From assembly GCA_016875195.1 (NCBI GenBank), contig VGRY01000045.1:1-34619 (forward strand): DNA of 34,619 nt, given 5' to 3'. Positions within the stretch are counted from its first letter, which is position 1. Every line of letters begins with the position of its first letter. The position numbers were made by a program, and so were the translations under genes. Positions 1 to 34,619 of this stretch are shown piece by piece. The DNA is from Deltaproteobacteria bacterium (lineage in GTDB: Bacteria; Desulfobacterota; BSN033; UBA1163). The notes beneath the pieces were generated by a model. That model was not told the DNA's origin. It made no database searches and worked only from the letters and a program-made list of their open reading frames with translations.

Positions 1-264
1 CACACAACAGTAGCCATCGTTAACTTTGCTGAGTTGATTGCCTCTGACCTTTACGGCTCGTCCCTCCTGCGCGAATATCTCGATCGGACACCACTGCGTG
101 CACCCCTGACAGGTCGATGGGATCCAGTTACCCGGTTCGGTCCCTCCTGTTCCGATCTTCGCTTCCTTAGCGCTGGCAAAGGCGTTAAGCGTCAAACCAT
201 TGATGGCAATCGAAGCCCCTGCTGCCATGCCTGCCTTTAGAAAATCTCTTCTCTTGATTTCCAT
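1..264 (-). CDS. Tat-exported molybdopterin oxidoreductase, ArrA-like (5' part only)
   Basis: Reading leftward from the ATG at 264, 88 codons are visible before the window edge. A strong ribosome binding site (AAGGAGGG) precedes the start. The protein opens with a twin-arginine signal (KRRDFLKAG followed by an Ala/Gly-rich hydrophobic stretch). A Cys cluster follows at about residues 52-59 (CQGCTQWC), typical of the N-terminal [4Fe-4S] site of DMSO-reductase family enzymes. The stretch around VKVRGNQLSKVN resembles respiratory arsenate reductase ArrA and its uncharacterised relatives. It would act in the periplasm as the catalytic subunit of an anaerobic respiratory complex. Nearby arsenic-gene remnants fit an arsenic role, but the substrate cannot be read from 88 residues. 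Confidence 0.85.
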   Translation of the reverse strand, partial: MEIKRRDFLKAGMAAGASIAINGLTLNAFASAKEAKIGTGGTEPGNWIPSTCQGCTQWCPIEIFAQEGRAVKVRGNQLSKVNDGYCCV

Positions 265-358
265 TGCTCCCTCCTTTTCATCGGGTTAAATAAAATAAAA
301 CATATTTATTCAATAAGTTAAGTCAATTTTTTACATCATTCTTCATTGCATAAAAAAA

Positions 359-381
359 GGCGAACTGGTAACCAGTTCGCC
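359..381 (-). terminator. Terminator-like hairpin in the leader of the oxidoreductase gene
   Basis: There is a perfect 10-bp stem (GGCGAACTGG / CCAGTTCGCC) with a 3-nt loop. On the minus strand it is followed by seven T residues (352-358), the form of an intrinsic terminator. It lies about 95 nt before the ATG at 264 with no minus-strand gene upstream, so it sits inside the leader and may act as an attenuator. A TTGACA-like -35 lies just upstream on the same strand (TGTCAA at 429-434 on plus). Confidence 0.7.
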
Positions 382-428
382 CCCCTATTAAATCTATAGG
401 AAATAGTTTAATATAAGCCGAGTAAATA

Positions 429-434
429 TGTCAA
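429..434 (-). promoter_or_regulatory. Possible -35 box for the oxidoreductase gene
   Basis: The minus strand reads TTGACA here. AT-rich -10 candidates lie near 408-415 (TATTAA, TATATT), but the spacing is shorter than ideal (15 nt and 13 nt). Transcription from here would run almost at once into the hairpin at 359-381. Confidence 0.35.
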
Positions 435-467
435 GAAAAATTAATAAAAATGAATAAAAATGTGCTA

Positions 468-498
468 GAGTACCGCCCAGCTCTGCTGGGAGGTACTC
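468..498. repeat. Long hairpin in the intergenic region
   Basis: Arms GAGTACCgCCCAGC and GCTGGGaGGTACTC pair over 14 positions with one mismatch and a 3-nt loop. On the plus strand it is followed by a T-rich run (cgttttgtttt), so it could act as a terminator. No plus-strand gene ends nearby. The rest of 265-592 is AT-rich and holds no convincing gene. Confidence 0.6.
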
Positions 499-592
499 CG
501 TTTTGTTTTACAAATCCCCCTTTTTGGATTATATGAGTGGAACCTCAGGTAAACACTGGTATGGATAGCCCTCAAAAAGAGGATGTTCGAAG

Positions 593-948
593 ATGGTCGC
601 AGATGGGGTTAGCAAAAAACTTTCTTTTTTAGACCGGTTTTTGACTCTGTGGATCTTTCTGGCGATGTTTGTAGGGGTGGGCTGGTGGGGATGTATGTCT
701 TTCCCTGCATTGTCCACTTCTGGGACCAGTTTCAGGTCGATACGACTAATATTCCCATCGCCATTGCTGTGGCCGTGGCCGTCTTCGGGATTAACTCCGG
801 CCAGGCCTTTGCAGCGGTCATTGGCCCTCTGGTGGAGGTTCCGGTCCTGATTAACCTGGTTCATCTTGCGCTCTGGTTAAAGAGAAAGTATTTTCCCTAT
901 GCCGTGGAGACACCCACGGGCGTCTGCCACCTGACCTGCAAACCATGA
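593..948 (+). pseudogene. acr3: Acr3 arsenite efflux pump, internally deleted and frameshifted
   Basis: The first part ([20 protein letters not shown]) is the N-terminus of Acr3-type arsenite permeases. The last part ([20 protein letters not shown]) is their C-terminal helix. About 118 codons remain of a family usually near 350 residues. The two ends are joined at about 757-770, around the codons for [13 protein letters not shown] single-base shift near 680-692 moves the reading frame between the two halves. The joint falls where both ends are expected to carry a gccattg-like run, which suggests a microhomology deletion. The product cannot be a working ten-helix pump. The neighbours (ArrA-like gene, truncated arsC) support an arsenic island origin. 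Confidence 0.85.
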
Positions 949-993
949 GGGGGGAAATCATGACAGGGCGATGTTCATTCGAGGAGGTATCCT

Positions 994-1323
994 ATGACAG
1001 AGTATAGAATCTCACAGGTTGAGGGAGATGGATGAGTGGGCTGAGAGCCCGAAACCCCGGCAGGTAGCTGGCGCACCTTGAGATTTCCGGATGGGATACA
1101 GGTCCGGATTAACGGACTGGACGAGATCATGGCAGAGCTTTATTCCGAAGGCAGACAGCCGAATCAGGAGACGGCCGAAGAGCTCCTCGATCGGCTGGAA
1201 AAAAGTAACAACTATATCCCGCCCTCAGCCCGCCATGAGTATAAAAGCGTCCTCCTCAAGGAGTACAGTGAATATATTAAAGACAAAAAAGATCAAACGA
1301 AATTAAGAAGAGGAGGTTATTAA
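994..1323 (+). pseudogene. Disrupted small conserved protein next to acr3
   Basis: A ribosome binding site (GAGGAGG) and ATG at 994 start MTEYRISQVEGDG, which ends at a TGA (1033). From about 1078 the same frame continues with an acidic helical segment (GLDEIMAELYSEGRQ, then ELLDRLEKSNNYIPPSARHE) to 1323. Between them the sense runs through another frame (DEWAESPKPRQVAGAP), so at least two small indels are likely. The downstream part could be translated alone from the TTG at 1078, but no good ribosome binding site precedes it. I do not recognise the family. Its position between arsenic-resistance remnants suggests an accessory role. Confidence 0.5.
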
Positions 1324-1368
1324 GGAGTCCATCATTGAAAAGACATCCTCTTCTGAAAAACTCTCGTA

Positions 1369-1415
1369 TCCCCCCGTACTCCCCCCTTAATTTAAGGAGG
1401 GAATAGAGGGGGGTT
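1369..1415. repeat. TTAA-centred palindrome, copy 1
   Basis: A C-rich arm, a TTAATTTAA centre and a complementary G-rich arm form an imperfect long hairpin. It belongs with the copies at 3748-3798 and 28691-28741. Confidence 0.7.
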
Positions 1416-1552
1416 ATATGAGGAGTGATCTCTTCCTGTTTATTCAATTGATGAAGGGAATGGATTTCCCCATGAAAGAGATGAGGTCCAGGATGATGGG
1501 GCATTGGCAAAAATAATTGACATTTCTTCCATCATCGATTAGGTTTTATTCA

Positions 1553-1975
1553 ATGAATATTGAAGCATTGAAAAATTATTTTAAAAACAGGAATGATATT
1601 GCCTTCGCTTTTTTATATGGCTCACAGGCGAAGGGCAATGCAACTCCATTATCGGATGTGGATATCGCAATCTATTTTTCCCCTGAGAAGAGACATCCTG
1701 TTGAGTTTGAGGAAGAAGTTTTTTATAAAGGGGAAGAGGAAATATGGGCTGGTATCGAGCAGTTAATAAAAAAAGAGGTCGAGCTCTTAGTTTTAAACAG
1801 GGTGCCTTCAACTGTTGCGGCAAGTGCAATCAGGGGAATTCCGCTCGCCATCAATGACTGGGGGCTGTATCTTGACTTCATGGATGTCGTGACCGAAGAA
1901 GCGGAGGATTTCATGAATTTTATCATCAACGATTATATGGAGAGAAATAACCTTGAAAAAAGAGAGTCGATTTAG
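1553..1975 (+). CDS. mntA: MntA-type nucleotidyltransferase antitoxin
   Basis: A 140-residue minimal nucleotidyltransferase. The motif LYGSQAKGN..SDVDIAIYF gives the GS-x(9-10)-DxD catalytic signature of the MNT family. In characterised HepT/MntA pairs, MntA neutralises the HEPN toxin by adding AMP to a tyrosine. The start chosen is the ATG at 1553 (MNIEALKNYF), where homology begins; an in-frame TTG at 1517 would add 12 unlikely residues. TTGACA (1517-1522) and TAGGTT (1540-1545) with a 17-nt spacer could be a promoter, giving an almost leaderless message. The end overlaps hepT by 23 nt, typical of a toxin-antitoxin pair. Confidence 0.85.
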   Translation: MNIEALKNYFKNRNDIAFAFLYGSQAKGNATPLSDVDIAIYFSPEKRHPVEFEEEVFYKGEEEIWAGIEQLIKKEVELLVLNRVPSTVAASAIRGIPLAINDWGLYLDFMDVVTEEAEDFMNFIINDYMERNNLEKRESI

Positions 1976-2393
1976 GCTGATCAAACATCTCACCTTCCTC
2001 GAGAATGAATTAAAGGATTATAAAACGTTCGAAACCCTTTCCTGGAAGGAATACAATGATGACAGAGGAAAGAGACGGAATGTTGAAAGATGGATTGAAA
2101 ATATCATCAATTCATCCATTGATATTGCCAAACTGATCCTAACTTCAGAGGACCATCCCCTTCCGGATACATATAAAGATGTTGTAAAGAACCTTTCCCT
2201 CGTATCTGACTTTAACGAAGAGGGTATTGAAAAACTTTCCAGATGGGTCAGCCTGAGAAATATCATCTCTCATGAATATCTCGACATCCGTTGGACCTCT
2301 ATCCAAAAATTTATATCAGAATCCAAGCCTTTTTATAAAGACTTTTTCAAAAGGGTTGAAAAATATCTTAAAAAATTCCCTGAGGAGATGTAG
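1953..2393 (+). CDS. hepT: HepT-type HEPN ribonuclease toxin
   Basis: An all-helical protein of about 146 residues carrying RNIISHEY near residue 106, the R-x4-H-x-Y signature of HepT HEPN RNases. The tyrosine is the residue AMPylated by MntA in studied systems. A TTG start at 1953, after a GGAGAG sequence, overlaps mntA. The pair is the only intact unit among the decayed arsenic genes at 593-2670. It may be a later insertion, or it may help hold the region in the genome (inference). Confidence 0.83.
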   Translation: MKKESRFRLIKHLTFLENELKDYKTFETLSWKEYNDDRGKRRNVERWIENIINSSIDIAKLILTSEDHPLPDTYKDVVKNLSLVSDFNEEGIEKLSRWVSLRNIISHEYLDIRWTSIQKFISESKPFYKDFFKRVEKYLKKFPEEM

Positions 2394-2460
2394 TTAGAGA
2401 ATCCCCAGCCTCCCTATAGCGCTGTATCTCAGATAACCAGGAATTGAGGCCCCTATTTTT

Positions 2461-2670
2461 ATGGATGAAGGAAAAATAAGGATTGTTTTTGTCTGTGTTG
2501 AAAATGCTCAACGCAGTCAGATGGCCCAAGGTTTTGCTGAAGCCTTTGGTCAAGGAGTATTGAAAGTTTACAGCGCAGGTTCACGCCCTTTTTGGTGTCA
2601 GAAATATTTATGTCAATTTACGTTTTTTTTCAGAGGAAACATTCCCTATGTTGATTTATTATTTAAATAG
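2461..2670 (+). pseudogene. arsC: ArsC-type arsenate reductase (low-molecular-weight phosphatase family), truncated
   Basis: The first 42 or so residues (KIRIVFVCVENAQRSQMAQG, then VYSAGSRP) match the N-terminal P-loop of arsenate reductases of the LMW phosphatase fold, with the C-x5-R active-site loop (CVENAQR). After SRP at about 2589 the reading becomes unrelated sequence and stops at 2670 at the edge of a repeat element. The two downstream cysteines needed for arsenate reduction are missing, so this is a fragment. Confidence 0.8.
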
Positions 2671-2813
2671 AGTCCGTTTATAAATGCACTTTTTGTGTCA
2701 TGCCCCGATTAAATCGGGGCATCCAGAATGTCTTGAAATTACTGGATTCCCCGCCTTAGCGGGAAATGACGACCTTTTGAAAAATCTTTAGTTTATGAAC
2801 AGACTCTAAATAG
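2664..2813. mobile_element. MITE-like element with terminal inverted repeats
   Basis: TAGAGTCCGTTTATAAA at 2668-2684 is the inverse of the right end at 2792-2808, with 2 mismatches in 17. The direct repeat TAAATAG occurs at 2664-2670 and 2807-2813, consistent with a target duplication. Inside are two further palindromes (CCCCGATTAAATCGGGG; CCCCGCCTTAGCGGG) and the phrase ctggattcccc, common in bacterial intergenic repeats. It abuts the truncated arsC and carries no gene. Confidence 0.6.
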
Positions 2814-2814
2814 G

Positions 2815-3726
2815 TCAGGCGATCAGATCGGGCCTGGGGATTTCGAATTCGCAGGGCACTCCGGTCTGACAGAGGCCGCAGGCGGGGGGAGGATTCTGTA
2901 AACCATAGCTGAGCCGTTTTGCTTTTAACGGTTCGGAATTGATATATTCGTTGCATTTATCCTTGTCGTGGCCTTCCTCCGTGATGGCCCCGGCAGGGCA
3001 TCTCGGAATACACTTGCCGCATTTTTCATTCCTGAACAGGAGACAATTCTCTTTATGGTGATCGTGCTTTCTCTCGCTCGGTGTCAGTTTCAGAAGGGTG
3101 ACAACACTTCCGATGCGAACCGCCATTCCTTTCTGGGTGATGAAACCATCGTTGAGACTGAAGGTTCCAAGGCCACAAGCATAGGCCACATGGCGCTCTG
3201 ACCAGGGGGAAGCCCAGCCTACTTTTTCATCCCGGAAGTATCGAAACGTGGGCATCAAGAGAGGAGCAACGGCTACAAAACCTAAATCCTCCAGGAATCC
3301 CACGACATGTTTTCGTAAGGCGCCATTGCAGGCCTCGCCGAAATCTCTTGTGTAAGCCCAGAGTTTCGAAGGGAATTTATCTTCCTTGCGATTGCTTTTT
3401 CGTGTGTCCTCAGTTGTTGGTAGGATCCATGAGATGACGCTGATCTGCTCCACCTCCGGCAGAAGAAGTTCTCTGCCTTTCTCCTTTAAGGCGGCGGCGA
3501 TGATCTCTCTCGGAGTGAGATGGAATGAGCCAATCAGTGACTTGAATTGAAAAAAGAGCGGGTCAAGTCCTGATGCGAATCCAATCAGAGGATCTTCCCA
3601 ATAAATACCGTTATCCAGTTGGGTTCTCCGGTTCTGGGGATTTTCGTGAAGGAAGTTTTTAATGAGATGTTCGAGGACACTGTTCGGGTTTTTAAGAAAA
3701 ACGACCTTTTCCACCTTTGTCATCAT
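2815..3726 (-). CDS. COG1600-type 4Fe-4S protein (epoxyqueuosine reductase-like)
   Basis: 303 residues with two Cys clusters near the C-terminus: ENCLLFRNEKCGKCIPRCPAG (about 229-249) and CGLCQTGVPCEF (about 284-295). The order CxxCxxxCP followed by a second cluster is that of the ferredoxin region shared by QueG and reductive-dehalogenase relatives. The N-terminal half lacks an obvious QueG cobalamin-domain start, so true epoxyqueuosine reductase activity is doubtful; a soluble Fe-S redox protein is the safer call. The start is ATG-ATG at 3726 with AAGGAG just upstream. Confidence 0.7.
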   Translation of the reverse strand: MMTKVEKVVFLKNPNSVLEHLIKNFLHENPQNRRTQLDNGIYWEDPLIGFASGLDPLFFQFKSLIGSFHLTPREIIAAALKEKGRELLLPEVEQISVISWILPTTEDTRKSNRKEDKFPSKLWAYTRDFGEACNGALRKHVVGFLEDLGFVAVAPLLMPTFRYFRDEKVGWASPWSERHVAYACGLGTFSLNDGFITQKGMAVRIGSVVTLLKLTPSERKHDHHKENCLLFRNEKCGKCIPRCPAGAITEEGHDKDKCNEYINSEPLKAKRLSYGLQNPPPACGLCQTGVPCEFEIPRPDLIA

Positions 3727-3747
3727 TTTCTCCTTGAAACGGGTTAC

Positions 3748-3798
3748 ATAACCCCTCCTCTCCTCCCCTTAACTTAAGGGGAGGAGAGGAGGGGTTAT
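3748..3798. repeat. TTAA-centred palindrome, copy 2 (51 bp, essentially perfect)
   Basis: Two 25-nt arms around a single central base: ATAACCCCTCC... and its exact complement, meeting at TTAA-C-TTAA. It lies between the NifU-like gene and the Fe-S protein gene and would form a very stable hairpin in the transcript. It may stabilise or end the upstream message. Confidence 0.85.
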
Positions 3799-3818
3799 CT
3801 CAATTTGAAATATGTTTA

Positions 3819-4238
3819 TTACTCCTTTTCCTCCATGGCGTCGAAGCCACCCTTTTCATGGATGCCTGCCATTTTGCAACGGTACTCCTCGATGGCCAGT
3901 TTTAATGCATCCGTGGCAAGGGTGAAGCAGGGGGTTTTCTCTTTTGGCAACTGGGAGAGAACCTCCTTTGATGTTTCTTCAGAAATCTTCAGGGCTTCAT
4001 GAATCGTAGCCCCTTTGATCCGGTCTGTCAGAATGGAACTGGTCGCAATGGCCGCCCCACAGCCAAAGGTTTTAAATTTTGCCTCGGTGATTTTGTTGCC
4101 ATCCACTTTAATATACATCTGCATGATGTCGCCGCAGGAAGCATTGCCTACAGTCCCGACCCCATCCGGATCGGAAAGCTCTCCGACATTTTTAGGATTC
4201 TGAAAATGTTCCATCAAAAACTGTGGATATTTTGCCAT
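3819..4238 (-). CDS. NifU/IscU-type Fe-S cluster scaffold
   Basis: A 139-residue protein with the three scaffold cysteines in NASCGD, TFGCGAAIA and KTPCFTLA, plus the conserved aspartate of the first motif. It assembles [2Fe-2S]/[4Fe-4S] clusters in the cytosol from cysteine-derived sulfur. The start chosen is the ATG at 4238 (MAKYPQFLMEHF); an in-frame TTG at 4253 would add five residues. cysE lies upstream on the same strand, linking cysteine supply to cluster assembly. No iscS/nifS gene is present in between, so the sulfur donor must be encoded elsewhere. Confidence 0.9.
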   Translation of the reverse strand: MAKYPQFLMEHFQNPKNVGELSDPDGVGTVGNASCGDIMQMYIKVDGNKITEAKFKTFGCGAAIATSSILTDRIKGATIHEALKISEETSKEVLSQLPKEKTPCFTLATDALKLAIEEYRCKMAGIHEKGGFDAMEEKE

Positions 4239-4268
4239 GTTTACCCCGTTCAAAAGCCCCGCTGCTTG

Positions 4269-4297
4269 CCCCGTTAGATGGTCATAGATTTTCTAAC
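4269..4297 (-). promoter_or_regulatory. Upstream element shared with the polyferredoxin gene
   Basis: The 29-nt sequence here matches 6841-6869 at 24 positions. Plus-strand core: CCCCGTTAGA-N-GGT-N-ATAGAT. Both copies lie just upstream of a gene on the minus strand. TAGA and TCTA at its ends form a weak inverted repeat. It could be a shared operator or a dispersed repeat. Confidence 0.4.
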
Positions 4298-4302
4298 CAG
4301 GG

Positions 4303-4980
4303 TCACTCCTCGCTGGGGATATTTTTGCTGTTTTGATCCTCCAGTCGCTCCAGCCGCTTCACCCTATCCTCTAATTTATTATGGAGTTGGAGAAGCATCT
4401 TCATGATATCGGATAAAGGATCCGGAATATTTCCGTGCTCGAAATCGAGTTCCAATTTTTCAGGGCTCAATGACTCGACAATCCGGCCGGGAACGCCCAC
4501 AACCGTTGCACCCGGAGGAACGGGTTTAACCACCACAGACCCGGAGCCTATCCTTGCACCATCCCCGATGGTAATGGCTCCCAGGATGGTGGAATTGGAA
4601 CCAACGACAACGCGATTCCCCAAGGTAGGGTGGCGTTTTTTCTTTTCAAGGCGGGTGCCACCGAGTACGACTCCTTTATAGATGAGACAGTCGTCCCCGA
4701 TCTCGGTGGTCTCTCCCATGACGACTCCCATGCCATGGTCAATGAAAAGTCGTCTGCCAATTTTTACACCAGGGTGAATTTCAATGCCAGTCACCCATCG
4801 GCTGAGATGGGAGATCAACCGTGCAATGGTATACCATTTCTGTAGATAAAGTCCATGAGCGATCCTATGGAACCAGGTGGCATGAAGACCTGGATAGCAG
4901 AAGAGGATCTCCACGTAATTTTTAGCCGCGGGATCCCGTTCTTTGATCATCTGAATATCTTCTTTTAACCGGTTCCACAT
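4303..4980 (-). CDS. cysE: Serine O-acetyltransferase
   Basis: A 225-residue left-handed beta-helix acyltransferase that makes O-acetylserine from serine and acetyl-CoA, the first step of cysteine synthesis. Visible signatures are [11 protein letters not shown] (catalytic His/Asp region), [16 protein letters not shown], and hexapeptide repeats ([13 protein letters not shown]). The C-terminal tail is a charged helix ([15 protein letters not shown]), longer than in short EpsC forms. It sits upstream of the NifU-like scaffold on the same strand, separated by about 65 nt holding the shared element. Confidence 0.92.
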
Positions 4981-5060
4981 ATGCCTGCTTCACTCTCAGT
5001 GGTCATATTGCCAAAGAGATTTTAACCCAGAAATGAGGCTAATACAACGTAATTCATAGT

Positions 5061-5207
5061 ACGATGAACGTTAGACGATGAACGATGAACTAAATCCATT
5101 GGAAGGATGGAAGGATGGAATGGTGGAATAATGGGTTAAAGAAAAAATTACCCTTAAGCTTTGTCCAATATTCCATTATTCCAATCTTCCACTATTCCAG
5201 TATTCGA
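5061..5207. repeat. Word-like repeats and inverted repeat
   Basis: The block starts with repeated acgatgaac words (5061-5090). Two arms built from tggaa/ttcca words follow: 5098-5140 reads ggaaggatggaatggtgga and 5165-5207 reads its rough complement (attccattattccaatcttc). The arms pair imperfectly into a long hairpin. It fills the gap between cysE and the polyferredoxin gene. Confidence 0.7.
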
Positions 5208-5212
5208 TTGTT

Positions 5213-6835
5213 TTATTGCAGGAATCCCTTGGGTTTCTGAGGTTGGGGTTTCTTTTCTTCTTTCTTTCCGCTCTCGACCTTAAATCCGGATTCTTCGAGA
5301 ATGAATTTGTCATCACCGGGGTCAGCCTTAAACTCAAGCTGGAGCTTTTTTGCCTCTGTCACATAAGACCCTTCTTTGAGGCGAATCTCCCCGTCAGGGA
5401 CAACGACGATGGCCGATTCTCCGAGGACAGGACATCTCTGCTCGCAAAATCCGCAGCCGTTGCACTTTGAGGCGATGACGAAGGGCCGGCGAAATCCCTC
5501 TACAGGACGAAAAACGATTGCATTGTATGGACAGATTTCGTCGCAGATCAGGCAGATCTTGTTTTGGGCCCAGACCAAACACTTTTCCTTGAGTAAGATG
5601 GCGGTTCCCACTTTGGCATGATTCTTCTCCTCGAGGGAAACGGAACGGATGGCCTGGGTGGGGCAGACCTTTCCGCAGACATTGCAATTCTGGTCACAGG
5701 GGGCCAGGCGGAGGTCCATCTTCGGAGTCCAGAGCCCTGAGAAACCCGATTCCCAGAGGCAGGGTTGAAGCGTATTAGTGAGGCAGGACTTCATGCATTC
5801 TCCGCATCGTATGCAGGTACGCAGGAATTCCGTTTCCGGGATGGCGCCCGGGGGACGTATGAGATCGTGTTTACCCTGAAGCGGAGTGAAGGGAGTTTGC
5901 GTGGCTAAAAATCCAACCCCCAATCCTCCGGCAACGGAATAGATGAACCCCCTGCGAGAAAGATCAATCTTCGAATATTCACCACCGATGGAAAGGGAAG
6001 CCGGGAAGGTGATGGCGTTTTGCGGGCAGACCTTCACACAGGTTCGGCACTGGAAGCATTCCCGTAATCGGGTCTTTGTTGGATCTTCTGGGATGGCTCC
6101 CATGGGACAATTCTTCTGGCATTTCATACATTCATTGCACTCCTCGCTTACCTTCCGTTTGAAAATTCCCAACGGAGAAATAAGGCTGAGCATTGCTCCA
6201 AGGGGGCAGAGATAGCGGCACCAGAATCGTGGTGCGATCCGGTTAAGCGCTATAATTCCTCCGAAGATGAGGAGCGTGATAGCGGACATATAAAATACGG
6301 GTTGAAAAATATGTAGGTGAGAGAGGGAGACCCATCCCAGACCTTTAAATAACGGACGCATCAGATCGAGAAAGAGGTTGATCAACGTAATGGCCAAAGG
6401 ATAGAGGAAGAATGTGTAAAAGCGGGTCAGGAGTGCGATGGGATCCATGAGAAAGGCAAGAGACAGGCCGGTGATTGCGGCCATAATGAAAACGATTAGC
6501 AAAAAGTATTTTGTTTTTCTGAGGCTCGATTCGATGGTTAAGCTTTTCTGTTTTTTTCTTTTGAAGAGAAGGGGGTCGAGGAAGTCGATCGAAACACCCA
6601 TGGGGCAGACATAGGCGCAGAAGAACCTGCCGATGAAAAGCGTCGCTACAACTGTGACAAGGGCCCAGAGAGAGCGGCCGATGATCTCTCTGGCCGCAAA
6701 GATAGCATTGAGACTCAGGAGCGGGTCGAGCCGGAGATAGATGTCCGCCGGAAACCAGTCCGGAAGTTTATAGGTGGCAAAAAAGAGGAAGAGCGAGAAA
6801 AGGAAGAGGGATATAGCCTGGACAATTATCCTCAT
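5213..6835 (-). CDS. Membrane polyferredoxin, NapH-like with fused NapG/MauM-like ferredoxin
   Basis: 540 residues. The first ~215 hold about five hydrophobic helices with two CxxxCP sites typical of NapH/CcoG proteins (CAYVCPMG and CRYLCPLGAM). After this come several [4Fe-4S] motifs: CNECMKCQKNCPMGAI, CFQCRTCVKVCPQNAI, CIRCGECMKSC, CNVCGKVCPTQAI, CLICDEICPYNAI and CNGCGFCEQRCPV. A hydrophobic stretch near residue 300 may be a further membrane segment. The tail is Lys/Pro-rich. It would pass electrons between the membrane quinone pool and Fe-S partners. The downstream-strand neighbours DUF362 and the Fe-S aldo/keto reductase suggest one redox module. Confidence 0.82.
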   Translation of the reverse strand: MRIIVQAISLFLFSLFLFFATYKLPDWFPADIYLRLDPLLSLNAIFAAREIIGRSLWALVTVVATLFIGRFFCAYVCPMGVSIDFLDPLLFKRKKQKSLTIESSLRKTKYFLLIVFIMAAITGLSLAFLMDPIALLTRFYTFFLYPLAITLINLFLDLMRPLFKGLGWVSLSHLHIFQPVFYMSAITLLIFGGIIALNRIAPRFWCRYLCPLGAMLSLISPLGIFKRKVSEECNECMKCQKNCPMGAIPEDPTKTRLRECFQCRTCVKVCPQNAITFPASLSIGGEYSKIDLSRRGFIYSVAGGLGVGFLATQTPFTPLQGKHDLIRPPGAIPETEFLRTCIRCGECMKSCLTNTLQPCLWESGFSGLWTPKMDLRLAPCDQNCNVCGKVCPTQAIRSVSLEEKNHAKVGTAILLKEKCLVWAQNKICLICDEICPYNAIVFRPVEGFRRPFVIASKCNGCGFCEQRCPVLGESAIVVVPDGEIRLKEGSYVTEAKKLQLEFKADPGDDKFILEESGFKVESGKKEEKKPQPQKPKGFLQ

Positions 6836-6874
6836 GTTTACCCCGTTAGAAGGTTATAGATCGTCTATCGGGAT

Positions 6875-7795
6875 TTACCCCCTATAGATTTTGAGCTGGT
6901 CCGTGTCAATCTTTCCAAGGCCCCGCTGATGGGCAATGAGGAGATGTTCCACCTGCCTGCCTTTAAAATTCTGGCCGTACCATGGGACGATGGTGACCCC
7001 GTAAGAATCCACTGCTACCGGATCTGTGCCGGCAATGATGAGATTCGGTTTTTTAACTTCGCCCGGGCCTCCGGGTCCGCCCGAAGTCAGGGCCCGTGTG
7101 GCATCGATGATCGTCAACTGGGGTTTGATCACGGTAGCCAGATCAGACAGAGCTTGATTGATGTTGATCCTGGAGTGGAAACTTTCACGATCCCAGATCA
7201 GACCCATCAGTCCCTTCAGGCCGAGACTTACGCCTGTGGCGGAGTGGGATTTGGCAACGGGAATATTGATGAGGAGATCGCATTCTAACACTTCCTGGAT
7301 GACCTCCACCCGGTTCAATACCTTCCCCTGCGGGATATTGATCTCTTTAAAGAACTTCCTTTCCTGGAAAGCCTGTACGTGGGCACCGGAAATATTCTTG
7401 CATGCTTCACGAATGCCGGATCTTTCAAGGCAGAGTTCTGCCCGGTGCAGGGTGTGATCAAGAATTAGAACTCTATTGGCCCCTGCTTGGATGCATTCCT
7501 GAGCGACAGCAGCAACAACAAGGGGATGGGTGGTTGCTCCAAAATCAGGCGTTCGGGCAAAGGACATGTTGGGCTTTAGAGCAACGCGTTGGCCTTTTTT
7601 AACAAAACGGGAAATTCCTCCCAGTGCTTCCAGAGCCTTTTTTGTAGCAGCAGCAGGATCTCCCGAGGTCACCACAAGGTCATATTCTTCTTTGGCAAAC
7701 GAGAAAGACGGCCTGCCAGCAACACCTAATGCTGTTCCCGTAGCTGCCATTTTCAAAAATTTACGCCGTGTCATATTGTGGTTATATTTGGTCAT
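6875..7795 (-). CDS. DUF362-domain protein with Tat signal
   Basis: 306 residues. A twin-arginine signal (MTRRKFLKMAATGTALGVAG) begins at residue 9, so the ATG at 7795 or the internal Met8 could be the start. The rest is a DUF362 domain, recognised from VALKPNMSFARTPDFGATTH and the DLLINIPVAKSHS / GLKGLMGLI segments. DUF362 proteins often accompany ferredoxin-type genes; their reaction is not established. It lies between the polyferredoxin and the aldo/keto reductase genes, all on the same strand. Confidence 0.85.
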   Translation of the reverse strand: MTKYNHNMTRRKFLKMAATGTALGVAGRPSFSFAKEEYDLVVTSGDPAAATKKALEALGGISRFVKKGQRVALKPNMSFARTPDFGATTHPLVVAAVAQECIQAGANRVLILDHTLHRAELCLERSGIREACKNISGAHVQAFQERKFFKEINIPQGKVLNRVEVIQEVLECDLLINIPVAKSHSATGVSLGLKGLMGLIWDRESFHSRININQALSDLATVIKPQLTIIDATRALTSGGPGGPGEVKKPNLIIAGTDPVAVDSYGVTIVPWYGQNFKGRQVEHLLIAHQRGLGKIDTDQLKIYRG

Positions 7796-7852
7796 GATGA
7801 TTCCTTTCTATATGCGTTCCATTCGACGCATTCGCTGTCATTCGTGGGATTT

Positions 7853-9058
7853 TTACCCAAGAAACTCCGGCGGGACCTCTTTAAGCCGGGCCACATCACG
7901 AACCTTCTTTGAAACGTTGAACCCGATGGAGCATTTCACCGGGCAGTAAGAGCAGTCCTCACAAACCCTATTAGAAAGATCGAGTGACGCGATCAGATCC
8001 TGAGCATGTGCCACACTTCGGTAGTCGTAAGTGTACATGTAGGCCCGCATCAGGTCAGGGATGGGAAGTTTTTCCAGACATTGCCCCAAACATTGTCTGC
8101 AACCCTGGCAGTATAATCCGCGGATGGAGGCTTCCTTCTGCAGTTCTATTTTTTCTGGTTCGGTGAGGGTCAAGTCATCCATGATGGACAGGTCGGTCTC
8201 TATATGTTCAAAGGCAGTAAACCCAGCAATCACCGTATGAACGTTGGGGTCCTGAAGCATCCATTTGAAAGAAGCAGGGATATTTTTGACGGTCGGTGGT
8301 TGCTGGTTAAGGCCCCGTACGGCTTTCATTCCGACAATTCCAATACCCGTCTGAGAGGCTCGGGCAATTGCTTTTCTCACATCCTGATAATGTTTCTGTT
8401 TGAAAGTATAAGCGGTCAGAATGACATCATGGAGTTTTGAATCGGTTACCGCGTCAATGACCTCTGGCTCATTGCTGTGAGTGGAAACCCCAGAAAATCT
8501 GATTTTTCCATCTTTCCTCGCCTGTTCGAACGCTTTAAGAATTGGTTCATACATGACCGATTCTTTTCTCGACCCCCCATGTTGATAGAGGATATCCACA
8601 TAATCAATGCCCAGACGCTTCAAACTTATATCGAGTCTCTTGAGAAATTCTTCGGTGGTTGCTCCTTCCTGATATAGGCCTGTAGCTCGGTTCTGAGGGA
8701 GATTTATCTTGGTGGCAATATAGTATGAGTGTCTGGGTCGTCCTTTAATTACCTCTCCGATCGTTTGCTCATTTCGGCCCTGCATATAGCCGTGGGCTGT
8801 GTCCAGAAGTAAAATCCCAGAATCCAAAGCCGCCCGGATGATATTGGGATTATCTGTGAGCATGACGCCCATGTTAATGACAGGAAGCTTCAGTCCTGTC
8901 TTTCCGAGAGTGCGGTAGATCATCTTCCTCTCTTTTCCTTTGGCCTCGACAACTCTTACATCCTGTTTGATGTCAAGTTGGGGAAGAAAAAAGAGTCCAC
9001 CAAACCCCGCCAAAGTTGACTTCATGAAATTCCTTCTGTCAATGAGGTTCTTTCCCAT
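7853..9058 (-). CDS. Exported aldo/keto reductase with C-terminal Fe-S clusters
   Basis: 401 residues. A Tat-type leader (DRRNFMKSTLAGFGGLFFLP) is followed by an aldo/keto reductase barrel from about residue 45 (RTLGKTGLKLPVINMG). It keeps the catalytic Asp and Tyr (LLDTAHGYMQGRNE) and a conserved Lys (ATKIN). The C-terminal part adds two Cys clusters, CQGCRQCLGQC (about 318-328) and CEDCSYCPVKC (about 365-375). This suggests electron delivery through Fe-S centres. The natural substrate is unknown. It is the first gene of the three-gene redox group. Confidence 0.87.
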   Translation of the reverse strand: MGKNLIDRRNFMKSTLAGFGGLFFLPQLDIKQDVRVVEAKGKERKMIYRTLGKTGLKLPVINMGVMLTDNPNIIRAALDSGILLLDTAHGYMQGRNEQTIGEVIKGRPRHSYYIATKINLPQNRATGLYQEGATTEEFLKRLDISLKRLGIDYVDILYQHGGSRKESVMYEPILKAFEQARKDGKIRFSGVSTHSNEPEVIDAVTDSKLHDVILTAYTFKQKHYQDVRKAIARASQTGIGIVGMKAVRGLNQQPPTVKNIPASFKWMLQDPNVHTVIAGFTAFEHIETDLSIMDDLTLTEPEKIELQKEASIRGLYCQGCRQCLGQCLEKLPIPDLMRAYMYTYDYRSVAHAQDLIASLDLSNRVCEDCSYCPVKCSIGFNVSKKVRDVARLKEVPPEFLG

Positions 9059-9149
9059 ACCTCACACCCTTTCTCCCCCTGTTTAGCTTTAGTTATTTGT
9101 GAATAAGATTAGTGCAAAATGCCAATTCCGCTGTCGTGGAAAGTACGAA

Positions 9150-9320
9150 ATTAAACTCTAAACTATAAACTCTAAATCCTAAATAAACACAAAATTAAAA
9201 AAATCAAATGTTAAAAAGTTTATCAAGACTTCTCTCGTCCCTTTCATACAGTTTTGAGTTTTGTATTTTGGACATTTGAGTTTATTTAGAGTTTAGGATT
9301 TCGAGTTTAGTGTTTAACAT
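9150..9320. repeat. Word-like inverted repeat
   Basis: The left arm (9152-9215) is made of aaactctaaa/atcctaaataaac words. The right arm (9255-9318) carries their complements (gtttatttagagtttaggat). The arms pair imperfectly over roughly 50 nt. The 287-bp gap 9059-9345 holds nothing else recognisable. Confidence 0.75.
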
Positions 9321-9345
9321 ATTTGTTAAAAAATTTTGTCACTTG

Positions 9346-10206
9346 TCACTTTTTTAGTAACCTTTCTTCAAAAAGCTTGAGGTATTTTAAACGAAGAGAA
9401 GCCTCATTAAGATTAATTATGCCCCATACGTATCTCCCTTGCCACTGAAGATCAATTTCTCCATGGTGGGGATCGGAGAGGGTATAGCGGCCTTCTCTTA
9501 TTTCCTTTATCGGGCTCTTGATGGTCTGAAGATATTTTTCAATCGTGGTCTTGCATTCATCCCTATTCTCCCTCTCCATGACAAATAATTTGAATTTCTT
9601 GCCTTGAAGTTCGTAATCAGCAGTAAAGCCGGATTGAAAGAAAGCATAGCCCAATAAGTTTTTAGAGATGAACATCTCTGAATTCCTTTTTTTCCCTTCT
9701 GGGGGAAAAAAGGACAACATTGCAGGGAAGGATCCCTTCGGGCCTAAATTTTCTGCCACTTTTTTAGCAATGGAAACTAACACCGCCTCATCTTCCGGTT
9801 CGGTATTTGAGGCGCTTATCTTTACGTAGTAAGGACCTGTCAGAAAATTGAGAAATCCTTTTTCGTAATACGCCTGCACACCGATATCGAGGAACTTGGC
9901 TCCGGAAAGGCGCTCCTGACTGTAAATCCCGAAGGCAAGGAGGGGAGTTTTATGACGATAAACATCAACGGTTACTGAGGCTTTCTTTTCGTTCTGATAT
10001 TCGGCAACTTTCAATTCCTCAAAATCATAAGTGAGGTAGAGATCCGCCGCCCCATTGATATATTCATAAAGATTTTTTGTATTAAAAGTGTCGACCTCCC
10101 CGGACTGCTTCCATCCAACAATATCAGGAAATTTAAAGTCCTTTGCTTCTGAAATTGAGCTCCATAAGAACATAAAGATGCCTAACCCTATATAAATCTT
10201 TTTCAT
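9346..10206 (-). CDS. Secreted DUF6599-type protein
   Basis: 286 residues starting at the ATG at 10206 (MKKIYIGLGIFMFLWSSISE), a clear signal peptide; the longer frame up to 10287 lacks one and overlaps the next gene. The mature part (FKFPDIVGWKQSGEV, then NLYEYINGAADLYLTYDFEE) resembles DUF6599 proteins, which are exported and of unknown role. No catalytic motif is evident. Confidence 0.7.
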   Translation of the reverse strand: MKKIYIGLGIFMFLWSSISEAKDFKFPDIVGWKQSGEVDTFNTKNLYEYINGAADLYLTYDFEELKVAEYQNEKKASVTVDVYRHKTPLLAFGIYSQERLSGAKFLDIGVQAYYEKGFLNFLTGPYYVKISASNTEPEDEAVLVSIAKKVAENLGPKGSFPAMLSFFPPEGKKRNSEMFISKNLLGYAFFQSGFTADYELQGKKFKLFVMERENRDECKTTIEKYLQTIKSPIKEIREGRYTLSDPHHGEIDLQWQGRYVWGIINLNEASLRLKYLKLFEERLLKK

Positions 10207-10243
10207 TGTCTTGAATCCTTTCTTTTTTATGGGTGACCCAAAT

Positions 10244-11467
10244 TTAAAACCCCAGGATATTCTTCCAGTTATAATTGAAAACGCCATCTTTTAATTGAAA
10301 GTTAGAGGGAGAAGCTGAAATGATTGACGAGGTGAGAACTCCTGGAGTTAGTTCTCTTGAGATCCTGTAAAGCGCAGAGGCATGTTTAGGCCAGATCGTC
10401 ATTGCACTTTTGATCTCCATCAGATGAAATTTCTGCCCAAGCTCAAGCAAGAGGTCTACCTCCAGTCCATCATAAGTCCGCAGGTAATAAGTTGCAGGTG
10501 TCAGGCCAGAATGAAGAAATCTCTTTAGGACATCCGTAATGATCATTGTTTCAAATAGGTTTGAAAAGCTCGGACTGTTCAGTAGGGTTTCCCGGTCGTG
10601 AAGGCCCAAAAGGTAAGAAGCAAGGGCCGTGTCATTGAAATATAATTTCGGACTTTTAATCAGGCGCTTCCCAATATTTTTGTAGTAAGGGTAGAGTAAA
10701 TAAATTTGGTAACTGGTTTCCAGGATGGATAACCATCTTTTTATGGTGGTTACACTTAAACCAATTTCTTTAGCCCATTCTGATTGATTGAGTATCTGGC
10801 CGGTTCGAACCGCACAAAGCTTCAAAAATCTTTCAAATTGGCTTAAGTCTCCGATATGAGCGAGATTTCGAACATCTCTTTCCAGGTAGGTGGAGATATA
10901 TGAACTGCACCACAATTGTCGATCCACTGCACGTTTGCTGGCAATCTCGGGATAGCATCCTCGTAGAATAACTTCGCTTAAAGAAACTTTGTCTTGACAT
11001 GCCTGTTGGAGGGTCAACTCTTTTAACCAAGTGGTTGGATCTTGAGCAATCTCTCCCTTGCCTATCCGCTCCGCAAAGGAGAAGGGGAGAAGAGAGAGTA
11101 CCGCGACTCTGCCTGCGAGAGATTGGCTCACCCCCTGCATTAAAGTAAAATTTTGTGATCCCGTAAATAGCCATTGGCCAGGGGTCCTTTTCTGGTCAAT
11201 GCGGGTCTTAACATAAGAGAGCAATTCCGGGACATATTGAATTTCATCAATGATGACAGGAGGTCCATGTTGCTCCAAAAAATGAAGAGGATCCTCCTTT
11301 GCTCTCATTCTAACATCTGGCTCCTCGAGGGTGACAAACCGATGGGTTTTTGAACATAGGGTTTTGAGTAGGGTCGTTTTCCCGGATTGTCTCGGGCCCG
11401 TGACGACAATCGCCGGAAAAGTCTTGATAGCCCGCTGGATCACTCGTCCTAAAATACGAGGCTTCAT
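10244..11467 (-). CDS. AAA ATPase with DUF4143 domain
   Basis: 407 residues. Walker A is GPRQSGKTTL near residue 24, Walker B is VIIDEIQYVPELL near residue 91, and an arginine-containing sensor follows (FTGSQNFTLMQ). From about residue 200 the DUF4143 region follows, with a winged-helix-like segment (WAKEIGLSVTTIKRWLSILE) and a C-terminal nuclease-like fold (YDGLEVDLLLELG.KFHLMEIKSA). These ATPases are common in accessory DNA; their function is not settled. Confidence 0.85.
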   Translation of the reverse strand: MKPRILGRVIQRAIKTFPAIVVTGPRQSGKTTLLKTLCSKTHRFVTLEEPDVRMRAKEDPLHFLEQHGPPVIIDEIQYVPELLSYVKTRIDQKRTPGQWLFTGSQNFTLMQGVSQSLAGRVAVLSLLPFSFAERIGKGEIAQDPTTWLKELTLQQACQDKVSLSEVILRGCYPEIASKRAVDRQLWCSSYISTYLERDVRNLAHIGDLSQFERFLKLCAVRTGQILNQSEWAKEIGLSVTTIKRWLSILETSYQIYLLYPYYKNIGKRLIKSPKLYFNDTALASYLLGLHDRETLLNSPSFSNLFETMIITDVLKRFLHSGLTPATYYLRTYDGLEVDLLLELGQKFHLMEIKSAMTIWPKHASALYRISRELTPGVLTSSIISASPSNFQLKDGVFNYNWKNILGF

Positions 11468-11576
11468 GCTCGTATTTTATACCCTTAATATTTAATATGT
11501 CAAGTTAAAATTTCAGGGTAATAAAATCCTCCCATTCCAACCACTCCAATCCATCGAGTCTTGATGTCCCCTGTAC

Positions 11577-11641
11577 AATCGGGGACGGATTCTGATTTTG
11601 GACTATCGAGTAAGACCTTAAATTTGAACCCGTCCCCGATT
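11577..11641. repeat. Inverted repeat AATCGGGGACGG / CCGTCCCCGATT
   Basis: Two perfect 12-nt arms at 11577-11588 and 11630-11641 flank a 41-nt loop. It sits in the 405-bp gap between the AAA ATPase and the toxin-antitoxin pair. The segment 11820-11862 also resembles a worn copy of a CTCACC..GGGGGA-type repeat; otherwise the gap appears empty. Confidence 0.7.
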
Positions 11642-11737
11642 TCTCAATTTCATTATTGAAAGTAATAAAAAACTGTCGTTAACTCTCTGATCGCTTAGAA
11701 AACAGAGACGAGTGGCACGAATAGGGTTTATTCTTGA

Positions 11738-12108
<371 letters not shown>

Positions 12109-12109
<1 letters not shown>

Positions 12110-12507
12110 TGAAAATCAAACTCGACGAGAATATTTCGCGCCATTTGAAGCCACATCTTCAGCAAGTAGGACATGATATCTTCACTGCTACGGAGGAAGG
12201 CTTGACAGGAAAGTCCGATGTTGAAGTCGGAGCTTCTGCAAAATCAGAAGGATTAATACTTTTTACCCTTGACCTTGAATTTGCAGACCTCCGGAAATTT
12301 CCCCCTGGAACCCATCCAGGCATTGTTTTATTTCGACCTCTAAGTATGGGTCCTTTGGCTACAAACCGTTTCATTGTCAATTTTGTTAAAGAAACGGATA
12401 TGATTGCCCTAGCAGGATGCACTGTCGTCGTTGATCCTACGCGTGTCCGGATCAGACGTCCGCCTCTGGACACAGATACTCCAGATTGGGAGGAGATACC
12501 CGAATGA
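12109..12507 (+). CDS. DUF5615 PIN-like toxin
   Basis: 132 residues. Acidic PIN-like residues are visible in MKIKLDENISRHLKPHL (N-terminus) and LFTLDLEFADLRKFP (central). It is the predicted RNase partner of the DUF433 antitoxin, overlapping it by one base. The last ~20 residues (RRPPLDTDTPDWEEIPE) are an acidic tail not typical of the core fold. Confidence 0.88.
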
Positions 12508-12672
12508 TATTGTGCTGGAGGTTATTTGTGCGAATTGGTCCGGTCGAGTTAGTCCCGTTTGCTGTCAAATAATTGATCCAATTGCTTCTCGTTATATTCC
12601 TTGATCATGACGGCCTCATCCGCCGGCGGTTAAGAACTAATCGGGGGGAAAGTCCCCTGGATTTTTTTAGCC

Positions 12673-12701
12673 TTGACAACTAAACAAATGTATAGTATCA
12701 T
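12673..12701 (+). promoter_or_regulatory. Sigma-70 promoter of lexA with candidate LexA operator in the spacer
   Basis: TTGACA (12673-12678), a 17-nt spacer and TATCAT (12696-12701) form a near-consensus promoter. The sequence ACTAAACAAATGTATAGT (12679-12696) is an imperfect dyad (14 of 18 positions symmetric: ACTA..AC / GT..TAGT) lying exactly between the two boxes, where a repressor would block polymerase. It is about 225 nt before lexA. That this is the operator of this LexA is inference. Confidence 0.6.
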
Positions 12702-12712
12702 AAAGGCGGAAA

Positions 12713-12880
12713 CTCGAAATTCGAATATCGTCATGCCCGAGGCAGATCCGCCTCCGGCGGAAAATTCGAAACAAACCCAAAATTCAAATATCAAAACTTT
12801 AAACTTTTCCGTTTAGGACATTAGAGTTTTGAAAATTCGTGCTTGTTTCGGATTTAGGATTTCGTGCTTCGGATTTACGT
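12713..12880. repeat. Word-like inverted repeat in the lexA leader
   Basis: The left arm has aattcgaa-type words (12713-12790). The right arm has ttcggatttaggatttcgtg words (12830-12878). The loop contains nested CCGCC/GGCGG palindromes (12743-12760). The right arm shares wording with 14752-14818 and 9255-9318. With the promoter upstream, it would be part of the lexA leader transcript. Confidence 0.7.
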
Positions 12881-12883
12881 TCG

Positions 12884-12912
12884 GTAGGGAACGGTTTCAA
12901 ACCGTTCCCTAC
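12884..12912. repeat. 29-bp perfect palindrome before lexA
   Basis: Arms GTAGGGAACGGTTT and AAACCGTTCCCTAC surround one base. It ends 13 nt before the lexA ATG, just before the ribosome binding site (GGGGAGG). Same outer arms as 15083-15110 and 14339-14364. Confidence 0.85.
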
Positions 12913-12924
12913 AGGGGAGGAATT

Positions 12925-13548
12925 ATGGAACTGACGGAACGGCAGAGAGAGATTTTTGAGTTTGTTCAAGGGTTTATCAGGGAGAAGGGGTATCCTCCTT
13001 CCATAAGAGAGGTGGGCGGACATTTCCATATTTACCCAAGGGCTGTCTTCGACCACCTCAAGGCGCTGGAGAGAAAGGGCTATCTGAAACGGCAGGGGGC
13101 GATGTCCAGAGGGATTGAGATATGTGTCTTTGAGGAAGATAAGTTTCGGAAGGGAAGCAGATCGTTGATCCGGGAGATTCCTGTTTTAGGAAGGGTAGCC
13201 GCAGGAAAACCTACCTTGGCTGTGGAGAATGTGGAGGGATCGATTCCACTTCCGGCGGAATGGGCAAAAGGGAAGGAAACCTTTCTCCTGAAGGTGAAAG
13301 GTGACAGCATGTCTCCCTATATCCTTCCGGACGATTATGTGATCGTTCGATCCCAACCTTCGGCTGAGAATGGAGATGTGGTGGTGACTCTGATGGGGGA
13401 AGAGGCGACCGTGAAGCGGTTTTTCAAAAGAAAGGGAAAGATCGAACTGAAGCCGGATAACGAACATCTGGAGGCGATTCGAATTGAAGAAGGAGCAGGA
13501 GAGATTCAGATCATCGGAAAAGTGATCGGGGTGTTTCGAAAGTGCTAA
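12925..13548 (+). CDS. lexA: LexA repressor
   Basis: 207 residues from the ATG at 12925 (MELTERQREI), preceded by GGGGAGG; the longer frame from 12829 is translated repeat. The N-terminal winged helix (YPPSIREVGGHF) binds DNA. The C-terminal peptidase has the self-cleavage pair Ala93-Gly94 (GRVAAGKP), catalytic Ser128 (KGDSMSP) and Lys164 (ATVKRFF). It represses damage-inducible genes until RecA filaments trigger cleavage. Downstream on the same strand are a RecA-like protein, a small protein and a DNA polymerase, so it probably autoregulates this cassette. Confidence 0.95.
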   Translation: MELTERQREIFEFVQGFIREKGYPPSIREVGGHFHIYPRAVFDHLKALERKGYLKRQGAMSRGIEICVFEEDKFRKGSRSLIREIPVLGRVAAGKPTLAVENVEGSIPLPAEWAKGKETFLLKVKGDSMSPYILPDDYVIVRSQPSAENGDVVVTLMGEEATVKRFFKRKGKIELKPDNEHLEAIRIEEGAGEIQIIGKVIGVFRKC

Positions 13549-13552
13549 ACAA

Positions 13553-14043
13553 AGTTCGGAGTTGGGAGTTTGGAGTTCGGAGCAAAATCTAAAAACTAAC
13601 ATGAGTTCGGAGAGAAATCTTTAAACTAAAAAAGGAGGGATTTATGGATGAAGAGAGATTTGATTTTGAAAATTTGAAGGTTTATCAGAAGGCCCTCGAA
13701 TATGTGGATTTTGCGTATCGGATTACAAAAGATTTTCCAAAAGAAGAAATGTTTTCATTAGCAGATCAATTCAAAAGAGCTTCCATATCGATCTGTCTGA
13801 ATATTGCGGAAGGAAGTGGGGGGACTAAAACAGAATTTAATCGCTTTCTTAAAATAGCAAGGAGATCCGTAAGAGAGTGTATTGCAATTACTGAAATTTC
13901 TTGCAGACAGAAATTCATCGGTGACAAAGCTAAACAACAATCCAGAAGTTTCTGTTTAGAACTTTCGAAAATGATTCATGGATTGATCAAGTCTTTAAGG
14001 GGTTGAAAAAATGCTCCGAACTCCCAACTCCGAACTCCGAACT
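13553..14043. mobile_element. Putative mobile unit: four-helix-bundle gene between 32-bp inverted repeats
   Basis: The 32-nt ends 13553-13584 (agttcggagttgggag...) and 14012-14043 (inverse) match at 30 of 32 positions. They enclose a single gene for a 23S-IVS-type four-helix-bundle protein. No transposase and no clear target duplication are visible. The unit sits between lexA and the RecA-like gene; its right repeat is read as the first codons of that gene. Related aGTTCGGAG words occur inside polB (16416-16446). Confidence 0.6.
13644..14006 (+). CDS. Four-helix-bundle protein (23S rRNA IVS-encoded family)
   Basis: 120 residues. The family is recognised from FENLKVYQKALEYVDFAYRI at the N-terminus, QFKRASISICLNIAEGSG in the middle and RFLKIARRSVRECI. 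Relatives are encoded inside 23S rRNA intervening sequences, and a related bundle is the Avd protein of diversity-generating retroelements; their molecular role is unclear. AAGGAGGG lies 6-10 nt before the ATG. The end of the gene supplies a ribosome binding site (AAGGGG, 13997-14002) for the next gene. Confidence 0.9.
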   Translation: MDEERFDFENLKVYQKALEYVDFAYRITKDFPKEEMFSLADQFKRASISICLNIAEGSGGTKTEFNRFLKIARRSVRECIAITEISCRQKFIGDKAKQQSRSFCLELSKMIHGLIKSLRG

Positions 14044-14745
14044 ATGTTCCCACTCGATGAAGTTCTGTTGCAGGTTCAGGCTACTTCGCCGAAGAAGGTT
14101 CTTTTTCGGGGGGAGGGGACAGGAGGGATTGCCTCCTATGTGGCGGGGTGGATGGCAGGCAAAGGGATGGATGTCATCATTCTGGACGGTGCGAATCGTT
14201 TTAATCCTTATGTAGCCTCCTCCTTTGCAAGAAAAGCGTTGATTCCGCCGGAAGAGATTCTTAAGCGGATTCGGATCGCAAGAGCCTTCACCTGCTACCA
14301 GATGGCAACGCTGATGGGGGAGAAATTGTTTTCCTTCCTAGGGACAATTGGTCAATTGTCCCTACAGAAAATCCAGGTGCTTCTTCTTGGGCCCATTACC
14401 ACCTTTCTGGATGAAGATGTACCGGAGAGAGAGGTCGGCCCCCTTTTTGAGAGGGCTCTGAAGAAAGTGGCGGAAATGGCTGTGGAGGGTGTGCCTTTCT
14501 TTCTGTTTCAGTCTTCGGTTGCTCCCAGTTCTAAAAGAGCATCCCTCATGAGAAGGCTCTCCGATTTTTCGGATCTGGTCTGGAGGATATCTCTCGAGGA
14601 CGAAGAACCAAAGATGATTTTGGAAAAGAGAAGGGAGTTGAATCACAAAACATTTTTTCATTCTTCTCTTATATACCCCCCTCACCTCCCGTGGTCGGGT
14701 CTAATCGACAATCCTCTCCCCCCCAGGGGAGAGGAGATAATTTGA
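14011..14745 (+). CDS. RecA/RadA-like protein with degenerate P-loop, in the lexA-polB cassette
   Basis: 244 residues. The core (about 12-220) looks like a RecA/RadA fold: KKVLFRGEGTGGIASYVAG sits where Walker A should be but lacks the GK[ST]; ARAFTCYQMATLM and the hydrophobic strand VLLLGPITTFLDED resemble RadA motifs. By position it may play an ImuA-like role with the polymerase (inference). The ATG at 14011 is chosen because AAGGGG lies 8 nt upstream; the older ATG at 14044 has none. The first 11 residues (MLRTPNSELRT) come from the inverted repeat. A palindrome is translated at 14339-14364, and the last ~25 residues are repeat-derived. Confidence 0.7.
   Translation: MLRTPNSELRTMFPLDEVLLQVQATSPKKVLFRGEGTGGIASYVAGWMAGKGMDVIILDGANRFNPYVASSFARKALIPPEEILKRIRIARAFTCYQMATLMGEKLFSFLGTIGQLSLQKIQVLLLGPITTFLDEDVPEREVGPLFERALKKVAEMAVEGVPFFLFQSSVAPSSKRASLMRRLSDFSDLVWRISLEDEEPKMILEKRRELNHKTFFHSSLIYPPHLPWSGLIDNPLPPRGEEII
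14339..14364. repeat. Palindrome inside the RecA-like gene
   Basis: TAGGGACAATTG, GT, then CAATTGTCCCTA. It is read in frame as roughly LGTIGQLSLQ, keeping the gene open. Confidence 0.85.
14672..14735. repeat. REP-like repeat encoding the C-terminus of the RecA-like protein
   Basis: Consists of ccccccctcacctccc followed by ctctcccccccaggggagag. The translation (YPPHLPWSG.IDNPLPPRGEE) is typical of translated CTCACC/GGGGAGAG repeats rather than of a folded domain. Confidence 0.65.
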
Positions 14746-14751
14746 TTGTTT

Positions 14752-14818
14752 TGGTCATTTGGACATTCGAACTTTGGATTTGTTTAGTGCTTCGATATTC
14801 GAATTTCGGATTTACGAG
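14752..14818. repeat. Word-like repeat (single arm)
   Basis: Contains ggacattcgaactttggatt and attcgaatttcggatttacg. It shares phrases with the right arms at 12790-12878 and 9270-9318. Confidence 0.6.
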
Positions 14819-14822
14819 GTCT

Positions 14823-15086
14823 ATGATGGGACGAACCGTTTTGCCTTTCAGTCAGGTGCTGGAGCAGGAAGTCCAGGAGTGGAGAAAGTTTCGAAGGGGC
14901 CTGCGTAAAGAGGATCAGCAGTTTCTCGACCGGCTCTTCGAAAAAGCGAGGCTTCATGTGCAGGCCGGAGTCTATGCTTCAAGACCCTGGCCTTTTGAAA
15001 CGATCCTGATTTCTATCCTCATCGAACACGAGAAGACTCTGGCGGAATTGAGAGAGAGGTTAAGGTCCCTGGAAGAGAAGCCGTAG
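14823..15086 (+). CDS. Small conserved-looking protein of the polB cassette
   Basis: 87 residues, charged and mostly helical: LEQEVQEWRKFRRGLRKEDQ, then FDRLFEKARLHVQAG-like text, ending in ELRERLRSLEEKP. Start at the ATG pair 14823/14826 with GAGG before it. I do not recognise the family. Its place between the RecA-like gene and polB suggests a polymerase or clamp partner. The TAG stop is supplied by the left arm of the palindrome at 15083-15110, so the original C-terminus may have been different. Confidence 0.65.
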   Translation: MMGRTVLPFSQVLEQEVQEWRKFRRGLRKEDQQFLDRLFEKARLHVQAGVYASRPWPFETILISILIEHEKTLAELRERLRSLEEKP

Positions 15087-15110
15087 GGGCAATTCATGAA
15101 TTGCCCCTAC
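15083..15110. repeat. 28-bp perfect palindrome between the small gene and polB
   Basis: Arms GTAGGGGCAATTCA and TGAATTGCCCCTAC. It provides the stop codon of the gene before it and contains an ATG (15096) that is in frame with polB. Confidence 0.9.
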
Positions 15111-15125
15111 ACGTCGGACAAAACC

Positions 15126-17444
15126 ATGCAACTTCACGGATGGCTTTTTGATCTCTATCCGCTTGATTCCTCGATGATCCTCTGGCTCAAAGATCAGGAA
15201 GGAAGACTTCACCGCTTTGAGGATTCATTCCGGCCACGATTCTATGCACAGGGAAAGAAGAGCGATCTCCTTGTCTTGTACCAGTCCCTCCAAAAAAATC
15301 AATGGGCCTTAGCGTACCAATGGACCAGAAAGAAAGAGTTCTGGAGCGGAGAAGAGGCCGAGGTGATGGAGATCGAAATGATTGATCCGGAGCATTATGC
15401 GCAGCTTTCGAGACTCCTTCCTTCATGGGAAGAAAGAATAACATTCTACAACTGTGACCTTCCTTTGCCGCAGGTCTATCTCTACGAAAAGCAGCTTTTT
15501 CCAACAGGCAGATGCATGGTCGAAACCGAAGGGGGGCGCATCTTTCAGATCAGCCCTGATCCAAATGAATCGGTGTGGGTGGAAGGGAGAGACTTTATAG
15601 ATCTTCGGGTGATGACCCTCAACCATAACAATTCAGGGTGGAGCAAGGTGCTCGTGTTGGAATGTGAAGGATACCGGATGGAGATGGAGGATGTGGACGT
15701 TGGAGAGGTCAGAAGGTTTATGAAACAGTTCGATCCCGATGTGATTCTGAGCGATCACGGAGATGCTTCTCTTCTGCCTTTTCTCTTTTCTCTGGAGAGG
15801 AGGCAAAAGAGTTCCATTGCATGGGACCGGGAACCTCACCCCATCGCAAGACAGATCGATCCCAGAGGCCATTCTTACTTTTCTTACGGCCGGACTTACT
15901 ACCGGGCTCCTGCCCATCTCCTTTTCGGAAGATGGCATATTGACCGGAGGAACTCTTTTATCTATGGAGAGTCGGGCATGGAAGGGGTGATCGAACTGGC
16001 GCGGCTGGCCAAGATCCCGGTTCAGCGGATGGCGCGAACCTCTCCGGGAACAGCGATTACTTCGATGCAGCTTGAGCGGGCGTTTCAGGAAGATATCCTC
16101 ATCCCCTGGAGAAAAGGGGAACCGGAGCAGTTCAAAACAGCCTGGGATCTGCTCGTTTCGGACAAGGGCGGTCTTGTTTTTCAGCCGAAGCTGGGAATCT
16201 TCGAGGAAGTGGCGGAGATTGACTTTGCTTCGATGTATCCAACGATCATGGCCATTCATAATATCTCTGCGGAGACCGTGCTCTGCAAATGCTGCGAGAA
16301 CCACCGGGTCCCGGAAGCAGGCTACACGATTTGCGAGAAACGAGAAGGGATTGTGCCGAAAACCCTTAAGCCGATTTTAGAACGAAGAGCGTGGCTGAAG
16401 GGGAAAATCAAAGAGTTCGGAGTGATGAGTTCGGAGTTCGGAGAGAAGACTGAGAATGCAGAGGGCAGAAAGCAGGAGGCGGAAGGCAGGAGACAGGAAA
16501 CAGAAAACAAAAAAGAGATTTACAACCGGAAGCAGACGGCGCTGAAGTGGATGCTTGTGACGTGTTTCGGATATTTAGGTTACAGGAATGCCCGCTTAGG
16601 AAGAATTGAGGCACATGAAGCAGTCACTGCCTTTGGCAGGGAGAAACTTCTTCAAGCAAAAGAAGTCTGTGAAGAAGAAGGGTTTGAACTTCTTCATGCA
16701 ATTACCGATTCTCTCTGGATCCGGAAGAAAGGATTGAACATGGAAGAGGTTCTAAAACTCTGCCAGAGGATCAGCGAGGCCACTGGGGTGACGATGAGCC
16801 TGGAAGGAATTTATCGATGGGTGGCGTTTCTTCCCTCGAAGGGAAACCGGGAAAGTCCTGTGGCCAACCGTTATTTCGGCCTTTTCAACAATGGAAAGAT
16901 TAAAGCGAGAGGATTGGCATTTCGACGGAGCGATACGCCTCCCCTGATTCAGGAGGGTCAGAGTCGGATGCTCGAAGTTTTGAAAACAACGAAAGCTGTC
17001 AGTGATTACAGATTAAAGATTACGGAGATTTTGAACCTTCTCTTCGAATATAGCCTGATGCTCAAAGATGGACAGACAAGGAATGAGGACCTGGCCGTCG
17101 CAAAGAGGATCTCGCAGGAGCCGAATGCCTATAAGGTGGATAGCCTCACAGCTCTTGCTGCCCAGCAGCTGGAGGATACAGGAATTCCGATCCATCCGGG
17201 AGAGAAGGTGAAGTATGTGATCAAGGATGCGGAATCGAAGGACAAAGCGGAGCGTGTGAGACCTTTCCCATTGGTAGGACCGGACGACACCTATGATGTT
17301 AAAAAATATCAGGAGATGCTCATCAAAGCCACCGAGGAGATATTGATCCATTTTGGTTACGATACAAAACGCCTCAAGGAAATGATTGCAACATATTCTA
17401 CTTTCCTCCCCTCACAGGGGAGGAGCAGGGTGAGCATGGATTAA
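15126..17444 (+). CDS. Family B DNA polymerase, proofreading site degenerate
   Basis: 772 residues from the ATG at 15126 (MQLHGWLFDLYPL); the in-frame ATG at 15096 lies in a palindrome. Polymerase motif A is IDFASMYPT (Asp near 366), motif B KWMLVTCFGYLG (near 474) and motif C HAITDSLW (near 528). In motif C the usual first Asp of DTD is Ile, while the essential second Asp is kept. The exonuclease motifs are poor: the expected DxE reads LVLECEGY (near 178), and no clear ExoIII Y-x3-D is seen. Proofreading is probably lost, fitting a translesion enzyme beside lexA. Residues ~429-462 and the last ~15 are repeat-derived. Confidence 0.88.
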   Translation: MQLHGWLFDLYPLDSSMILWLKDQEGRLHRFEDSFRPRFYAQGKKSDLLVLYQSLQKNQWALAYQWTRKKEFWSGEEAEVMEIEMIDPEHYAQLSRLLPSWEERITFYNCDLPLPQVYLYEKQLFPTGRCMVETEGGRIFQISPDPNESVWVEGRDFIDLRVMTLNHNNSGWSKVLVLECEGYRMEMEDVDVGEVRRFMKQFDPDVILSDHGDASLLPFLFSLERRQKSSIAWDREPHPIARQIDPRGHSYFSYGRTYYRAPAHLLFGRWHIDRRNSFIYGESGMEGVIELARLAKIPVQRMARTSPGTAITSMQLERAFQEDILIPWRKGEPEQFKTAWDLLVSDKGGLVFQPKLGIFEEVAEIDFASMYPTIMAIHNISAETVLCKCCENHRVPEAGYTICEKREGIVPKTLKPILERRAWLKGKIKEFGVMSSEFGEKTENAEGRKQEAEGRRQETENKKEIYNRKQTALKWMLVTCFGYLGYRNARLGRIEAHEAVTAFGREKLLQAKEVCEEEGFELLHAITDSLWIRKKGLNMEEVLKLCQRISEATGVTMSLEGIYRWVAFLPSKGNRESPVANRYFGLFNNGKIKARGLAFRRSDTPPLIQEGQSRMLEVLKTTKAVSDYRLKITEILNLLFEYSLMLKDGQTRNEDLAVAKRISQEPNAYKVDSLTALAAQQLEDTGIPIHPGEKVKYVIKDAESKDKAERVRPFPLVGPDDTYDVKKYQEMLIKATEEILIHFGYDTKRLKEMIATYSTFLPSQGRSRVSMD
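16416..16510. repeat. Word-like repeat translated inside polB
   Basis: Starts with gttcggagt words like those flanking the four-helix gene, then ggcagaaagcaggaggcgg-type words. It is read without a stop as a hydrophilic Glu/Arg/Gln-rich loop (ENAEGRKQEAEGRRQETENK) placed between polymerase motifs A and B. Confidence 0.75.
17398..17440. repeat. REP-like repeat at the 3' end of polB
   Basis: ctcccctcacaggggagg is a short palindrome followed by agcagggtgag. It encodes the final PolB residues (FLPSQGRSRVSMD). Confidence 0.6.
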
Positions 17445-17449
17445 AACAA

Positions 17450-17477
17450 TTGACATGGTACAGAGTTATGATATTTT
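17450..17477 (+). promoter_or_regulatory. Possible promoter of the CAP-domain gene
   Basis: TTGACA (17450-17455), 16 nt, then TATTTT (17472-17477). It is about 85 nt before the ATG at 17563. Confidence 0.4.
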
Positions 17478-17562
17478 TTAACAAGAGAGTCAGCGTTCGA
17501 TTTCTGCAGATAGGTTTGATGTAGAATGCAGGGCAGGGAGTATAGTGAGGAGGTTTGATCGA

Positions 17563-18246
17563 ATGAACCGATTGGTAGTGAGTGTGGCTTTGTGTTGCAT
17601 TCTCATTGGAGCGTTTGCAACGGCGCATGCGAAGGAGACGTGGAATAAAACTTTGCTTGATACTGCGCGGGGGGTTAGCTATCTATCTGCAACGGAAAAA
17701 GATGTGGTTTTTGAGATCAATAAGCTGCGCTCAGCTCCAGGTCGCTACGCAGACCTTTACCTTGTGCCCAAGAAAGGAAATTATTCCGGGAAACTCTACC
17801 GAAGGCTAGGTCAAGTTGACATCTTAACAGTGGAAGGCGTGCGCGCGCTTGAAGAATGTATCTCCCAGTTAAAGAAATCAAAAGCAATTAACCCGCTATT
17901 TCCTTCACGAGGCCTGAGCCGGGCTGCCAAAGATCATGCCACTGATCAGGCGGAGACGGGCGGCATCGGGCATACTGGCAAAGATGGGTCTTCAGCCGAG
18001 GTCCGTATGAACCGTTATGGGAAGTGGGAAAAGGTGTCGGGGGAGAATATTTCATACGGGCATAATCTTGTTCAGGAGATTGTTTTTCAGATGTTAGTAG
18101 ATGATGGGGTATCTTCTCGCGGCCATCGGCGAAGTTTAATGCATCCTGCTTTCAGGTTCATCGGATTGGCGACTGGGTCTCATCCGAAGTACGACTATTT
18201 GTGTGTGGTCAACTTCGCGGGCGAATATAGGGAAAACAATTCTTAA
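17563..18246 (+). CDS. Secreted CAP-domain (SCP/PR1-like) protein
   Basis: 227 residues. Signal peptide MNRLVVSVALCCILIGAFA with cleavage likely after AHA. The CAP fold is recognised from FEINKLRSAPGRYADLY, RAAKDHATDQAETGGIGHTG and SGENISYGHN, ending HRRSLMHPAFRFIGLATG. The His/Glu residues of the CAP cavity are present. Exported, role unknown. The ATG at 17563 is chosen over the GTG at 17545, which is part of the ribosome binding site region (GAGGAGG). Confidence 0.88.
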   Translation: MNRLVVSVALCCILIGAFATAHAKETWNKTLLDTARGVSYLSATEKDVVFEINKLRSAPGRYADLYLVPKKGNYSGKLYRRLGQVDILTVEGVRALEECISQLKKSKAINPLFPSRGLSRAAKDHATDQAETGGIGHTGKDGSSAEVRMNRYGKWEKVSGENISYGHNLVQEIVFQMLVDDGVSSRGHRRSLMHPAFRFIGLATGSHPKYDYLCVVNFAGEYRENNS

Positions 18247-18332
18247 AAAACTTAGGGCAGAGCACAGTTTGAAAAAACGCACAATCATGTTATCATTTTC
18301 TTAAAATTATGATGGAGAAAGGGGGAATATCC

Positions 18333-18515
18333 ATGAATAAACAGGAAAGATTGAATGAATTAAAAGCGAAGCTTGAGGAGTTAAGGAAAAGAGATCCTTC
18401 ACATTGCTCCGGGACAGAAACATTTGTCGGACATACCGGGCACACGATGTCTCCGGAACTCTTCCAGCAGATAGAGGCGTTGGAAGAAGAGATCAAGAAG
18501 TTAGAAAAAAGTTGA
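18333..18515 (+). CDS. Small coiled-coil protein
   Basis: 60 residues from the ATG at 18333 (MNKQERLNELKAKLEELRKR), with GGGGGA before it. Two heptad-rich helices (LNELKAKLEELRKR and IEALEEEIKKLEKS) flank a short loop with one Cys and several His residues (PSHCSGTETFVGHTGHTMS). That loop could bind a metal (inference). I do not recognise the family. Confidence 0.65.
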   Translation: MNKQERLNELKAKLEELRKRDPSHCSGTETFVGHTGHTMSPELFQQIEALEEEIKKLEKS

Positions 18516-18598
18516 AATGACCTGTTTCTAGCGGTTTGAATTTTTTCCTAATATTACCCAATTCCTGCAAGGGATAGTTTATCTTCGAGGGGGTCCTC

Positions 18599-19240
18599 CT
18601 GATTTCAGATATCACACAATGGATTTTAGAGTTGATGAAGGCTCATGGACAGCTTTCGGTCTTCATCGGCGTGATCATCGAACAGATCATCGTACCCGTC
18701 CCATCTCCGATGATCGTGATGGGGGCAGGAGCTATTCTCATCTCGCCTGATCTTTCCATTCCCAATGCCTTTCTTCAAATTCTATGGGTCATTGTCCTTC
18801 CCGGGACGATCGCTTCAACCTTAGGCTCTTATATCGGATATACCATCAGTTACTATGGGGGAAAAGCTTTAGTGATTCGTTTTGAGCGGTTTTTAGGGGT
18901 GGATTGGGATCAGATCGAAAAGTTGGAGAAACGATTTCAGGGAAAGAAAGTAGCGTGGAGCCTTATTCTTGCGCGTGCCATTCCTGCCTTTCCCCTCTCC
19001 CTCGTCTCCGTCTTTGCCGGTCTCTTACGTATTCCCATCAGACCTTTTACACTCTATACCTTTTTAGGTTCGATCCTCCGCATTCTTTTTCTTGGTTTTG
19101 TGGGCTGGTGGGTGGGGGCAACTTATGAAAAAATAGCAAGCCATTTAGATTCATTGGAGACGATCGTCTCAGTTCTCATGCTGATAGCCATGGGAGGCGT
19201 CCTCGGATACCTCTACTATAAATTTAGAAAACGGGGTTAA
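18599..19240 (+). CDS. DedA-family membrane protein
   Basis: About 213 residues with four to five hydrophobic segments. DedA/VTT features are VIIEQIIVPVPSPMIVMGAG, the GSYIGYTISYYGGK segment and the ARAIPAFPLSLVSVFAGLL re-entrant region. DedA proteins move phospholipids or undecaprenyl phosphate across membranes. The sense of the family extends upstream of ATG 18635 (ISDITQWILELMKAHGQ), so I place the start at the CTG (18599) after GAGGGGG; this start is uncertain. Confidence 0.85.
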   Translation: MISDITQWILELMKAHGQLSVFIGVIIEQIIVPVPSPMIVMGAGAILISPDLSIPNAFLQILWVIVLPGTIASTLGSYIGYTISYYGGKALVIRFERFLGVDWDQIEKLEKRFQGKKVAWSLILARAIPAFPLSLVSVFAGLLRIPIRPFTLYTFLGSILRILFLGFVGWWVGATYEKIASHLDSLETIVSVLMLIAMGGVLGYLYYKFRKRG

Positions 19241-19303
19241 ACGGCATTTTATTAAATCCGGATGTTCAATCAGGGGGAATTAAAATAAAAAGGAGGATCA
19301 TGA

Positions 19304-19492
19304 ATGAAAGTAACAGTGGATGAAGAAACCTGTATCGGTTGTGAGGCCTGCGTCGATATCTGTCCAGAAGTATTTGAGATGAAAGACGACAAGGCTGTGG
19401 CAAAAATGAGTGTGGTTCCTGACAACCTGATTAAATCCTGCCGAGAGGCTGCCGAGGGTTGCCCTGTAGAAGCTATTCAGTTAGAAGATTAA
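19304..19492 (+). CDS. [4Fe-4S] ferredoxin
   Basis: 62 residues. CIGCEACVDICPEVF supplies three ligands plus the CP, and the distal Cys is in AAEGCPVEAIQ. This is a single-cluster ferredoxin of the Desulfovibrio/Thermotoga type and a soluble electron carrier. AAAGGAGG precedes the ATG. Confidence 0.95.
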   Translation: MKVTVDEETCIGCEACVDICPEVFEMKDDKAVAKMSVVPDNLIKSCREAAEGCPVEAIQLED

Positions 19493-19496
19493 ATCC

Positions 19497-19530
19497 AAAA
19501 AAAAGGACATCCCAAATTTCCGGGATGCCC
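19497..19530 (-). terminator. Terminator of the sigma factor gene
   Basis: On the minus strand GGGCATCCC, an 8-nt loop and GGGATGTCC pair (one G-U), followed by eight T residues. It is 22 nt after the sigma factor stop and close to the ferredoxin stop, so it may also slow plus-strand transcripts. Confidence 0.85.
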
Positions 19531-19552
19531 TTCTGCTATCACCAATTTAACA

Positions 19553-20857
19553 TTAATCAAAATATTCTTTGATCTCCTTATAGCGGCTTGGATCCCGCAG
19601 TCGCTCAAGGGCTTTGGCTTCAATCTGCCTGATCCTCTCACGGCTTAGACCGAACTGCCTTCCGATCTCTTCGAGTGTGCATTCGCCATCTTCTCCAATT
19701 CCGAAGCGAAGCCTTAGAATCTTCTCCTCTCTTGGAGAAAGCCCGGACAAAAGCTTTCCGATCTGATGGATCAGATCCTTCTCCAGGAGGGAATCAGAAG
19801 GAGAAAGGCTTTTCTCATCAGGGATGAGGTCTTCGAGGGTGCTATCCTCTTCACCGATAGGCATGTCGAGAGAAATTGGCTCTTCGATGAGATTGAGGAT
19901 CTTTTCCACATCATTCAAAGGGATGCCGCTGTCCTTTGATAGCTCCTGGGAAGTGGGTTCTCGGCCCAGCCTCTTTACCTGATCCTTAAAAGATTTCATC
20001 ATCTTCCCTTTGATCTCAAAGAGGTAGTTGGGGATCCGGATCGTTCTTGACTTCTCAGCAAAAGCCCTCAAAATGGCAGCCCTGATCCACCAGGAAGCAT
20101 AGGTGCTGAATTTATACCCCTTGGTATAATCAAATTTGGCCATGGCCTGCATGAGGCCAAGGTTGCCTTCCTGGATGAGATCAAGAAAGGAGAGCCCCCG
20201 GTTGGCATACCGTTTTGCGATGCTGACCACCAGACGGAGGTTAGCCTGTATCAGTGCATTCTTCGCCTTCTGGGTATCGAAGATGGCTTGCTGTTGCCGG
20301 GTTAACATCTCCTTATACTTTCGATTCTTCTCTCTTTTCTCAGAAAGGGTAATTTTTAATTTTTTCCCGTTTTTCCCTTTAGTTTTCTGTCCTTGTCGAG
20401 AATTGCCATTATTCCGTTTCTTTCCGTTTGAAAGTGAATAAAGCTGTGCTTTCAGCCGGTTGGTTTTGATCTCAAGGTTTTTTACCTGTTCCTCCCCTTC
20501 CTTGATCCTCTTGGCTAAGTCCACTTCTTGCTCAGGTGTCAGAAGAGAGATTTTTTCAAGACTTTTCAAGTATTCGAGAGTGATATCATGAGGGAAGAAG
20601 TAAGGTTCATCCTGGATGGCAGGGTCTGCTTGGACCTCTTCCTGCTCCTCCACAACCACCTCTTCTCCTGTCTGGAGTTCAAATTCCTCAAGAGTCGCCT
20701 CATCTAACTCGCCTCCCCCATAAAGGGGGGCATCCATGGAGTTCATCCCAGCTCCTGTCTCATCGGCATTGGATGAGGATGATCTCTCTTCGGTTCTTAG
20801 TTGCACCGACAGGGTTAGCTCCTCTCTTTTTTTTCCATTGGTCCTACCCTGTTTCAC
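19553..20857 (-). CDS. Sigma-70 family RNA polymerase sigma factor (group 1/2)
   Basis: 434 residues. Region 1.2 begins at DITLEYLKSLEKISLLTPEQ. Region 2 (NLRLVVSIAKRYANRGLSFL, then YKFSTYASWWIRAAILRAFA) opens the -10 element. Region 3 is SFKDQVKRLGREPTSQELSK. Region 4 ends LSRERIRQIEAKALERLRDP. An unusual basic, Lys/Gly-rich insert (~145-175) separates 1.2 from 2. Region 1.1 is replaced by an acidic N-terminus. The 'RTIRIPNYLFEI' variant differs from housekeeping RpoD, so an RpoS-like alternative sigma is likely. The start is GTG at 20857 with AAGGAG upstream. Confidence 0.85.
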   Translation of the reverse strand: MKQGRTNGKKREELTLSVQLRTEERSSSSNADETGAGMNSMDAPLYGGGELDEATLEEFELQTGEEVVVEEQEEVQADPAIQDEPYFFPHDITLEYLKSLEKISLLTPEQEVDLAKRIKEGEEQVKNLEIKTNRLKAQLYSLSNGKKRNNGNSRQGQKTKGKNGKKLKITLSEKREKNRKYKEMLTRQQQAIFDTQKAKNALIQANLRLVVSIAKRYANRGLSFLDLIQEGNLGLMQAMAKFDYTKGYKFSTYASWWIRAAILRAFAEKSRTIRIPNYLFEIKGKMMKSFKDQVKRLGREPTSQELSKDSGIPLNDVEKILNLIEEPISLDMPIGEEDSTLEDLIPDEKSLSPSDSLLEKDLIHQIGKLLSGLSPREEKILRLRFGIGEDGECTLEEIGRQFGLSRERIRQIEAKALERLRDPSRYKEIKEYFD

Positions 20858-20886
20858 CTTAACTCAACTCCTTTCTATTTATAATA

Positions 20887-20921
20887 AAAAACCCCTTCCA
20901 AACAAATTGTATTGGAAAGGG
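20887..20921 (-). terminator. Attenuator-like hairpin in the sigma factor leader
   Basis: On the minus strand CCCTTTCCAA, a 10-nt loop and TTGGAAGGGG pair, followed by TTTTTTA. It lies about 30 nt before the sigma GTG and about 100 nt after the promoter at 21029-21057, so transcription must read through it. A 45-codon frame (21016 to 20879) runs across the hairpin. Confidence 0.65.
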
Positions 20922-21028
20922 TGAACCACCCAAAGATAAAAATCTTTTCTAAATTTAATAAACCCTATATTTTTATTTTTTTCCTTATATTCCCTCACCC
21001 TTATCAGGTGATTCATCCTTTTAATTTT

Positions 21029-21057
21029 AATATATTCAAAATGACTCTATTTGTCAA
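21029..21057 (-). promoter_or_regulatory. Promoter of the sigma factor gene
   Basis: On the minus strand TTGACA (21052-21057), 17 nt and TATATT (21029-21034), near consensus. It implies a leader of about 165 nt before the GTG at 20857. Apart from this and the promoter at 21315, the 573-bp gap 20858-21430 is AT-rich and I see no gene in it. Confidence 0.7.
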
Positions 21058-21314
21058 GAAATATTTATATAAAGTATTATTAAATAAAATCAATATGTTA
21101 CTGATTTTTAACAAAATCACCTAATTTCAGATAGGATTTATTTCAAAACTTTCTTTCATCAGGTATTTAAGGAAATATTGAATAGGATAGGTTTTGATCA
21201 ACTCAAGGGTGCCCTATTTTATGGTATCGATCTACGACCTTTGGTATTTTAATAAAATAATGCTCAAGACTAATCTCTCTCAACCGGCCAGCCCTGAGGT
21301 GAGGAGGCAAAGGG

Positions 21315-21343
21315 TTGACTTTGATAAGGCCTTCTTTTATATA
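21315..21343 (+). promoter_or_regulatory. Promoter of the PHP gene
   Basis: TTGACT (21315-21320), 17 nt, TATATA (21338-21343). It is about 88 nt before the ATG at 21431. Confidence 0.65.
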
Positions 21344-21430
21344 AAGTTGAAATCGAAAAAGTTTTTTAATTCTCTTCTCTTAAACCCAGATTAGGGTAAT
21401 AGAGGAGGAGTGGTTAAAGGAGAGGTAGAA

Positions 21431-22276
21431 ATGGGGTATATTGATCTTCATCTTCATACCACTGCCTCGGATGGGGTGAAAACCCCCTCTGAGATGGTCA
21501 GATATGCGAAAGCCAAAGGACTTCAAGCCATTTCGATTACCGATCATGATACGATCGAAGGTTTGGAGGAGGGCCTGGCAGAAGGGGAGAGGCTTGGGTT
21601 TGAAGTTATACCCGGTATAGAAATCAGTGCTGAGCATTCGCCGGGTTCTATGCATCTTCTTGGATATTTTATAGATATTCACCACCCCACTCTAAACGAG
21701 AAATTGAAATATCTACAAAGGGCAAGGGAAGAGAGAAATCCAAAGATGGTGGAGAAGCTCAATCGGCTGGGTGTTAAAATTACTTATGAAGAGGTGGTTA
21801 AGGCTTCCGGGGGGGGGCAGGTGGGGCGGCCACATTTTGCCCAGGTGCTTATAGAAAAGGGATATGTCAGGAATTTTCAGGAGGCTTTCGACCGGTATCT
21901 GAAAAAAGGGGCTTCAGCCTATGTTGATAAATTGAGGCTTACACCAGCCGAAGCCATTCACTTGATTAGTGAGGCCAGGGGAGTGCCTGTGCTCGGTCAT
22001 CCAAACACCCTTGGTTTAAATGGAGCTAAGGGTCTGGAGAGTTTGATCGGGGATCTTCTCAAAGATGGTCTGAAGGGCATAGAGGTCTATTATCCAGAGC
22101 ATTCTTCTACAGAAGTTGCTCAGTATAAAACTCTGGCCGAGAGAAATGGTCTCATCATGACCGGTGGGACGGACTACCATGGAATTGAAAAGGAAAGCTT
22201 GGATGTTGGAGTGGGAAGAGGGGATATGAAAATTCCCTATTCAATGGTAGAGGCACTTAAAGCGGCCAGGAATTGA
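21431..22276 (+). CDS. PHP-domain phosphoesterase (RNase AM / YciV-like)
   Basis: 281 residues. Metal-binding PHP motifs are DLHLHTTASDGVKTP at the start, ITDHDTIEG, GIEISAEH, GHPNTLG and GGTDYHG. Relatives remove nucleotides or phosphate from 3',5'-bisphosphates and trim RNA 5' ends. The ATG at 21431 follows AAAGGAGAGG; a GTG at 21410 in the same frame is less likely. Confidence 0.9.
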   Translation: MGYIDLHLHTTASDGVKTPSEMVRYAKAKGLQAISITDHDTIEGLEEGLAEGERLGFEVIPGIEISAEHSPGSMHLLGYFIDIHHPTLNEKLKYLQRAREERNPKMVEKLNRLGVKITYEEVVKASGGGQVGRPHFAQVLIEKGYVRNFQEAFDRYLKKGASAYVDKLRLTPAEAIHLISEARGVPVLGHPNTLGLNGAKGLESLIGDLLKDGLKGIEVYYPEHSSTEVAQYKTLAERNGLIMTGGTDYHGIEKESLDVGVGRGDMKIPYSMVEALKAARN

Positions 22277-22314
22277 CCTTTTGAATTAAAATAGTAGTAA
22301 TACCGGAGGATGAA

Positions 22315-22728
22315 TTGGTTGTCTTTTTATTGGCCGCTACTGCTTTACTTTGGGGTGCGACGCCCATCCTTGAAAAGATGGGTTTAGCTAAAGTGGATCC
22401 TTTGGTAGGGGTTACCATTCGGAGCACAATCGTAACCATCAGCCTCTTAATCCTCACCTTTCTCCTGGGTAAGGGTAGGGCATTGATGTCGCTCGATGGT
22501 AAAAGCATAGCGCTCTTCGGCGCAAGCGGTATGATGGCAGGTCTTCTCGGAATGTGGACTTACTATACAGCGTTAAAAATGGAGGCCACTTCACAAATTG
22601 TTCCTATTGCAGCCTGTTACCCGCTGGTCACCGCACTTCTCAGTGTTCTGATCCTCAATGAGGAGTTCAGTGTATCAAGAGTCATTGGAACAGCTTTAAT
22701 TGTGTCAGGAATCTGGCTGGTTAAGTAG
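22315..22728 (+). CDS. EamA-family membrane protein (single repeat)
   Basis: 137 residues with about five hydrophobic helices, one half of the usual ten-helix EamA/DMT exporter. Features: ATALLWGATPILEKMGL at the start and ILNEEFSVSRVIGTALIVSG at the end. Half-length members probably dimerise. The start is TTG at 22315 after GGAGG; the ATG at 22310 is out of frame. Confidence 0.82.
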   Translation: MVVFLLAATALLWGATPILEKMGLAKVDPLVGVTIRSTIVTISLLILTFLLGKGRALMSLDGKSIALFGASGMMAGLLGMWTYYTALKMEATSQIVPIAACYPLVTALLSVLILNEEFSVSRVIGTALIVSGIWLVK

Positions 22729-22732
22729 ATGA

Positions 22733-22790
22733 GTCGCATCGTCTGATCGTCACATAGTCGAATAGTCATTTTTGACTGTTAAACGATAAA
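22733..22790. repeat. Word-like repeat after the EamA gene
   Basis: Made of gtcgcatcgtctgatcgtc-type words followed by a short inverse (gactgttaaacgat). Probably another member of the word-like repeat class. Confidence 0.45.
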
Positions 22791-22824
22791 AGCGGGCAAT
22801 AAATCAAGTGGAGGGAATTAAATA

Positions 22825-22929
22825 ATGAAGAAGAGAGGAAAAACAAATCGGTTAAAGGCGGCACTCAAGAGAAAAAATGTGAAAAGTTCATTAAGAAAAT
22901 CGAGAGGTGAGAGAAAGTATCCCACCTGA
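22825..22929 (+). CDS. Small basic protein, 34 residues
   Basis: ATG at 22825 with GGAGG 10 nt upstream. The product (MKKRGKTNRLKAALKRKNVK...) is almost entirely Lys/Arg/Ser/Asn, so it could bind nucleic acid. It is too short for family assignment and may be spurious. Confidence 0.4.
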   Translation: MKKRGKTNRLKAALKRKNVKSSLRKSRGERKYPT

Positions 22930-22987
22930 TCAGGCATACTCGAAACCATTATACCATCGCAGATTTCGTTTATAGCGTATCCTGATT

Positions 22988-24274
22988 ATGGGTTTTAAAT
23001 ACCCCAGCCTTATTTTTTCAGATTCTACAGGCAAGATCTTTGACCATTCCGACCTTAAAATAGCCGGACGATCAGGAGATCGAATCCTCCTTCCTGATCC
23101 CTCGGAGCTGGTTCCTCTTCCCCGGGGAAGTCAACTGTTCAGTCTTCCAGGAAGAATACCCCTTGGATGGGAGGGAGAGTCTTTTAAACCTCTCAAAAAA
23201 ATAAGAATCGGAAAAAAAGAGGTTAGTTGCACAGGGGTGGCTGCTTTTCTTCCACCTGGCTATGTCCGGACCCTCCTTCCAGCAACTCAGATGAGTGCAG
23301 AGGCCCGCATACTTCCATTATGGGCTTACAGCTCCGTGGGGTGGAAAGATGGGAAATTCTGGGCAACCGGGGTCGTCGTTGATCCCAATCCGCATTGGAA
23401 TCCTAAATATTTCGGAAACGATCTCCTCCTGAGGAAAAAGGTTGCGCTCTCAATTGAGAAGGAATCCAGTAATCGGCTCCTTCGGCAGCTTGCACGCTGT
23501 GCAATGGAATATCATTGTTTTGCGGCAAAGAACGTCTTTTTCCATAGATGGGAGTGCCCTCTGCCCACCTCTCCTTCGTGTAACGCGGCGTGTATTGGTT
23601 GTATTTCGCTTCAGCCTTCAGAGTGCTGTCCGGCCTCGATGGAGAGAATCAAATTTGTACCCACTCCGGACGAAATTTTAGGGGTTGCTTTACCCCATCT
23701 AAAAGAAGCGAAAGATGCGATCGTCAGCTTCGGTCAGGGTTGCGAGGGAGAACCATTGATGCAGTGGAAGGTCCTTGAAAAATCAATTCGTCAACTCCGT
23801 GAAAGAACGGAACGAGGAACGATTAACCTCAACACCAATGGCAGTTATCCGGACCGGGTGGCAAGGCTTTGCGATGCAGGGCTCAATAGTATTCGCATAA
23901 CCCTGAACAGTCCGCACAAGAAATATTATGACCGTTATCACAAACCCAGAAGCTATACCTTTGGGAAAGTGGTGGATTCTCTACTCGTAGCAAAAGAGAA
24001 GGGAATCTATACGTCGATCAACCTTCTCGTCTTTCCGGGGTTTAGCGACAGAGAGGAAGAGATCGAGGGATTGATAAAGCTTATTAGAAAGACGAACCTC
24101 AATCTCATTCAGATGCGAAATTTGAATATTGATCCGGATTTCTATCTTGAAGCCATGGGAAGAGGCAGTGGAATCGGGCTTTCAAAAATGATGGAGATTC
24201 TCAAGAAAGAATTTCCCCGGCTCCAGTTCGGTTATTTCAATAAGACGAAAGAAAGTTTTTATCCCCATGGATAA
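22988..24274 (+). CDS. Radical SAM protein of unknown function
   Basis: 428 residues. The radical SAM cluster motif is CNAACIGC (C-x3-C-x2-C) near residue 200. The ~190 residues before it form a beta-rich domain (PLPRGSQLFSLPGRIPLGWE). After the motif come GQGCEGEPL and INLNTNGSYPDRVARLCDAG, strands of the SAM barrel. Two further Cys (ECCPA) lie after the motif. I cannot assign a reaction. It overlaps azlC by 8 nt, so the two are probably co-transcribed. Confidence 0.82.
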   Translation: MGFKYPSLIFSDSTGKIFDHSDLKIAGRSGDRILLPDPSELVPLPRGSQLFSLPGRIPLGWEGESFKPLKKIRIGKKEVSCTGVAAFLPPGYVRTLLPATQMSAEARILPLWAYSSVGWKDGKFWATGVVVDPNPHWNPKYFGNDLLLRKKVALSIEKESSNRLLRQLARCAMEYHCFAAKNVFFHRWECPLPTSPSCNAACIGCISLQPSECCPASMERIKFVPTPDEILGVALPHLKEAKDAIVSFGQGCEGEPLMQWKVLEKSIRQLRERTERGTINLNTNGSYPDRVARLCDAGLNSIRITLNSPHKKYYDRYHKPRSYTFGKVVDSLLVAKEKGIYTSINLLVFPGFSDREEEIEGLIKLIRKTNLNLIQMRNLNIDPDFYLEAMGRGSGIGLSKMMEILKKEFPRLQFGYFNKTKESFYPHG

Positions 24275-25061
24275 TCACCAATTCAGGGCAGGAGTCAAAG
24301 CCGCACTCCCCATTGTTTTAGGGTACATCCCAGTGGGCATGGCCTTTGGCGTGTTGGCCCGGCAGGCAGGCCTCACTCCAATTGAAGTGGGATTGATGAG
24401 CTTTTTTGTCTATGCGGGAGCAAGCCAGTTTCTTGCTATTGAAATGATCTTGAAGGGGATGGCATGGGTTCCAATTGTAATCGCTACCTTTTTCATCAAC
24501 CTCCGTCATTTGCTTATGAGTTCAACCCTCTCTCTCTATTTTAACCGGAATCGAATTCGAACTCTTGGTCTTCTCTCTGGCGAGTTGACCGACGAATCTT
24601 TTGCTGTGGCGATGTCGAATACCTCGAAGATTGAGAATCGACCTGCCTATCTCTTCGGGCTTCAGATTACCTCCCATGTCGCATGGGTAATGGGTTCAGT
24701 GGCTGGGGCACTCTTCGGAGGGCTGATTGATCACCAATCGTATGGAATCCCTTTTGCTCTGCCAGCCCTTTTTATCTGTTTGCTTCTCCTTCAGATCAAA
24801 AAGATCCACCACCTTCTTATCATGGTGATTGCAGGGGTATCTTCTCTCTTTTTCAAATGGGCGTTACCCGGAAACTGGTATATCGTCCTGACCGCTCTTC
24901 TTGCTTCGGGAATAGGAATGTTTCTAAATTCCAAAGTTCAAAGTTCAAAACTGAAATCCCCCCTCACCCCGCCCTCTCCCCTTGGGGGAGAGAGAAAGGT
25001 CGCTTCGACTCGCAACCGAGGTGAGGGGAGTCGTGGAACTGAATCAATGAGAAAACAATGA
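24267..25061 (+). CDS. azlC: AzlC-type branched-chain amino acid exporter, large subunit
   Basis: 264 residues. AzlC features: ALPIVLGYIPVGMAFGVLAR, FFVYAGASQFLA and FINLRHLLMSSTLSLYF. About six to seven membrane helices. The last ~40 residues (from SSKLKSPLTPPSPLGGERK) are translated repeat, not part of the fold. It forms an exporter with AzlD, whose ATG overlaps its stop (ATGA). Confidence 0.92.
   Translation: MDNHQFRAGVKAALPIVLGYIPVGMAFGVLARQAGLTPIEVGLMSFFVYAGASQFLAIEMILKGMAWVPIVIATFFINLRHLLMSSTLSLYFNRNRIRTLGLLSGELTDESFAVAMSNTSKIENRPAYLFGLQITSHVAWVMGSVAGALFGGLIDHQSYGIPFALPALFICLLLLQIKKIHHLLIMVIAGVSSLFFKWALPGNWYIVLTALLASGIGMFLNSKVQSSKLKSPLTPPSPLGGERKVASTRNRGEGSRGTESMRKQ
24928..25038. repeat. 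Repeat encoding the AzlC tail
   Basis: aaagttcaaagttcaaaact words are followed by ccctcaccccgccctctccc, cttggggga and a distal ggtgagggg. This is the common CTCACC..CTCTCCCC palindrome type, translated as SPLTPPSPLGGER. Confidence 0.8.
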
Positions 25062-25375
25062 GACCAGAAATCCTCATACTCATCTTGGGAATGGCACTCG
25101 TAACGTTTTTCCCCAGGTTTTTCCCCATGGCATTTTTCAACCAGCGGGTCCTTCCGGAGAAGGTGAAAAAAGGATTAGAATATTTCCCCATCTCCATTTT
25201 GAGCGCCATTGTCTTTCCCATACTCTTCTCCAACGGAGGAGGGAAGATAGAAATCCAGCCACAATACCTGATCGCTGCCATTCCTGTTTTTCTTTTTGCA
25301 TGGAAAGTGAAGAGCCTCTGGGGATCTGTAATCCTGGGAATGGCTCTCTACTGGGGATTAGGATTTGTTTTGTAG
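25058..25375 (+). CDS. azlD: AzlD-type small subunit of amino acid exporter
   Basis: 105 residues with three to four hydrophobic helices. AzlD features: LVTFFPRFFPMAFFNQRVLP and YFPISILSAIVFPILF. The start codon overlaps the azlC stop, showing translational coupling. The 3' end overlaps mutY on the other strand by 18 nt. Confidence 0.9.
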   Translation: MRPEILILILGMALVTFFPRFFPMAFFNQRVLPEKVKKGLEYFPISILSAIVFPILFSNGGGKIEIQPQYLIAAIPVFLFAWKVKSLWGSVILGMALYWGLGFVL

Positions 25376-26512
25376 TGGAGATTCTTGGATGGTATCCGCA
25401 ATTTTTCTATCTATTCTCGACATTGGAAGAAGACGTAGCCGGGGAATAGGAACCCATCTTCCTTTTTTGTTTGTCTTAACTCCATCACAGTAAAAAGCAA
25501 ATAGTGTAAGCTTGAAGTGGGAATAAATTTGTTGAAAAGTCCCAACAGATTCCTTCACTTTTACATTCATTCCGAATTCATCTTTGATATGTTTTCTTAA
25601 CCTCAACCTTAACCTTTCTTCTCTGTGAATTTTCCAGTTCGGGAATTCCCATAATCCTCCGAGAAGACCTCTGAGAGGCCTCTGGCGGAGAAGTACTTTT
25701 CTATCCTTTCGGATAACAGCAGCCACTGATTCAATATGAGGGATTTTTTTATTCATGGCTTTTGATGGAAACCTTTCGGGTTTTCCCGAGCCATATGCTT
25801 TACAGAGGTCAATCAGAGGGCATTTAGGACATTGTGGATCTTTTGGCGTGCAAATCATAGCGCCGAGATCCATGATTGCCTGGTTAAAGAGACTGGCTCT
25901 GCCTTTGGGTACGAGCGATTCTGAAATATGCCAGAGAAGATCTTCGGTCTTACTTATCGCTGGATTACCTGATATGGCATAAAGTCTGGAAAGTACCCTC
26001 TTCACGTTTCCATCAAGGATCGCTACTGTTTTATTAAACACAATGGAAAGGATGGCTCCTGCCGTGTATCTTCCAATGCCAGGGAGATCGAGAAGGTCTT
26101 TTAGGTTATCAGGGATTTTACCCTTGAAGCGTTTTTCAATCAGCCGGGAAGCCTGATGAAGGTTTCTCGCTCTCGAATAGTACCCTAACCCTTCCCAGAC
26201 TTTTAAAACCTTTGATAGGTGTGCTTGGGCTAAGGATTGAATCGTTGGAAAAGTTTTCAGAAATTTTTCGTAATAGGGAATGACGGTAGCGACCTGGGTC
26301 TGCTGGAGCATGATCTCCGAAACCCAGATGGCGTAAGGGTCTTTCGTTTTTCTCCAGGGAAGATCTCTTTCATTTCGTTTGAACCATCGGAGGAGTTTAG
26401 TCCGGATTTTTGTTGTTTCGGGGATGATGGATGTAGCGTCGGCATTTATTGCAGACGGAATTTTTGCGTGATTTCGTCCCCAATAAATGGGGACGCTTCG
26501 ATTCTTGTTCAT
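25358..26512 (-). CDS. mutY: A/G-specific adenine glycosylase
   Basis: 384 residues as drawn. It removes adenine mispaired with 8-oxoguanine. Features: WVSEIMLQQTQVATVIPYYE, the HhH and catalytic Asp region (DLPGIGRYTAGAILS, ILDGNVKRVLSR), and the [4Fe-4S] ligands C-x6-C-x2-C-x5-C in CTPKDPQCPKCPLIDLC. The C-terminal Nudix-like domain reads oxoG (LRQRPLRGLLGGLWEFPNW). The first ~30 residues (SVPIYWGRNHAKIPSAINAD) come from a palindromic repeat; the core begins at KIRTKLLRWFKR. No good ribosome binding site precedes the ATG at 26512, so the start is uncertain. Confidence 0.92.
   Translation of the reverse strand: MNKNRSVPIYWGRNHAKIPSAINADATSIIPETTKIRTKLLRWFKRNERDLPWRKTKDPYAIWVSEIMLQQTQVATVIPYYEKFLKTFPTIQSLAQAHLSKVLKVWEGLGYYSRARNLHQASRLIEKRFKGKIPDNLKDLLDLPGIGRYTAGAILSIVFNKTVAILDGNVKRVLSRLYAISGNPAISKTEDLLWHISESLVPKGRASLFNQAIMDLGAMICTPKDPQCPKCPLIDLCKAYGSGKPERFPSKAMNKKIPHIESVAAVIRKDRKVLLRQRPLRGLLGGLWEFPNWKIHREERLRLRLRKHIKDEFGMNVKVKESVGTFQQIYSHFKLTLFAFYCDGVKTNKKGRWVPIPRLRLLPMSRIDRKIADTIQESPLQNKS
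26433..26495. repeat. Inverted repeat at the mutY 5' end
   Basis: CGTCCCC, aataaat, GGGGACG (26475-26495), with a diverged inverted copy at 26433-26460 (tagcgtcggcatttattgc). Both are read as the mutY N-terminus. Confidence 0.7.
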
Positions 26513-26527
26513 GGATTGAATAGTTGG

Positions 26528-27484
26528 TCAAATCAGACTGCAACACATCTCAACAAATTCTGTTTTAAGTCCTATTGAGGTGGCGTAGTCAATCGTTCCC
26601 TGGAGGGGGTAGGCGATGGTGTTGACGCCGGAGTCGATCGCTCCTTTCTCCATTTCTGTCTTCCAGGGGTGGGCGGGCCGGATGCAGCCCATCCGAATAG
26701 GAGTGACGGGATTAAGAATTCTGGTGACGGCTGTAATTTTTGAGGTCTCTTCCGGAGTTGGAGTTTTGAACAAATTATTTTTCATTAGAGGTTTGAGGAT
26801 GACCAGGACGATCGTCTCCACATTGACCCGGGTGACGATCTCGAGCGCCCGCCATTCTCCCCGTATCTCTCCGAAGTGATGGCCGATAATGATATGGGGG
26901 GCAAGCCTGTGGCCCATCTCCTTAAGCATGAAGAGTGTCTCCTCATAATCTTCAACCCGCTTCTTCAGGTGATAGATCTCACGAATCGTCTTTTCATCGC
27001 CGATCATATCTAACAGAATCTGGTCAACGCCCGCATCCTTCAGAGCTTTTGCAGTTTCTCTTTTAATCAGGCCGGTGTGGACGATGATTTTAAAAGAGGG
27101 ATCCATTTCCTTCATCTTCCTGATTGAAGGGATAAATGGATCGAGAGGGACTTCGCCATTTCGGTTTGCTCCACCGCTTAATAGAATACCCAACGCCCCT
27201 TGTGAGCGGAGCCGATCGACTGTTCGAGAAAAAGTCTCAGCATTCTCTGCAGGGATCATTGTTTCGAGGAGTTTTCCTTCGCAGTGGCCGCATTTCAGAT
27301 CACAATGAGCTCCGGTCACGCTGATCGCTGCAAAACGATCTTGGTGAGAGGGAAGGGTGGCGTCCTGATAAGCTACCGTGCCTGGAATGGAGAAGGTTAG
27401 CTCATTGCCAAAATGGAGCTTCCGAAGACGAAAAGCCTCAGTTTGGAGTTCTTTTGTTGGGACTTGTAATAATTCGTTGATCAT
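26528..27484 (-). CDS. Radical SAM protein, LipS1/LipS2-like lipoyl synthase partner
   Basis: 318 residues. The SAM-cluster motif is CDLKCGHC (near residue 61); further Cys include GCIRPAH and a C-terminal MCCSLI. It belongs to the minus-strand run with a second radical SAM protein, a geranylgeranyl-reductase-like flavoprotein and a lipoate ligase. This matches the alternative pathway in which two radical SAM proteins (LipS1 and LipS2) jointly insert two sulfurs into protein-bound octanoate. Which of the two this is I cannot tell. The ATG at 27484 is followed by INELLQVPTKELQTEAFRLR. Confidence 0.72.
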   Translation of the reverse strand: MINELLQVPTKELQTEAFRLRKLHFGNELTFSIPGTVAYQDATLPSHQDRFAAISVTGAHCDLKCGHCEGKLLETMIPAENAETFSRTVDRLRSQGALGILLSGGANRNGEVPLDPFIPSIRKMKEMDPSFKIIVHTGLIKRETAKALKDAGVDQILLDMIGDEKTIREIYHLKKRVEDYEETLFMLKEMGHRLAPHIIIGHHFGEIRGEWRALEIVTRVNVETIVLVILKPLMKNNLFKTPTPEETSKITAVTRILNPVTPIRMGCIRPAHPWKTEMEKGAIDSGVNTIAYPLQGTIDYATSIGLKTEFVEMCCSLI

Positions 27485-27502
27485 GGTGTATTCGCGTATA
27501 AG

Positions 27503-27627
27503 TTAAGCTCCAATAACCAAATTCCAAACTCCAAATAATAACCAATAACCAAATTCCAATAACCCAATATAAATGTTTGGTGATTGATTATTGGAATTTA
27601 TCTGGTTATTGGTGTCTGGTTATTGTC
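27503..27627. repeat. Word-like inverted repeat between the two radical SAM genes
   Basis: The left arm has aataaccaataaccaaattc words and the right arm their complements (attattggaatttatctggt, then ttggtgtctggttattg). Imperfect long hairpin within the lipoate cluster. Confidence 0.8.
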
Positions 27628-28651
27628 ATTTTATTTCCAATTGTCTTTTTATCTCTTCTATATCTTCCGATTCCGGCATGAAGGGGAAGTTCCGGATCGG
27701 GCCGGAAGGCCGCTCGTTTCCATAAGGCCGGTTGCAAGCCACCTTTCCATTCCTTCCCGGGCATCCGGAAGTCATAAATGGTTCGCCCATCTCGATCAAA
27801 GGAGTAATATTGGTTCCGAAATCGACCAGTTTCCCCTGTCCATCAAATTTCATTTGAGAGATTGAACCCAGCCCTTCATTGATGATCCAGCGGGCAAGCT
27901 GAATTCTCCGATAGTGGTCAAGAGGAGGAGAAGGGTGATTTTGCATGGGGCTTCCTTTTTCAGGAAAGAATGAAAAGAGGTGGGTGTAAGCACCCATGTC
28001 CTGGCCTTTTTGAATGGTTTCAACCATCTCTTTCTCAGTTTCACCGAGACCCACGATGAGATGAATTCCTGTATAGAATTCTCCAAAGACCTCTGCTGAC
28101 ATACGGACCACATCCCAGTAGTGGTTCCATTGATGGGGTCCTTCTACGCCTTTTCCCCTTAAGCGATCGAAAAGTTCAGGGGTCGCAGCATCGATGGCAA
28201 TTCCCACCCGGTCGGCTCCAGCCTGTTTCATCGCCATCAGTGCCTCTCTGTCACGAATCAGGGTTGGCGTAATGAGAACGCTGATGAAGAGATCGGTCTT
28301 CTCTTTAAATTCTTTGATGACATAAATCGTATCTTCAAGGGCTTTGGGGTGGGTGATCATAGAGATGCAGACCCGATGGATCTGTTCTTTACCCTTTGTT
28401 TTCTCGATGATTTCCTTCAGGGAATAAAGGGGCCAGTCCACACGGATGAAGGTTTTTCCTTTTGAACCTTCCAGCCTCGTTTTCGAGAGCCCGCAGAAAT
28501 GGCACTTTCCAAGACAGCCTTCTTCATAGTGAAGGAGAAGATTGAGACCTTTGAGTTTTGCGTTCCGATGAAAAGACCCAGACTTGAAGCCAAGGGTAAG
28601 AGAGGCGGCCAGACTGGTCTGGACATATTCAGGGCTTGTTTTCTGTTTCAT
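27626..28651 (-). CDS. Radical SAM protein, LipS1/LipS2-like (biotin-synthase-like)
   Basis: 341 residues. SAM-cluster motif CLGKCHFCGL near residue 46. The barrel resembles biotin synthase types (ADRVGIAIDAATPELFDRLR; TGIHLIVGLGETEKEMVETI), which donate sulfur from an auxiliary cluster. C-terminal Cys in MTSGCPGRNGKVACNRP may hold that cluster. With its neighbour it forms the probable LipS1/LipS2 pair. AAAGGAAA precedes the ATG. Confidence 0.75.
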   Translation of the reverse strand: MKQKTSPEYVQTSLAASLTLGFKSGSFHRNAKLKGLNLLLHYEEGCLGKCHFCGLSKTRLEGSKGKTFIRVDWPLYSLKEIIEKTKGKEQIHRVCISMITHPKALEDTIYVIKEFKEKTDLFISVLITPTLIRDREALMAMKQAGADRVGIAIDAATPELFDRLRGKGVEGPHQWNHYWDVVRMSAEVFGEFYTGIHLIVGLGETEKEMVETIQKGQDMGAYTHLFSFFPEKGSPMQNHPSPPLDHYRRIQLARWIINEGLGSISQMKFDGQGKLVDFGTNITPLIEMGEPFMTSGCPGRNGKVACNRPYGNERPSGPIRNFPFMPESEDIEEIKRQLEIK

Positions 28652-28662
28652 TTTTTCCTTTC

Positions 28663-28683
28663 CGTCCCGACTAAATCGGGACG
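28663..28683. repeat. Short palindrome CGTCCCGA / TCGGGACG
   Basis: Perfect 8-bp stem with a ctaaa loop, 12 nt upstream of the radical SAM ATG. Similar in outer sequence to the palindrome at 26475-26495. Confidence 0.7.
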
Positions 28684-28690
28684 CTACATC

Positions 28691-28741
28691 TTAACCCCTC
28701 CCTGCCTCCCCTTAATTTAAGGGGAGGTGAGGTGGGGTTAA
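28691..28741. repeat. TTAA-centred palindrome, copy 3
   Basis: TTAACCCCTCC... with centre CCTTAATTTAAGG and a near-complementary right arm. Same family as 3748-3798 and 1369-1415. Confidence 0.8.
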
Positions 28742-28754
28742 ACAAGGAGGTAAA

Positions 28755-29858
28755 TCAAGGGGGAGTTATTCTTCGATCCTTATAATACTCTTTAAAACCG
28801 ACCCAGGTTTTTTTTATCAATCTTTCAAAATCAATTTCAGATTTATTCCTATGCTCTTCAAGAAAATTTCTTTTAGATGCTCCATACAGAAGGGGATCTC
28901 CAAAGGTTTCGCGCCACTCCGATTCGTAATTCTCAAGGTAACGAAGGTCTCCTCTTCTGATTGCTTCCGCTCCAATTCTCCCTGCGATTTCTCCTGCCAG
29001 GACAGCATTGAGAATGCCTGCGCCTGTGATGGGATGAGCATGACCTGCTGCATCTCCTACCAGCATGGTGTTTCCGAAGACAGTCTGCTGCCTGGGCTCA
29101 CAAGGGATGGAGCCGCCGGTCTTTGAGACGACTTCAATTCTTGGCAATTTTCCGCAGCCCTTGAGAAGTGTTAAGAAACGGTTGAGCAATTCCGGAAGCA
29201 TGGAGGTTTTCAAAGGGAGAAGGCCCATACCCACATTGGCGGTTCTGCCTTTCGGGAAAAACCAGGCATATCCCCCTTCGTAATCCGGATGAAAATAGAT
29301 ATCGGCATGAGACTGAGGCTCAAAGAGGGCGACCTCGTACTGGAGGGCCACCATCACCTTTGTTGAAGGCTGCTTGGTCCATTTGGCAATCGTTGAATGA
29401 ACCCCATCGGCGCCAATGATCACCTTCGCTCCTATCCATTCTTTTTTAGACCCTTGCTCGATGAGAACACCTTCGGATGAAGTCTCAAGAGCCTTGGCTC
29501 CTGTAAGGACCTCAGCCCCTGATAAAATGGCAGAGGTGGCGAGTTCCTTATCGAAGAGGGAGCGATCGAGCATATACCCCGGACTTTTCATCTCATACCT
29601 TGTTCCATTGGGAAGATGAATGCTCATCGTTTCAATGGATTGAATGATTGATCCGGAGGTGAAAGAGGCGTGGTGGGAAACCCATTTGGACACCAGTTCG
29701 GCACACTGAACTGGAACACCGATGCGCTGGTTCTTCTCAATGAGAAGGACCTTGCATCCCATCCGGGCAGCGGCCCGGGCTGCACTTGATCCGGCAGGAC
29801 CGGCTCCGATCACCAGGATATCATACGATCCGGAGAAGAATAACTCAGCTGTGGACAT
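28755..29858 (-). CDS. FAD-dependent oxidoreductase of the geranylgeranyl reductase family, LipT-like
   Basis: 367 residues. N-terminal dinucleotide-binding motif VIGAGPAGSSAARAAA, the middle AKVIIGADGVHSTIAKW and the second FAD motif GDAAGHAHPITGAGI are all present. In bacteria with the sLpl(AB)-LipS1/S2 pathway such a flavoprotein (LipT) lies beside the ligase and is thought to feed electrons to the radical SAM enzymes. Its ATG overlaps the ligase gene by 14 nt, so the two are translationally coupled. An isoprenoid-reductase role is the alternative. Confidence 0.78.
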   Translation of the reverse strand: MSTAELFFSGSYDILVIGAGPAGSSAARAAARMGCKVLLIEKNQRIGVPVQCAELVSKWVSHHASFTSGSIIQSIETMSIHLPNGTRYEMKSPGYMLDRSLFDKELATSAILSGAEVLTGAKALETSSEGVLIEQGSKKEWIGAKVIIGADGVHSTIAKWTKQPSTKVMVALQYEVALFEPQSHADIYFHPDYEGGYAWFFPKGRTANVGMGLLPLKTSMLPELLNRFLTLLKGCGKLPRIEVVSKTGGSIPCEPRQQTVFGNTMLVGDAAGHAHPITGAGILNAVLAGEIAGRIGAEAIRRGDLRYLENYESEWRETFGDPLLYGASKRNFLEEHRNKSEIDFERLIKKTWVGFKEYYKDRRITPP

Positions 29859-31401
29859 ACTCTAATATCCTTCTGAGGAGTGTGAGGTTGAGATGGGTCT
29901 GATTCTCAAACCTTCCGAAGTGGGCCTCTTTCACTTGATTCAAGTCATAACAGGTGCTTCTCTCCACATCTACCAAAATACCCGGAAGTCCGATCCTTTC
30001 AAAGTCAGGACGGTGTTTCCCATAAAATGGTTCGCAACATGAGCCAATAAAGGCTCTTGCTCCCGAACCCTTGACCTGATAGAGGGTTGATTCGAGGTCT
30101 TCATAATTCTGGATGGTCAGATAATCCATATTAAAAGATCTGGCCATCTGAACTGCATCTCCAATGGAACACCGGCCGCATTCTTCACACCCTTTCTGGT
30201 ATCTGAAGTCACAGTCTATTTCCTTGGCACAGTAGGGAAGGAGGAGGACTTCGGGTTTTTTCACTTCTGCAAAGGGCTTTGATACAGGAAAGAGATGGTG
30301 GGTTTCTTCTTCATCAAATCCATGGGGAAGGAGATCCATCTTTTGTATGGCTTCGAGAATGGCCTGCGTGAAGTGAACCTCTTTCACTCCCGGAATCCGG
30401 GGTTTTGTTTTAGCAAAAAAGGTCTGGATGATGGTGTCAAGGTTATCAGGAGTAGCCCGTGAATTCTTGAGAAGACTTTCGAGATCGAAGATTGCTCTCT
30501 TGGGGTAGGCAAAAAAATCTCCGGTGATCAAAATCTGGTTGATCACCTGCGTTTTTGTATCAATGGCCATGGAGATGCGTATCAATCCGCCCGGGGCTTT
30601 GAGAATGGAGGTAAGGGTCTTTCTTCTTGGCAGGGCCTCTCTCACCTTAAAGATATAGTCTGAAGAAGAGAAATAAGGAAGCTTAATTCTTAGCAGATTT
30701 TCCTCTTCAGTGGTTAAAGGTTGAGGGTTGAAGGTAATGCCGAAGGCTTCTCCGAAACCTTTGATCAGAGAATCTTTGATAGTCGCCAATGAGGGTTTGC
30801 GTCCCAATTCCCATCTCAAGCAGGTGACCCTCTCTTTGACTGAATCGATCTCCTTATCCTGTAGTTTTTCAGTTGGAATTCTCAATGCCCTGAGCATTTC
30901 ATCCACATCGAAATCAACCAGGAGTGTTCCCTGAAAGAGAATGGCACCAGAGAGTTCGGTTCCGCCTGTTCCGGAGATCTTGCGGCCGCTGACCTCCACA
31001 TCGTTTCTTGGACGGAAATAAGCCCTAAGACCAAGGCGTTGAAGCCCATTGGCTGAGGCTTCTCCCATCTTCCGATAGAGATCTTCGATCCTCGAAGGGA
31101 TTCGAGAATCTGTTTTTGAAATATAGATCTCCCAGCCCAGTTCTGCCCTTCCCCAGTAGATGGACCCTCCTCCGGTGAGCCTCCGGTTGATCTCAATCTT
31201 TTTCTCCTGGCAGTACGAAAGCCTCACCTCTTCTTCAACAGATTGATGATGGCCCACCAGGACAGATGGATTGGAGAACTGGAGAAACCGGAGCGTATGC
31301 GGGGTCTTTTCGCAGGCCTTCTGTTCGAGGAGCACCTCATCGAGGGCCATATTTTCAGCGGCCGAACGGGCACCGGTATCTAAGAGTCGCCATGTTTCCA
31401 T
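29845..31401 (-). CDS. Lipoate-protein ligase (LplA + LplB) fused to DUF116
   Basis: 518 residues. The catalytic domain (about 1-220) has NRRLTGGGSIYWGRAELGWE and the substrate lysine region VSGRKISGTGG. The LplB-type accessory domain (about 250-345) runs from FKVREALPRRKTL. From about residue 385 a DUF116 domain follows, rich in Cys (PYCAKEIDCDFRYQKGCEEC, then CSIG and GSCCEP). Attaches octanoate or lipoate to dehydrogenase and glycine-cleavage H proteins. The fused Cys-rich domain could bind Fe-S or supply sulfur (inference). First gene of the lipoate cluster. Confidence 0.85.
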   Translation of the reverse strand: METWRLLDTGARSAAENMALDEVLLEQKACEKTPHTLRFLQFSNPSVLVGHHQSVEEEVRLSYCQEKKIEINRRLTGGGSIYWGRAELGWEIYISKTDSRIPSRIEDLYRKMGEASANGLQRLGLRAYFRPRNDVEVSGRKISGTGGTELSGAILFQGTLLVDFDVDEMLRALRIPTEKLQDKEIDSVKERVTCLRWELGRKPSLATIKDSLIKGFGEAFGITFNPQPLTTEEENLLRIKLPYFSSSDYIFKVREALPRRKTLTSILKAPGGLIRISMAIDTKTQVINQILITGDFFAYPKRAIFDLESLLKNSRATPDNLDTIIQTFFAKTKPRIPGVKEVHFTQAILEAIQKMDLLPHGFDEEETHHLFPVSKPFAEVKKPEVLLLPYCAKEIDCDFRYQKGCEECGRCSIGDAVQMARSFNMDYLTIQNYEDLESTLYQVKGSGARAFIGSCCEPFYGKHRPDFERIGLPGILVDVERSTCYDLNQVKEAHFGRFENQTHLNLTLLRRILEYVHS

Positions 31402-31519
31402 TGATTAATGGTATAGCCTATTTTTGCTCACCCTTCAACGGAAACTATGGATTTTTCCATTCTAACATGATAGATTCATTGATGTCGCCGGTCGTTAAAA
31501 GAAAGGAGGAAATAGAAGG

Positions 31520-31975
31520 ATGGATGATGCAAAATCGGTTTCGGAGAAAGCAAAAGGCTATTTTGATCAGGGATACAATTGAGCGGAGTCCGTCTCCTTG
31601 AGTTTCAAGGATTATTTAGGTTTTGAAGATTCCCTGCTCCCCAGATTGGCTTCGGGATTCGGCGGAGGAGTTGGCCGGAAAGGCTCGCTCTGCGGAGCCT
31701 TCACTGCTGCCATCATGGCCATCGGGATGAAGATGGGGAGAACCGATCCAAAAGACCGGAAAACCCTTTTAATGGTTTATGAGAAATGTCAGCAGTTCTG
31801 GGAAAAGTTCGAAAAAGAGTTCGGGAGCAGAAACTGCTATGACCTGATCGGTCTTCATCTGGATGATCCGGAGGAGAATAAGAAGTGGGCGGAGACCGGT
31901 GGTCGAGAAAAATGTACTGCCATCGTCGAAAAGACCGCAGGAATGCTCTGTGAATTTTTAGGAGAGATTAAATAG
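31520..31975 (+). CDS. C_GCAxxG_C_C family redox protein, probable selenoprotein (TGA = Sec at codon 21)
   Basis: 151 residues if the TGA at 31580-31582 is read as selenocysteine. The ATG at 31520 follows a strong AAAGGAGG. Its frame reads AKGYFDQGYN-U-AESVSLSFKDY and continues without a shift to the stop at 31973. In this family the first conserved Cys lies exactly at that place (YNCAxxV). Further Cys are in GSLCGAFTAA, RNCYDL, KCTAIV and MLCEF. A hairpin TCCTTGA-GTT-TCAAGGA (31595-31611) places its loop about 20 nt after TGA with G first, as in bacterial SECIS elements. The alternative, a TTG start at 31598, lacks a good ribosome binding site and drops the first active residue. Confidence 0.8.
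31595..31611 (+). promoter_or_regulatory. Candidate bacterial SECIS hairpin
   Basis: Perfect 7-bp stem TCCTTGA / TCAAGGA with the 3-nt loop GTT, starting 12 nt after the in-frame TGA at 31580-31582. Bacterial SECIS hairpins lie within the coding sequence just after UGA and have a G among the first loop bases; both hold here. Confidence 0.65.
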
Positions 31976-31985
31976 GAGAAGTCGT

Positions 31986-34262
31986 TTGGATCTTCTCAAA
32001 ACATACCGCCTCTATAAAAAGATCAATCAGTATCCCCATCTCCTCGGATTGATCCGCAGCACCTTTATGGACATCCTGGAAAAGAAGGGGATCGTCACGC
32101 GGAGCAGGCTTTACGAACAGTCCGTGGAGGAGTTGAAGAAGGATGGGCTACCGGATACTGAGGCCAACCGTCAGGATTATCTGGAGACCCTGATTGACTA
32201 TTACTTTGCAACCCACCTGACTCCCTCCGAGATAGAAAACTATATCAACCTTGCCCGTAAAAGGGATAGGGCACAGACGCTGAGCAAGATTGTCAACCTG
32301 GACCAAGCCAGCTCCGTCGAAATTTTCAATGCTCTACAGGAGTTCTGCGAAATTCCAAAAGGAGAGGTCTATATTTCAAGAGAGGAAGCCGAAGGAATCC
32401 GTGTTGCCCTGATCACCCGGTTTATCTCAAGTCAGCTTCCGTTCATCAGTCTTGCTAAGAATCATATTACTATGCGTGACTTTCAAGACCTCCTTCAGCA
32501 CACCCGTTGGAGCCGGAAGAGGCCCGGTAAACTGGGAGGGAAAGCCGCGGGTATGATTTTGGCTCATAAGATCCTCCTGCCGTTATTGGAGGAGAAAGAT
32601 CCGGAGCTCGAGGAGTATGTCCGGGTTCCGGAGACTTGGTATTTGAATTCGGGCGTTTTTTCAGAGTTTCTAGACCGTAACAATCTCTATCTCTTTCATA
32701 CCTTCAAATATAAGGATCGTGAAGCGATTGAGAAAGAATTTTCAAGGATTGAAGAAAGGTTCAGGTTTGCCAACTTCGCTCCTGAGGTAGTTGAAGATTT
32801 TCGGAAGATCCTGACAGAGATTGGTGAACATCCGATCATCATTCGATCTTCGAGCATGCTTGAGGATAATTTCGGCCTGGCCTTCTCAGGCAAATATCTC
32901 TCCCTCTTTCTGACGAACCAGGGAGATATTGAAACCCGTTTGAACCATTTCATCATGGGTCTTAAAAAGGTGTTCGCCAGCATCTTCGGGCCCGATCCCA
33001 TCCTTTACCGGAGAGATCACGGGCTTTTGGACTATGATGAGAGAATGGCCATGATGGTTCAAAAAGTTGTGGGAAGACAATTTGGGGACTACTTTTTGCC
33101 CTTTATCGGAGGGGTGATGTTCTCGCGGAATGTCCACACCTGGAATCCCAAGATCAGGAAGGAGGAAGGGTTGGTGAGGCTGGTCTTAGGTCTTGGAACC
33201 CGAGCGGTTGACCGTGTGGGTTCTGATTATCCGAGAATGATTCCCTTGAGCCATCCCCAACTCCGGCCAGAGGTGACAGGAGACCAGATCAAAAAGTATT
33301 CTCAGAGGCAGGTGGATGTCCTCAATCTGAAAAAAGGAATATTGGAAACGGTTGATTTCAGAACCCTGGCTTCTCAAGTTGACCATCCTGATCTATTTTA
33401 TGCGGTCTCGATTCAAAAAGACGATCATCTCTCTCCTCCTCTATTCAAGACCCAAGATCTTAAGGGAGAAGAACTCTGTATCACTTTCGATAATTTTTTA
33501 AACAAGAGTCATTTCGTTCGGCTCGCCAGGAAGATTCTCTCCAGAATTGAAGCAGCTTATGGAAGGCCTGTGGATATTGAGTTCGCATGGAATGATAATA
33601 AATTTTTTCTCCTCCAGTGCCGATCCCTTTCCATTCGTAAGGAGAGGGAAATTGTGGAATTGCCGGAAGCGGTCAGTCCGGAAAAGATCCTGTTTACAAC
33701 ACAGACGGCCCTCTCCAATAGCATCGTTCCTAACCTGGAGTATATCGTCTATGTGAATCCGAAGGCTTATGACCTGTTGCCCACCTATGAACGGAAGATG
33801 AAGGTTGCCACCCTCGTCAATCTGTTGAACAAGCATCTTGCAGAGAAGCGGTTTGCCCTGATGGGGCCTGGACGGTGGGGAAGCAACGATATCAACCTTG
33901 GGGTCAGGGTCACTTACTCCAGTATCAATAAAACCAAGCTGCTGGTGGAGATCGCCTTTGCCAGGAACGGTTCCACACCGGAGGTTTCTTACGGAACCCA
34001 TTTCTTCCAGGACCTGGTTGAGGCCGATATCGGGATTGTGCCCCTCTACCCGGATGATCCGGAATCCGTTTTTAATGAGGAGTTCCTGCTCAGGTCTCTC
34101 AACCTGCTGGGGGAGATCGCCCCAGAAGCCATAGGTAATAATGAAGTAGTCCGGGTCATTCATGTTCCTTCTGTGTGCAACGGACTCTATCTGCAGGTCT
34201 TTCTCAGCGCAGAACAGCATAAAAGCATCGGTTTTTTCGGCCCTATCATGGAGTTAAAATAA
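31986..34262 (+). CDS. PEP/pyruvate-binding domain protein
   Basis: 758 residues from TTG at 31986 with GGAGA before it. A helical N-terminus (~1-170) precedes an ATP-grasp-like PPDK/PEP-synthase N-terminal domain: GKLGGKAAGMILAHKILLPL, HPIIIRSSSMLEDNFGLAFS and FFLLQCRSLS. The C-terminal part (RFALMGPGRWGSNDINLGVR) is an extra domain. The swivelling phosphohistidine domain of PEP synthase is absent, so it is probably not a full synthase; regulatory or partner functions are possible. It begins 10 nt after the selenoprotein stop, suggesting co-transcription. Confidence 0.85.
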   Translation: MDLLKTYRLYKKINQYPHLLGLIRSTFMDILEKKGIVTRSRLYEQSVEELKKDGLPDTEANRQDYLETLIDYYFATHLTPSEIENYINLARKRDRAQTLSKIVNLDQASSVEIFNALQEFCEIPKGEVYISREEAEGIRVALITRFISSQLPFISLAKNHITMRDFQDLLQHTRWSRKRPGKLGGKAAGMILAHKILLPLLEEKDPELEEYVRVPETWYLNSGVFSEFLDRNNLYLFHTFKYKDREAIEKEFSRIEERFRFANFAPEVVEDFRKILTEIGEHPIIIRSSSMLEDNFGLAFSGKYLSLFLTNQGDIETRLNHFIMGLKKVFASIFGPDPILYRRDHGLLDYDERMAMMVQKVVGRQFGDYFLPFIGGVMFSRNVHTWNPKIRKEEGLVRLVLGLGTRAVDRVGSDYPRMIPLSHPQLRPEVTGDQIKKYSQRQVDVLNLKKGILETVDFRTLASQVDHPDLFYAVSIQKDDHLSPPLFKTQDLKGEELCITFDNFLNKSHFVRLARKILSRIEAAYGRPVDIEFAWNDNKFFLLQCRSLSIRKEREIVELPEAVSPEKILFTTQTALSNSIVPNLEYIVYVNPKAYDLLPTYERKMKVATLVNLLNKHLAEKRFALMGPGRWGSNDINLGVRVTYSSINKTKLLVEIAFARNGSTPEVSYGTHFFQDLVEADIGIVPLYPDDPESVFNEEFLLRSLNLLGEIAPEAIGNNEVVRVIHVPSVCNGLYLQVFLSAEQHKSIGFFGPIMELK

Positions 34263-34349
34263 TCCTTGCAGTTGCATAAACGGCCATGGATAAATCCCGT
34301 CAAAAGCGAGACTTCGAATGGCGGTTCATTGGATGTTTTAGAGGAATGC

Positions 34350-34600
34350 TCGAACTTCACCCAAGGTGAATTCCAACATGGGTTAGATATATCCGATCGA
34401 AGGTTCGCCCCTGCCTTTGCGGAAGCGGCTTAGCGCAGGGAGGTCGAACCCTTTCCGAACAGTTCACCCATGTCCGTCTGGTTCAATTTTTTGCACCCAT
34501 TAAAAGGCACCTTGTCAAGAGAAAAAGTTATCCTGTAACGAGGTAACAGCATTTTTAACTACCTCGAATCGAGAAAGACATGTTATCTGGACAAGCCCCG
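34350..34600. other. Hairpin-rich non-coding region at the window end
   Basis: The 357-bp tail after 34262 holds no gene I can see. It contains TTCACC-caa-GGTGAA (34356-34370), an outer pair ACATGGGT / ACCCATGT enclosing the stem-like aaggttcgcccctgc / gcagggaggtcgaaccctt (about 34377-34475), and CGAGGTA / TACCTCG (34540-34567). CTTGTC and GACAAG could pair over the last hairpin. It could be a structured RNA or nested repeats; the window cut prevents a decision. Confidence 0.4.
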
Positions 34601-34619
34601 AGGTTGCCATCTGCACCAT

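Follow-up and report, generated by a model that had tools for sequence, protein, structure and literature searches.

Selenium-containing members of the C-GCAxxG-C-C family have been listed before. In the parts of the sources available to us, Table 1 of PMC13188914 gives C-GCAxxG-C-C family selenoproteins in two forms, 1 and 2 (PF09719), and Table 1 of PMC9312934, on predicted prokaryotic selenoproteins, includes the family with WP_012158890.1. The accessible part of PMC4103992 names a family member among the proteins of Desulfococcus biacutus grown on acetone. PMC9312934 refers by number to PMC2398784 for the family, but the string GCAxxG was not found in the available portion of that paper, nor in PMC8318568. 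No established or measured reaction for the family was seen in those portions of its literature that we searched.

A family gene with an in-frame TGA codon

We analyzed a 34,619-nt stretch of DNA from a Deltaproteobacteria bacterium (contig VGRY01000045.1), referred to in its full length as the window. Direct reading of the sequence revealed a frame of 151 codons that opens at ATG 31520, contains a single TGA and then stays open up to a TAG at 31973–31975, so that the TGA is its only interruption, as an earlier note on this DNA had described. The strong ribosome binding site that the note had placed before this ATG corresponds to a GGAGG. The mechanically generated ORF list holds only 31598–31975, read from a TTG and encoding 125 aa, which is 26 codons shorter than the frame from ATG 31520 and agrees with what the note had expected of a standard gene caller. 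A gene caller that treats TGA as a stop shortens the gene in the same way and loses the selenocysteine (Sec) residue. The features of the locus are:

31505..31509, plus strand: GGAGG, resembling a ribosome binding site, ahead of the ATG (sequence)
31520..31975, plus strand: gene of the C_GCAxxG_C_C family, 151 residues, predicted Sec at residue 21, stop codon TAG (frame read, family profiles, 17 orthologs)
31580..31582, plus strand: TGA, codon 21, predicted to be read as Sec, at the first of the family's invariant Cys columns (alignments, orthologs)
31595..31611, plus strand: SECIS-like hairpin, 7-bp stem TCCTTGA/TCAAGGA, loop GTT (consensus scan, synonymous recoding, stem comparison in orthologs)
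31691..31693, plus strand: codon of invariant Cys58, CGA motif (alignment; position derived from the residue numbering and verified on the sequence)
31835..31837, plus strand: codon of invariant Cys106 (alignment; position obtained in the same way)
31913..31915, plus strand: codon of invariant Cys132 (alignment; position obtained in the same way)

The read-through protein belongs to Pfam family PF09719 (C_GCAxxG_C_C), which it matches over residues 19–145 with 105.1 bits (cut-off 27), and to TIGR01909 with 81.2 bits (cut-off 47.4), an entry that NCBIfam labels C-GCAxxG-C-C family "(seleno)protein". Across 69 aligned sequences (the window protein plus 68 of 86 chosen sequences, the 18 most divergent being excluded), C/U21, G50, C58, G59, F97, C106 and C132 are invariant. 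The four-cysteine order C-GCA-C-C contained in the family name is thus found at columns 21 (Sec here), 58, 106 and 132 of these sequences.

Judged from sequence evidence, 31520–31975 very probably encodes a C_GCAxxG_C_C selenoprotein in which UGA 31580 is read as Sec via the hairpin and for which we infer a redox role of Sec21. The note's proposal of a probable selenoprotein of this family is thus supported by the TGA shared among orthologs, by the hairpin test and by the Sec machinery of the genome, each described below.

Predicted role of Sec21

In the mechanism we propose, the ribosome would start at ATG 31520, and the hairpin at 31595–31611 would recruit the SelB–tRNA-Sec complex at UGA 31580, leading to insertion of Sec instead of termination. 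Sec21 would stand for the first of the four invariant cysteines and would most likely be the nucleophilic or redox residue, at a putative active site as the note had it. It may form a selenylsulfide with another conserved cysteine, for which Cys58 is the first candidate, and the protein could be a small oxidoreductase or electron carrier of helical structure. Our best inference, based on the use of Sec in general and on the family, is that Sec21 engages in redox chemistry with the conserved Cys58, Cys106 and Cys132.

An AlphaFold2 model, computed from 9 similar sequences and with Cys in place of Sec, is mainly helical with a mean pLDDT of 75.6. Residues 21, 58 and 106 each open a helix in this model, and placement at a helix start often lowers the pKa of a thiol. 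The stretch before Cys58 (residues 47–57) has a pLDDT below 50. Foldseek comparison of the model with the PDB gave 63 matches at E≤10 and none at E 0.001, so that the fold pointed to no function; because of this and of the low pLDDT before Cys58, the redox step is drawn from the family. A sequence search of the PDB yielded no clear relative, its one weak match (RdmE, E 0.016) being taken as chance.

It is also possible, though less likely, that the protein is a selenoprotein in which Sec21 and the three cysteines bind a metal, an Fe-S cluster or a sulfur- or selenium-bearing ligand, with no selenylsulfide cycling. The invariance of Cys/Sec at four positions would suit such a site; against it, Sec is rarer as a structural cluster ligand than as a redox nucleophile. 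In favor of such a site, a member from Desulfovibrio ferrophilus is tabled as "putative FeS cluster-binding" in the available part of a proteomics study (PMC8322314). We favor the redox role for Sec21.

The TGA codon is shared by orthologs and aligned with Cys in the family

Among 17 genomes of the order, 16 contain the family and 15 a TGA-bearing copy. Defining orthologs by at least 60% identity, we obtained 17 distinct sequences when copies from 15 of the 17 genomes were taken together with eight named loci. For these eight loci, from metagenome-assembled genomes labeled Deltaproteobacteria, Thermodesulfobacteriota, Syntrophaceae or uncultured proteobacterium, the matched protein stretch is identical to eight of the copies from the order. 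All 17 distinct orthologs carry TGA at codon 21. Pooled over the 136 pairs of these orthologs, pN/pS is 0.126 in the 14 codons before the TGA, indicating that they are under purifying selection, and 0.211 over codons +8 to +119.

On a wider scale, 395 genomes of the phylum were sampled, and profile P0001 has matches in 213 of them. The loci that we fetched contain 117 profile hits, of which 114 pass 1e-20 and 94 of these are non-redundant. In this set the residue-21 column holds TGA in 57 sequences and Cys in 37, counts that are not frequencies because the fetching favored TGA-bearing matches. The TGA therefore sits at the first conserved Cys, as the note had stated, and the alignment to homologs that it had suggested returned Cys/Sec exchange at residue 21 and not one sequence of the 94 with Trp or any other residue. 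Elsewhere within the aligned domain, TGA occurs in a single sequence (L100) and an internal TAG in another (L101). The locus thus has an in-frame TGA that is aligned with Cys of homologs and common to its orthologs, the pattern by which bacterial selenoproteins are recognized. A quick tree of 93 rows, weakly resolved with 35 of 90 inner branches open, requires a minimum of 12 Sec/Cys exchanges at this column, and at least 12 exchanges at one position make the family useful for studying what leads to retention or loss of Sec.

These data also bear on two readings in which the TGA is not decoded as Sec. Translation might start after the TGA, at TTG 31598 or elsewhere, to give a 125-aa protein that has no first Cys, with the TGA closing a leader peptide. 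This would match the mechanical ORF list, yet it is very improbable and was rejected: in the Cys homologs a single frame spans these upstream residues too, the 14 upstream codons have the low pN/pS given above, GGAGG precedes ATG 31520, and the short product would miss the position occupied by Cys or Sec in every one of the 94 sequences. Still less probable is a change of TGC or TGT to TGA by nonsense mutation, by assembly error or in the course of gene decay, which would make the downstream frame a relic. Such errors do occur in fragmented assemblies like this one (187 contigs, 87% complete), but here the identical TGA is found in all 17 distinct orthologs, which come from 15 genomes, the codons before and after it are under purifying selection, and it recurs at one column in 57 family sequences with only L100 having it elsewhere in the domain; being shared and constrained, the TGA does not fit decay or error, and we rejected this reading. 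Decoding of the TGA as Sec is the reading we retain.

A SECIS-like hairpin follows the TGA in most Sec forms

The bacterial SECIS consensus given in the accessible part of PMC13188914 places the loop 16–37 nt from the UGA, with G in its first or second position. The hairpin in the window, whose GTT loop begins with G and is separated from the TGA by 19 nt, conforms to this consensus; the perfect 7-bp hairpin with a G-first loop at SECIS distance reported in the note was found again at 31595–31611. In the 17 orthologs, codons +1 to +7 have a pS of 0.355, compared to 0.738 upstream and 0.745 further downstream, which is as expected if the RNA there bears a second signal.

We scanned the family for the published consensus. 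In each gene, the best perfect stem that had a G at loop position 1 or 2 and its loop 14–26 nt from the codon was compared with 500 synonymous recodings, and a shifted position at 30–42 nt served as a control. Sec forms reached a mean z of 3.22, with p≤0.05 in 38 of 57 and not in the remaining 19, whereas Cys forms had a mean z of −0.15 and p≤0.05 in 1 of 37. The shifted control gave mean z values of −0.08 (Sec forms) and −0.04 (Cys forms). For the hairpin of the window gene itself, z is 4.38 and p is 0.010. Stem scores of at least 12 were observed in 54/57 Sec forms versus 4/37 Cys forms (Fisher p 1.6e-17, a value that ignores relatedness); among the three lower-scoring Sec forms are L058 and L124. 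In an earlier, looser scan with no G requirement, the loop of the best hairpin had G as its first or second base in 56/57 Sec and 10/37 Cys forms. In a pair test controlled for relatedness, which with 5 pairs is too small for significance, a mean of 2.7 pairs went in the expected direction, 0 in the opposite one and 2.3 were equal (median p 0.25).

The stem hardly varies among the 17 orthologs, and its covariation is therefore weak: five of eight pairs never vary, and the one pair with a two-sided change was reached by 46 of 500 shuffles. In ortholog L054, A-U replaces G-C through two synonymous changes, and L030 has a G-U in the stem. Because free folding of 31575–31640 is only modestly unusual (z −1.81, with 10 of 200 shuffles equally good), the comparative evidence carries the SECIS assignment. 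An Rfam scan of 31400–32000 returned no SECIS family, and its sole match, a snoRNA at E 3.3, was taken as chance.

The genome encodes the selenocysteine machinery

The source genome assembly (4.08 Mb, 5% contamination) contains all four components that the note had named for checking, SelA, SelB, SelD and tRNA-Sec. The matches score 631.5 bits for selA, 360.9 bits for selB and 368.2 bits for selD, which has one in-frame internal TGA in the context SRTCGUAAK. tRNA-Sec scores 79.3 bits, above the gathering score, and has a TCA anticodon according to ARAGORN; a single contig (C33) carries both it and selA. General reassignment of TGA in this organism, for example to Trp, found no support, is practically negligible as a possibility and was rejected, since TGA serves as a normal stop, ending 12 of 25 hand-picked window genes, no stop lies inside the best hits for selA and selB, and homologs align Cys rather than Trp.

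Among genomes whose fetched copy is the Sec form, 36 of 38 have selA above the cut-off, the two misses being 73% and 67% complete; the same holds for 22 of 26 genomes whose fetched copy is the Cys form, where other Sec copies are possible. As selA fails to separate the two groups, it is no evidence for Sec/Cys exchange.

Further copies and unusual relatives

The source genome harbors a second, divergent C_GCAxxG_C_C copy (L002:1441–1899, contig C44), which has TGA where the first Cys is expected and a G-loop hairpin of its own. The sister genes L111 (Sec, TGA; genome G063) and L131 (Cys, TGT; genome G027), whose genomes belong to one genus, have the same hairpin. The pair resembles a recent exchange between Sec and Cys in which the SECIS is either left over or incipient; neither of the two genomes, both incomplete, gave a selA match.

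L101 (genome G235) is a Cys form with an internal TAG ahead of the CGA motif. This genome gave no PylS and no selA match, so that the TAG probably represents either a true stop or an error. L100 (genome G141) is likewise a Cys form, with its TGA (L100:369–371) at a variable site that is Asp in the gene of L133 from the same genus, and this TGA is therefore probably a mutation or an error rather than Sec. Relatives are present in 6 of 72,556 plasmid records, all below 60% identity, and one scan of viral contigs confirmed none.

Neighboring genes

Upstream and divergent, on the minus strand at 26528–31401, lies a likely cluster of lipS1, lipS2, a lipT-like FAD oxidoreductase and a lipoate ligase (with DUF116). 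It resembles the lipS1-sLpl(AB)-lipT-lipS2 clusters described in the available part of PMC10332631. LipS1 matches with 229.3 bits, just under the NCBI cut-off of 230, and LipS2 with 234.8 bits, clearly under its cut-off of 270, indicating a divergent version of the cluster; the FAD protein is of the geranylgeranyl-reductase type. Within the available flanks, at least 7 of the 17 orthologs have the ligase gene as a neighbor of the selenoprotein gene. One could imagine that the Sec-only ortholog group (17/17) is a distinct functional clade working with this LipS1/LipS2/FAD-oxidoreductase/lipoate-ligase cluster, for example by acting as a selenol-based redox partner, either in the reductive assembly of lipoyl or in lipoyl-protein redox, an idea to which we give little credence.

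On the plus strand, a frame of 758 aa at 31986–34262 contains a PPDK_N ATP-binding domain; the first listed start of this frame (TTG) is 10 bases past the selenoprotein gene. A homolog of this frame is also found beside a few orthologs.

Comparison with known members of the family

The read-through protein is a member of TIGR01909, from which we found no difference. It has a domain in common with the DVU_1555 family C-GCAxxG-C-C proteins (NF045669), a subfamily from which it is excluded by its 56.9 bits, far below the cut-off of 103. Similarity to the HUGP/GUXX-star fusion selenoprotein (NF045501) is partial, with 52.5 bits against a cut-off of 325. Forms 1 and 2 of the published lists (PMC13188914, PMC9312934) belong to the same Pfam family and, as far as the accessible tables go, likewise have one predicted Sec per protein; these tables give no Sec motif or position for the two forms, and the comparison covers the Pfam family and the number of Sec residues. 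Selenium-containing members are thus already on record and the kind is not new; to them, the gene at 31520–31975 adds a well-supported member.
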